Of a stretch of 48,083 nt of DNA, positions 1 through 48,083 are shown in pieces. Positions within the stretch are counted from its first letter, which is position 1, and the number at the start of each line of letters is the position of its first letter. Where the stretch lies: contig JAJFUA010000100.1 in NCBI GenBank assembly GCA_021372635.1, positions 1 to 48,083 of the forward strand, in the 5' to 3' direction. The stretch is from Desulfobacteraceae bacterium. GTDB taxonomy: Bacteria > Desulfobacterota > Syntrophobacteria > Syntrophobacterales > Syntrophobacteraceae. The notes under the pieces are model-generated. The model saw nothing but the letters and a program-made list of their open reading frames with translations, ran no database searches and had not been told where the DNA came from. A program made the translations under genes and the position numbers.

Positions 1-138
1 TAGAAGAACATTTTCTGCTGCTGATGATCGGGGGTTCTCATCTTTCATCTCCATCGTTTTTTAAGCAATTCCGATGGGATGAGTATACATCAAATAGGCT
101 TTGGATGCACTGATATAAGTGCCTTTTTCAACACACTG

Positions 139-1011
139 CTAGGGGGTCTCACCGGAGGCAACGCCGGACGGCTGCTCCTTCACGATCCTGGAGAAGATCC
201 TTTTGGGAGGGATGCCGCTTCCGCCCGTCCTGCCTTTGCTGGGATTACGCCAGCACGAGGGGCGGATGGCCGACTGGCCAAGGCCGGAAGCTACATCGCA
301 GAAAAGCGGTTCCTGAATGGTCCTGAGCGTGTAGGCAAGGTCGCATTTCATGGCGATGAACTGCCCGAAGGGATGACACTGCAAATAGCGCGATCGCTCG
401 AAGAAACCGAGGTAGGGGAGCATTTTCAATGGAAACGTGAGGCATGTCCTCCAATGGACCGGTACAGAACCGGAGAATACCTTGCGGGACATGCGCAGCA
501 GTTGAGGCACGCTGAACAGTCGTGCGTTGCAGAGAATCGATCGTTTCCAGAGTTTCTGTGCTGCGCTTCGAAATAGGAAAAAGGAGTATTTGTTGAGCAC
601 GCCGAGCAGCACGTGGCTGCGTGCCACCCGGACGGCTTCGGAAAAGACCTGCAGGGGGTCGTCGACAAATTCCAGCGTGTTGATCAGGAACACGCTGTCG
701 AATGCGTTATCCTCGTACGGGAGATGCTCCGCATGGCCGCGGTCGAGAACTATGCGGCGGGGCAGGCGGCTGCGGGCGATGTCGAGCATGGGGGGGGAGG
801 CATCGATTCCCGTCACCTGGTGCCCCATCTGGGCGATCCAGTTGAGGAACATGCCGGTTCCGCAACCCACTTCGAGCACCCTCTGAGGGAAAGAGGGTGC
901 CCATAGCCGGAGCAAGAGTTTCTTCTCGATTTCGGACGCTGAGCGACCGGGTTCCGAGTGAAACCAGTTGTCGTACTTTTCAGCATCTTCGAGTCGAAAT
1001 ACGTAACCCAC
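139..1011 (-). CDS. class I SAM-dependent methyltransferase
   Basis: A 290-residue protein whose N-terminal half carries the SAM-binding motif I (VLEVGCGTGMF, about residues 45-55), followed by an acidic motif (GIDASPPML) and a motif-II-like stretch ending in a hydrophobic strand. This is the Methyltransf_11/UbiE-like Rossmann fold. The substrate cannot be read from sequence. The C-terminal 130 residues are Arg/Ser/Cys-rich and not recognised. The start is a GTG; a weak AGG lies about 9 nt upstream. It begins 27 bp after the ilvD stop on the same strand, so it is probably the second gene of an ilvD transcript, although a link to branched-chain amino-acid synthesis is not evident. Fold call is secure; function is not. 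Confidence 0.82.
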   Translation of the reverse strand: MGYVFRLEDAEKYDNWFHSEPGRSASEIEKKLLLRLWAPSFPQRVLEVGCGTGMFLNWIAQMGHQVTGIDASPPMLDIARSRLPRRIVLDRGHAEHLPYEDNAFDSVFLINTLEFVDDPLQVFSEAVRVARSHVLLGVLNKYSFFLFRSAAQKLWKRSILCNARLFSVPQLLRMSRKVFSGSVPVHWRTCLTFPLKMLPYLGFFERSRYLQCHPFGQFIAMKCDLAYTLRTIQEPLFCDVASGLGQSAIRPSCWRNPSKGRTGGSGIPPKRIFSRIVKEQPSGVASGETP

Positions 1012-1038
1012 GGAATTTACCTGCCGGTATCAGATGGT

Positions 1039-2700
1039 CTATTTCTTGAGTACGGCGCCCGTCGACCCGGACGTGACCAGCTTTGCGTAACGTCCCAGGT
1101 AGCCATCGCTGATGCGTGGCTCCGGCGGATGCCATTTTGCACGCCGCTGTTCGAGCACGGCGTTATCCACCAACAGTTCGAGTTTCTTGCCGGGGATGTC
1201 GATGAGGATCTCGTCCCCCTCTTCCACAAGCGCGATGGGACCCCCGACGGCCGCTTCGGGAGAAATGTGGCCGATTGCAGCCCCGGCGCTCCCGCCGCTG
1301 AAACGTCCATCCGTGATCAGTGCGACATCCTTGCCGAGCCCTCTGCCGATGATGGCGGCCGTGGGCGTGAGCATTTCCTGCATTCCGGGCCCGCCCTTGG
1401 GCCCTTCGTAGCGGATGACCACCACGTCGCCCGGGACGATCTGCCCTTCAAAAATGGCGGAGGCGGCCGAAGGCTCGGAATCGAATACACGGGCACGTCC
1501 CTTGCGCTGAAGCATCTCGGGGGCAACCGCCGATTGTTTGACGACGGCGCCTTCCGGCGCGATGTTGCCGTACAGGATCGCAATTCCCCCCTCGGCATGA
1601 TACGGATCGTCAATGGGACGGATGACGTCGCGGTCCAGCACCCGGACCCGTTCCAGGTTCTCCCCGACCGTCTTTCCGGTTACCGTCGGATTCTCCAGAT
1701 GGATCTGGCCGCGGACGGTCAACTCCTTCATCACGGCGGGAATTCCCCCCGCTCCGTCGAGTTCTTCCAGAAAATGGGGACCTCCCGGCCGCAGGCTGCA
1801 AAGATGCGGCGTACGGGCGCTGATGGAATTGAAGATTTCCAGGCTCACGTCGATGTCGGCTTCATGAGCGATGGCGGGGACGTGCAAGACGGTGTTCGTG
1901 GAGCAACCCAGAGCCATATCGACGGTGATGGCGTTTTCGAAGGCCTCACGGGTGGCGACCTGGCGGGGGCGGATATCCCGTTCCACCAGTTCCATGATTT
2001 TCATGCCCGCGTTTTTTGCCAGGCGAATGCGTGCCGCGCTCACCGCGGGGATGGTCCCGTTGCCGGGGAGTCCCATTCCCAGGGCTTCCGTAAGGCAGTT
2101 CATGGAATTGGCGGTAAACATGCCGGCGCAGGAACCACACCCGGGACAGGCGCAATCCTCCAGTTCCGCAAGTTCTTCAGCCGACATGCTGCCGGCCTTG
2201 TACGAACCGATGCCTTCGAATACGGAAATCAGGTCGACGGACTTCTTTCCGTATCGCCCGGCGAGCATCGGCCCTCCGCTGACCAGGAGCGCCGGGATGT
2301 TCAGTCTCATCGCGGCCATGAGCATGCCCGGCACGACCTTGTCGCAGTTCGGCACGAGAACCAGGCCGTCAAACGGGTGTGCCATGGCCATGATCTCGAC
2401 GGAATCTGCGATGATCTCTCTGCTTGCGAGGGAGTATTTCATGCCGGTATGGTTCATCGCAATACCGTCACAGACCGCAATGGTGCTGAAAGCTATGGGC
2501 GTTCCTCCCGCAATGCGGATTCCGGCTTTGACCGCTTCGATGATTTTATCCAGATGGACATGACCAGGCACGATTTCGTTCGCCGATCCGGCTATGCCGA
2601 TGATAGGCCTGTCCAATTCGGTTTGTGTCAAACCCATGGCCTTGAACAGAGAGCGGTGAGGGGCCTTTTCGGCTCCCTTCTTCATGAGGTCGCTACGCAT
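1039..2700 (-). CDS. ilvD: dihydroxy-acid dehydratase
   Basis: A 553-residue IlvD/Edd-family dehydratase. It converts 2,3-dihydroxy-isovalerate and 2,3-dihydroxy-3-methylvalerate to the 2-oxoacids for valine and isoleucine. Visible family hallmarks are [10 protein letters not shown] near the N-terminus, [11 protein letters not shown], the iron-sulfur cysteine in NCDKVVPGM, the [17 protein letters not shown] segment with the second cluster ligand, and a C-terminal TDGRFSGG motif. Length matches the family (about 550-570). The start at 2700 (MRSDLMKKG) has AGGAGA about 8 nt upstream; the in-frame codon at 2733 would add 11 residues atypical of the family and lacks a site. A methyltransferase gene follows 27 bp downstream. 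No other ilv genes are in the window. Confidence 0.96.
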
Positions 2701-2974
2701 TCTGTATTCTCCTGTGCAATACACAGATACCAAGGAAAGTAATCAGATTCGAAGATTCCACAATAGTCACGGGAAAATCTCGGAATCAGCGGGTCAACCC
2801 GGTCCGACTGGTGGAATCCTGGGACCGGGCGGGCTGTGAAGCGTCCCGGACATCCGCCCGCAGGGATATTTCGGCACGGGGCATTGGAGCAGCCAACCGG
2901 AACTCGGTGTGGTTTGAATATCACTAACCAGTGAAAAAGGGAAGAATTGACTGGACCGTACGTCCCCGAAAAAT
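2701..2974. other. intergenic region between ilvD and the MerR gene
   Basis: Divergent intergenic stretch. It holds the ilvD ribosome site (AGGAGA, minus strand) and must hold the ilvD promoter, but I cannot pick a convincing -35/-10 pair. No T-box motif (GGTGGNACCGCG-like) is visible on the ilvD strand, so tRNA-sensing regulation is not supported. Confidence 0.4.
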
Positions 2975-3022
2975 TTGACAACTCATTGTGAGGTCTTTAT
3001 AATCGTCAATGTTGACGTTGAC
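2975..3022 (+). promoter_or_regulatory. consensus sigma-70 promoter with overlapping operator-like repeats for the MerR gene
   Basis: TTGACA (2975-2980), a 17-bp spacer and TATAAT (2998-3003) form a perfect consensus promoter. Immediately downstream, over the expected start site, lie GTCAA-TG-TTGAC (3005-3016, perfect inverted repeat) and a further TTGAC (3018-3022). A protein binding these repeats would block initiation, so autorepression by the MerR-type product is plausible. The 17-bp spacer differs from the 19-20 bp spacers that classic MerR activators untwist, which also favours repression. The repressor assignment is inference. Confidence 0.72.
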
Positions 3023-3054
3023 TTTGTAATACATCGATACAAGGAGATTGTGCG

Positions 3055-3495
3055 ATGGACATCGAGAACCTGAAAGCTCTCTACCCCATCGGTATTGTAG
3101 CTGAAATTCTCAACATTCATCCGAGGACACTGCGCATATACGAACAGGAAGGCCTGATCCGGCCGGCCCGCCGGGGAGGCAAGCGTTTCTATTCGAATAA
3201 CGATCTACAGTGGCTGAAATGCCTGCGAGTACTCCTGACGGAGGATGGACTGAACATTGCCGGCATCAAGAAGCTGCTGACCCTGACCCCCTGCTGGAAT
3301 ATCCGGGGCTGTCCCGAAGACGTTCGCAAGCAGTGCCCGGCGATTCTGAACTTTCCCGTGCCGTGCTGGGACCTGGTGCCCAAGAACTGCGCCGAGACCG
3401 GCCACACTTGTTCGGAATGTGCAGTGTATCTCAAGAAAATGAACCATGTGATGATGAAAAGGTCACAGGAAACAAAGGAACCGCGGTCCAGGTGA
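3055..3495 (+). CDS. MerR-family regulator with cysteine-rich CW tail
   Basis: A 146-residue protein. Residues 10-75 are a MerR-type winged helix (PIGIVAEILNIHPRTLRIYE, EGLIRPARRGGKRFYS) of the HspR-like single-domain class. Residues 80-124 form a compact cysteine module with pattern CW-x4-C-x7-C-x9-CW-x7-C-x6-C-x2-C (C80, C86, C94, C104, C112, C119, C122). This resembles a 'two-CW' cysteine motif I recall from deltaproteobacterial proteins and could bind a metal or Fe-S cluster, making the protein a metal or redox sensor. It starts at ATG after ACAAGGAG. A radical SAM gene follows 100 bp downstream on the same strand. DNA-binding role is secure; the ligand is inferred. Confidence 0.88.
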   Translation: MDIENLKALYPIGIVAEILNIHPRTLRIYEQEGLIRPARRGGKRFYSNNDLQWLKCLRVLLTEDGLNIAGIKKLLTLTPCWNIRGCPEDVRKQCPAILNFPVPCWDLVPKNCAETGHTCSECAVYLKKMNHVMMKRSQETKEPRSR

Positions 3496-3595
3496 GCAGG
3501 CGAGACACGCTTCCCCGGATAATGCAGCCGCAGGACGGCGGCCCCACCCAATCCTTTCCATCCGTTTGTCCCGGATCTCAATAGAGGCGCAACGT

Positions 3596-4579
3596 ATGAA
3601 AACCATTTTCGGCCCCGTTCCGTCACGCCGGTTGGGGCGTTCCCTGGGTATTGACGTCATAACTCCGAAGACATGCAGCTATAACTGTGTCTACTGCGAA
3701 TCGGGCTCCACAACCGCGCTGACGGTAAGGCGGCAGACTTTTGTCGAGGTCGGGCAGGTGCTCGGCGATCTGCACGGGTACTTTGAAGAAAATCCTTCCG
3801 GCGCGGACGTGCTGACCTTCTCGAGCGCGGGCGAACCCACGCTGTACGAACCACTGGGAGAGCTGATCCATTCCATCAAGAAACTCTATCCCCGGCTGCC
3901 GCTGATCGTTCTGACCAACGGATCGCTTCTGAGCGATCCCGAGGTTAGAAAGGGACTGCTCGAAGCGGACCGTGTGGTTCCCTCGCTTTGCACCGCAAGC
4001 GACGATATTTTTCGTAAACTGCACCGCCCTCATCCTTCCATGAACATTGCGGAAATCATCGAAGGGCTCTGTGCATTCCGAAGGGAATACCGAGGCAGGT
4101 TTCACGTGGAAGTCATGATCGTGTCCGGGATTAACGACCATCCTGAAGAACTGGAGCGCGTCCGAGAGATCCTGGAACGGCTGAACCCTGACGAGGTGGA
4201 ACTGAACACGATCGTGAGACCGCCGGCCGTGGCCGGTGTGAGAGGTCTTTCGTCGGAAAGGATGGAAGAGGTCGCACGCATTTTTCAGGGACTGAACGCA
4301 CGTATCATCGGCAGGTTTCAGGGGGGACCGGCAAACGGCAGTTCGCTGCACCTCGGCGAAAGGGTTTTGGAACTCGTCAGCCGTCGTCCGTGTTCGACTT
4401 CCGAGATGGCGGCCTCCCTGGACGTACCTCTCGGAGAGCTGGAAAAAGCGCTGGCGCAGATGGAAAGGGGAGGGCGGCTGAGGCGCTATCGATTTGAAGG
4501 CATCGACTTCGTGAGCATCCGCGGCCCCGAGGAGGACTGCCGCGCCGACGGGACCGAGGCGCGGCAGCAGGAAACCTAG
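3596..4579 (+). CDS. radical SAM protein with C-terminal winged helix
   Basis: A 327-residue radical SAM enzyme of the COG0731-like Fe-S oxidoreductase group. The 4Fe-4S-binding CxxxCxxC is CSYNCVYC (C27, C31, C34), preceded by the group's typical GPVPSRRLGRSLGID start. SAGEPTLY and LTNGSLL match the barrel's GEP and third-strand motifs. The last about 70 residues (VSRRPCSTSEMAASLDVPLGE and onward) read as a winged-helix domain. The reaction is unknown. ATG at 3596 follows AGAGGCGC; an upstream in-frame codon at 3566 would add residues outside the family pattern. It probably shares the MerR transcript. Its stop overlaps the convergent M16 peptidase stop by 4 bp. Confidence 0.9.
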   Translation: MKTIFGPVPSRRLGRSLGIDVITPKTCSYNCVYCESGSTTALTVRRQTFVEVGQVLGDLHGYFEENPSGADVLTFSSAGEPTLYEPLGELIHSIKKLYPRLPLIVLTNGSLLSDPEVRKGLLEADRVVPSLCTASDDIFRKLHRPHPSMNIAEIIEGLCAFRREYRGRFHVEVMIVSGINDHPEELERVREILERLNPDEVELNTIVRPPAVAGVRGLSSERMEEVARIFQGLNARIIGRFQGGPANGSSLHLGERVLELVSRRPCSTSEMAASLDVPLGELEKALAQMERGGRLRRYRFEGIDFVSIRGPEEDCRADGTEARQQET

Positions 4580-7323
4580 GGGGTGTGAACGGTGGCCTTC
4601 GCCGGTGGCTGGGCCATGATCTCCACCGGGTTTTCCGGAAGTGTGCGGACGATGAGGGTTTTGGAGAAGAGTTCTTTCGCAAGTCTTTGGACGGAAGCCG
4701 CATCCACTCCGCGGATTAGCTCCGCGTATTTCCGGTCGTAATCCCAGCCGAGGCCGAGGACTTCGTTGAGTGCGTCGCTCTGCGCCTGCGCGTCCAGGCT
4801 TTCCCTGCCGAGCTGGTGAGAAGTCAGGATGACATTTTTCGCGGTTTCCAGCTCATCTGCCGGCACTGGTTCGATGACAAGCTTGCGAAGGTTTTCGAGG
4901 ATGGTGTTCTGCACCCGGTCGAGTTTTCCCATCGTCGTCTGCGTGATCACCCCGAAATAGCCCGCCTTGACTCCGTAAAACGGAAATGCGCTGACTACGT
5001 AAACCAGGTCGTCCTTACCCCGGAGCGCCTCGAACAGACGCCCTCCGGGATGACTGCCACCGGAAAGGACGGCATCCAGGACGTCCAGGACGACCCTGTC
5101 GGAACTATCCAGGGCCAGGCCGTTGGTGCCGATGAACAGCGCTGAGGAGGTCTTTTCGTTTTTCTTTTCCACCGTCGCGTCGGCGGCAAGAGGCCGTGTC
5201 TCTTCCTGCAAGGTTGCAGTGGAAACGGCGCCCTGACCGGTCCAGGATCCGAATTTCTTCTCGACGATTTCGCGTGTTCGTGTCACATCCACATCGCCGT
5301 AGACTGCCAGAACGGAATGACCGGGACTCACCATCCGGCGGTAGAACCCGACGATATCGTCTCGGGAGATTGATTCCACCGATTCCTTCGTTCCCAGGCG
5401 GTCATTCCCGTAGGACGATTTCTTGAAATAATTCTTCTTGAAGAGACGGGCTATCTCCGCCTGCCAGCTTTCGTCGCTTCTCTGAATGAGAAGAAGGGTT
5501 TCGGTGCGCTGCTTGGCTATCTCTTCGTCGGGGAAAGATGCGTTTTGCACGATGTCGCCCAGAATGTCCAGGGCAAGGTCGAAATCTTCCTTCAACACCT
5601 TCACCGAGACATGATAGCTGTTGTTGTCCGAGGAGGCACCCATGACACCGCCTATATTTTCAATGGCCCTGGCAATGTCCATCTTCCCCCTGTTCCTCGT
5701 GCCGGACATGAGCAGGGAGGATGTGAACGCGGACAGCCCGGGCTTGCGGGTGTCTTCCAGGTAGAGTCCCCCCGCCCCGTAAAGGTTTATGGTCACCAGA
5801 GGCAGGGTTGCATCCCGCTTGATTAATGTCTTCAATCCATTTTTCAATTGATGGCGTTCCACGGGCGTGTCCGCGGGCAGTGCACTGGCAGTGGACTCGG
5901 GAGACTGCGTCTCTTTGGATGCAGGAGGGCGAACGACGGCGACGTTGGATCGCTCCATTACGAGGTACCGCCGCGCGACATCGAGGATTTCCTCCGGGGT
6001 CACCCGGCGTATCGCATCGACATACGCTTCGTCGAAATACGGATCACCGGTATCCAGGTAGGAAGACCCCAGGGAAGATGCCTGGCCCGAAATGCTCTGC
6101 CTGCTGAACACGTGCTGCGCTGCGGCCGTCTTTTTCGCCTTCTCCAAATCTTCCGGCGAAACCAGTTCCTGCTTGAATCGGTCGATTTCCTCCCGGATGG
6201 ACGTCAATACTCCGGGCCAGTTTTGAGGAGGAAGGCTGACGGAGATGATGAACTGGCCCTGTACGAAGGATGGCGTCCAGTTTGAAGCGCCTATCCCGAG
6301 GACCTTGTTTTCCCGATCTTTGAGCCTGCAATAGAGCGGGCATGTCTGGCCTTCCCCGAGCAGGAGCGCGAGGACGTCGAGGGCGTACAGATCTCGGTCC
6401 TGTATTCTGGCAGACGGGAAGCCAATTTTTGCCTGAACGAGGCGCGCCAGGGGGAATTCCCTTTCCTCCCATCGCTGCGTAACCTGGACGGGTTCCGACG
6501 GATACAGCGCAGGTTCGTTCGCACGGCGGGAGAAGTTCTTCGTTTTATCTGCGAGAAACCGGATCGCTTCCGAGGGGACGACGTTCCCGGCCAGGACGAC
6601 CACCATGTTTTCAGGCTGGTACCGCTGCGAGTAATAGTCCGCAAGAGCTTCCCTGCTCTGGTTTACGAAGACCTCTTCGTAGCCGACCACCGGAAACCGG
6701 ACTGGATGCACCTGGTAGGCGGTTTTGATGAAAAGCTTCCAGAGTTCGCGATCGAGGCTGTTTTCACCCATCTTGATCTCCTGCTGGATAACCGCCTTTT
6801 CCCTGGCGACTTCGCTTGGATTTAGCGTGTTCTCGCTTACATAGGACATCAGAAGATCCAGGGCATCCTTCCAGTGATCCGCGGACGAGTTGATGTAGAA
6901 GACCGTTCGATCGTAAGTGGTATAGGCGTTGGTGGCTCCGCCCAGGCGCTGCAAACGTTCCCTGGCTTCCGCCTCGGTGAAGGAGCGCGTCGACCCGCCG
7001 GCGAGCACGTGTTCGAGATAGTGGGAAAGGCCGGCTGTAAGGTACTTGCCTTCAAAGATGGATCCGGCCCGGACGAACACCTGAGCGGAAACGATGTCGC
7101 TTACGGTGGACTGGCGCACCAGGACGGTCAGGCCGTTTTTGAGAACGACAAACAGATCGCCGGGCTTGGAATACATGACTCTTTGAACGGCTGTCTGCAG
7201 GTCGGCCGAAAGGGGCTGGCATTCTCTGGCCAGTTCGGAAGCGGTGCCGACGGCGCCATATGCGCGCACCGAGGTGAGCAGGAGGCCAAAAAGCAACGAG
7301 AGGGCTATTGTTTTGCGAACCAT
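4576..7323 (-). CDS. exported M16 (insulinase-like) zinc peptidase, two-repeat form
   Basis: A 915-residue protein with an N-terminal signal peptide (MVRKTIALSLLFGLLLTSV, cleavage likely after the AYG region). The first M16 unit has the inverted zinc motif HYLEH (H101, E104, H105) and a downstream Glu-rich helix (EKAVIQQEIKMGE) that supplies the third ligand. The second unit starts near residue 480 (RHQLKNGLKTLIKRD) and lacks HxxEH (GLSAFTSSLL), as in pitrilysin-type enzymes where the second half is a non-catalytic partner. It likely degrades peptides in the periplasm. Start at ATG after AAAAGGAAAG. It converges with the radical SAM gene, overlapping by 4 bp. Substrate unknown. Confidence 0.92.
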   Translation of the reverse strand: MVRKTIALSLLFGLLLTSVRAYGAVGTASELARECQPLSADLQTAVQRVMYSKPGDLFVVLKNGLTVLVRQSTVSDIVSAQVFVRAGSIFEGKYLTAGLSHYLEHVLAGGSTRSFTEAEARERLQRLGGATNAYTTYDRTVFYINSSADHWKDALDLLMSYVSENTLNPSEVAREKAVIQQEIKMGENSLDRELWKLFIKTAYQVHPVRFPVVGYEEVFVNQSREALADYYSQRYQPENMVVVLAGNVVPSEAIRFLADKTKNFSRRANEPALYPSEPVQVTQRWEEREFPLARLVQAKIGFPSARIQDRDLYALDVLALLLGEGQTCPLYCRLKDRENKVLGIGASNWTPSFVQGQFIISVSLPPQNWPGVLTSIREEIDRFKQELVSPEDLEKAKKTAAAQHVFSRQSISGQASSLGSSYLDTGDPYFDEAYVDAIRRVTPEEILDVARRYLVMERSNVAVVRPPASKETQSPESTASALPADTPVERHQLKNGLKTLIKRDATLPLVTINLYGAGGLYLEDTRKPGLSAFTSSLLMSGTRNRGKMDIARAIENIGGVMGASSDNNSYHVSVKVLKEDFDLALDILGDIVQNASFPDEEIAKQRTETLLLIQRSDESWQAEIARLFKKNYFKKSSYGNDRLGTKESVESISRDDIVGFYRRMVSPGHSVLAVYGDVDVTRTREIVEKKFGSWTGQGAVSTATLQEETRPLAADATVEKKNEKTSSALFIGTNGLALDSSDRVVLDVLDAVLSGGSHPGGRLFEALRGKDDLVYVVSAFPFYGVKAGYFGVITQTTMGKLDRVQNTILENLRKLVIEPVPADELETAKNVILTSHQLGRESLDAQAQSDALNEVLGLGWDYDRKYAELIRGVDAASVQRLAKELFSKTLIVRTLPENPVEIMAQPPAKATVHTP

Positions 7324-7741
7324 TTACTTTCCTTTTCTGGGGATCATGATGCACGCTGAGAGTGAAAGAGCAATTTCATGGTGCTTGAATTGTATACGAA
7401 AGGTCAAGATCCTGAAAGGGATTGCGTCCCGGCCAAAATTTCCCGCCCAGGCCCTTCGCGGATCCCATCGGCAGGAATGTGTTGTTTCTTCAGGAATATT
7501 GCATCCGATGGAGAAGGGGAGGACGAAACAGCATCGGGAATCCTTACCCGCGCTTGGGGCTGACGGGTCCGAAAAAAAACGGGAAGGTATCGCAGTGCGG
7601 GTCGAGACATAAGGAGGCTGGGAAAAATCGCGGGGGATGACAGCTGGGATCGGCAGGCATCGCTCACGCAGGACACGGGGCATTCCCGGGACTCGCGGCG
7701 TCAGGCGGTCGCATTGAGAAAAACCCCATGTCCGTTCAATA
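7324..7741. other. intergenic region, M16 peptidase to helicase-like gene
   Basis: 418 bp between two minus-strand genes. Short ORFs in several frames overlap each other and resemble nothing. The M16 ribosome site sits at the left edge. I could not identify a convincing terminator for the helicase-like gene or a well-matched promoter for the peptidase gene. Confidence 0.4.
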
Positions 7742-9190
7742 TCAGTTCTGAACCGGGTGCAGCAGGACATCCGGGTGAACGCCGTAATTATAGCTTCTCA
7801 TCCGGAAATAATTCTCCAGCAATCCGACACGGTGGTCGACGTAATCGTATATTTTGAAACGGGTCTCCGCACTGCCCGTTCCATTCAGCGGCAATTCCCG
7901 AATGGCGTTTGCCAGATGCTTGCGAAAATAGATGGGTACTGCAAGGATGAGCACCCTCGCATTCAGTTTATGCGAACACCGCGCGAGCAGTTGAGGAGTC
8001 ATCAGGACCGCAGAGGCATGGTCGGGCAGGGAAACGTCCACACAGGCGTTCGAAGCTTCTTCGCCGTCCTGCGCATCTTCCTCATCGGCCTTCCTTTCCG
8101 CCGGAATATCGCCGTACGAGACGACCTCAATGCCCCGCTTCCCGAGTTCCGAGGCCAGGGCTTCGTTCTGCTCCGGCCCCCCGGACAGGACGATGACCGG
8201 TTTCGACTGCTCGCGCACCTCGGCTTCAACGTCATCGGCGATCATGCGGGTTCGCTCCCGGTCGCGCATCAACTCCTGAATCATGAGCGGGTAGTCCGCG
8301 CGGGAGTGATAGGGATATTCGAAATCCGTTTGCCTCGCCACCACGTGGGCATGGATGATTCCACGGCCTTCCCGGGCATCCTTCTCGTTGATCGAATAAG
8401 CGACGTCTCCGAGGTAGTAGTAAACCAGGCGTGACAGACGGTCTTTTCGCTGCGTCGTGTTCGAAAGACCCAGCACATAGCGGCAGTCGAAATTCGGTAT
8501 CAGGCTCGTGAGCACCTTGGATGGGCACCGCTGCGATTCGTCGACGATCAGGTAGCCCACCTGTTCCCAGATTTTCCGCCAGTACCGCATCACCTCGCCG
8601 GTGTGCGCTATGGTGATCTGCTTGCCGATCTGATGAACTCCGCTTGAAAAAGTACCCACGTCTTCACGGGGAATCTGCAGGAAATTCTCTATCTTCGTCA
8701 GCCAGCCGTCCAGAAGGTCGAGCTTTGGAATGAGGATCAGGGTCGGCTGCCGTCTCTGGGCTATGGTGTACAGGGCGATAACGGTCTTCCCGCTCTTGTG
8801 GCCGCCCACGAGAGTGGCGGAATCCTGTTCGAGCACCGCTTCGGCAGCATCCTGCTGATAGCTTTTCAACTCGCCATGGAACTCGATGGGCAGAGGATCG
8901 AAAGCTCTTCTGCGGTCCACGATCCGGAAAGGCTGCTGAAACTTACGGCACAGTTCCAGCAGTTGCTCGAGAAATCCTCTCGGGATCAGGTAGCTCCGCC
9001 CTTTCTGCTTGAGACAGCTGATTTGCGGCGGAATATTCCCGATCCACTCGCCGCGGTTGTGCCTGAGTTCATAGTCGGGGTTGGTGAAGACGAGTCGTTC
9101 GTGAAGCTTTCGCTCCATGAGCGGCGACAGGCCCTCGGCGGAAATCTTGATCCATTCGGCAAGCAATATATTGAGAGTTTTCAAAAACAT
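7742..9190 (-). CDS. SF2 (XPB/SSL2-like) helicase-type ATPase
   Basis: A 482-residue DEAD/DEAH-superfamily ATPase. After about 120 N-terminal residues come a Q-tip-like region (LKSYQQDAAEAVLEQ), Walker A (GGHKSGKT), motif Ia (PTLILIPKLDLLDGW), Walker B as DESQ, and motif III as GLSNTTQRKDRL. The C-terminal RecA half has strands VIVLSG and VLMTPQLLAR, but no clear motif VI (QxxGRxxR); the corresponding place reads RKHLANAIREL. It may therefore be a weak or non-processive helicase. The order resembles COG1061-type restriction/repair helicases. Start: ATG at 9190 with AAGGTG 7 nt upstream; a TTG six bases earlier is too close to that site. No nuclease or methylase neighbour. Confidence 0.8.
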   Translation of the reverse strand: MFLKTLNILLAEWIKISAEGLSPLMERKLHERLVFTNPDYELRHNRGEWIGNIPPQISCLKQKGRSYLIPRGFLEQLLELCRKFQQPFRIVDRRRAFDPLPIEFHGELKSYQQDAAEAVLEQDSATLVGGHKSGKTVIALYTIAQRRQPTLILIPKLDLLDGWLTKIENFLQIPREDVGTFSSGVHQIGKQITIAHTGEVMRYWRKIWEQVGYLIVDESQRCPSKVLTSLIPNFDCRYVLGLSNTTQRKDRLSRLVYYYLGDVAYSINEKDAREGRGIIHAHVVARQTDFEYPYHSRADYPLMIQELMRDRERTRMIADDVEAEVREQSKPVIVLSGGPEQNEALASELGKRGIEVVSYGDIPAERKADEEDAQDGEEASNACVDVSLPDHASAVLMTPQLLARCSHKLNARVLILAVPIYFRKHLANAIRELPLNGTGSAETRFKIYDYVDHRVGLLENYFRMRSYNYGVHPDVLLHPVQN

Positions 9191-9386
9191 CTGCAATCAC
9201 CTTTCTCTGGATGCAGCACAACTACCGATCGGGGACAAGGAACTCAACGCACTGGAGACCACAGGGATCGAAAGGTGCAGGGGCTGCTTTTTCAGGCAGA
9301 AATCCCGATAGTCTGACGGAATGCCACCCTCCAATCGAAAGAGAAGTCGGATATGGCTCCTGATCCCTTTTCCCCTCGGCAACAGG

Positions 9387-9415
9387 TATCTACTCTGCAT
9401 CGCGCGGCAGGTCAA
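9387..9415 (-). promoter_or_regulatory. candidate sigma-70 promoter for the helicase-like gene
   Basis: On the minus strand TTGACC (9415-9410) is followed after 17 bp by TAGATA (9392-9387). The -35 matches 5 of 6 bases but the -10 only about half. It would give a 5' leader of about 190 nt. Weak evidence. Confidence 0.3.
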
Positions 9416-9476
9416 GTCCGTTACCGTATCGGGCCCGTCAATGAAAAGGCCCTTCCGGATTCGCATCAGTAAAGGA

Positions 9477-9505
9477 TTGACACTTTGCCTCGGATTCAAT
9501 ACCTT
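9477..9505 (+). promoter_or_regulatory. candidate sigma-70 promoter for the 109-aa gene
   Basis: TTGACA (9477-9482), 17-bp spacer, TACCTT (9500-9505). The -35 is perfect; the -10 keeps TA and the final T. It would start transcription about 100 bp before the ATG at 9612. Confidence 0.45.
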
Positions 9506-9611
9506 CTTTCGGACACCGCATGGATACCTATTATATATCTGTTCGGGCTCTCATGACACAAACATTTGGAACGATCCTAACACAAACGACTCGAAAAAAG
9601 GAATCAATATT

Positions 9612-9941
9612 ATGCAAGAGCATTCCTTAGACCATCTCCAGGCCTTTGCTCTTCTTGCCCGCGAATACGAGCAGAAGTACAACGAACTTGTGGAAATGAC
9701 ACGCAACGCCATGCCCGAAGCGGTTCATCAGCAGCTGAAAATCCGTGCCGAACTCACTACGGACCGTTTTCGGGCGGTTCAGCAGGCCATTTTTTCCATG
9801 CTGCTCCCTGAAACGGCGATCGACAGCGAGGAACTGCTCAAGGCCGGCACAGCACTCAGTCGATGCTTCGATGAAATGAGAGTCTTGTTCCAGGTGTTGC
9901 TGGAATATTCGTTGGGACAGTACGAGAATGATCCCAGCTAA
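9612..9941 (+). CDS. hypothetical small soluble protein
   Basis: A 109-residue, mostly alpha-helical, acidic protein with no cysteine pair, signal peptide or membrane segment. I do not recognise the family. The reading frame stays open upstream to 9321, but the ATG at 9612 has AAAAAAGGAATC just upstream and the predicted promoter lies between, so the short form is chosen. It converges with mltA, its stop overlapping that gene's stop by 4 bp, which suggests a real compact arrangement. Function unknown. Confidence 0.65.
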   Translation: MQEHSLDHLQAFALLAREYEQKYNELVEMTRNAMPEAVHQQLKIRAELTTDRFRAVQQAIFSMLLPETAIDSEELLKAGTALSRCFDEMRVLFQVLLEYSLGQYENDPS

Positions 9942-11122
9942 TTCTGCTGCATCGCTTTTTTTATCACTACATAGATTTGCCCTGGACTCTTCAATGGCCC
10001 TGCCATCGTTTCGGCAGCCTCCCCAGTGCCACAAAAGAGATCCACTCTACCGACACCCTTGATTGCACCTCCTGTATCCTGGTTTAGCACCCAGCGGTCG
10101 AGCGGCCCCGAAACTCCGTGAGCAGAATCCTCCACGCGGGGCTGTTCTATCTGCAAGAAAGCCAGCGCTCCCCTGGGATAATACCTGGGATCACATGCAA
10201 GAGACCTGCCAGATGTAAGCGTTACGTTCAAATTTCCTTTCGGCCCATCCTGAACCCATTGAAAAAAAACGTAACTTTCATTCTGCCACAGTACTTTGTC
10301 CCGTATTTCAGGATGTGCCCTCAAGTATGTGCGTATCGTCTGCAAAGAAACCTCTTCGGGAGAAAGAACCCCCTTTTCCAGAAGGACCTTGCCTATGCTC
10401 CGATAGGGGCGGCCGTTGGTTCCGGCATAACCGACGCGGACGTATTTCCCGTCGGGAAGCTGAAGAATCCCCGATCCCTGGATGTGCAGAAAGAATGCGT
10501 CGATAGGATCGCGCAGCCAAGCCAATGTGCCCGCAAGTCCTTCGAGTTTCCTCCCACCGTCGATTTCCGCCCTGGAATAATAGGGAACGACCTTTTTCCC
10601 GGCTGCGCGCCCCATGAGACGCTGCCCTGAAAAACGCGCGTTATCGAATGTCGACAGGTCGATAATAAGAAGATCGGAAGGTAAACCGTAAAGAGGATAG
10701 CAGAAAAAACGATCCCGTTCAAGCTGGGCTTCCAAGAGGGGTTCGTAATAGCCGGTTATGAGAAGCCGTGTTTGAGCAGGCTTATGGGATACGCGGTAAA
10801 TATCGAAACTTTGCGCAATGTTCTCCCTGTTGAGACGCCCCGAGTCCAGAAGTTTCGAAAACTCTACCATTGTGGTTTTCAGTGTTTCGACCGGAATCTG
10901 CGCGGTGTCCATGGGAAAGGTCGTCCCGGGAGGCTGGCGCTCATAAAAGCTGAGACTCTTGGCTATGGCATCTCTCAGCGACTTGGAATCGAGAGAATCG
11001 GTAAATTGCGGGACTTCATCGGGAGGGACCAGTTCGAACGCGGCAGGGGGCGTGGATTGCTCCCCCGGTGTGCAGGCTGTCAGAAAAAGGAATGCAATTC
11101 CCCATACAAGCAGTTTGTTCAT
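9938..11122 (-). CDS. mltA: membrane-bound lytic murein transglycosylase A (lipoprotein)
   Basis: A 394-residue MltA-family enzyme that cleaves the MurNAc-GlcNAc bond of peptidoglycan to form anhydro-muropeptides at the outer membrane. The signal peptide ends in lipobox LTAC with lipidated Cys17. The MltA core is seen in TGYYEPLLEAQ and VGYAGTNGRPYRSIGK, followed by the C-terminal 3D domain with its aspartates (DTGGAIKGVGRVDLF, then GEAAETMAG). Length is normal. The ribosome site is weak. ahcY lies 114 bp upstream on the same strand with a strong GC hairpin between, so it may have its own promoter. Confidence 0.94.
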   Translation of the reverse strand: MNKLLVWGIAFLFLTACTPGEQSTPPAAFELVPPDEVPQFTDSLDSKSLRDAIAKSLSFYERQPPGTTFPMDTAQIPVETLKTTMVEFSKLLDSGRLNRENIAQSFDIYRVSHKPAQTRLLITGYYEPLLEAQLERDRFFCYPLYGLPSDLLIIDLSTFDNARFSGQRLMGRAAGKKVVPYYSRAEIDGGRKLEGLAGTLAWLRDPIDAFFLHIQGSGILQLPDGKYVRVGYAGTNGRPYRSIGKVLLEKGVLSPEEVSLQTIRTYLRAHPEIRDKVLWQNESYVFFQWVQDGPKGNLNVTLTSGRSLACDPRYYPRGALAFLQIEQPRVEDSAHGVSGPLDRWVLNQDTGGAIKGVGRVDLFCGTGEAAETMAGPLKSPGQIYVVIKKAMQQN

Positions 11123-11182
11123 GACATGAAATTCGTTGGCGTTGTTTTGAGGCAGCCCTGTTTGGGGCAGGCATGCCCGAAG

Positions 11183-11213
11183 GCGGGGGGGCGCACCAAG
11201 CGCGCCCCCCCGC
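11183..11213 (-). terminator. very GC-rich perfect stem-loop after ahcY
   Basis: Arms 11183-11194 and 11202-11213 (GCGGGGGGGCGC and its exact complement) pair over 12 bp with a 7-nt loop. It lies 24 bp past the ahcY stop. No U-tract follows on either strand, so it may be a pausing, RNA-stabilising or non-canonical terminator element rather than a standard intrinsic terminator. Confidence 0.55.
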
Positions 11214-11236
11214 GCTGTGTCTTCATCGAAAACGGA

Positions 11237-12511
<1,275 letters not shown>

Positions 12512-12519
12512 TCACTCTG

Positions 12520-12564
12520 AAAAAAGAATCCACCCGGAATGGAAAATTCCACCCGGAGTGGATT
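12520..12564 (-). terminator. intrinsic terminator with nested repeats between metK and ahcY
   Basis: On the minus strand AATCCAC (12564-12558) pairs with GTGGATT (12533-12527), followed by a T-tract (12525-12520). Inside, two near-identical CCGGGTGGA units can form smaller hairpins of their own. It may terminate part of the panC-metK transcript or act as an attenuator ahead of ahcY. It does not fit the SAH riboswitch consensus as I know it. Confidence 0.55.
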
Positions 12565-12616
12565 GGAAAGTGCCGATCACGGTATCATTTCTTCCGCATC
12601 GGGACGGAATCCTGGA

Positions 12617-13786
12617 TTAAAGGCCCGCCTTTTCACGAAGAACGTCGACCATGTCTATCTTTTCCCACGTGAAGTCGGGATCGGTCCGGCCGAAATGCCC
12701 GTAACACGCCGTCTTCCTGAAGATGGGACGCAGGAGCCTGAGCTGTTTGACCATGTTCGCCGGCTTGAAGCTGAAAACCTCTCTCACGATCGCCGCAATG
12801 CGGTCGGGGGAAATCTTGCCCGTACCGTAGGTATCCACCATGAGGGAGACGGGTTCGGCCACGCCGATGCTGTAGGCTACCTGAACTTCAACGCGATCCG
12901 CCAGTCCCGCGGCAACGATGTTTTTGGCTACATATCGGGCCATGTAGGAAGCGGTCCGATCCACCTTGGAAGGGTCTTTGCCGGAAAAAGCACCGCCGCC
13001 ATGGCTTCCCTGGCCGCCGTACGTATCGGCAATGATCTTTCGTCCGGTAACGCCGCAATCCCCCATCGGCCCTCCCACCACGAACCGTCCGGTCGAGTTG
13101 ATGAAATACTTCGTTTTTCCATCCAGGAGTTCTGCCGGGATCGCCTTCCTGACCACCTCTTCAATGATGGCCTCGCGCAGGGTGTTGTAGGAGACGTTCG
13201 GAGCGTGCTGGGCGGCCACTACAACCGTATCGATCCGCACGGGCTTATGGTGGTTGTACTCAACGGTGACCTGGCTCTTGCCGTCCGGCCGGAGGAAGCC
13301 CAGAACACCGTTTTTTCGCACTTCTGCCAGTTTTCGCGTAAGGCGATGCGCGTAATAAATGGGCATCGGCATGTAGACCGGCGTTTCGTTGGTCGCAAAG
13401 CCGAACATGAGCCCCTGATCGCCGGCACCCTGTTCCTCAAACAGACCTTCACCGGGATTGACGCCCTGGGCGATGTCCGGGGACTGTTTGTCGATGCTGG
13501 TGATGATGGCGCACGTTTCCCAGTCGAATCCCATGGAGGAGTCGTTGTATCCGATATCGGCTATGGTCTTGCGCACGATGTCCGGGATATCCACCCACCC
13601 GGATGTGGTGATCTCGCCTGCGACAAAGGCCATTCCCGTGGTCACCAGGGTCTCGCAGGCAACGCGCGAGCCCTTGTCCTGCGAGATGATGGCATCGAGG
13701 ATAGCATCGGAGATTTGGTCCGATATCTTATCCGGATGGCCTTCCGTCACGGATTCAGATGTAAACAAGAAGTCCTGCATGGACAT
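12617..13786 (-). CDS. metK: S-adenosylmethionine synthetase
   Basis: A 389-residue methionine adenosyltransferase making SAM from ATP and methionine. Visible signatures: [24 protein letters not shown] at the N-terminus (split here: VTEGHPDKI is the ATP-binding motif), [20 protein letters not shown], the phosphate-binding [15 protein letters not shown], and [14 protein letters not shown]. Length is normal. ATG at 13786 has AAGGAGGAG 10 nt upstream. It lies between panC (69 bp upstream) and ahcY, so SAM is made and SAH removed from the same region. No SAM riboswitch was recognised in front of it. Confidence 0.97.
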
Positions 13787-13855
13787 AATGCGTACTCCTC
13801 CTTAATGGAAGTGATCGTATTTGCACTTTCTAAAAAAGTCCAAAAAAGGTTCCCC

Positions 13856-14716
13856 TCACGGCGACTCTACGGCGGCCTGCAACACGCAGTTATCGATGAG
13901 GCGCGTTTTCCCGATCCGAACGGCCATGGCCAGCAGGGCAGGGCCGGAAATGCGGGCGACTTCCTCAAAGCTTTCCGGGTCGCGCAATTCGATATAATCG
14001 ACGTTCATGCCTTTGCCGGCGGAAACCCGACTGCGAACGCGGTCGAGGATCTCCTCGGCGGAGCGGACACCGCCGGCTACCAAGGCTTGAGCTTCCCTGA
14101 GCGATCGATTGATAAGCAGCGCCTGTTCGCGTTCTTCGGGAGTGAGAAGCGTGTTGCGACTGCTCATGGCCAGCCCGTCCGTCTCCCTGACGATCGGATG
14201 AGACAGGATCTTCACGTCCATGCTCAGATCCCGGACCATTCGGCGAACTACAGCCAGTTGCTGAAAATCCTTTTCGCCGAAAACGGCGATATGGGGCTTC
14301 ACGATGTTGAAAAGCTTGGTCACAACGGTGGTCACGCCCCGAAAATGTCCGGGACGGTGTCTTCCGCAAAGAGGGAGAGTGATCCGAGTGACCTCGACGT
14401 GCGTCTGATACCCGTCGGGATACATCTCGGCCACCTGCGGCGCGAAAATGACGTCGACCCCGACCTCGTTCCCCAACCGGGCATCATGATCCAGATCCCG
14501 CGGATAGAGTTCAAAATCCTCTCCCTGCACAAACTGCGTGGGATTTACGAAAACACTCATTACCACCACATCGGCATGTTTCCGGGCTGCTTCCATCAGT
14601 TTCTGATGTCCCGCATGCAGATAACCCAGGGTGGGAACGAGACCGATCCGCTTTTCTTCGCGGCGCCATGCATCTGCCTGCTGCTGCATCTCGGTGATAC
14701 TCTCGATGATGCGCAT
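13856..14716 (-). CDS. panC: pantothenate synthetase
   Basis: A 286-residue PanC: ATP-dependent joining of pantoate and beta-alanine, the last step to pantothenate. The nucleotidyltransferase HxGH motif is YLHAGHQKLM; VFVNPTQFVQGEDFELYPRD, LCGRHRPGHFRGVTTVVTKL, FGEKDFQQLAV and the KMSKS-like MSSRNTLL all fit the family. ATG lies after AGAAGG. It is first in a minus-strand series panC-metK-ahcY; panB and panD are not in the window. Confidence 0.97.
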   Translation of the reverse strand: MRIIESITEMQQQADAWRREEKRIGLVPTLGYLHAGHQKLMEAARKHADVVVMSVFVNPTQFVQGEDFELYPRDLDHDARLGNEVGVDVIFAPQVAEMYPDGYQTHVEVTRITLPLCGRHRPGHFRGVTTVVTKLFNIVKPHIAVFGEKDFQQLAVVRRMVRDLSMDVKILSHPIVRETDGLAMSSRNTLLTPEEREQALLINRSLREAQALVAGGVRSAEEILDRVRSRVSAGKGMNVDYIELRDPESFEEVARISGPALLAMAVRIGKTRLIDNCVLQAAVESP

Positions 14717-14896
14717 TGCCTTCTCCTTTTGCCATACCGCTCAAAAACACAAAGAGCCTTTTCATGAACAGTTTGCGGAAGCACTCGCCAGGAATCCATC
14801 ACTGTGTTCGAGTGACTTCCATATCTTGCCAGGGTACTCTACTCTCGTCTCAGTCTCATGGGGATCCAAGCGAATCAAGACCCGAATGTGGCCTGT

Positions 14897-14925
14897 TCAG
14901 TATCAGGGCACCGTCTTCTTGTCAA
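14897..14925 (-). promoter_or_regulatory. candidate sigma-70 promoter for panC-metK-ahcY
   Basis: Minus strand TTGACA (14925-14920), 17-bp spacer, TACTGA (14902-14897). The -35 is perfect, the -10 is weak. It implies a leader of about 170 nt before panC. Confidence 0.42.
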
Positions 14926-14931
14926 GGCATA

Positions 14932-14940
14932 TGTTATACT
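14932..14940 (+). promoter_or_regulatory. candidate extended -10 promoter for the Nramp gene
   Basis: TG-T-TATACT is an extended -10 element with no good -35. Divergent from, and nearly overlapping, the panC -35 box, it would transcribe the Nramp-Usp pair with about 120 nt of leader. Weak, based on one element only. Confidence 0.3.
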
Positions 14941-15070
14941 TGGACATTATCTGCGAGAACGCTTCGATACGCTCCCTATAGCCTCGGTCCCTTGCGGGCA
15001 CACACGGTCTGTCATAACTTAACCCGGTGTCTTTCGATGAACTCGACGATAACAGCGGTCATGCAGGAAT

Positions 15071-16408
15071 ATGCCCGATCATCCACCGGTTTCCCCTCAA
15101 GAAGGTATACAGCCCGTAAGACGGTCCGGTTTCGGAGATGTCGGAACGGTTACGGCCGCGGAGGCTGCTTTGAGCAGGCGGGCGGGAATGCCATGGTACA
15201 GGCGCCTGCTCCCCTTCATGGGCCCGGCCTTCGTTGCGGCCGTTGCCTACATCGATCCGGGAAATTTCGCCACCAACATATCCAGCGGGGCGAGTCTCGG
15301 ATATGCTCTCCTCTGGGTCATAGGCGCGAGCAACCTTGCGGCGATGCTGGTTCAGGTTCTTTCCGCAAAACTCGGCATCGCGTCGGGGAAAAACCTGGCC
15401 GAAGTATGCCGTGAACGTTATCCGCGGGGAGTTGTCCTTGGAATGTGGCTGGTGATGGAAATCGTCGCGATGGCCACAGACCTGGCCGAGTTCCTGGGCG
15501 CCGCACTCGGATTCCATCTTCTGTTCCACATCCCCCTGCTCTGGGCTGGACTCCTCACGGCCTTCGTGACTTTCTTCATTCTGGGATTCCAACGGTTTGG
15601 CTTCCGGCCCATAGAAATCATCATCAGCGTTATGATCGGGGTCGTCGCAATCTGCTACCTCCTGGAAATCTTCCTCGTAAGACCGGACTGGGGGCGGATA
15701 GCCGATTCGGTGTTAAACCCCCGGTTCGGCGGGCATGAAGGCACCCTGCTGGCCGCGGGAATTCTGGGGGCAACCGTTATGCCGCACGTCATCTTTCTGC
15801 ATTCGGCCCTGACGCAGGGCAGGATCGTCGTGCGCGACCCGGAGCGATTGCGTAGAATCTTCCGCTTCGAGGTGATCGATGTCGCCATCGCCATGAGCAT
15901 CGCAGGCGCGGTGAACGGCGCCATGCTCATCATGGCCGCGGCGACGTTCTTTGCGCAAGGGTTTCATGAAGTGGGGACGATAGAGGAAGCGTACAGGACC
16001 CTTACACCGCTCCTGGGGAACGCTTCGAGCGTCATCTTCGGCATCTCCCTCCTGGCTTCCGGCCTTTCTTCGGCCACCGTGGGCACAATGTCGGGTCAGA
16101 TCATCATGCAGGGTTTCCTGAGGACTCACATCCCGCTCTGGATAAGGCGACTGGTCACCATGCTGCCGTCAATCGTCGTCATAGCGGTCGGGTTCGATCC
16201 GACGAATACCCTCGTGATCAGTCAGGTAGTGCTGAGTTTCGGCCTGCCTTTCGCCGTGTTTCCGCTGGTCTCTTTCACCAGCGACTCGAATATCATGGGA
16301 GTACTGGTCAACCGCGGAATCACGACCGCGGTCGCATACTGCCTCGCGGTGGCGATAGCTCTTTTGAATCTCTATCTTTTGTATATACTGTTGTTTGCGG
16401 GTGGTTAA
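15071..16408 (+). CDS. mntH: Nramp-family divalent metal (Mn2+/Fe2+) transporter
   Basis: A 445-residue inner-membrane protein with about 11 hydrophobic helices. The two metal-binding unwound helices are visible: DPGNFATN (from D62) in TM1 and MPH (M237-H239, in ATVMPHVIFLHS) in TM6, which together define proton-coupled Mn/Fe importers. Most Nramp proteins are 400-450 residues, so it is complete. The first 45 residues are a cytosolic tail. ATG follows GCAGGAAT. A tandem universal stress protein starts 35 bp downstream on the same strand, a pairing that suggests co-transcription. The gene symbol is by family; Mn versus Fe preference is not shown. Confidence 0.92.
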   Translation: MPDHPPVSPQEGIQPVRRSGFGDVGTVTAAEAALSRRAGMPWYRRLLPFMGPAFVAAVAYIDPGNFATNISSGASLGYALLWVIGASNLAAMLVQVLSAKLGIASGKNLAEVCRERYPRGVVLGMWLVMEIVAMATDLAEFLGAALGFHLLFHIPLLWAGLLTAFVTFFILGFQRFGFRPIEIIISVMIGVVAICYLLEIFLVRPDWGRIADSVLNPRFGGHEGTLLAAGILGATVMPHVIFLHSALTQGRIVVRDPERLRRIFRFEVIDVAIAMSIAGAVNGAMLIMAAATFFAQGFHEVGTIEEAYRTLTPLLGNASSVIFGISLLASGLSSATVGTMSGQIIMQGFLRTHIPLWIRRLVTMLPSIVVIAVGFDPTNTLVISQVVLSFGLPFAVFPLVSFTSDSNIMGVLVNRGITTAVAYCLAVAIALLNLYLLYILLFAGG

Positions 16409-16443
16409 CATGCGCCGGAACTCCGGCACATCTCAGGAATGAA

Positions 16444-17370
16444 ATGGTGCGTGGGCATATGTTCAGCCGAATGCTCGTTCCCCTCGATGGATCGCGAATG
16501 GCGGAAGCGGTGCTTCCCGTTGTCGTCCGGTTCGCCGAACTGGCATCCGCTTCGGTCGTCCTGCTTCATATCATCGAAAGAGATGCACCGACCAGCATTC
16601 ATGGAGATGTCCATCTGACGGACATATCCGCCGCGGAAGAGTATCTTTCGCGCATAGCGGAGAATCTCAAAGGGCGGGGCCTGAACGTGGAGACGCACGT
16701 GCATACGGTTCCGCAGGGGGACGTACCCCGCTGCATCGCGGATCATTCAAGCGAACTGGACCGGGACCTGGTCGTCTTGTGCCGGCACGGAGCGGGGAGT
16801 GTGCGCCGGTTCGTGTTCGGCAGCAATGCCGAGCGCGTGGTCATGCATGGCGAAACACCGGTTTTGCTTGTCCATGCGGAAGAATCCGATCCGGATCACC
16901 CTTTTGGCCTCTCATCCATAGTCCTGCTTCTCGAGGATTCCGCCAACGATACGACGGCCCTGGACATAGCCGCTGAAATTGCCCGGTTGAGCGGAAGCCG
17001 TCTGTATATTCTGTCTGTCGTTCCCACAATGCAAAGCATCTCCGCCCAGGAAGCCTCGGCGGGGAGGCTGTTTCCATACACGACCCGGCATGTTCTGGAT
17101 ATTGCGGCGGAAGAATCGATGGACTCCGTTCGGGAGACGGTGGACAGAATGGTGGCGTGCGGCGTCCGGGCGATCGGGAGGATTGAGCGCGGCGAAACGG
17201 CTTCGGCGGTCGTGACTCTCGCCAGATCGGTGCAGGCCGACCTTGTGGTGCTCACAACACGGAACCTTGCGGGGTTGGGCGCCTTCTGGGCCAACGACGT
17301 TACCCGCAAGCTGGCCGGCGCTTACGAAGGGGTGCTTCTGCTTCTCCCGCGGCAGGGAGGCCGCGGCTAG
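16444..17370 (+). CDS. tandem universal stress protein (UspA x2)
   Basis: A 308-residue protein with two Usp domains. Domain 1 (about 1-145) begins MLVPLDGSRMAEAVLP and ends with a phosphate-loop-like GSNAERVVMHGETPVLLVH. Domain 2 (about 155-305) begins SIVLLLEDSANDTTALD and ends WANDVTRKLAGAYEGVLLLL, without a clean GxxGxxxxxx(S/T) ATP motif. Domain 1 has only part of that motif (RHGAGSVRRFVFGS), so nucleotide binding is possible there. ATG follows CAGGA. Located behind the Nramp transporter; likely stress adaptation of that system. A second tandem Usp lies at 27.4 kb. Confidence 0.87.
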   Translation: MVRGHMFSRMLVPLDGSRMAEAVLPVVVRFAELASASVVLLHIIERDAPTSIHGDVHLTDISAAEEYLSRIAENLKGRGLNVETHVHTVPQGDVPRCIADHSSELDRDLVVLCRHGAGSVRRFVFGSNAERVVMHGETPVLLVHAEESDPDHPFGLSSIVLLLEDSANDTTALDIAAEIARLSGSRLYILSVVPTMQSISAQEASAGRLFPYTTRHVLDIAAEESMDSVRETVDRMVACGVRAIGRIERGETASAVVTLARSVQADLVVLTTRNLAGLGAFWANDVTRKLAGAYEGVLLLLPRQGGRG

Positions 17371-17453
17371 AACAGGACCATGCCTTCGGGGCCGCTGTTG
17401 TATTCGGGCTGCGTTTCGATTTTCGTCGGACCCGGTCAAAGCTTTTTCCCGTA

Positions 17454-17483
17454 TTGTCAGATCCGCATCCATATCTATATAAT
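17454..17483 (+). promoter_or_regulatory. sigma-70 promoter for the histidine kinase/response regulator pair
   Basis: TTGTCA (17454-17459), 18-bp spacer, perfect TATAAT (17478-17483). The start site near 17490 lies after the Usp stop (17370) and before the kinase ATG (17602), which also rules out the in-frame start codon at 17380. Confidence 0.6.
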
Positions 17484-17601
17484 CAAAACGCCACAATGCT
17501 CCGAAGGCGCCGGGGCAATGGGTGCCTGCGGCTTTCATCGACGTCGCCAGAACGCTTTCCCGTTTCCGTTTCCATTCTTCCAGGGAGGACGACGTTACTT
17601 C

Positions 17602-19086
17602 ATGTCTGAGAAGATAGGCCTGCGCGCGAAGGTCGTTCTGCTGGTGCTGTCTCTTCTCCTGGTTACGGTCGGAACCGGGGCCGTCACCATGTGGCTCATA
17701 TTCCGGATCGGCTCGGTTCTGGCCTACGTGATCGACAACAATGTCCAGGGACTCAGGGCATCTCAGGAAATGGAAACATCCCTGACCGTTGAAAACGGTT
17801 TCCTGACCTTTTACCTTCTGGATGGAAACCCCGAATGGCTGAACAGGATCCACACGAGTCGCAGGGAATTCGATGAATGGCTGACTGAGGCGAAGGATGC
17901 GTCCTATACCGAGCGACAGCGCAAACTCGTCGATGAAATTGCCTCGAAACATTCGGGTTATGCGCACCTGCAGGAGAAAGTAGTCGAACGATACCTTTCC
18001 GGAGACAGGGAGGAGGGGTATGCCCTCCACCTGGCCGCGGAGAAGGATTTTCATGCACTGCGCGACCTTTGCAATTCCTACAAGGCGATCCATACGCGGG
18101 GAATCGAGGAAGCCCGCTCGGGAATCCGCTCCCAGGGCCGCTTCATCAATTCCATGATACTCTTCTGCCTGCCTGCCGCTCTCATCATCGGGGTTGTGCT
18201 CATCTACATCCTGGTCAACAACATCCTGGAGCCGATCAGACTCCTGGCCGCGGGGGCGCATGCGAAAAACTCCGAAATACGTGTCGTCAACGAAGTCAAA
18301 GAACTTACGAAGAGAGTCTCCAGCCTTATGGAAGACGTGGATCACACCCAGACGCAACTGCAGCTCAGCCAGGAACACCTGCTGCAATCCGAAAAGCTGG
18401 CCATGGTCGGAAAGCTTGCCGCGAGTGTTGCGCATACGATCCGCAATCCGCTCACTTCCGTAAAGATGCGTCTTTTCTCCATGGAACGTTCTCTGGGCCT
18501 ATCAGAGACACAGAAGGAGGATTTTGAAGTCATCTCCGAGGAAATACGCCATATCGACAATATCCTTCGCAACTTCCTCGAATATTCACGTCCCCCGAAG
18601 CTGAAGATTCAAAGCATAAGCCTGTCCGATGTGGTCGATATGGCCATACAGCTTCTCAAGCATCGGATCGAGTCGTACGGTGTGGAACTTGAACTCTATC
18701 GGCAAAGAAAGCTCCCGGACATCGAGGGAGACGCCGAACAGTTGAAAGAGGTTTTTGTCAACCTGATCCTCAACGCCTGTGAAGCGATGGTGGACGGTGG
18801 AACCATCATCATCAGGGAAGAGGAGGGCATTGCCGAACCGTTCGGCCATGTTCTCGTCGTCAGGGTACGCGATAACGGACCCGGCATTCCCGAATCCGTC
18901 CTGGACAGAGTGTTCGAGCCGTTCTTCAGCATGAAGGAAGAAGGTACAGGCCTGGGCCTGAGTATCGCCAGGCGGATCATCGAGGATCACCACGGTTGTT
19001 TGAACGTTCGGTCGAAGGAAGGCAAGGGGACCACCTTCACAATCACTCTGCCGTGTAAAGAGGATAGGGCATGGCTAAGATCCTGA
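17602..19086 (+). CDS. membrane sensor histidine kinase (NtrB/AtoS class)
   Basis: A 494-residue kinase: TM1 about residues 9-33, a roughly 145-residue periplasmic sensor region of helical type, TM2 about 180-205, a HAMP-like linker and coiled coil, then the dimerisation domain with phospho-acceptor His278 (AASVAHTIRNPLTSVKM), N box (VNLILNACEAM), G1 (DNGPGIP), F (EPFFSMKEEGTGLGLS). The input ligand is unknown; the periplasmic domain has no PAS motif I recognise. The GGAGG lies 13 nt before the ATG, somewhat far. Its end overlaps the response regulator start by 16 bp, so the two are co-translated. Confidence 0.93.
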   Translation: MSEKIGLRAKVVLLVLSLLLVTVGTGAVTMWLIFRIGSVLAYVIDNNVQGLRASQEMETSLTVENGFLTFYLLDGNPEWLNRIHTSRREFDEWLTEAKDASYTERQRKLVDEIASKHSGYAHLQEKVVERYLSGDREEGYALHLAAEKDFHALRDLCNSYKAIHTRGIEEARSGIRSQGRFINSMILFCLPAALIIGVVLIYILVNNILEPIRLLAAGAHAKNSEIRVVNEVKELTKRVSSLMEDVDHTQTQLQLSQEHLLQSEKLAMVGKLAASVAHTIRNPLTSVKMRLFSMERSLGLSETQKEDFEVISEEIRHIDNILRNFLEYSRPPKLKIQSISLSDVVDMAIQLLKHRIESYGVELELYRQRKLPDIEGDAEQLKEVFVNLILNACEAMVDGGTIIIREEEGIAEPFGHVLVVRVRDNGPGIPESVLDRVFEPFFSMKEEGTGLGLSIARRIIEDHHGCLNVRSKEGKGTTFTITLPCKEDRAWLRS

Positions 19087-20507
19087 TTGTAGACGACGAT
19101 CATCAGTTGCGCCACAGTTTCGAAAAACTTTTGATGCAGGAAGGACACGATGTCCGGACGGCATCGAGCGGCGAGGCCGGACTGGCCGCAATCAGGGAAT
19201 GTGCACTCGACCTGGTGATCATGGACGTTCGCCTGCCCGGGAAAAGCGGTCTCGAAACGTTTCGAGAGGTACGCGAATTCGAACCCAGGCTTCCGGTCAT
19301 CATCATGACCGCCTTCGGCACGACCGAAACCGCCATTGAAGCTACGAAGATGGGCGCCTTCGACTACATTCTGAAGCCTTTCGACATTCCCGAAGTGCTT
19401 GTCCTGATCCGGCAGGCGGTTGAGGCGGGCCGGTTTATGCGCTCACAGGTGGACGTGGATGTCGTCGCCGATTCCTGCTCCCGGGAGGCGATCGTCGGCC
19501 GCAGCAAAGCAATGCAGGAGGTTTACAAAGCCATCGGCCGGGTGGCCCCCACCGATGCCACGGTGCTCATCCGCGGGGAATCGGGCACCGGCAAGGAACT
19601 TGCCGCGAGAGCCATCTACCAGCACAGCCTGCGGGCAAATAAACCTTTCCTGGTGATCAACTGCGTCGCCATTCCGGAGACGCTCCTCGAGAGCGAACTG
19701 TTCGGGTATGAAAAGGGCGCCTTTACGGGGGCGGTCAACCGGCGTGTCGGGAGGATCGAACAGGCCAACGGCGGGACGGTCTTTCTAGATGAAATCGGGG
19801 ACATGCCGTTCGGCATCCAGTCGAAGATTCTTCGCCTGTTGCAAGAGAGAAGCATCGAGCGGCTGGGCGGCAGAGAGCCGATTCCCGTCGACGTGCGAAT
19901 CATCGCGGCCACGAACCGCGACCTGGAGGCGGCTCTGGCCGAAGGCCGATTCCGCGAGGATCTTTATTACCGTCTCAGGGTGGTCACACTGGCGTTGCCC
20001 CCTCTGCGGGAACGCACTGGAGACATACCGCTTCTTGCGGACTACTTTTTGAAGAGATTTGCGAAGGAAATGGAAATCGCGAGTCCCGGCATCAGCCAGC
20101 TTGCGATGGAACATCTTTCCCGGCACCATTGGCCCGGAAACGTGAGGGAACTGGCGAACACGCTGCAAAAGGCCCTGATCTTCAGCAGAGGTTGCCCGCT
20201 GGGTCCCGAGGAGATCGCACGAGGCATCAAGGGAGACGTTCTGGAAAGGACCGCGGAAGGAGAATCCTCCGACGAAGCGATTCGCCGCTGGATCCGGAAG
20301 GAACTTGCTTCGGAAGCGGGAGAAAACGCGTTCGACGTTCTCATGGACCGGGTGGCGTGCGCCATCGTTGCGGAGGCACTGAACCTTTCCGGTGGTAACC
20401 GCAGTCGCGCCGCGAAATTATTGGGACTTTCCCGCCCTACATTGTTGTCCAAAATCGAAAAGTATCGCCTGAAGATAGACACGTCCGTTTCGACAGATTC
20501 CCCATGA
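19071..20507 (+). CDS. NtrC-family sigma-54-dependent response regulator
   Basis: A 478-residue activator with all three domains. Receiver 1-120 with acidic pocket D8-D10, phospho-acceptor D52 (VIMDVRLPG) and K102 (LKPF). AAA+ domain about 140-380: Walker A GESGTGKE (169-176), the sigma-54-contacting GAFTGA (216-221), Walker B TVFLDEIGD (236-244). C-terminal Fis-type HTH about 441-467 (GGNRSRAAKLLGLSRPTLL). Intact GAFTGA means it can activate sigma-54 holoenzyme. It overlaps the kinase gene by 16 bp and is its probable partner. The nearest sigma-54 promoter is 340 bp downstream (20845-20859), the likely target. Confidence 0.96.
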   Translation: MAKILIVDDDHQLRHSFEKLLMQEGHDVRTASSGEAGLAAIRECALDLVIMDVRLPGKSGLETFREVREFEPRLPVIIMTAFGTTETAIEATKMGAFDYILKPFDIPEVLVLIRQAVEAGRFMRSQVDVDVVADSCSREAIVGRSKAMQEVYKAIGRVAPTDATVLIRGESGTGKELAARAIYQHSLRANKPFLVINCVAIPETLLESELFGYEKGAFTGAVNRRVGRIEQANGGTVFLDEIGDMPFGIQSKILRLLQERSIERLGGREPIPVDVRIIAATNRDLEAALAEGRFREDLYYRLRVVTLALPPLRERTGDIPLLADYFLKRFAKEMEIASPGISQLAMEHLSRHHWPGNVRELANTLQKALIFSRGCPLGPEEIARGIKGDVLERTAEGESSDEAIRRWIRKELASEAGENAFDVLMDRVACAIVAEALNLSGGNRSRAAKLLGLSRPTLLSKIEKYRLKIDTSVSTDSP

Positions 20508-20516
20508 ACCCTTTTG

Positions 20517-20539
20517 TCCAGGGCACTTCACGCCCTGGA
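20517..20539 (+). terminator. stem-loop after the response regulator gene
   Basis: TCCAGGGC (20517-20524) and GCCCTGGA (20532-20539) pair perfectly over 8 bp with a 7-nt loop, 9 bp after the stop codon. No U-tract follows, so termination strength is uncertain, but it separates the regulator from the sigma-54 operon. Confidence 0.45.
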
Positions 20540-20722
20540 ACCACGGATTGGCGGACAACATCCTGTGAAACCTTGCGGCACCTGCCTTCCCGCCTGACGA
20601 ATAATCGCCTGGAAGGCCGCATCAGCCGGACGGGTCCATAGAAACGGCAGACTCCGGCGCCACTCCGCGTCTCCAGACATTTCCGCTTCACAATCCGAAG
20701 ACCTCACCATTCAATGCGAAAC

Positions 20723-20737
20723 TTTACAGAGTGTAAA
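20723..20737. promoter_or_regulatory. candidate enhancer (UAS) for the NtrC-type regulator
   Basis: TTTACA-GAG-TGTAAA is a perfect inverted repeat centred about 115 bp before the -24 element, the usual distance for sigma-54 activator sites. No second copy was found nearby. Binding by the adjacent regulator is inference. Confidence 0.5.
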
Positions 20738-20844
20738 AAAGGCTGACAGGCAGCCACAGTTGAGAGCTTGCCAACCGTCTGCCGCTCGTTAAAATAAAGG
20801 AGAAATGCCGGCTACTTAGCCATTATCGACTTATCCGTTACTTT

Positions 20845-20859
20845 TGGCACGACCATTGC
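20845..20859 (+). promoter_or_regulatory. sigma-54 (-24/-12) promoter
   Basis: TGGCAC-N5-TTGC, with the flanking T before TGG and G after CAC, matches the extended RpoN consensus (YTGGCACG-N4-TTGC) at every informative base, including GG/GC spacing. Start of transcription is expected near 20871, 28 nt before the 42-codon ORF and about 150 nt before the TauE/SafE gene. Confidence 0.85.
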
Positions 20860-20898
20860 CAGATAAGAGTCAGCCGTCGTTTCTGTGACAGTGAAAAA

Positions 20899-21027
20899 AT
20901 GAAAACGAAGGCCACCGTTACGGCGAAGCGTCCCGGAAAGGATTTCCTGGCCAGCTTCGATGCACTCTTAGGCATAGGATTTATGTCATCGGCAGTCGCG
21001 GCACACATGAACGGAGGTTTTCAATGA
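20899..21027 (+). CDS. putative 42-aa small protein, translationally coupled to TauE/SafE gene
   Basis: ATG at 20899 opens a 42-codon frame ending in TGA at 21025-21027, which overlaps the next gene's ATG as ATGA. The product has a basic N-terminus (MKTKATVTAKRPGK) and a moderately hydrophobic segment (FLASFDALLGIGFMSSAVAA), so it might touch the membrane. It is the first ORF behind the sigma-54 promoter. No Shine-Dalgarno of note precedes it, only A-rich sequence, which lowers confidence. It could be a leader peptide or a small subunit of the transporter; no family recognised. Confidence 0.42.
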   Translation: MKTKATVTAKRPGKDFLASFDALLGIGFMSSAVAAHMNGGFQ

Positions 21028-22319
21028 GCGTTACAAGACAGGTGTTCGAATTTTTGAAGGCGGCTTCTGCTGCCCATGCACGGTGGGATCTCGAGGTCTC
21101 TCTTTCCATCCTGAAAAACCGCAAGAAGCTTCTCATGCTCCTCGTCATGCTCATGCCCATCCTTGCGGTGAGCCTGCTCGAAGCGGCGCCGCTGCTGGGC
21201 GGGAAGGAAGCGTATGCTCCAGCATTCTATTCCACGCAAATCTTCCTGATATCCATAGCCATCGGCATCGCGGCCGGTCTGATCACGGGATGCATCGGCG
21301 CCGGAGGCGGGTTCATCATCACGCCTGCTCTCATGGCGGCGGGCATCAAAGGCATTCTCGCAGTCGGTACGGACCTGTTTCATATCTTCGCCAAAGCCAT
21401 CATGGGAACGGCCGTGCACAAAAAACTGGGCAACGTATCCACCAAGCTCGCAATGGCCTTCCTGGTGGGCTCCGGCGCGGGCACCTTCGTCGGCGGGGCC
21501 GTCAACAAGGGCCTGTATAACAAAAACCCCATCCTGAGCGACGCCTTCATCAGCCTTGTCTATGCCGTCCTGCTCGGATTTCTCGGCTTCTATTCGCTTT
21601 CCGACTATCTGCGATCCAGGAAAACGGACGCAGCCGGCGACGCTCACGGCAGTTCTTCCACAGGAACAGGATCTTTTGCCCGCAAACTCCAGACGGTCAA
21701 TATCCCCCCGATGATCTCCTTCGACGAAGACTTCGTTCCGGGCGGGAAGAAAATCTCCTGGGTCGTAATCGCGGGCGGCGGTCTCATCGTCGGCATCATG
21801 GCGGCAATCATGGGCGTCGGCGGCGGATTCATCACATTCCCCATGTTCGTCTACGTATTCGGCGTATCGTCCATGACGACGGTTGGAACGGACATCCTGC
21901 AGATCATCTTCACGGCGGGCCTCGGAGCGATCGCTCAATATGCGATCTACGGCTACGTATTCTATACGCTGGCCATGGGAATGCTGATCGGTTCCCTGGT
22001 GGGAATTCAGGTTGGAGCACTCACGACCAAGGTCGTGAAGGGAATCCATATCCGAGGATTCTATGCCGTGTCCATTCTGGCCGGGTTCGTAAACCGGGCG
22101 GCGACGCTTCCCAAGAAACTCATGGATCTCGAAGTGATCAATATGCCCGTGGAGCTTGCCAAGGGAATCGAATCGTTCGGGAACGTTCTCTTCTGGGTGG
22201 CCGTCGGAATCTTCGGCGGATGGATCTTTGCAAAATTCTTCGCCAACCTCGGACAACTCAGAGAAGACGTGACCGAAACCTCCAAGTCCACCATAACGAA
22301 ATCCCTCGAAGCTCGATAG
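21024..22319 (+). CDS. TauE/SafE-family membrane transporter
   Basis: A 431-residue inner-membrane protein of the TauE/SafE (DUF81) family, whose members are proposed anion exporters for sulfite, sulfoacetate or similar organosulfur compounds. Two inverted halves each begin with the family motif: GCIGAGGGFIITPALMAAG and MGVGGGFITFPMFVYVFG. About eight hydrophobic helices follow an unusually long N-terminal segment with one extra TM (about 35-58); a hydrophilic loop of about 50 residues divides the halves. ATG is preceded by GGAGG at 7 nt. It is the main gene behind the sigma-54 promoter. Substrate not determinable here; sulfite or a sulfur anion would suit a sulfur-metabolising bacterium. Confidence 0.9.
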   Translation: MSVTRQVFEFLKAASAAHARWDLEVSLSILKNRKKLLMLLVMLMPILAVSLLEAAPLLGGKEAYAPAFYSTQIFLISIAIGIAAGLITGCIGAGGGFIITPALMAAGIKGILAVGTDLFHIFAKAIMGTAVHKKLGNVSTKLAMAFLVGSGAGTFVGGAVNKGLYNKNPILSDAFISLVYAVLLGFLGFYSLSDYLRSRKTDAAGDAHGSSSTGTGSFARKLQTVNIPPMISFDEDFVPGGKKISWVVIAGGGLIVGIMAAIMGVGGGFITFPMFVYVFGVSSMTTVGTDILQIIFTAGLGAIAQYAIYGYVFYTLAMGMLIGSLVGIQVGALTTKVVKGIHIRGFYAVSILAGFVNRAATLPKKLMDLEVINMPVELAKGIESFGNVLFWVAVGIFGGWIFAKFFANLGQLREDVTETSKSTITKSLEAR

Positions 22320-22334
22320 AAAGGAGAAGAACAC

Positions 22335-23045
22335 ATGCTGATCGCAAACAAATCCTCTTTCATGGTCGGCTCCATTCTTGCCGTGACCTTTTGGGGCGCG
22401 CTCACGCTGATCTTCTCTCCCATCTTCGGAGGGAAGAACGGCTTCGAATACTCTGATGACCTTTTCAATAAACTGGCAAAAGGCTCCAGCTATTTCATCC
22501 CGCAGATCGTCAAGGACTCCCAAAAGTTCAACGGGAACAATATCAGCGTCACCGCTAAAGTGGACAAACCGGAAAATGCTCAGAGGGCGCAGCATATATT
22601 CAACCTGGCAGGGGCAAAGGTGGAGACCAACGGAAGCGAACTGAAGCTCAGCGGGGACCTCGGAGTGATTCTCGCCGCAGCACTGAAGGACTCCGATGCG
22701 ATGTACCACAACCGGGGGAATGAAGTGGCCACCCGCTACGGCATGGATGAAAAAGATGCCATGGCCCTGTGGTGGAGCGTTCTCAACAAGTCCGTGAAGG
22801 AACTTCAGAAAGCCGGGAAGATCGAGGAGGCAAACGGCGTTTTCGAAGCGATGCAGAAGGCCATCGAACCTGCGTACAACTTTTACAGAATCGATGCGGA
22901 AAGCGTGACGAGCAAGGCCGGGACACTGACCGGACTGCTGAGCTTCTACATCGTATATACCATGTGGTGGGGATTCGCGATCTACTCGCTCTTCGACGGG
23001 CTTGGACTCAGCATGAAAAAGGCCAGGGTCAAGAAAGAAGTCTAA
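22335..23045 (+). CDS. unknown two-TM membrane protein of the TauE operon
   Basis: A 236-residue protein, start after AAAGGAGAA, 15 bp behind the TauE/SafE gene. TM1 about residues 10-30, a soluble middle part of about 160 residues, TM2 about 205-225 and a basic tail (KKARVKKEV), so both ends are probably cytoplasmic and the middle periplasmic. The middle has a short beta region (NNISVTAKVDKPENAQRAQ) and a helical part with a WWSVLNKSVKEL helix. No domain recognised. Its tight coupling suggests it is an accessory subunit of the transporter. Confidence 0.8.
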   Translation: MLIANKSSFMVGSILAVTFWGALTLIFSPIFGGKNGFEYSDDLFNKLAKGSSYFIPQIVKDSQKFNGNNISVTAKVDKPENAQRAQHIFNLAGAKVETNGSELKLSGDLGVILAAALKDSDAMYHNRGNEVATRYGMDEKDAMALWWSVLNKSVKELQKAGKIEEANGVFEAMQKAIEPAYNFYRIDAESVTSKAGTLTGLLSFYIVYTMWWGFAIYSLFDGLGLSMKKARVKKEV

Positions 23046-23065
23046 GAAATCCGAGCGCCACGAAT

Positions 23066-23101
23066 GCGGCGGAGCGCTTCCCGATACGAGCGCTCTGCCG
23101 C
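23066..23101 (+). terminator. long stem-loop between the membrane protein gene and the receiver gene
   Basis: GCGGCGGAGCGCT (23066-23078) pairs with AGCGCTCTGCCGC (23089-23101) over 13 bp with one G-U pair and a 10-nt loop, 21 bp after the stop. No U-tract, so it may be an mRNA-stabilising or partial terminator hairpin. It lies where the longest version of the next ORF would start, which argues for a later start. Confidence 0.5.
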
Positions 23102-23195
23102 ACGCCGGGTTCGCAATATGCCTTATGATCCCGATGCGCAACTGATGAAAACAGTGTCCGCGAAAATAGCATCTTTTCTCGATGGCGGATTCGAG

Positions 23196-23615
23196 ATGAG
23201 GACCGATGTGATCGTCATACTGGTTGCAGACAGGAACCGGCACGTCCGGGACCTGCTGCAGCGTGAACTGGGAGCCGAAGGCTACGAAGTCCGGATAGCC
23301 CGTGACGGCCGGGAAGTCATGGCGATCCTCGACGGGAAGAGCCCGCCCAACCTGCTGGTTCTGGACCTGGAAATCCCTTTCATGAACGCCGGGATAGTCA
23401 TGGAGAAGCTCCGGAAACGTGCGGCTCCGATTCCCGTCATCATCCACACCTTCCTTGCCGATGACAGCACCTGCGCGCTGGAAGCGGGACAGGGATTCAC
23501 CGTAGTGGAAAAAACGGGGGATACGGACCGGCTGCGAACCGCCATCGATGAAATGGCGTGCAGGTTCTATCCCGACCGCTACGCATGCCTGAAACAATCC
23601 GCCCGCCCTCAATAA
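23196..23615 (+). CDS. stand-alone response regulator receiver domain (atypical)
   Basis: A 139-residue CheY-like receiver with phospho-acceptor D57 (LLVLDLEIPFMNAG), T85 (VIIHTFLADD) and K106 (VVEKTG). The usual acidic pair is reduced to a single Asp (VADRN, D12), and the K site lacks the KP dipeptide, so phosphorylation may be altered. No output domain. The frame is open to 23064, but a stem-loop lies there; ATG at 23196 with GGCGGA 6 nt upstream puts the first beta strand right at the N-terminus. Alternatives are 23118 and 23145. Partner kinase could be the one at 17.6 kb. Confidence 0.78.
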   Translation: MRTDVIVILVADRNRHVRDLLQRELGAEGYEVRIARDGREVMAILDGKSPPNLLVLDLEIPFMNAGIVMEKLRKRAAPIPVIIHTFLADDSTCALEAGQGFTVVEKTGDTDRLRTAIDEMACRFYPDRYACLKQSARPQ

Positions 23616-23961
23616 ACGGCACCGCGCCCGCCGCTTCTGTCTTATCCACAACGCTCGCCTCTTTCGTTCCGTGAAAGACCTGCCGCAATGCCGGAGTCAC
23701 ACGGAATTTTCTTCCCATCCATGAACCCGGGCGAATTCACCCGGCCATTGGGCTATTTCATTTCGTTCTGGCCATTTCTTTCATAAAGAGAGAAAATACA
23801 CAATCATGGTTGAGCATATCTGCCATGAACGGACAGCCCTGTCCGGAACACTCTGCACGCAGTTGCGCTGAAGAATTATCGCGCGGAGTCGAAAGCTTGA
23901 CGGCGGGCGATCATTTCGCCGGTCTGTTCCGGAGATTCCCCTTTCGGAGGAGGTGATCGTT
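23616..23961. other. intergenic region between the two receiver genes
   Basis: 346 bp on the same strand. A CCCGGG...CCCGG repeat (around 23727-23742) could form a small hairpin. I looked for a second sigma-54 promoter; the best candidates (CTGGCC near 23770 and TGCACG-TTGC near 23855) fail on spacing or the GC at -12. No gene seen. Confidence 0.4.
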
Positions 23962-24375
23962 GTGGACACGCTCAGCGTTCTTCTTGTGGATGACGAGGTT
24001 GAATTTCTGGAAACTCTTGAAAAGAGACTCAAGAAGAGGAAGCTTTCCGTAACGGTGGCCAACAATGGGGAAGACGCCCTTGCACTGTTGGAGCAGACTC
24101 CTCTCGACGTCGTGGTCCTCGATGTTAAAATGCCGGGGATGGGCGGCCTCGAAGTGCTTCGACGGATCAAGGCAAGCAAACCTTACGTGGAAGTCATCAT
24201 GCTGACGGGGCATGCGAATGTCGAAATGGCCATAGAGGGAATGGAGCTTGGTGCATTCGATTACCTCATGAAGCCCATGGACATTGACGAACTCCTTTAC
24301 AAGCTCCAGGACGCCTATAAGAAGAAGCTCCTTCACGAAAGAAATGCTGCCGAAAGAGCAACGGAAGTTCCCTGA
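23962..24375 (+). CDS. stand-alone response regulator receiver domain
   Basis: A 137-residue CheY-like receiver with every key residue: D10/D11 (LLVDDE), phospho-acceptor D54 (VVLDVKMPGMGG), T82 (IMLTGHANVEMA) and K104 (YLMKPMDIDELL). It ends in a basic helix without an output domain, so signalling must be by protein contact or phosphate relay. GTG at 23962 sits 8 nt behind GGAGGAGG; the GTG at 23953 is too close to that site. It is followed after 127 bp by the PEP-synthase-like gene. Confidence 0.9.
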   Translation: MDTLSVLLVDDEVEFLETLEKRLKKRKLSVTVANNGEDALALLEQTPLDVVVLDVKMPGMGGLEVLRRIKASKPYVEVIMLTGHANVEMAIEGMELGAFDYLMKPMDIDELLYKLQDAYKKKLLHERNAAERATEVP

Positions 24376-24502
24376 GCATCACCCCGCCCCCAGACCGATA
24401 TGGTGCGTTTCCGGCCAGGGATAGACGAAAGCGCTCATGACGTGCCTTTGGGCCACGGACTTTTCGACCGAAGAATTCCTGCATTTTACCTTCAGAGGTG
24501 TT

Positions 24503-27154
24503 ATGGGTATTCTGTCGAACTTATTGGAGAAGCTTGGTCTCAAGAAATCCGTCGAAAGATTGACCGACTTGGAAATCGAAAACCTGCGCACCGTCTTCAA
24601 GGCCCGATATCACAATTTCAAACTGCTGTTGAGTGCGAACAACAAGGCGCTCGAGATCATGGCGGACATGGAGGATGCGTTGCGGGGCACGCGTCCGTTC
24701 GGAATGTCCTTTGTCAGGGCCAACAGCACGGCGGTGCTGGTAAACGTCTACCGCATCATCAGGAACCTCGATCAACTTGCCCCGGGCAAATACCACGAAC
24801 TCTACGACAACTTCAAATCGATCCAGGAAGGCATCGATCAACTGCTCTCCGGCAAAAAACATACCCGGGAGACGAGCCTGGTTTTCTCGTTATCCCGGGT
24901 CAACAGGCACATGGCCGACATTGTCGGCAGCAAGATGGCGAATCTCGGCGACGTTTTCAATGAACTTCGGCTGACGGTGCCCCGCGGGTTTGTAATCTCC
25001 GCCTCCGCCCAGGAGTACTTCTTCGAACACAACGATCTCCAGGCGGAAATCGACCGGAGACTCCAGGCTTCCGATGCCGAGCAACTCGACCAGCTTTACG
25101 AACTGAGCGCCGACATTCAGCAACTGATCATACGCGCGAAAGTGCCGAAAGTCGTCGAAGAGGCCGTCAGGGATGCCTATCACGAGCTTGAAAAGACCGC
25201 GGGCGCGGACGTCAAGGTATCCATGCGCAGCAGCGCGCTGGGCGAAGACAGTGCCGGAATGTCTTTTGCGGGGCAGTATCGGTCCGAACTCAACGTGAGT
25301 TCCGAGCACCTGCTCGACGCGTACAAGGAGATCATCGCCAGCAAGTACAGCTTGCAGGCGATCGCCTACCGTTTAAACCGGGGCATTATGGACGAGGACG
25401 TTTCCATGTGCGTCGGGTGCATGGCGATGGTCAACGCCCGTTCCGGTGGAGTCATATACTCCCGCAATCCGCTCAATATCCGGGACGACAGCATCACCAT
25501 CCATTCCGTCTGGGGGTTGCCCAAATCCGTTGTGGACGGCAGCGTCGCAACGGATCGCTTCATCGTATCGCGAAGCAAGCCGTGTTCCATTACGGGCAGG
25601 GACATACAACCCAAGAGGCAGAAATTCGTCTGTTATCCGGAAGAGGGGGTCTGCCGGCTGGATGTTACCGGCGAGAACGCCGCGATGCCTTCGATCAGCG
25701 ATGAAGAAGCGGGCGCGCTCGCAGCCATAGCCGAGAGGCTGGAGGAATACTACGGTTCGCCTCAGGATATCGAATGGGCGATCGATACGGCCGGAACCCT
25801 GTATGTTCTGCAATGCCGCCCGCTCAAGCAACTCGACCCGCCGGGCCGGGAATCCTCTGAAATGAGGCCGAAAACGGAAGATGACGCAGACATTCTGCTC
25901 GAAGGAGGGGCCACGGCGAGCCCCGGCATTGCCGCCGGACATCTTTTTGTGGTCAGAAAGAACAGCGATACGCTCCGTTTCCCGGAAGGAGCGATCCTCG
26001 TGGCTCCTCAGGCAATGCCCCGACTGGCCGCGCTGTTGAGCAGGGCCGTTGCCCTCGTCACCGAACAGGGAAGCGCCGCCGGGCATCTCGCAAACGTGGC
26101 CCGGGAGTTCGGCATTCCCGCCATCCTGGGATTGCAGTCGGCCACCGAAGTGCTGGCAACCGGCGATCTGGCGACGGTGGATGCCGACGGCAGGAGGGTC
26201 TATCGGGGTATAAAGGAGTCTCTCCTCGATCAATCTAGGGTTCCGAAGACCAGGCTGATGGAGGGCAGTCCGATCTTATCCCTCGCCACGGAAGTTTCCA
26301 GGCATGTCGTGCCCCTGAATCTCATCGATCCCGACAGGGCCGATTTCAAGCCCGGATGCTGCCGCACCTTGCACGATATCACCCGTTTCTGCCACGAAAA
26401 GGCCGTCAAGGAAATGTTCAGTTTCGGAAAAGAGCATCACTTCTCGGAACGGGCCAGCAAGCAACTGGTCTGCGGCTTCCCGATGCAATGGTGGGTGATC
26501 AATTTGGACGACGGCTTCAAAGAGGATGTGGAAGGCAGGTTCGTCGCCCTCGACAATATCGTTTCCATTCCCATGCTCTCGCTGTGGGAAGGCATTGTAG
26601 CCGTCCCGTGGGCCGGTCCGCCGCCGGTTGACTCCAAAGGGCTCATGTCCATTCTCCTCGAAGCAAGCACGAACCCGGCGCTGGACCCTTCCATGCCCAG
26701 TCCGTACAGCAACAGGAATTATTTCATGCTGTCCCGGAACTTTTGCAGCTTGAACTCGAGATTCGGCTTCCATTTTTCGACTGTTGAAACCCTGGTCGGA
26801 GAAAGACCGAACGAAAACTACATCAGTTTTCACTTCAAGGGCGGAGCCGCCGATTTTCCAAGGCGCCTGCGGCGCGCTCGGTTTGTTGCCGGGCTTCTCG
26901 ATGAATTCGATTTTCGCACCGAAGTGCGAGAAGACGGTTTGATGGCGAGGATCGAGGGATACGACCAAGAGTTCATGAAAGAACGGCTGAAGGTCCTCGG
27001 ATATTTGCTGATCCACACGCGCCAGTTGGATATGGTCATGTCCAACGACGCCTCTTGCCAGGAGCATCGGCAGAAACTCCTGAACGATATTGCTGGGTTT
27101 ATGAATGCTTCGTCGACATCCAGCGGCGCATCCTCTCCCTCTTTCCCCACCTGA
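24503..27154 (+). CDS. PEP-synthase-like protein with unrecognised C-terminal half
   Basis: An 883-residue protein. Residues 1-130 are helical and unrecognised. About 140-455 is the ATP-grasp PEP/pyruvate-binding domain (GSKMANLGDVFNELRLTVPRG, MRSSALGEDSAGMSFAGQY, ARSGGVIYSRNP, DIEWAIDTAGTLYVLQCRPL). About 475-565 is the swivelling phosphohistidine domain with His528 in SAAGHLANVAREFGIPAILG; the usual T-(S/C)-H reads A-G-H. The C-terminal PEP-binding TIM barrel is absent; about 315 residues of unknown fold replace it. It can probably autophosphorylate on His528 but not act as ordinary PEP synthase. ATG with AGAGG 4 nt upstream. Neighbours are a receiver and a Usp. Confidence 0.85.
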   Translation: MGILSNLLEKLGLKKSVERLTDLEIENLRTVFKARYHNFKLLLSANNKALEIMADMEDALRGTRPFGMSFVRANSTAVLVNVYRIIRNLDQLAPGKYHELYDNFKSIQEGIDQLLSGKKHTRETSLVFSLSRVNRHMADIVGSKMANLGDVFNELRLTVPRGFVISASAQEYFFEHNDLQAEIDRRLQASDAEQLDQLYELSADIQQLIIRAKVPKVVEEAVRDAYHELEKTAGADVKVSMRSSALGEDSAGMSFAGQYRSELNVSSEHLLDAYKEIIASKYSLQAIAYRLNRGIMDEDVSMCVGCMAMVNARSGGVIYSRNPLNIRDDSITIHSVWGLPKSVVDGSVATDRFIVSRSKPCSITGRDIQPKRQKFVCYPEEGVCRLDVTGENAAMPSISDEEAGALAAIAERLEEYYGSPQDIEWAIDTAGTLYVLQCRPLKQLDPPGRESSEMRPKTEDDADILLEGGATASPGIAAGHLFVVRKNSDTLRFPEGAILVAPQAMPRLAALLSRAVALVTEQGSAAGHLANVAREFGIPAILGLQSATEVLATGDLATVDADGRRVYRGIKESLLDQSRVPKTRLMEGSPILSLATEVSRHVVPLNLIDPDRADFKPGCCRTLHDITRFCHEKAVKEMFSFGKEHHFSERASKQLVCGFPMQWWVINLDDGFKEDVEGRFVALDNIVSIPMLSLWEGIVAVPWAGPPPVDSKGLMSILLEASTNPALDPSMPSPYSNRNYFMLSRNFCSLNSRFGFHFSTVETLVGERPNENYISFHFKGGAADFPRRLRRARFVAGLLDEFDFRTEVREDGLMARIEGYDQEFMKERLKVLGYLLIHTRQLDMVMSNDASCQEHRQKLLNDIAGFMNASSTSSGASSPSFPT

Positions 27155-27427
27155 CGGCACAAAAATGCTCCTGCTTCTGTAAATCGAGCACATCCGCCCG
27201 TTGACGGATCGCGCGAATGCGCCTATGAGATGGCTTGCCGGGGCTAATGCGATCGTTCTCCAGTGTTCCGGGAACTTCGCGGGGCTCGATCACGGCCGGA
27301 AGGGACATCTTGGCCAGGTCGGTATTATGATATAGAATGGTTGTGAAGAATTTTCCTTTGCACATTGTTCTTTTTTCCTAATCCCGCGCAATCGTCTCTT
27401 TTGCCCCTTCGTAAAAGGAGATGCCAT

Positions 27428-28396
27428 ATGTCCACAATGAAGAAAAAACGTATATTGATTGCCGTCGACGGTTCTCTCCAGGCCCTGGAGGCGGTGCGTT
27501 ACGTAAGTAAAGTGCTGCCAGGGGAAAGGATCGGCGTTGTTTTGATGCATATCGTGACCAGGGTGCCTGAGTCCTTCTGGGACCTGGAGCACGAACCCGC
27601 ATACCACTATCGAATTGTCGACATCGATGAATGGGAAGCCCGCCAGCGGAAGATGGTCGATGAATTCATGGACCACTCGCGGGATATGCTCCTCGGTGCC
27701 GGCGTCCGTGAGCAAGATTTGACCGTGACCGTACGCGACCGCAAAGAAGGGATCGCAAGAGACATTATTGCGGAATCGCGGAAGGGATTTGACGCGGTCG
27801 TTGTCGGACGCAGGGGGGTGAGCGAGTTGAAGGATATGGTTCTCGGCAGCATTGCCAACAAGCTCATCGAAAGGCTTTCCGCCTGCCCCGTGTGGGTGGT
27901 GGGTGGTGCACGGTCCTGCGAAAGAATCCTCCTGTGCGTGGACGGTTCGGAAGGTGCCGGACGGGCGGTTCAGTCCGCCGCCGGCATGCTTGCCGGCGCT
28001 CCCGACGTGCAAGTGACCCTGCTGCACGTCGACAGAAGCATGAACATCTTCCGACAGGTCTTCGGCGGGGCCCCACGCCCGGAGAGAGAGGGGGAATTGG
28101 CCAAAGGGGCCGAGGGAGAAGCGGAAGCGGCAAGCCGGAGGATCCAGCCGGCATTCGATGAAGCGAAAAACATCCTGTTGCAGTCCGGTCTGCCCGGAGA
28201 CAGAATCGTCCAGCACATCCTGACCGGGGCCGGCAGCCAGGCCGGCGCCATAGTCGACTACGCCGAACGGGAAGAATATGGAACGATCGTGGTCGGGCGA
28301 AGAGGACTGACCAAAGTCCAGGAATTCTTCATGGGCCGCGTCAGCAATAAGGTCGTGCAACTGGCGAAGGACAGAACGGTGTGGGTGGTGAACTGA
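27428..28396 (+). CDS. tandem universal stress protein (UspA x2)
   Basis: A 322-residue protein with two complete Usp domains: domain 1 begins KRILIAVDGSLQALEAV and ends with the nucleotide-binding pattern GRRGVSELKDMVLGSIANKLI; domain 2 begins ERILLCVDGSEGAGRAV and ends GRRGLTKVQEFFMGRVSNKVV. Both carry the G-x2-G-x9-G-(S/N) ATP-type loop, unlike the Usp at 16.4 kb. ATG follows AAAGGAGA at 6 nt; upstream in-frame codons are not supported. It closes the cluster of signalling genes at 17.6-28.4 kb on the plus strand and may be transcribed on its own. Confidence 0.92.
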   Translation: MSTMKKKRILIAVDGSLQALEAVRYVSKVLPGERIGVVLMHIVTRVPESFWDLEHEPAYHYRIVDIDEWEARQRKMVDEFMDHSRDMLLGAGVREQDLTVTVRDRKEGIARDIIAESRKGFDAVVVGRRGVSELKDMVLGSIANKLIERLSACPVWVVGGARSCERILLCVDGSEGAGRAVQSAAGMLAGAPDVQVTLLHVDRSMNIFRQVFGGAPRPEREGELAKGAEGEAEAASRRIQPAFDEAKNILLQSGLPGDRIVQHILTGAGSQAGAIVDYAEREEYGTIVVGRRGLTKVQEFFMGRVSNKVVQLAKDRTVWVVN

Positions 28397-28453
28397 ACGC
28401 CACCCGGAAAACGCGATGGACGCCCGGCGAGCATGCGGGGGCTCGAAAGCTAT

Positions 28454-29311
28454 TTACGCTGAAGTCTCTATGAGCGAGCGCAGGACTTTCAAGTTCTCCC
28501 TGTCCTTTTCCAGGCCATTTTCCTTTGGGGTTTCCAGGACCATCGGGTGCCCGGAAAAACGCGAATCGTTCAGCAGATGCCTGAACGCGGCCAGTCCGAG
28601 TTCGCCCTCGCCAATGTGCTCGTGGCGGTCGACCCGTGCCCCCAACCCCTTCTTGCTGTCGTTCAGATGGAAGAACTTCAGGCGGTCGAACCCGACGACT
28701 TCGGCAAACTTGCGGAAGGTTTCCGCGTACGTTTCCGCAGTCCGTATATCGTAGCCGGCGGCAAAGGCATGGCAGGTGTCGAAACAGACCCCGAGAGAAC
28801 CGCTGAACCGTGAAGAACCGATGATATGGGTGATTTCTTCAAAGCTGGAGCCGAGATTCGTTCCCTGCCCCGCGGTGGTTTCGAGCAACACGGCGACCTC
28901 GGGCGCATTTGCCCGCTCTACGGCCTTGTCCAGATTGCTCACGAAACGTTCCAGTCCGGCTTCCACACCCTGTCCCAAGTGCGAACCGGGATGTGTGATG
29001 AGGTAAGGTATCCCGAGAATCCCCGCCCTTTGCAGTTCTTCGGCAAAGGCGTTCACCGATTTTTCGAGAATCGCCGGATCGAGCGCGGCCAGATTGATGA
29101 GGTAGCTGTCGTGTGCCGCAACGGGGACCTTGCCGCATTCAACCCAGTTTTCCCGAAAAAGGCGGACGGCTTCCTCGGAGAGGGGAACGCTGCGCCACTG
29201 CCTCTCACTCTTGGTGAACAACTGCAAAGCATCGCCGTCTACTTGCCGCAGTCGCTCGAGGGAGAGATGCAGCCCGCCGGAAATGGACATATGGGCACCC
29301 AAAAGAGGCAT
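28454..29311 (-). CDS. nfo: endonuclease IV (AP endonuclease family 2)
   Basis: A 285-residue TIM-barrel enzyme that cleaves DNA at abasic sites and removes 3'-blocking groups during base-excision repair. Recognised by LLGAHMSISGGL, ALQLFTKSERQW, AHDSYLINLA, THPGSHLG, LLETTAGQGTNLG, VCFDTCHAFAAGYD, FHLNDSKKGLGARVDRHEHIGEG, which contain the metal-ligand His, Asp and Glu residues. Length is normal. Start at 29311 (MPLLGAH) has GGAG 8 nt upstream; the codon at 29350 would add residues not in the family. Confidence 0.95.
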   Translation of the reverse strand: MPLLGAHMSISGGLHLSLERLRQVDGDALQLFTKSERQWRSVPLSEEAVRLFRENWVECGKVPVAAHDSYLINLAALDPAILEKSVNAFAEELQRAGILGIPYLITHPGSHLGQGVEAGLERFVSNLDKAVERANAPEVAVLLETTAGQGTNLGSSFEEITHIIGSSRFSGSLGVCFDTCHAFAAGYDIRTAETYAETFRKFAEVVGFDRLKFFHLNDSKKGLGARVDRHEHIGEGELGLAAFRHLLNDSRFSGHPMVLETPKENGLEKDRENLKVLRSLIETSA

Positions 29312-29371
29312 GGTGGTTACTCCGCTGACATAATGAAAAGAAAGCTGCACTCGAATTCCGCACGAGGCTTT

Positions 29372-29400
29372 TATATAGCGGTTCCCGCCGCTCGCCGCAA
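29372..29400 (-). promoter_or_regulatory. candidate sigma-70 promoter for nfo
   Basis: Minus strand TTGCGG (29400-29395), 17-bp spacer, TATATA (29377-29372). The -35 matches only TTG. It overlaps the inverted repeat at 29393-29412. Confidence 0.35.
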
Positions 29401-29412
29401 GGGCTTGCGGCG
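29393..29412. repeat. perfect inverted repeat between nfo and purB
   Basis: CGCCGCAAG-GG-CTTGCGGCG has 9-bp perfect arms separated by 2 bp. It sits in the divergent nfo/purB promoter region and overlaps the candidate nfo -35 box, so it could be an operator; no DNA-binding gene is adjacent. The rest of 29312-29627 holds nothing else I can support. Confidence 0.5.
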
Positions 29413-29627
29413 AAACGAACGCTCACTTTCCTACTGTGCTGTATGCCATCGGGAGATTATCTGCTAATATAAAAAATTTGCGCAACAGGAATTTTGCGAC
29501 GCGGAGAATCAGGGCAGGGCGGCTGGAACAGTCTTCCGGTCCATCAGGGCTTTCTCATGAATGCATTCAGTCCCTGACTGCCCGCAAATCTATCGGTTTC
29601 GAACCGGCATATTGCAGGAGACTTGCC

Positions 29628-30938
29628 ATGATCGATCGCTACACGAGACCCGAGATGGGCCGCATATGGACTGTCGAGAACAAATACCGCAAATGGCTGG
29701 ACGTGGAGGTGGCCGCCTGCGAGGCGCTGGCCGAGGCGGGTGAAATTCCGCCCGAAGACCTGCGGGACATCAGAGAAAAGGCTGGCTTCGACATCGATCG
29801 GATCGCGCAGATCGAGAGCGAAACACAGCACGATGTCATCGCCTTCCTGACGAGTGTAGCCGAGCATGTAGGTCCAGCTTCCCGCTTCATCCACCAGGGG
29901 CTCACTTCCTCCGACGTTCTGGACACGTCCATGGGCCTCCTCCTCGTGGAAGCCTCCGATCTGCTGATCCAGGACATGGAAAAGCTGTTGGTCGTCCTGA
30001 AGAGAAGGGCCTTCGAGTTCAAGGGAACGGTCATGATCGGAAGGTCCCACGGCATCCACGCGGAACCGATCACGTTCGGCCTGAAGTTCGCGGTCTGGTA
30101 TGCGGAAATGCAGCGAAACCTGGACAGGCTGAAGCATGCGCGGGAATCCGTGCGGGCCGGGAAGATTTCGGGAGCGGTCGGGACTTATGCCAATATCGAT
30201 CCGAAGATCGAAGAGTCCGTCTGTAGAAGGCTTGGATTGAACCCCGCTCCCGTAAGCACCCAGATCATTCAGCGCGACCGCTATGCCGAATTCTTCACCA
30301 CTCTGGCCATCATCGGTTGCTCGATCGAAAAGATAGCCGTGGAGATCCGGCACCTCCAGAGAACCGAAGTCAGAGAGGCCGAAGAATACTTCGCAGCGGG
30401 CCAAAAGGGTTCCTCCGCCATGCCTCACAAAAGGAACCCCATCGCCTCGGAAAACCTCGCGGGCCTGTCGCGGATACTTCGCGGAAACGCCCTTGCCGCA
30501 ATGGAAAACGTTCCGCTCTGGCACGAACGCGACATCAGCCACTCATCAGTCGAGCGGGTCATCGCCCCCGACTCCACAATACTCCTGGACTACATGCTGG
30601 CCCGCCTTACGCGCGTTCTGGACCGGCTGGTGGTTTACCCGGAGAATATGCTCAAGAACCTCGCACTGACCGGCGCGCTGTATTTTTCGCAGCGGGTGAT
30701 GCTGGCGCTTACTCATAAGGGGCTTTCCCGAGAAGATTCCTATCGCATGGTTCAGCAAAACGCGATGGCCGTATGGAAGGAAGGCGGGCAGTTGAAAGAC
30801 CGTCTGCAACGTGACCCCGAGGTCATGGCTCATCTGAACGCGCAGGAGATCGAGGCGATTTTTGATTTGCAGTATCATCTGAAGCACATCGACACGATTT
30901 TCGAGAAGGTGTTCGGCCCGGAGAGGGAAGGCGCCTGA
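29628..30938 (+). CDS. purB: adenylosuccinate lyase
   Basis: A 436-residue fumarase/aspartase-superfamily lyase that acts twice in purine synthesis: SAICAR to AICAR, and adenylosuccinate to AMP. Signature GSSAMPHKRNPI contains the catalytic loop serine; TQHDVIAFLTSVAE, GLTSSDVLDTS and GRSHGIHAEPITFGLKF are the other active-site blocks. Length is typical of the shorter bacterial type. ATG at 29628 follows GCAGGAGA; the long upstream extension is not part of the family. The U32 gene starts 31 bp downstream, probably on the same transcript. Confidence 0.97.
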   Translation: MIDRYTRPEMGRIWTVENKYRKWLDVEVAACEALAEAGEIPPEDLRDIREKAGFDIDRIAQIESETQHDVIAFLTSVAEHVGPASRFIHQGLTSSDVLDTSMGLLLVEASDLLIQDMEKLLVVLKRRAFEFKGTVMIGRSHGIHAEPITFGLKFAVWYAEMQRNLDRLKHARESVRAGKISGAVGTYANIDPKIEESVCRRLGLNPAPVSTQIIQRDRYAEFFTTLAIIGCSIEKIAVEIRHLQRTEVREAEEYFAAGQKGSSAMPHKRNPIASENLAGLSRILRGNALAAMENVPLWHERDISHSSVERVIAPDSTILLDYMLARLTRVLDRLVVYPENMLKNLALTGALYFSQRVMLALTHKGLSREDSYRMVQQNAMAVWKEGGQLKDRLQRDPEVMAHLNAQEIEAIFDLQYHLKHIDTIFEKVFGPEREGA

Positions 30939-30969
30939 TCATAGCTTCCGGAAGGTATGGAACTGAGAC

Positions 30970-33099
30970 ATGAAATGCAGACCTCCACGGCCGGTTCGCC
31001 AGGAACCGGCCGCACGTACAGAAATCCCGGCGGGGGCTCGTGTTCCCGAACTGCTTGCCCCGGCGGGACAGATCGAGAGCTTTTTCGCGGCCCTCGAAAA
31101 CGGTGCCGACGCCATATATCTCGGGCTCAAGCAACTGAGCGCGCGGGCCACGGCCACGAACTTCACACTGGACGAACTGGCGCAGCTGGTTCCCTACGCA
31201 CATTCAAGGAACACGTCCATATACGTTGCCGTAAACAGCGCGCTCACCGCTCCGGAATTCCCCGGCATCCTCGATCTCCTCAACGCTCTCTCGGAAATCA
31301 GCCCGGATGCCCTGATCGTCCAGGACCCGGGGATCATCCTGCTCGCAAGGAAATTTTTCCCCGAACTCAAGCTTCACGCGAGCACTCTGGCGGGCGTGCA
31401 CAACCATGCCGGCGTAAACCGTCTTCACCGGATGGGCGTCGACAGGGTCGTACTGGCACGTGAGTTGAAACTGGAAGAAATCGAGTCGATCGCTTCGAAG
31501 ACAACCGCCGGGCTGGAGGTTTTCGTCCACGGCGCACTCTGCTATTCCTATTCCGGATTCTGCCTCACAAGCAGTTACAGGGGAGGGCACAGCGGACTCC
31601 AGGGAAAATGCGTGCAACCGTGCCGGCTGCAATTCAGGCAGGGGAAAAACGAAGGCTTTTTTCTCTCATGCAACGATCTCTGTGCCCTTCCGTTTCTGCC
31701 CAGGTTGAAGCGCATGCGGATTGCGGCGTTCAAGATAGAAGGCCGGATGAAACCCGCGGATTACATCGCGATGGTCGTGAAAGCCTACCGCCACGTCCTG
31801 GACGCGCCTGCGGGGAAGGAAGAAGACGCTCTTGCCCAGGCCCGGGAATGGCTGGCCCAATCGCCTTCACGGCGCCTTACCACGGGGTTCCTCGGAGACG
31901 ACTTCCAATCGGAAATCCTCACACCCCACCGGTCCGGGTCCAGCGGACTCTGGATCGGTACGGTGAAAAAAATTGAAAACAACAGGATGATCGTTGCACT
32001 GCGGCAGACGATCCGCTCCGGCGACCGTCTGCGGCCCGAGTCACGGGAAGCCAGGGAGAAGAGCGCTTTCACTGTTGCCGAAGTCTTCACAGCATCGGGC
32101 ACTCCCGGTCAGCAGGGGAATGCGGGTGAAAACGTCCTGCTGCCGCTGCTGTCCGGCGTGGTTCCCGGAGACCGCCTCTTCAAGGTCGGGACCAGGACGA
32201 AGACTTCCGCCGCGGGCCTGTGGCAGAAGGTGCGCACAGACGCGGTGCCTTTTTATGCACGTGCGTTCCAGGGGAAGGAAGACGTCGTCGGTACCTGGCC
32301 CGAAGTCAATCGCCAGACTTCGCGCGCGGAAGAAACAGTGGTTCTGAAGGTGGGAAGCTGGGCGGCAATGTCGGACGCCTTTCGCTCGACCGCGCAGATG
32401 ATTTTCCTCACCGCTTCGCGGCAGAACCTCGAACTGGTAGCACGGCAGCGTTTGAGCCCTGTTCTCAGGAAGCGCTTCATGTGGTCTCTTCCTGCCCTGA
32501 TCCCCGAAAAGGAACTCGAATACTACCGTGCCGCGGTAAACTGGTATGCGGGCAAGGGCTACACCGCCTGGGAATTGAACAACTGGGCACATTTCGACCT
32601 GTTCGAAGGAGACCGCAGCCGTCTAGCTCTTATGGCCGGCTATCGCTTCAACGTCAGAAACGCGGCGGCTGTCGCCGCCATGGCGGATGGCGGCTGCCGG
32701 TGGACGGTGCTTTCCCTGGAGATTACCCGGGAGGAACTCGCCCATCTGGGAGCCACACCCTTGAGTTCCATACCCGTCGTGCCCGTCTATGCGTGGCCGC
32801 CTCTCTTCACTTCCAGGCTGGTTCCCCGGCTGAGTGAAGAGAAACCGTTCATGACGCCGAAAAACGACGTCTATCTCTTTCGCAAGCGTCCCGGCCACTC
32901 CGTCATATACGCCGACCGTCCAATGAACTGGTTCGGACAAATGCCCTTCCTCCGCGAACAGGGATACCGCCACTACCTGCTGGACTGCAGCGAGGGGCCA
33001 CAGGAACCCGGCAGGGACCTCGACCGCCTTCTGAATAACTTCAGGGCTGCAAGGGCAGAGGAACCCTTTTCCCTTTTCAACTTCGAGCGCAGACCCTGA
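30970..33099 (+). CDS. peptidase U32-family protein (RlhA-like)
   Basis: A 709-residue U32 protein. After 25 unusual N-terminal residues comes the U32 barrel start ELLAPAGQIESFFAALENGADAIYLGL. The cysteine block ALCYSYSGFCLTSS and GKCVQPCR, followed by a central Cys (SCNDLCAL), matches the iron-sulfur cysteines of the RlhA/TrhP group, members of which hydroxylate 23S rRNA or tRNA rather than cut collagen. The long C-terminal part, with a second barrel-like unit (MWSLPALIPEKE and on), fits the 650-700-residue RlhA-type architecture. Placed behind purB with a 31-bp gap. RNA-modifying role is from family knowledge. Confidence 0.9.
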   Translation: MKCRPPRPVRQEPAARTEIPAGARVPELLAPAGQIESFFAALENGADAIYLGLKQLSARATATNFTLDELAQLVPYAHSRNTSIYVAVNSALTAPEFPGILDLLNALSEISPDALIVQDPGIILLARKFFPELKLHASTLAGVHNHAGVNRLHRMGVDRVVLARELKLEEIESIASKTTAGLEVFVHGALCYSYSGFCLTSSYRGGHSGLQGKCVQPCRLQFRQGKNEGFFLSCNDLCALPFLPRLKRMRIAAFKIEGRMKPADYIAMVVKAYRHVLDAPAGKEEDALAQAREWLAQSPSRRLTTGFLGDDFQSEILTPHRSGSSGLWIGTVKKIENNRMIVALRQTIRSGDRLRPESREAREKSAFTVAEVFTASGTPGQQGNAGENVLLPLLSGVVPGDRLFKVGTRTKTSAAGLWQKVRTDAVPFYARAFQGKEDVVGTWPEVNRQTSRAEETVVLKVGSWAAMSDAFRSTAQMIFLTASRQNLELVARQRLSPVLRKRFMWSLPALIPEKELEYYRAAVNWYAGKGYTAWELNNWAHFDLFEGDRSRLALMAGYRFNVRNAAAVAAMADGGCRWTVLSLEITREELAHLGATPLSSIPVVPVYAWPPLFTSRLVPRLSEEKPFMTPKNDVYLFRKRPGHSVIYADRPMNWFGQMPFLREQGYRHYLLDCSEGPQEPGRDLDRLLNNFRAARAEEPFSLFNFERRP

Positions 33100-33115
33100 C
33101 CGGTACGGGTCCCGT

Positions 33116-33907
33116 TCAATGGATGAGCCGCCGGTGCATGGACGCCAGGGCCAGGGGGAAAAAGACGACGCAGAACAGCAGCAGGTAGGCGGCCGGCCAG
33201 AGAAGGTCGGCCGTGAGCATCCCCAGGCAGAGCCGACGGGTCATCTGAACGAGATGGGTCAACGGCAGAACCATGGCTATTTTCTGCGCCCATTCGGGAA
33301 GCCCTGAAAGAGGGAAAAACGTTCCGCTGAAGAGAAACATGGGGGTGATAAAGAGAAAGACGGGAAGGTTGAACATGTCGATGCTCGGGACGATACCCGT
33401 AAAGAACATCCCGATGCAGCCGAAGGCGAAACCCCACAGGAATGCAAGCGGAAGGACGCCCAGGGCTTCCGGATAGCTGACCAGCCCGAAAGCACTCACG
33501 ACCGAGAGCATGATGGTTGCGGCGATGACCGACTTGGTCGCTCCCCACATGATTTCACCGACGATCACCTCCTCAAGGGAAAGGGGTGTCGCCATCATAG
33601 CATCGAACGTTTTCTGGTAATACATCCTCACGAAGGACGCATAGGTGTTTTCGAAGAAAGCGTTTTGCATGATCGCGATGGCGAGCAGGGAAGGGGTGAT
33701 GAAGGCAATGTAGGACATCTCCCGGCCCTCGAACGAGATATCTCCGACGAGAGTGCTCAGGCCCACGCCGAATGCGAGCAGGTAAAAAAGCGGCTCCAGA
33801 AGAGGGGGCAGGAAATTGACCAGCCAGATCTTCCTGTAAACGACCAGATTCCTTTGCCAGATTCTCATGAACCGAACGGATATGTTGGAAAGTCTCATGT
33901 TCGTCAT
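33116..33907 (-). CDS. ABC-2 type transporter permease (NodJ-like)
   Basis: A 263-residue inner-membrane protein with about six TM helices. ABC-2 family features include FLPPLLEPLFYLLAFGVGL near the N-terminus and the conserved LPEWAQKIAMVLPLTH motif before the last helices. Its ATG (33907) overlaps the stop of the upstream ATPase gene as ATGA, so the two are co-translated. Together they form a NodIJ/DrrAB-like exporter, of unknown substrate. The frame is open further to 33985, inside the ATPase gene, and this extension is rejected. Confidence 0.9.
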   Translation of the reverse strand: MTNMRLSNISVRFMRIWQRNLVVYRKIWLVNFLPPLLEPLFYLLAFGVGLSTLVGDISFEGREMSYIAFITPSLLAIAIMQNAFFENTYASFVRMYYQKTFDAMMATPLSLEEVIVGEIMWGATKSVIAATIMLSVVSAFGLVSYPEALGVLPLAFLWGFAFGCIGMFFTGIVPSIDMFNLPVFLFITPMFLFSGTFFPLSGLPEWAQKIAMVLPLTHLVQMTRRLCLGMLTADLLWPAAYLLLFCVVFFPLALASMHRRLIH

Positions 33908-34827
33908 TCCCGCAGCGCCCTGCCGGTCAACCGGAGAAACACATCCTCCAGGGTCGCCATGCGCTTCACACAATTTTCCAGGCAATATTCACGGCCTATC
34001 GTTTCGAAGAGCCGATCTCCTTCTTGACCGTAAATGATCAGCCGATGCTCGAGGTTGTCGTGCATGAGTCCCTGCGTTCGGACCCATTCAAGCAGTTTCC
34101 CGGGTGGCGAACTCACTTCTATGACGTCGTGGCCGGCATATTCGCGGATGAGATCCGCCGGCTTTCCCTGAACGAGGATTTTGCCGTGATCGACTATAAT
34201 CAGCCTTTCGCACAGGCGTGAGGCTTCGTCCATGTTGTGTGTCGTCACCAGGATGGAGAGTCCTCTGGTCCTCAGATCTTCCAGCCGGTCCCAGACCTGG
34301 TGGCGGGATTGCGGATCCAGGCCGGTCGTGGGTTCGTCCAGTATCAGCAGTTCCGGATCGTTGATGAGAGCCCGGGCGAGCACCAGGCGACGCATCATGC
34401 CCCCGGACAGGTTGGTGACCGTGTCCTGCATGCGGTGGTCGAGTGCAATGAACTCCAGGAGCTTGACCGCCCGCTCCCTCGCTTCCTTTCTGGGCATGTT
34501 GAAGTAGCGGGCGAAGACTTCGAGGTTCTGGAGCACGCTCAGGTCTGGATCGAGATTGTTGTCCTGCTGGCAGACGCCTATGGCCGCGCGAATGCTGCGC
34601 CACCCCGTGCGCATGTCGATCCCGAAGACCTTCAACTGGCCCTCCGTCATCGGGGAAAACCCGTACAGCATGCGAATGGTGGAGGTCTTCCCCGCACCGT
34701 TGGGACCCAGCAGGCCAAGGCATTCGCCCGCGCGAAGATGAAAGGAAATATCGTCGACGGCGACGAAATCGCCGAATCTCTTCCGAAGGTTCTTTGCCTC
34801 GATGACCAACTGAGACCGCTGCAACAT
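33904..34827 (-). CDS. ABC transporter ATP-binding protein (NodI-like)
   Basis: A 307-residue ATPase with Walker A GPNGAGKTS, a Q loop (GVCQQDNNLDPDLS), signature LSGGMMRR, Walker B LLILDEPTTGLD and switch His in VTTHNMDEA. The family of closest appearance is NodI/CcmA-type, exporting lipooligosaccharides or drugs. The last 70 residues form the usual C-terminal regulatory part. ATG at 34827 has AGAGGA 6 nt upstream. Operon partner is the overlapping permease gene; substrate unknown. Confidence 0.94.
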   Translation of the reverse strand: MLQRSQLVIEAKNLRKRFGDFVAVDDISFHLRAGECLGLLGPNGAGKTSTIRMLYGFSPMTEGQLKVFGIDMRTGWRSIRAAIGVCQQDNNLDPDLSVLQNLEVFARYFNMPRKEARERAVKLLEFIALDHRMQDTVTNLSGGMMRRLVLARALINDPELLILDEPTTGLDPQSRHQVWDRLEDLRTRGLSILVTTHNMDEASRLCERLIIVDHGKILVQGKPADLIREYAGHDVIEVSSPPGKLLEWVRTQGLMHDNLEHRLIIYGQEGDRLFETIGREYCLENCVKRMATLEDVFLRLTGRALRE

Positions 34828-34970
34828 GAAATATCCTCTTCCGTCGGCAGATCGCGCCGCGCAAAAATCCCACTGCCCGAAGCTCTATCTTCACCATATT
34901 CACAAACGGCCGGAGATGAAGCTCATTTCTCATGGAGCACCGCCGAAGCCGTTGTGGAGAAGCGACTTCA

Positions 34971-34999
34971 ATGATAAGCAAACCTTCCCAAGAGTACAA
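34971..34999 (-). promoter_or_regulatory. candidate sigma-70 promoter for the ABC exporter genes
   Basis: Minus strand TTGTAC (34999-34994), 17-bp spacer, TATCAT (34976-34971); the -10 matches 5 of 6. It gives a leader of about 135 nt. Rest of 34828-35173 shows no gene; a tRNA-like GTGGTCTAAGCC run near 35160 is coincidental, since it leads into the next gene. Confidence 0.35.
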
Positions 35000-35173
35000 G
35001 GAGTGATGCTGCAGGGACGGAGTGGGAAAAACGCCAGGGACGCACCATTGCTCCCTCGAACGCGAAAACTGTTGCCATCCTCCAGCCTGCATGGTGTATA
35101 AACGGTTGCAGGAACAGGACAAGCGTACGGATCGTGCGTTATTCTTCCAGACATGCAGAGTGGTCTAAGCCGT

Positions 35174-36349
35174 ATGACAAGGATCGTGAAAGACGTTGTA
35201 ATCATAGGCGCAGGCGCTGCCGGACTGATGTGCGCCATCGAAGCGGGAGGACGCGGACGCTCCGTCGTGGTCCTGGATCACGCCGGGAGAATCGGGAACA
35301 AGATCCGGGTGTCCGGCGGCGGGCACTGCAATTTTACTAACACGAACGCCGGCTTTGAGCACTACCTTTCCAACAATCCTCATTTTTGCAGATCCGCCCT
35401 TGCACGCTTCACACCACGGGATTTCATGGCGCTCGTCACCGCACACGGGATTCGTCACTTCGAGAAGAAGCTCGGGCAGATGTTCTGTCTTGGCAGTGCC
35501 GGGCAGATCGTGGAAATGCTGATTGCTCTTTGTCGAAAAGCCCGGGCCGAACTGGTTCCGGGCTGCCAGGGCATACGGGTGAGCCGGAACCGCTCCTTCA
35601 TCGTAGAAACCGCCGGTATGGCCTACGAGGCGGAATCTCTCGTCATTGCGACCGGAGGTCTCTCCATGCGAAATCTCGGAGCCACAGGCTTCGGGTATGA
35701 TATAGCCAGGCAGTTCAAGCTGCGCGTGACCCCGTTGAGACCGGCTCTGACGCCGTTCCGGTTCAGGAAGGAAGATATCGCCCGGTACGGTTCGCTGAGC
35801 GGCGTTTCCTTCGACGCCATCGTTCATTGTGGCGGCAAGAATTTTCACGAGAGTGTGCTGTTCACACACAGGGGGTTGAGCGGTCCGGCGATGCTGCAGG
35901 TGTCTTCCTATTGGAAAGAGGGCGATTCGCTCCGGGTCGATCTGCTTCCCGGAATCGATTTTCCGGGAATCCTTCAGGAGAAATCCCGGGGAAAGATCCA
36001 CCTGGCTACGCTGCTCAGCCGGTTCCTTCCAAAACGGTTTGCATTGAAATGGTGCGACCTGTTCATGCCATCCAGGCCGCTTTGCCAGTTTTCACAGAAA
36101 GAACTCGCGCAAATCAATGTGGGCCTCCACGAATGGATCATCCTCCCGGCGGGACTCGAGGGATTCGAAGTGGCGGAAGTCACGATGGGTGGTGTGGATA
36201 CGAACGAACTGTCCTCGAAAACGCTGGAGGCCCGGTCTGTACCCGGCTTGTATTTTATTGGAGAAGTCCTGGACGTCACGGGTCAGCTCGGAGGTTTCAA
36301 TCTCCAGTGGGCCTGGTCTTCCGGATTCACAGCCGGACAATATGCCTGA
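35174..36349 (+). CDS. BaiN/YhiN-family FAD-dependent oxidoreductase (HI0933-like)
   Basis: A 391-residue flavoprotein. The Rossmann FAD-binding motif is VVIIGAGAAGLMCAIEAG with VVVLDHAGRIGNKIRVSGGGHCNFTN, diagnostic for the HI0933/BaiN family. The C-terminus FIGEVLDVTGQLGGFNLQWAWSSGFTAG completes the FAD site. Members are linked to aminoacetone oxidation or bile-acid dehydrogenation, but most are uncharacterised. No clear ribosome site before the chosen ATG; an ATG at 35153 adds 7 residues. No functional partner next to it. Confidence 0.9.
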   Translation: MTRIVKDVVIIGAGAAGLMCAIEAGGRGRSVVVLDHAGRIGNKIRVSGGGHCNFTNTNAGFEHYLSNNPHFCRSALARFTPRDFMALVTAHGIRHFEKKLGQMFCLGSAGQIVEMLIALCRKARAELVPGCQGIRVSRNRSFIVETAGMAYEAESLVIATGGLSMRNLGATGFGYDIARQFKLRVTPLRPALTPFRFRKEDIARYGSLSGVSFDAIVHCGGKNFHESVLFTHRGLSGPAMLQVSSYWKEGDSLRVDLLPGIDFPGILQEKSRGKIHLATLLSRFLPKRFALKWCDLFMPSRPLCQFSQKELAQINVGLHEWIILPAGLEGFEVAEVTMGGVDTNELSSKTLEARSVPGLYFIGEVLDVTGQLGGFNLQWAWSSGFTAGQYA

Positions 36350-36500
36350 TTCCGATCCGATGGCAGGACGATCTGCATGAGTCGAAAACAGCGGGGCGAA
36401 ATGGACATGGCGACGATCGTCGAACGCTCGTGACGTATTCTCCTCCGGCAACTGCGTGGTAATGTTGCACAGGTGAGGCAGGCGGCAAGCGAGGAGGGCG

Positions 36501-37352
36501 ATGGCCCTGGAAATAAACCGAATCTTTTCATCGAGGTCTTCGGCGATGACTATTCTGTATGCTGCCGCCCTGGTCTACGTGATCCTGGCGTTCGCTCTCT
36601 TCCTCTTTCAATCGCGCCTGATCTATTTTCCCGAACGCCGGATCGTTGGCACGCCTCACGACATGGGTCTTCCCTTCGATGTCGTCTCCTTCAAGACGCA
36701 AGACGGATTGACCCTCTCGGGCTGGTTTGTCCCCGGCGGAGAACGCTCCGCGGTGATGCTCTGCTGCCATGGAAACGCCGGGAACATTTCAGATCGTCTC
36801 CTGTTCGTGGAATTCCTTCACCGCCTTCATGTCAGCGTTTTTCTCTTCGACTACCGGGGCTACGGAGACAGTGAAGGCATGCCGGAGGAACGAGGGACTT
36901 ACCTGGACGCTGCGGCTGCATGGCAATACCTGGTTGAGGAGCGAAAGGTCGTCCCCGGGCGAATCGTCGTACACGGGCAGTCTTTGGGTGGTCCGATCGC
37001 CGCATGGCTGGCCAGGGAGAAAAACCCGGCAGCGCTCATCCTGGAATCCACCTTCACTTCGCTCCCCGATCTTGCCTCGCAAATTTACCCGTTTTTTCCC
37101 GTGCGATTGCTGGCCCGATACAAATACTGCACAGAGAAATACCTTCAGGGGCTGCGTTGTCCGGTCTTGATCATTCACAGCCGTGAAGACGAAACCGTTC
37201 CGTACGAGCACGGCACGAGGCTGTACCAGGTGGCTCATGAACCCAAGCGGTTCCTGGAGTTGCGAGGGGATCACAACGGCTGTTTTTTGACATCGGGCGA
37301 TTCTTATGCGAAAGCGTTGGACGAGTACATTCAGCAGTACACGGAGAAATGA
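36501..37352 (+). CDS. membrane-anchored alpha/beta hydrolase
   Basis: A 283-residue serine hydrolase of the BEM46/ABHD13-like (COG1073) type. An N-terminal TM anchor (about residues 18-36) leads to FPERRI and the fold proper: CCHGNAGN oxyanion strand, DYRGYGDSEG, nucleophile Ser161 in GQSLGG, Asp in HSREDETVP and His in GDHNGC complete the triad. Hydrolysed substrate unknown. AGGAGG lies just before ATG 36501; ATG 36546 is a possible later start that keeps the anchor. Confidence 0.9.
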   Translation: MALEINRIFSSRSSAMTILYAAALVYVILAFALFLFQSRLIYFPERRIVGTPHDMGLPFDVVSFKTQDGLTLSGWFVPGGERSAVMLCCHGNAGNISDRLLFVEFLHRLHVSVFLFDYRGYGDSEGMPEERGTYLDAAAAWQYLVEERKVVPGRIVVHGQSLGGPIAAWLAREKNPAALILESTFTSLPDLASQIYPFFPVRLLARYKYCTEKYLQGLRCPVLIIHSREDETVPYEHGTRLYQVAHEPKRFLELRGDHNGCFLTSGDSYAKALDEYIQQYTEK

Positions 37353-37400
37353 GGGAAACGTATTGCTAATTATTATCCAATGATTATAGTTATTCCGCCT

Positions 37401-37424
37401 GGCCGGGACAACGTTGTCCCGGCC
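37401..37424. terminator. 24-bp perfect palindrome after the hydrolase gene
   Basis: GGCCGGGACA-ACGT-TGTCCCGGCC is fully self-complementary and lies 49 bp after the hydrolase stop and 60 bp before the lipoprotein gene. In RNA it makes a 10-bp stem with a 4-nt loop; only CTTTG follows, so it is a weak terminator or, as DNA, a possible binding site. Confidence 0.5.
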
Positions 37425-37483
37425 GGCAATCTTTGTCACTATTTTGAGCAATCTCTTGAACCGGTCAGCCACTGGAGGAAAAG

Positions 37484-38008
37484 ATGAGAAGGCGTTGGAG
37501 CTTGTTCGAAACTTGCATGAAAAGTCTGCTCCCTGTCGTGACGATCGCCGTTCTTCTTGCCGGATGCCAGACCACACCCTTCGGCATGGTGGGAGGTTCG
37601 GTCGCCCCGGGGGAGCGGATTGTGCTGCCGGAGAGCGGGCAACAAAAGGGAACATTTGAAACGAGAGATCTCGCGGTCGCTTATCGCCTGGACAGGGCGG
37701 GCGGAAACTTGAACGTCGACGGAACCGTTCATTTTGCCGAATACCTGAGAGTCAACTTCGGCCAGATACGCAATTTCAACCTCGGCGTCGCGTTCGTCGA
37801 TGCGCAGGGGAAGGTGGTCGGATCCAGGGGGCTTGCCAATATAGCCTGGCAAGTGATCTCGCTGGACGGTACTCTGCCGTTCCGTACCGGGATGCAGCTT
37901 CCGCCGGGTACGACTTCCATAGCCTTCACCTATGGCGGAGAAGTGAGATCCACCGACAGCGAAGGGTCCGACAACACGAGCATCTGGCATTTTCCGATCC
38001 AGAAATGA
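37484..38008 (+). CDS. hypothetical lipoprotein
   Basis: A 174-residue secreted lipoprotein: signal sequence with lipobox LLAGC (lipid Cys28, or Cys17 if the Met at 37517 starts the protein). The mature part is predicted beta-rich, with GTFETRDLAVAYRLDRAGG and repeated strand-turn patterns, no cysteine pair and no recognised enzymatic motif. ATG follows GGAGGAAAAG. Sorting residue after the Cys is Gln, so outer membrane placement is likely. Function unknown. Confidence 0.82.
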   Translation: MRRRWSLFETCMKSLLPVVTIAVLLAGCQTTPFGMVGGSVAPGERIVLPESGQQKGTFETRDLAVAYRLDRAGGNLNVDGTVHFAEYLRVNFGQIRNFNLGVAFVDAQGKVVGSRGLANIAWQVISLDGTLPFRTGMQLPPGTTSIAFTYGGEVRSTDSEGSDNTSIWHFPIQK

Positions 38009-38017
38009 TTCCTGCCG

Positions 38018-38054
38018 CGAAAGCGGGCCGCAATCCTGCCGCCCGCTTTCGTTT
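38018..38054. terminator. stem-loop terminator between convergent genes
   Basis: CGAAAGCGGGC (38018-38028) pairs with GCCCGCTTTCG (38041-38051) over 11 bp, 10 bp after the lipoprotein stop; TTT follows on the plus strand. As a symmetrical hairpin it can serve both the lipoprotein gene and the convergent RNase H-like gene. Confidence 0.65.
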
Positions 38055-38085
38055 CCACATCCCCGTACCGACATGCTTTCCGGCC

Positions 38086-38961
38086 TCAGTAGAGCCTACG
38101 GCTTTGCCATGGCAGGGAATATGCGATCGTCTGCCGCCTGATCCGCTCGATGAGCGAAGAATCCGCGGAAAACGGGATATCCGGCGGGGAGGGCAGGGGG
38201 AGGTCGAGGGTCCCCGCGAAGGGGGTCGCTTTCAGATTCAGGTTGTAGGCCATCACCATGAGCGTTTCGAGATTCACCGTGTCCGCTATGTTGTAAGCCA
38301 GCAGCGTTTCAAGAGCCCTTTCATTTTTCCTGTTCAGGTATTCCTGCCAGAGAAACACGGCGAAAAGGCCATCCACTCCTTCGAGTTCCTTTCTACCGAT
38401 TCCGAGTTTCATCTCGCATCCCTTCAGTCCTCCGCTATAGCCGAGGCTCTTCAGCACATACCGCAGATCGATGTGCGCCTGGTCCATGCCCAGGCCCAGC
38501 CGACTTTGTATGAAGGGCAGATCGAAACATTTCCCGTTGTACGTTACCAGGACCTGGTAACGTACAACGGCTTCTCTGAAATCCTGCATATTGCGGCCGT
38601 GCACGTAGCACGAGACGGATCGGCCGTCGTACAGGGAAATGGTGGTGATGTAGTCTTCCGGACCGCCCATGCCCGTGGTTTCGATGTCCAGGTAGGCGAC
38701 GGAGTCTCTGAATTCCGCGAAGATACGCCAGACCTGTCCCACCGGCATGGAATCGGCAAAGTAGGCGGCATCGCGGTCCTTGAGGCGAGCCAGGGAGCGG
38801 TCGACATGCTCCTTGAACGATTGTGATTTCCTTCCGCTGAAAGGGAGACTACCCGGAGAAGCGTCCAGGAAATCATCCCACGCCAGAATGCCGGAAGTCC
38901 ACAGGCGGCGCTCCGTAGGAATGCCAATCCCGGGCATGTGGCAGAAGCTGTTCTTGAGCAT
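38086..38961 (-). CDS. RNase H-like exonuclease-domain protein (YprB-type)
   Basis: A 291-residue protein with a DnaQ/RNase H-like 3'-5' exonuclease core: DIETTG (motif I, Asp and Glu), VTYNGKCFDLPFI (motif II with Asp), then HIDLRYVLKSLG and YNIADTVNLETL (motif III region with Asp). This is the ribonuclease H_2/YprB group, of unknown substrate. The N-terminal 80 residues are not recognised. The coding sequence contains a perfect 37-bp inverted repeat (38534-38570) exactly at motif II. No clear ribosome site at 38961. Convergent with the lipoprotein gene. Confidence 0.85.
   Translation of the reverse strand: MLKNSFCHMPGIGIPTERRLWTSGILAWDDFLDASPGSLPFSGRKSQSFKEHVDRSLARLKDRDAAYFADSMPVGQVWRIFAEFRDSVAYLDIETTGMGGPEDYITTISLYDGRSVSCYVHGRNMQDFREAVVRYQVLVTYNGKCFDLPFIQSRLGLGMDQAHIDLRYVLKSLGYSGGLKGCEMKLGIGRKELEGVDGLFAVFLWQEYLNRKNERALETLLAYNIADTVNLETLMVMAYNLNLKATPFAGTLDLPLPSPPDIPFSADSSLIERIRRQTIAYSLPWQSRRLY
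38534..38570. repeat. perfect 37-bp inverted repeat inside a coding region
   Basis: Arms CCGTTGTACGTTACCAGG (38534-38551) and its exact complement (38553-38570) flank a single A. The minus-strand frame reads VVRYQVLVTYNG, the conserved motif-II strand. 18 paired bases with 1-nt spacer is far beyond chance in this window and would form a strong hairpin or cruciform. Confidence 0.9.
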
Positions 38962-39355
38962 CTCGTCTCAATCCGTTGCTGCGAATTCGCCGAGCGGCCA
39001 TCCAGGCTGGGTGGCATACGCTTCACGAATATTCTTCCAAAATGCCTCTCCCCCCTGCGGTGCCGCAGCGAAGAGGCGCCATCCAACGACGCGGTCGTTT
39101 TTTCTCGTAAACCGTGCAGAGAGTCTAATGCAAACGAGGAATACCGGCAAGTCGGAGATGATTGCGACAGGAGGGGGCATTTCATGGGATGGCCGCCGCG
39201 GTCGGCAGGGCTTTGGCACGGGCATGCACGTTTCATGTTCCATGCCTCAAAGACGATTCCCAGCCCGGCGTCGCTGCAACAACCGGGCGGGGAGGGTTTA
39301 CACGGCGGGGCAGTACACCGGAGGAGTTCCGGCGGTTTAAGCCCCGCCAGGGCTG
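38962..39355. other. intergenic region upstream of the RNase H-like gene
   Basis: 394 bp without a supported gene. It includes a two-level stem-loop (GGCGGGGC 39304-39311 with GCCCCGCC 39341-39348; inner CCGGA/TCCGG) just past the end of the following minus-strand gene. ORFs in several frames are short and unrecognisable. No promoter picked. Confidence 0.4.
39304..39348 (-). terminator. nested stem-loop after the His/Met-rich gene
   Basis: Outer 8-bp GC stem (39304-39311 with 39341-39348) enclosing a 5-bp inner hairpin (39318-39322 with 39328-39332), 8 bp past the stop of the gene at 39356. No U-tract, so termination is uncertain. Confidence 0.4.
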
Positions 39356-39787
39356 TCAGGATTTTTCGTTCTCGCCGGACATCATTCCGGAACCGTGCCC
39401 TCGCGCATGCCTGTCGGATTTCATGCAGTTCATGCGGGCCGTGTGCATTTTCTTGAAGTCTTCCCGCATCTCCTTGCGCTGAGTGGCCAGTTCGTTGAGG
39501 ACGGCAGCCATTGCAGCCAACTTCTGATCGCCGCTCGCTGCATTCATTGCCGACACTTTCTCGTCCAGCCTCTTGTCCATGTCCTCCATATGCGAACTCA
39601 TCTGCTCGTGCAAGGCCTTCATGTCCTTGCATCCCATCATATCGGCTGATGAACCGGAGCTATGTTTATGAGCGCCCTGAGACGCCCCGGGCGCAACCGG
39701 ACCGGACTTGCTTTGCTGGGCAATAGCCGAAAAGGCGAACAACAGGAATGACAATACCAGAGGCAATGCCAAAAACATCTTCTTCAC
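39356..39787 (-). CDS. hypothetical periplasmic His/Met-rich helical protein
   Basis: A 143-residue exported protein: signal peptide MKKMFLALPLVLSFLLFAFS with cleavage after AIA-Q. The mature part has an His/Ser/Met segment (GAHKHSSGSSADMMGC), then long charged helices (DMKALHEQMSSHMEDMDKRLDEK, split at 20 residues when read) and a Met/His tail (MHTARMNC, ARGHGSGMMSG). It recalls small periplasmic metal- or envelope-stress proteins such as CpxP/Spy-like folds but lacks their LTxxQ signature, so that is only a hint. ATG follows GAGGAG. Two Cys could form a disulfide. Confidence 0.78.
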   Translation of the reverse strand: MKKMFLALPLVLSFLLFAFSAIAQQSKSGPVAPGASQGAHKHSSGSSADMMGCKDMKALHEQMSSHMEDMDKRLDEKVSAMNAASGDQKLAAMAAVLNELATQRKEMREDFKKMHTARMNCMKSDRHARGHGSGMMSGENEKS

Positions 39788-39956
39788 TGTAAACTCCTCA
39801 AATCATCAATGGTTCCGTTTCGATCGTCACCATATTCGAACCCGCCGAGCCACAGACCCCGCTCGCGAGTCATGGAGTCGTTTACTAAAAGATAAAGATT
39901 CTTTCCGGATAAGCAATATTAATTTTTTGGATTGAAGCGGAAGAAGCGGGGAGAAA

Positions 39957-39987
39957 GGAAACCGGGCATGGCCGGAGCCATGCCCGG
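39957..39987 (-). terminator. terminator of the Bax-inhibitor-1 gene
   Basis: CCGGGCATGGC (39962-39972) and GCCATGCCCGG (39977-39987) pair perfectly over 11 bp with a 4-nt loop, 13 bp past the minus-strand stop, followed by TTTCC/TTTC on that strand. A clear hairpin with a modest U-tract. Confidence 0.7.
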
Positions 39988-40000
39988 GGATGATCCGGAC

Positions 40001-40702
40001 TCAGTCTCTCCTGCCTCCGAAAATTCTCAGCAGCATGAGAAAGAGGTTGATGAAGTCCAGGTAGAGCCGCAGGGCGCCGATCACCGCCCCCTTGCGCTCC
40101 GATTCGGAATCCGTGAACCCTTGCAGGCTCATTTCCTTGATCTTCTGCGTATCGTATGCGGTCAGGCCCACGAAAACGATGACGCCCGCGATGGTGATCA
40201 CCCAGTAAATGCCCTCATTCTGAAAAAACAGATTGACGAGCGATGCGAGCACGACTCCGATCAGGCCCATGAACAGGAAGCTTGACCACGAGGTAAGATC
40301 TTTCCTGGTGGTATAGCCGTACACGCTCATGATCCCGAAGGTTCCCGCCGTCACGAAGAACGTGCTGGCGATCGACGACTGCGTGTAGGCAATGAATACG
40401 GCCGAGAGCGTCAGGCCGTTCAAAGCCGAGTAAACAAAAAACATGAGCATGGCCGTCGAGGACTGCACTCTGTTGATTCCGGCGCTCATCGCAAATACGA
40501 GGGCCAGTTCGGCGATAATGAGACCGAAAAAGACCATCGGTGTTCCAAAAATGAAACTCAGCATGGCCTGGCTCGATGCCGTAAACATCGATACCAGGGC
40601 TGTAATGGCCAACCCCAGCCCCATCCAGTTATATACCCGGCGGACGAACTCTCCCTGTACCGCAGCGACCCGTTCCCGTTGAACATAAAACTGACTATCC
40701 AT
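40001..40702 (-). CDS. Bax inhibitor-1 / YccA-family membrane protein
   Basis: A 233-residue inner-membrane protein with seven TM helices, starting RRVYNWMGLGLAITALVSMF and ending LRLYLDFINLFLMLLRIFGGRRD, the family's classic C-terminus. Two Asp near the last helices (AYDTQKI, LYLDFINLF) are the pH-sensing pair known from BsYetJ-type channels; so it is likely a calcium-leak or protease-modulating protein. ATG at 40702 (MDSQFY) has AAAGGA 8 nt upstream; the ATG at 40711 overlaps that site and is rejected. Confidence 0.95.
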   Translation of the reverse strand: MDSQFYVQRERVAAVQGEFVRRVYNWMGLGLAITALVSMFTASSQAMLSFIFGTPMVFFGLIIAELALVFAMSAGINRVQSSTAMLMFFVYSALNGLTLSAVFIAYTQSSIASTFFVTAGTFGIMSVYGYTTRKDLTSWSSFLFMGLIGVVLASLVNLFFQNEGIYWVITIAGVIVFVGLTAYDTQKIKEMSLQGFTDSESERKGAVIGALRLYLDFINLFLMLLRIFGGRRD

Positions 40703-41072
40703 ACCCGGCATCCTTTCATTCTGTCATTGACTCTCCAGGCACTTCGGGAATTCGACCACCGTGCTTCCCCCTCAGCCTGGCATCCGTCGAGCTTCAGCCT
40801 CTCAGATTACATTCAAAACTGCCGTAGTATAACCGATTATTGCGCATCATGATAAATATAATATTTGCAGGTTGCATGTCGAGTCCAAAACCATCGTCAA
40901 AACCATTGCAAACAGTGTGATGCAGCATCATCGGAGTTCGCTTTCGTTTCCCCTTTCGGCCACCTTTTTTCAAAGATTCGCTTCGGAACAGGACCAAGTT
41001 TCCAATGATCGAATTGTAAAGATTCCAGCACGCATGATAATATGCACCATCAACCGTATCGGTCGGCGCGCC
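40703..41072. other. divergent intergenic region, Bax-inhibitor gene and TIGR02757 gene
   Basis: 370 bp, AT-rich around 40810-40870. TTGTAA (near 41015) with an 18-bp spacer and TAATAT (near 41039) could be the promoter of the following plus-strand gene. A minus-strand TATACT at about 40827 might serve the other side. A plus-strand reading frame is open from 40872 but its first part is not protein-like. Confidence 0.35.
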
Positions 41073-41942
41073 ATGCCGGCAGAGCAATTTCCCGGAAAGA
41101 GACTTCAAGTGGAAAAATTTGGCAGCATCCCAGACCATGATCCCGTTCTGCAGGACACCCACGGAGCCCGTACGCGCATCGTTCCGTCGAGGACTGAACT
41201 GGAAAGGCTCTACGCGCGCTATAACCGCCGGGAGTTCATCCACCCCGATCCACTCGAGTTCGTCTATCATTACCGCGAATCCCCGGACAGGGAAATTGCC
41301 GGGATCGTCGCGGCGCTGCTGGCATATGGAAGGGTGCGGCAGATACTGAAAAGCGTTTCCTTCATTCTCGAAAGGATGGGACCGTCCCCTCGGCAGTTTC
41401 TGATGGACAGTTCGAAGAATTCTCTCCTGAAGGCTTTCAAGGATTTCAAACACCGGTTCACGACGGGCGAAGAAGTATCCGCCCTGCTGGTCGGCTTGAA
41501 GAGAATACTCAAAAGACATGGTTCCCTGGAAGCCTGTTTCCTGCAGGGGATGAAGTCGGAGGATTCCAGCGTGCTCGCCGCCCTGGGCGAATTTTCCAGG
41601 GAATTGGGCGCGGGAGCGAATCCGGCCGGGAGCATGTTCCTGCCGACCCCGGAGCGGGGCAGCGCCTGCAAGCGCTGGAACCTGTTCCTCCGTTGGATGG
41701 TACGCTCCGACGAGGTCGATCCCGGCGTGTGGAAAAGCATCCCCTCTTCGTCACTGATCGTTCCCCTGGACACCCACATGCACCGGATCGCACTGGGAAT
41801 GAAACTAACATCCAGGAAGCAGGCCGATATGCGAACAGCTCTGGAGATCACATCGGCATTCAGGAAAATCGTTCCCGACGACCCGGTGCGCTACGACTTT
41901 TCGCTGACGCGTCTGGGTATCCGTGACGGATTGGATGCGTAA
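41073..41942 (+). CDS. TIGR02757/DUF2400-family protein
   Basis: A 289-residue soluble protein, helical, recognised by FVYHYRESPDREIAGIVAALLAYGRVRQI near the N-terminus, followed by KRWNLFLRWMVRSDEVDPG and PLDTHMHRIALGMKLTSRKQ, which resemble a helix-hairpin-helix DNA glycosylase-like fold. The family occurs in many bacteria without a proven role; a DNA-repair function is often suspected from the fold. Start is uncertain: ATG 41073 has no strong ribosome site, and a GTG near 41110 with GGAAAGAG is an alternative. No operon partner; the next promoter is 38 bp downstream. Confidence 0.8.
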   Translation: MPAEQFPGKRLQVEKFGSIPDHDPVLQDTHGARTRIVPSRTELERLYARYNRREFIHPDPLEFVYHYRESPDREIAGIVAALLAYGRVRQILKSVSFILERMGPSPRQFLMDSSKNSLLKAFKDFKHRFTTGEEVSALLVGLKRILKRHGSLEACFLQGMKSEDSSVLAALGEFSRELGAGANPAGSMFLPTPERGSACKRWNLFLRWMVRSDEVDPGVWKSIPSSSLIVPLDTHMHRIALGMKLTSRKQADMRTALEITSAFRKIVPDDPVRYDFSLTRLGIRDGLDA

Positions 41943-41979
41943 TGGACCGGCCGGGAAACCGCTTCTGACGCCCTTTGCT

Positions 41980-42008
41980 TTGCAGAGGCCCTGCTCTGAG
42001 ACTATAAT
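41980..42008 (+). promoter_or_regulatory. sigma-70 promoter of the amino-acid ABC genes
   Basis: TTGCAG (41980-41985), 17-bp spacer, perfect TATAAT (42003-42008). Start near 42015 and 53 nt of leader before the ATG. Confidence 0.65.
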
Positions 42009-42067
42009 GGAAACGGTGCGGCCGAAAGGCCGGAAAGACGACCAGATTCAACGAGGAGGGAATGGTG

Positions 42068-42877
42068 ATGCGCAGGACAGTCGTCGCAGTGTTTGCATTT
42101 TTGGTGCTCTTGTGCGTTGTCGCCGAGACAGCCCTGGCATTGACTCCCTTCGAGGTTTTCGAAGGGAGCGTTCTGAACCAGGTCGTGAAGCGCAACAAGT
42201 TGATCGTAGGTATGGAGATGAAATTCTTCCCGTTCGAATACGCCAGTGAAAAGGGCGAACCGATGGGCTTCGACGTGGAAATCGCGCAGCTCGCCGCGAA
42301 GGAACTCGGCGTCGAACTCGAACTCAAGGACATGGAGTTCAGCGGCCTCATTCCCGCACTCCAGGGCGGCAAGATCGACATGATCATTTCGGGCATGACC
42401 CGCACTCTGACGCGCGCGAAAGCGGTCAGCTTCACGCAGCCTTACTTCGAAACCGGTCTGTGCGTCCTGCTCAGCACAAAGAAGGCTCCGGATGTACAGG
42501 ACGTGAAAGAATTGAACGCTTCCGACCGGATCATAGCCGTCAAGCTGGGAACGACCGGGGATCTGATCGCCGCGAAAATGCTGCCGAAGGCACAGCTGAA
42601 CCGGTACAAGGATGAGACGGCCTGCGCCCGCGAAGTGGCCACGGGGCGGGCCGACGCGTTCCTCTACGACCAGCTTTCCATAGCCAAACATCAAAAGGAG
42701 AATCCGGACACGACCCGTGCACTGCTGAAACCTTTCACGTATGAACCCTTTGCCATTGCCATACGCAAGGGCGACTTCGATTTCCTGGGCTGGCTGAATA
42801 TGTTCATTGAAACGATCCGTGCCGACGGTCGCTACCAGGACCTTTACCGGAAACATTTTCACGACATTTTGCAGTGA
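42068..42877 (+). CDS. polar amino-acid ABC transporter substrate-binding protein
   Basis: A 269-residue periplasmic protein of solute-binding family 3. Signal peptide with core VVAVFAFLVLLCVVAETALA. The mature domain shows LIVGMEMKFFPFEY, MGFDVEIAQLAAKELGVELE, DMIISGMTRTLTRAKAVSFTQPY and KLGTTGDLIAAK, the ligand-contact blocks of this fold. ATG 42068 is 9 nt behind AGGAGG; the ATG at 42062 is too close. Ligand not determinable. The permease follows 9 bp downstream; no ATPase gene follows. Confidence 0.94.
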   Translation: MRRTVVAVFAFLVLLCVVAETALALTPFEVFEGSVLNQVVKRNKLIVGMEMKFFPFEYASEKGEPMGFDVEIAQLAAKELGVELELKDMEFSGLIPALQGGKIDMIISGMTRTLTRAKAVSFTQPYFETGLCVLLSTKKAPDVQDVKELNASDRIIAVKLGTTGDLIAAKMLPKAQLNRYKDETACAREVATGRADAFLYDQLSIAKHQKENPDTTRALLKPFTYEPFAIAIRKGDFDFLGWLNMFIETIRADGRYQDLYRKHFHDILQ

Positions 42878-42886
42878 TGCGGTTCT

Positions 42887-43621
42887 ATGGCGCGCAGTAT
42901 ACTCCTTCGCCTGCTCATCGGGGCCGCGGCCGCGGCCTGTCTCTATCTCCTGTTCTATAACATGCAATATCCCTGGAACTGGCGGGTCCCCTGGGAATAT
43001 CGCGCCCTGTTCCTGACGGGTCTGTATTATACGTTCATCGTCTCCGCGGGGGCGATCACCCTGGGAACCGTCCTCGGACTGGTTGGCGGCCTGGCCAAAG
43101 TATCCGGCAACATGCTCGCCCGGGAGTTGGCCACGTTTTACGTGGAGGTCTTCCGGGGGACTCCCCTTCTGGTCCAGATTTACGTTTTCTATTTTTGCAT
43201 CGCCGCGGCGATGCACTTCGACAATCCGCTGGTCATCGGAACGGTCTCTCTGGCCTTCTTCTCCGGCGCCTACATTACCGAGATGGTCAGGGCCGGGATC
43301 GAATCCATCGACAGGGGACAGATCGAGGCCGCCATATCCACCGGGTTGAACAGCCGTCAGGCCATGCAGTATGTAATCTTTCCTCAGGCCCTCCGCCGGA
43401 TTGTCCCGCCCATAACGGGGCAGTTCGTCTCGCTCATCAAGGACTCCTCGCTCCTGTCGGTGATTTCCGTGCGCGAACTGACCAAGGCGTCGGAGGTGAT
43501 CAACGCCACCACGTACAAAACCTTCGAGGCGTACCTGCCCCTGGCGCTCTTTTATCTCCTCATCACCTATCCTCTCTCTTACATGACGAGCCGTCTGGAA
43601 AAGAGGATGAAGCGCGATTGA
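42887..43621 (+). CDS. amino-acid ABC transporter permease (HisM/GlnP type)
   Basis: A 244-residue inner-membrane permease with the 3-TM entry MARSILLRLLIGAAAAACLYL and LTGLYYTFIVSAGAITLGTVLG, the family's GTPLLVQIYVFYF segment, and the EAA loop (EAAISTGLNSRQAMQYVIFPQ) that docks to the ATPase. Complete by length. It starts 9 bp after the binding protein gene, so one operon. The expected ATP-binding subunit is absent; the next gene is an AsmA/TamB-like fragment 190 bp on. An ATPase must come from elsewhere. Confidence 0.93.
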   Translation: MARSILLRLLIGAAAAACLYLLFYNMQYPWNWRVPWEYRALFLTGLYYTFIVSAGAITLGTVLGLVGGLAKVSGNMLARELATFYVEVFRGTPLLVQIYVFYFCIAAAMHFDNPLVIGTVSLAFFSGAYITEMVRAGIESIDRGQIEAAISTGLNSRQAMQYVIFPQALRRIVPPITGQFVSLIKDSSLLSVISVRELTKASEVINATTYKTFEAYLPLALFYLLITYPLSYMTSRLEKRMKRD

Positions 43622-43810
43622 ACGGGACTTCTCCTGCTTTCAGCCGGGCAAGCCGGTTTCCCCCGGCCTCCGGGAGATGCCCGGGAATGAGAAACGGTCG
43701 GTAAAATATACGATCTCCCTCCCGAATGCAGGAGCTTTGCAGGTTGATTTGTTTCCCCGGTTTTTCCATAATGCATGTCCAGAAAACAACGGCAGAACAG
43801 GAGATGAGCC

Positions 43811-44608
43811 TTGCTGGACGGAAATACAACTGGGACCACGCCGGAAAAACAGGGCTTCCCGCTGTTTCGCCTGCTCCTGTGGGGGGGCATCCTGGCCGTC
43901 CTGATACCGTTAGGCGCCATTCTTGCTCTTCATGTTCCGGCGGTGCAAAGGGCGATCATCGGGCCACTCGTCGGTATGGCCGGCAAGCAGGCCGGTGTGG
44001 ACATCCGGGTGGAATCCTTCGACTGGAGCCCGCTTTCCCGCCTGGATCTCTTCCGGGTGAGGGTGCGATCCGATGGAAACGATCTTCTCGAGTGCCCGAA
44101 GGTCCGGATCATCTGTCATCTCTCGATGGAATGGCCCTACCTTGTTCCCGAAGAACTGTACCTGGAAGATCCCCTGTTATCCCTGGAAAAGAGCGCGGCA
44201 GGTGAGTGGATCATCCCCGGCAGGCACAAGAACGGCGGCCCGAAAAATCTTTCCGGGGAACCTGCAGGCCGCCTTTTCACTCCTTTGCCCAGGGTCCGCA
44301 TCTCCTCGGGCACCGTCGTGGTACACCAGGACGGGAAAACGGTGGGTACCATGCGCGGTATCACCGGCACGCTTTCCCTCAAGGTGGTGCAAGGGGCGGA
44401 CGGCCCCGCAATCAAGCTGGATTTCGGACAGTGGCAGGGATGCGCGGGAAAATACGTCGAGACAGGCAGGGATTCCGAAAAAAATGGGCCGTCCCATGAT
44501 CGGGCGGATGAAAAATCCGGGAACAGCCCTTATAATACGCTAAAATTGGATGCATCCATACGAACACTCCCTTTTCGCGCCTCCTGGGCGCGCACGGGAA
44601 GGGCCTGA
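43811..44608 (+). CDS. N-terminal AsmA/TamB-like fragment
   Basis: A 265-residue protein: a TM anchor (about residues 17-43), then GVDIRVESFDWSPLSRLDLF, LLECPKVRIICHLSM and LYLEDPLLSLEKS, the N-terminal repeat pattern of AsmA/TamB-type lipid-transport proteins, which usually have 600-1300 residues. The last 70 residues lose that pattern (KYVETGRDSEKNGPSHDRADE) and no other frame downstream continues the family. So it is a truncated gene, a relic, or a short stand-alone member. TTG start, 7 nt behind AGGAG. It lies 190 bp after the ABC permease. Confidence 0.6.
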   Translation: MLDGNTTGTTPEKQGFPLFRLLLWGGILAVLIPLGAILALHVPAVQRAIIGPLVGMAGKQAGVDIRVESFDWSPLSRLDLFRVRVRSDGNDLLECPKVRIICHLSMEWPYLVPEELYLEDPLLSLEKSAAGEWIIPGRHKNGGPKNLSGEPAGRLFTPLPRVRISSGTVVVHQDGKTVGTMRGITGTLSLKVVQGADGPAIKLDFGQWQGCAGKYVETGRDSEKNGPSHDRADEKSGNSPYNTLKLDASIRTLPFRASWARTGRA

Positions 44609-44877
44609 ATGCAGAGCGACGGGAGTTTTCCACCAGGACAAGTCTCCCGCATCGAACGTCAATCCGGCAGGGACCAGTCATTCGTCGGGAAGGTTCTCGC
44701 CCTTCGAGAAAACGAACGCGAGACTTCAAACGGGGTATCGATGATTTCCCAAAGCCCCGCGTCTGGTCCCAATTCAAAAATCGCGCCTGCCGGGGAAGCA
44801 GGAAAGAGAAGTCGCCGCGCAGGAGCGCCGTGCGTTTTCCGGCATCGCGGATTTTGTGATGGAGAGGAGCATATTCG

Positions 44878-45093
44878 ATGAAGATTCAGGAAATTCGGGC
44901 AAAGGCAAAAGCGCTGGGCATCAATTCGTTTGGAAAAACCAAGGTGGAACTGGTCCGGGAGATACAGCGCCAAGAAGGGAACTTCGACTGCTACCACACA
45001 GCGACGGACCATTGCGACCAGCCTGAATGCTGCTTCCGTTCGTCCTGCCTGGAAAAAGGCAGGGAAACAGAACAAACAAAAAAGAATGGATAG
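44878..45093 (+). CDS. small SAP-domain protein with cysteine cluster
   Basis: A 71-residue protein. Residues 1-33 are a SAP-type helix pair (MKIQEIRAKAKALGINS, KVELVREIQRQEG), a fold that binds nucleic acid in other proteins. Residues 36-60 hold five Cys (NFDCYHTATDHC, PECCFRSSC), spaced as in deltaproteobacterial SAP proteins I recall; this may bind zinc or an iron-sulfur centre. The tail is basic. ATG follows GAGGAG at 9 nt. A hypothetical gene starts 12 bp downstream, likely one transcript. Cellular role unknown. Confidence 0.83.
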   Translation: MKIQEIRAKAKALGINSFGKTKVELVREIQRQEGNFDCYHTATDHCDQPECCFRSSCLEKGRETEQTKKNG

Positions 45094-45105
45094 AGGGACT
45101 GCCAT

Positions 45106-45462
45106 ATGGATTCTGAAATTGCCACCGAGGACAAGAACGTTCTTTTGAAGATTCAGAACAGCAGGAAGCCCGACCAGATTATCTATCTCACCCTCGTCAA
45201 ACCGGACGGCCGGTTCCGGACCCGGGGGTTGAGCCACTACTTCGGCGTCGACGAAATATGTATCGAATCGGGGGAAGTCATCCAGTCATTGCCGGAATAC
45301 GCCGAAGTGCTTTCCTTCCTTTTCGAAACCATGTCCGAGGCGCAGGATCTCGGTCTTCCATACACGTATCAGTCGGAATTCGTATTCAACGGTCTCGGAT
45401 ATACACTCCACAAGAAGGATGATTGTCGTCACCTGAAACGATCCTCCCTGCAAGAATCATAA
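45106..45462 (+). CDS. hypothetical protein, partner of SAP-domain gene
   Basis: A 118-residue soluble, acidic protein without signal or membrane segment. It reads as mixed alpha/beta, with IYLTLVKPDGRFRTRGLSHY and SFLFETMSEAQDLGLPYTY as distinct parts; two Cys (IC and DDCRH). No family recognised. GAGGGAC sits before the ATG. It shares the transcript with the SAP-domain protein and is followed by a terminator-like structure at 45511-45541. Confidence 0.72.
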   Translation: MDSEIATEDKNVLLKIQNSRKPDQIIYLTLVKPDGRFRTRGLSHYFGVDEICIESGEVIQSLPEYAEVLSFLFETMSEAQDLGLPYTYQSEFVFNGLGYTLHKKDDCRHLKRSSLQES

Positions 45463-45510
45463 AGGGGTTACGTAACAGATAGGGAGCATTAGAAAAAATG
45501 CGGTGCATAG

Positions 45511-45541
45511 GGAAGCCGGACGGCTTCCTCCGGCTCTTTTT
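45511..45541 (+). terminator. intrinsic terminator with a competing stem
   Basis: AGCCGGA (45514-45520) pairs with TCCGGCT (45529-45535) and is followed by CTTTTT, a standard terminator after the SAP/hypothetical pair. The overlapping stem GGAAGCC (45511-45517) with GGCTTCC (45522-45528) excludes it, so two folds compete, as in attenuators. Confidence 0.65.
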
Positions 45542-45738
45542 ACGGAGTCCCTGGCCAACCTTTGCAGCACACGTTCTGGCTACTCGCAGACCCGTTTTTT
45601 GCCCTGCAACGAATTTTCTCTTGAAATTGTAGTCAAAGCAGAAGATAGGAAAAGGGATTCTTCGTTCCGTATCATCTTCCGACCGTTGCAGTCTTCAACT
45701 GCACCTTGCGAACGTCCTGACCGTTTGCCGGCTTGAAG

Positions 45739-45767
45739 TTGACACAAAGGCGATTCCCTGATATATT
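45739..45767 (+). promoter_or_regulatory. sigma-70 promoter of the liv operon
   Basis: Perfect TTGACA (45739-45744), 17-bp spacer, TATATT (45762-45767; 5 of 6). Start near 45774, before the ATG at 45847, so the in-frame start at 45733 is excluded. The preceding 45542-45738 stretch has no supported gene. Confidence 0.7.
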
Positions 45768-45846
45768 CCGCGCATTTCTCAAGGGGCTCCATCGGGGGAA
45801 CGGAAGAGTCTTTCCTATTTCTATTCAGCCACAAAGGAGGTTTACT

Positions 45847-46962
45847 ATGAAGAGGGTTCTGCTGTTTTGTGCCTTGGCTTTGCTGCTGTCGTCCGCCACT
45901 GCCGGTGCGGCGGACACGGTAAAAATCGGTCTTATGGGTCCGATGACGGGTTCCTGGGCAAGTGAAGGGCAGGAAATGAAGCAGGTGCTCGACCTGCTGG
46001 CTGAGGAGTTGAATGCCAAGAGCGGCCTGCTGGGCAAGAAGGTCGAAGTGATTACCGAGGATGACGGTGGCGATCCGCGTACCTCCGCACTCGCTGCGCA
46101 GCGCCTCCAGACTCAGGGGATCGTGGCCGTCGTGGGTACGTACGGCTCGGCGGTGACCGAGGCATCGCAGAACATCTACGATGAGGCAAAAATCGTCCAG
46201 GTTGCAAACGGTTCAACGGCAATCCGGCTCACGGAAAAAGGCCTCAAGTACTTCTTCAGAACCTGCCCCCGGGATGACGAGCAGGCCAAGGTTGCCGTCA
46301 GCGCCATCGAAAAGCTGAAAGTGAAGAAGGTTGCCATCCTGCACGACAACACGACCTATGCCAAGGGCCTTGCCGATGAAACAAAGGGCCTTTTGAAGGG
46401 CGTTGAGGTTGTTTTCTTCGATGCGCTCACCCCGGGCGAGCGGGATTACACGGCAATCCTCACGAAATTGAAAGCGAAGCAGCCCGATGCGGTCTTCTTT
46501 ACGGGCTACTATCCCGAAGCAGGTCTGCTCCTTCGTCAGAAGAAAGAAATGAACTGGGACGTTCCCTTCATGGGCGGCGACGCGACCAACAACCCCGACC
46601 TGGTGAAAATCGCCGGGAAGGATGCGGCGGCCGGCTTCTACTTCCTCAGCGCGCCCCTGCCCAAGGACCTGCCGTCTGAAGAAGCCAAGGCATTTCTTAC
46701 CGCGTTTACCAAGAAATACAACAGCGCGCCCAGCTCCATCTACTCCGTGCTGGCGGGCGACGGTTTCCGCGTGGTCGCCCAGGCCATCGAACAGACGAAA
46801 TCGGCCGATTCCAACAAGATCGCGGACTATCTGCACACGGGTCTGAAAGACTTCCCCGGACTTACGGGGAAAATCTCCTTCAATGCCAAGGGAGACCGGG
46901 TTGGAGAAGTCTACAAGGTTTACAAAGTAGACCCGGCGGGTCAATTCGTGTTAGAACCCTAG
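45847..46962 (+). CDS. branched-chain amino-acid ABC transporter binding protein (LivJ/LivK-like)
   Basis: A 371-residue periplasmic protein of the Leu/Ile/Val-binding family. Signal peptide MKRVLLFCALALLLSSATAG-AA. Mature start VKIGLMGPMTGSWASEGQEM, then VITEDDGGDPRTSALAAQRL, VVGTYGSAVTEASQ and RTCPRDDEQAKVA are the family's ligand-site blocks; C-terminal GKISFNAKGDRVG completes it. ATG follows AAAGGAGG at 6 nt. It is the first gene of the liv operon; a terminator-like hairpin separates it from the permease gene. Ligand could be another amide or amino acid. Confidence 0.95.
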   Translation: MKRVLLFCALALLLSSATAGAADTVKIGLMGPMTGSWASEGQEMKQVLDLLAEELNAKSGLLGKKVEVITEDDGGDPRTSALAAQRLQTQGIVAVVGTYGSAVTEASQNIYDEAKIVQVANGSTAIRLTEKGLKYFFRTCPRDDEQAKVAVSAIEKLKVKKVAILHDNTTYAKGLADETKGLLKGVEVVFFDALTPGERDYTAILTKLKAKQPDAVFFTGYYPEAGLLLRQKKEMNWDVPFMGGDATNNPDLVKIAGKDAAAGFYFLSAPLPKDLPSEEAKAFLTAFTKKYNSAPSSIYSVLAGDGFRVVAQAIEQTKSADSNKIADYLHTGLKDFPGLTGKISFNAKGDRVGEVYKVYKVDPAGQFVLEP

Positions 46963-47059
46963 ACCTTGACAACGAGGCCCCCGGAGGGCAAAACCGTGGT
47001 TTTCCGCGTCGGGGGAGTCCAGACTTGGGCGGCAGCGATGTTTGCGCGAGTATGGGTAC

Positions 47060-47101
47060 GGCTGGTGCTCGGAGATTCCGATCTCCGGCACCGCCTTTTT
47101 T
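47060..47101 (+). terminator. terminator-like hairpin between binding protein and LivH genes
   Basis: GGTGC-T-CGGAGAT (47064-47076) pairs with ATCTCCGGCACC (47081-47092) with one bulged T, extended by GGC/GCC at the base, followed by six T (47096-47101). It is a strong intrinsic terminator that would let the binding protein be made in excess over the permease. Confidence 0.78.
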
Positions 47102-47165
47102 CACGGTCCCGGGCAGGTATGTTTTCCACTGCATGCCACACCCCAATCCATTGAAACGAGCTTGA

Positions 47166-48071
47166 ATGGAACAGTTTTTTCAACAGTTGACCAACGGATT
47201 GGCCGTCGGCTCGATCTATGCCCTCATAGCCCTTGGGTATACCATGGTCTACGGTGTGCTCAAGCTGATCAATTTTGCCCATAGCGATCTTTTCACTCTC
47301 GGGGCCTACCTGGGACTGTCCCTCCTGACGTCCCTTTCCCTGACCGATCGTATCGGGCCCGTCGCCGGCTTCTTCGTACTGGCGTTCCTGGTCATGGGAT
47401 TCATCGCTTTGGCGGGTGCAATCCTGGATCGGGTCGCCTATCGGCCCCTCAGGGAATCGCCAAGGCTGTCCGCGGTGGTTTCGGCGCTCGGCGCTTCCAT
47501 TTTCCTGCAAAATACGATCATGCTGATCTATGGGGCAAAGTTCCAGGTTTACCCGCAGAATATCCTGCCGAAAACGGTGATCTCCTTTCTAGGCATGCCC
47601 ATTCCCCTTGTGAGAATCATGGTGTTCCTGGTTTCCGTCGCAATGATGGCGGGACTGTACCTGTTCATCCAGAAAACCAGGACCGGCACGGCCATCCGGG
47701 CGGCGGCCATCGACCAGGGCGCGGCGCGCCTGATGGGAATCGACGTGAACCGGGTGATCCTCCTGGTCTTCATGGTCGGCCCGGCCCTTGGCGGCGCTGC
47801 GGGATTGATGGTCGGACTGTACTACGGCCAGATCAATTTCACCATGGGATGGGGATACGGCCTCAAAGCCTTCACCGCCGCAATACTTGGAGGGATCGGG
47901 AACATACCCGGGGCCATGGTTGGAGGAATGCTGCTGGGCCTCATCGAGGCGCTCGGCTCCGCTTATCTGTCATTTGCCTGGAAGGATGCCATCACGTTTC
48001 TCGTGCTCATCCTCATTCTTATCATCAGGCCCACCGGACTTCTTGGCGAACGGGTCGCGGAAAAAGTATGA
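47166..48071 (+). CDS. livH: branched-chain amino-acid ABC transporter permease (LivH-like)
   Basis: A 301-residue inner-membrane permease with about eight TM helices. LivH hallmarks are QLTNGLAVGSIYALIALGYTM at the start, VYGVLKLINFAHSDLFTLGAY, RPLRESPRLSAVVSALGAS, TRTGTAIRAAAIDQGAARLMG (the ATPase-docking loop) and AAILGGIGNIPGAMVGGMLLG. ATG lacks a strong ribosome site. Its TGA overlaps the next ATG as ATGA, so a LivM-like permease gene follows and is cut by the window end. Confidence 0.95.
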   Translation: MEQFFQQLTNGLAVGSIYALIALGYTMVYGVLKLINFAHSDLFTLGAYLGLSLLTSLSLTDRIGPVAGFFVLAFLVMGFIALAGAILDRVAYRPLRESPRLSAVVSALGASIFLQNTIMLIYGAKFQVYPQNILPKTVISFLGMPIPLVRIMVFLVSVAMMAGLYLFIQKTRTGTAIRAAAIDQGAARLMGIDVNRVILLVFMVGPALGGAAGLMVGLYYGQINFTMGWGYGLKAFTAAILGGIGNIPGAMVGGMLLGLIEALGSAYLSFAWKDAITFLVLILILIIRPTGLLGERVAEKV

Positions 48072-48083
48072 TCGACAGGAATA
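48068..48083 (+). CDS. start of next liv operon gene, probably livM (partial)
   Basis: ATG at 48068 overlaps the LivH stop by ATGA and opens a frame of which only MIDRN is visible. LivM normally follows LivH, so that identity is inferred from gene order alone. Confidence 0.4.

Follow-up and report, generated by a model that had tools for sequence, protein, structure and literature searches.

In the current study, an 883 amino acid (aa) protein encoded in the window, i.e. the whole 48,083-nucleotide stretch of DNA that was analysed, is identified as a member of a large unnamed dikinase-like family of sulfate-reducing bacteria. As judged by alignment, its ATP-binding and phosphohistidine residues are intact, and the position of the PEP-binding barrel of PEP synthase is occupied by a new C-terminal domain. 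The protein is probably a signalling or transport enzyme rather than an enzyme of carbon metabolism, and we see an even chance that it is a receiver-linked dikinase that takes its signal from a histidine kinase and a stand-alone receiver and controls or serves transport by a TauE/SafE (TSUP) permease. The first-pass annotation of this DNA had noted neither the recurring TauE/SafE permease nearby nor the association with dsrA, and it mentioned no paralogues and no published genetics on a matching gene cluster.

The gene comprises the following parts (window coordinates):

24503..27154, + strand: dikinase-like coding sequence (P0001), ATG start, 883 aa; relatives are 32-67% identical over near full length
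24560..24856, + strand: all-helical N-terminal region, residues 20-118 (AF2 helices at 22-60, 68-92 and 99-115; conservation)
24917..25840, + strand: ATP-grasp domain PPDK_N, residues 139-446 (Pfam, E 2.5e-95)
25892..26218, + strand: phosphohistidine swivel domain, residues 464-572 (Pfam PEP-utilizers mobile domain at 493-562, E 2.6e-19)
26084..26086, + strand: codon of the phospho-acceptor His528 in the motif A526-G527-H528 (H in 97 aligned copies, Q in 4)
26240..27115, + strand: new C-terminal domain, residues 580-871, at the position of the PEP-binding barrel (no Pfam, NCBIfam or PDB match)

A second in-frame ATG lies upstream at 24437, and the closest homologues fit the start at 24503. E57 and L100 of the N-terminal helical region are invariant in alignment A1, while K144, R242, E424, Q437 and R439 of the ATP-grasp domain are conserved, both in an alignment with solved PEP synthases and in a tally over the approximately 100 family copies that were collected. 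Beyond PPDK_N and the PEP-utilizers mobile domain, a Pfam search of the protein returned nothing significant, and neither residues 1-130 nor 575-883 gave anything above threshold in Pfam or NCBIfam; sequence matches in the PDB were to PEP synthases and RPH and, weakly, to PPDK, pyruvate kinase and enzyme I, in all cases within the two known domains. The first-pass annotation had reported an ATP-grasp and a phosphohistidine domain (His528, with AGH), the absence of the catalytic TIM barrel, and some 130 N-terminal and 315 C-terminal residues that were unrecognised, all of which is borne out by the present searches. At the phosphohistidine site the protein reads G-S-A-A-G-H, as opposed to the G-G-x-T-S/C-H motif of PEP synthase and PPDK, which it does not match except for the conserved His. 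G527 is present in 84 of the approximately 100 copies, with S, C or D in paralogues, and the 'GH' is thus a mark of the protein's clade and near relatives rather than an oddity of a single protein. Since the residue preceding the catalytic His of the Hpe dikinase (HpeH) can be Ala with activity being kept (PMC12167813), the A-G-H sequence is no argument against activity.

The PEP-utilizers_C barrel (PF02896) was absent from the 883-aa protein and from all 44 family members searched (E<=0.5). With the same library the barrel was detected in L007 and L008, two further proteins of this genome, which served as positive controls, and the negative result is therefore not a failure of the tool. Furthermore, the C-terminal domain, which was predicted with confidence (pLDDT 87.6, pTM 0.77), has a predicted secondary structure unlike that of a beta/alpha barrel. 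That the protein might be a PEP synthase or PPDK so divergent that its barrel goes unrecognised finds a point in its favour in the fact that the best NCBIfam matches are PEP synthase models; these, however, cover residues 123-613 only and score far under their curated cut-offs (332.1/739.75 and 344.9/598 bits; TIGR01418 / PRK06464). Together with the absence of PF02896 in the face of positive controls and the predicted fold, these scores rule out a PEP synthase with a hidden barrel, a reading which has next to no likelihood and which sequence and predicted structure, within their limits, exclude. Profile searching and structure prediction of the C-terminal part, proposed at the outset as a check, returned no family and no barrel, and the earlier suggestion that phosphate is passed to a target other than pyruvate holds to the extent that the acceptor is probably not pyruvate. 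As to the barrel having been 'swapped', the new domain does occupy its position and we infer the swap itself, no intermediate having been found.

The C-terminal domain contains 15 columns that are invariant in 55 diverse members, among them D625, H631, H757, N772 and R791. Its principal motifs are as follows:

26372..26398, + strand: helix motif H624-D625-x5-H631-E632 (D625 and H631 occur in every copy with letters there, dead copies included)
26759..26875, + strand: R753-x-G-x-H757 and N772-Y ... GGA 780-783 ... R787 / R791 (conserved)

The domain had no significant sequence match in the PDB and no Pfam or NCBIfam family, and a PDB fold search with a model of the isolated domain (residues 580-871) gave no match at E<=0.001. 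This absence of a fold match extends to the RIF-binding domain fold, and an RPH-type substrate domain at the C-terminus was accordingly ruled out. Weak, non-significant Foldseek matches of the last part of the domain to YbjN- or type-III-chaperone-like structures (4h5b, 2plg, 3kxy; E 0.08-0.5) offer a faint structural hint which, if taken up, would point to a protein partner. Across the 59 genomes of the phylum that were sampled, the open reading frames (ORFs) found were nearly all of at least approximately 680 aa and typically of 850-900 aa, with a few shorter ones of 370-604 aa; a stand-alone C-terminal domain was not seen in this sample, in which some of the 370-604-aa ORFs may reach contig ends.

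A scan of public genomes yielded 57 loci, mostly in Desulfobacterota, the others lying in some Nitrospirae/Magnetobacteriaceae, in one Thermoanaerobaculales metagenome-assembled genome (MAG) and in one genome labelled Riflebacteria. Other genomes hold several copies each, with a maximum of 12 per genome; the source genome holds three further copies, which are 34-39% identical and one of which is cut by a contig end. The same genome also encodes a dikinase of unusual architecture (L005:1435-3783, on G000:C305), in which the PEP-utilizers domain precedes PPDK_N and which is part of an extended open frame, given as 1729 aa by the genome search. In the 59-genome sample, dsrA was present in 22/22 genomes with the family as opposed to 7/37 without it (Fisher p 1.7e-10), and, when counted by taxonomic family, in 15/15 as opposed to 6/29 (p 2.4e-7). 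As loci and genomes are not independent, these p-values overstate the significance; the dsrA test also includes shared ancestry.

At the locus, the dikinase gene is preceded by genes for a histidine kinase, a sigma-54 regulator, a TauE/SafE permease, a 236-aa protein and two receivers, a combination that recurs elsewhere:

17713..19086, + strand: histidine kinase (Pfam HisKA and HATPase_c; the ORF opens at 17380 and the start is uncertain)
19071..20507, + strand: sigma-54-dependent response regulator (Pfam Sigma54_activat, 3.5e-73)
21024..22319, + strand: TauE/SafE (TSUP) permease, 431 aa (Pfam TauE, 6.8e-37; neighbourhood statistics)
22335..23045, + strand: conserved protein of 236 aa with no Pfam family, probable permease partner (31 homologous ORFs in the fetched loci)
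23064..23615, + strand: second, more divergent receiver (Pfam, 7.8e-13)
23953..24375, + strand: single-domain response regulator beside the dikinase (Pfam Response_reg, 8.2e-33; DD, D, T and K receiver residues)
27422..28396, + strand: universal stress protein pair (Pfam Usp; module membership unsure)

Usp genes are also near the dikinase in L010 and L011, and the 236-aa protein, which travels with TauE, is probably a partner of the permease. A TauE gene lies within 10 kb of 24 of the 33 dikinase loci in eight genomes, as compared to approximately 1.8 expected from TauE density, although four of the eight genomes are congeneric and the loci are not independent; the remaining 9/33 loci are without TauE in that distance, some of them on short contigs. 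Several paralogous dikinase clades each have their own type of TauE, and the distances among dikinases and among neighbouring TauE proteins correlate (Mantel r 0.58, p 2e-4, 29 pairs), a correlation in which organism phylogeny is still included. In a Nitrospirae MAG (L060:1736-8493) the TauE is 79% identical to that of our locus and the adjoining dikinase only 34% identical, a mismatch that hints that the permease part was transferred or exchanged partners. In genomes of the genus of Desulfovibrio sp. A2, a gene adjoining a TauE pair (L088:6827-7540, L091:16680-17474) was considered as encoding a binding protein, which was ruled out as Pfam identifies it as Fe/Mn superoxide dismutase.

Among the 49 copies with at least 4.5 kb of flank on both sides, a single-domain receiver occurs within 1.5 kb of 24 and within 6 kb of 38, and a histidine kinase within 6 kb of 39. 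In one complete genome a receiver is directly beside three of four copies, against approximately 19 single-domain receivers genome-wide by our own count. The link to neighbouring receivers, which had been raised as a possibility in the first-pass annotation, stands as an association, genomic and, through published work considered below, genetic. In many clades no gene lies closer to the dikinase than the receiver, and the HD and HE pairs, which share a helix, resemble by eye the H-box of histidine kinases; both points would suit a phosphorelay in which His528 passes phosphate to the receiver aspartate, directly or via the H624-D625 / H631-E632 helix. Such a relay is nevertheless very improbable, as hhalign gave neither the N- nor the C-terminal domain a probability of homology to histidine kinases or receivers above 1% (all were <1%), and genuine kinases that can supply the receiver mostly lie close by.

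Of the approximately 100 aligned copies, only a few have lost the ATP-grasp residues or His528. Judged by their residues, the inactive copies form two groups. The first, which combines H528Q with an altered ATP site, comes from the genus of Desulfovibrio sp. A2, and the second is the middle dikinase of a cluster of three, in which the ATP site is dead; both retain C620, H624, D625, H631, E632, H757, N772 and R791. In comparison with active copies, the H528Q group has an identity of 0.31 in the ATP-grasp domain (0.43 among active copies) and of 0.42 in the C-terminal domain (0.42 among active copies). Since the motifs are kept in copies without His528 or an ATP site, and since the domain has not drifted in the H528Q copies, the C-terminal domain seems, from these alignments, to have a role of its own that is independent of catalysis in the same chain. 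The degenerate clade (H528Q, K144A/L, E424D, Q437H; L078, L069, L086, L087 and also L088:13414-16230 and L091:7976-10807) is found within a few kb of an intact copy and in several loci has a receiver of its own, the two making up an active/pseudoenzyme pair. Elsewhere three dikinase genes are lined up, with a receiver gene behind the first one (L114:5177-13624, L106:6489-14483, L092:7024-15430), and the middle one, with its dead ATP-grasp site and retained His528, suggests hetero-complexes. The upkeep of such pseudo-copies (H528Q or ATP-grasp dead) beside active ones, with conserved C-terminal motifs, could also be read as the sign of a regulatory scaffold or energy-charge sensor, in which the receiver, the permease or the 236-aa partner would sense a conformation fixed by ATP binding and by phosphorylation of His528, and no phosphate would be transferred onward. 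We regard this as improbable, given that the ATP site and His528 are both conserved in the great majority of copies, which argues for turnover.

Concerning genetic data, a screen for nitrate resistance identified a cluster in D. vulgaris and D. alaskensis (DVU0251-DVU0245 / Dde_0597-Dde_0605) that encodes TauE, a hypothetical protein, PtxB, a kinase, a receiver, a PPDK-like protein and a phosphatase (PMC4001038). Transposon mutants of DVU0251 (TauE), DVU0250, DVU0247 (receiver) and DVU0246 (PPDK-like) grew equally with and without 100 mM nitrate, a DVU0245 mutant was still inhibited by nitrate, and the authors suggested a leaky thiosulfate transporter (PMC4001038); for DVU0250 the published pooled and single-mutant data disagree, and the transposon insertions may be polar. 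A similar order is found in L117 (genus of Desulfovibrio sp. A2), namely TauE, a 196-aa protein, a phosphonate-binding protein, a kinase, the dikinase and a DSP phosphatase. The sizes are alike, with the 196-aa protein corresponding to DVU0250 (588 bp) and the 119-aa receiver of this clade, which was typed in L090 and L115, to DVU0247 (360 bp). The dikinases of L090, L115 and L117 are members of the family in a distant paralogous clade that is only approximately 30% identical to the 883-aa protein. Like the latter, DVU0246 / Dde_0604 is annotated with ATP-grasp and mobile domains beside TauE, a receiver and a kinase (PMC4001038), whereas the matching clade differs in having its own TauE, a phosphonate-type binding protein and a DSP phosphatase. 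Although DVU0246, as annotated (2235 bp), is shorter than the family and was compared by annotation and gene content rather than by sequence, its putative membership of the family draws support from the loci L090, L115 and L117. It was ruled out as an orthologue of the 883-aa protein, as the gene set of the nitrate cluster accompanies the other paralogous clade (L090, L117). If the link to this cluster holds, the single phenotype of permease, receiver and dikinase mutants would place these proteins in one pathway, in which the dikinase is a positive factor for the permease. A dual-specificity-type phosphatase lies beside the dikinase of this clade (L117:12114-14177, L090:4751-6172) and is a possible antagonist of it.

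In the receiver-linked dikinase that we propose, the ATP-grasp domain would use ATP to phosphorylate His528, and the swivel domain would then carry the phosphate to a ligand or partner protein on the new C-terminal domain, at the place which pyruvate has in PEP synthase. The phosphorylated receiver would gate this cycle, perhaps via the N-terminal helical domain, and the cycle would act on or with the TSUP permease. Directly visible in the sequences are the domain architecture, the conserved catalytic residues, the fusion and conservation of the new domain, the proximity to receiver, kinase and permease genes and the association with dsrA; what we infer is that phosphate is transferred, what accepts it, that the receiver makes contact and in which direction control runs. 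The main rival is a catabolic small-molecule dikinase (cf. rifampin phosphotransferase, phenylphosphate synthase and HpeHI), for which TauE would import the substrate, the C-terminal domain would bind it and the enzyme would phosphorylate it, the two-component genes merely regulating uptake. Barrel-less dikinases with the same ATP-grasp and swivel domains do phosphorylate small molecules (PMC12167813; PMC4844700), and the invariant Asp, His, Asn and Arg residues of the C-terminal domain are such as a ligand-binding site would have. Up to 12 paralogues per genome and recurrent stand-alone receivers would, however, be unusual for a catabolic enzyme, the C-terminal motif residues are retained in catalytically dead copies, the domain has no sequence relationship to any solved structure and the domain order is unlike that of RPH, such that we consider the metabolic role unlikely, if less so than the scaffold.

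How sulfate, thiosulfate and other sulfur anions enter sulfate-reducing bacteria is a standing question, to which this family may be relevant. In D. vulgaris no SulP transporter is essential for sulfate transport, and TSUP proteins are abundant in sulfate reducers although functions could not be assigned to them (PMC5840216). The family connects a group of TSUP permeases with specific kinases and receivers and with a phosphohistidine enzyme, one domain of which is absent from the searched libraries, and it provides a frame for the unexplained nitrate-resistance cluster of Desulfovibrio, which is of relevance to the control of oil-field souring. In addition, it represents another barrel-less branch of the dikinase superfamily, for which a regulatory role is plausible. 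No description of the C-terminal domain, of the sulfate-reducer-linked family or of its tie to TSUP permeases and receivers was found in open-licence papers, and members are presumably labelled 'PEP/pyruvate-binding domain-containing protein' in present databases.

With PEP synthase (pyruvate, water dikinase; TIGR01418, PRK06464; 2ols, 8a8e) the protein shares the order of ATP-grasp and swivel domains (in the fold search, 464 columns aligned at 29% identity), and it differs in lacking the PEP/pyruvate barrel, in its extra N-terminal helices and in having G-H for T-S/C-H. Barrel-less dikinases are already known (PMC4844700, PMC12167813), and in RPH and the small-molecule dikinase superfamily the ATP-grasp and swivel domains likewise occur without the barrel. 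The order in RPH, however, is ATP-grasp, RIF-binding substrate domain and swivel, whereas in this protein the swivel lies in the middle and is followed by the new domain, and the best stretch of the RPH model covers residues 126-449 only (194/999 bits). Phenylphosphate synthase PpsAB, CreHI and HpeHI also have barrel-less dikinase parts and a non-pyruvate acceptor, but consist of two polypeptides with an RPH-type substrate domain rather than of one 883-aa chain. The swivel domain is homologous to that of enzyme I of the PTS and of PtsP, from which the protein differs in that it has an ATP-grasp domain in place of the barrel and of any above-threshold N-terminal domain of enzyme I, both of which it lacks. 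It is conceivable, though we would put it somewhat short of an even prospect, that the family constitutes a new signalling output, in which TSUP anion permeases of sulfate reducers would be switched by a phosphohistidine enzyme that is driven by ATP, gated by a receiver and equipped with an acceptor domain of its own; such a system would, like the PTS, couple phosphohistidine transfer to transport, but would be driven by ATP and a two-component system rather than by PEP.
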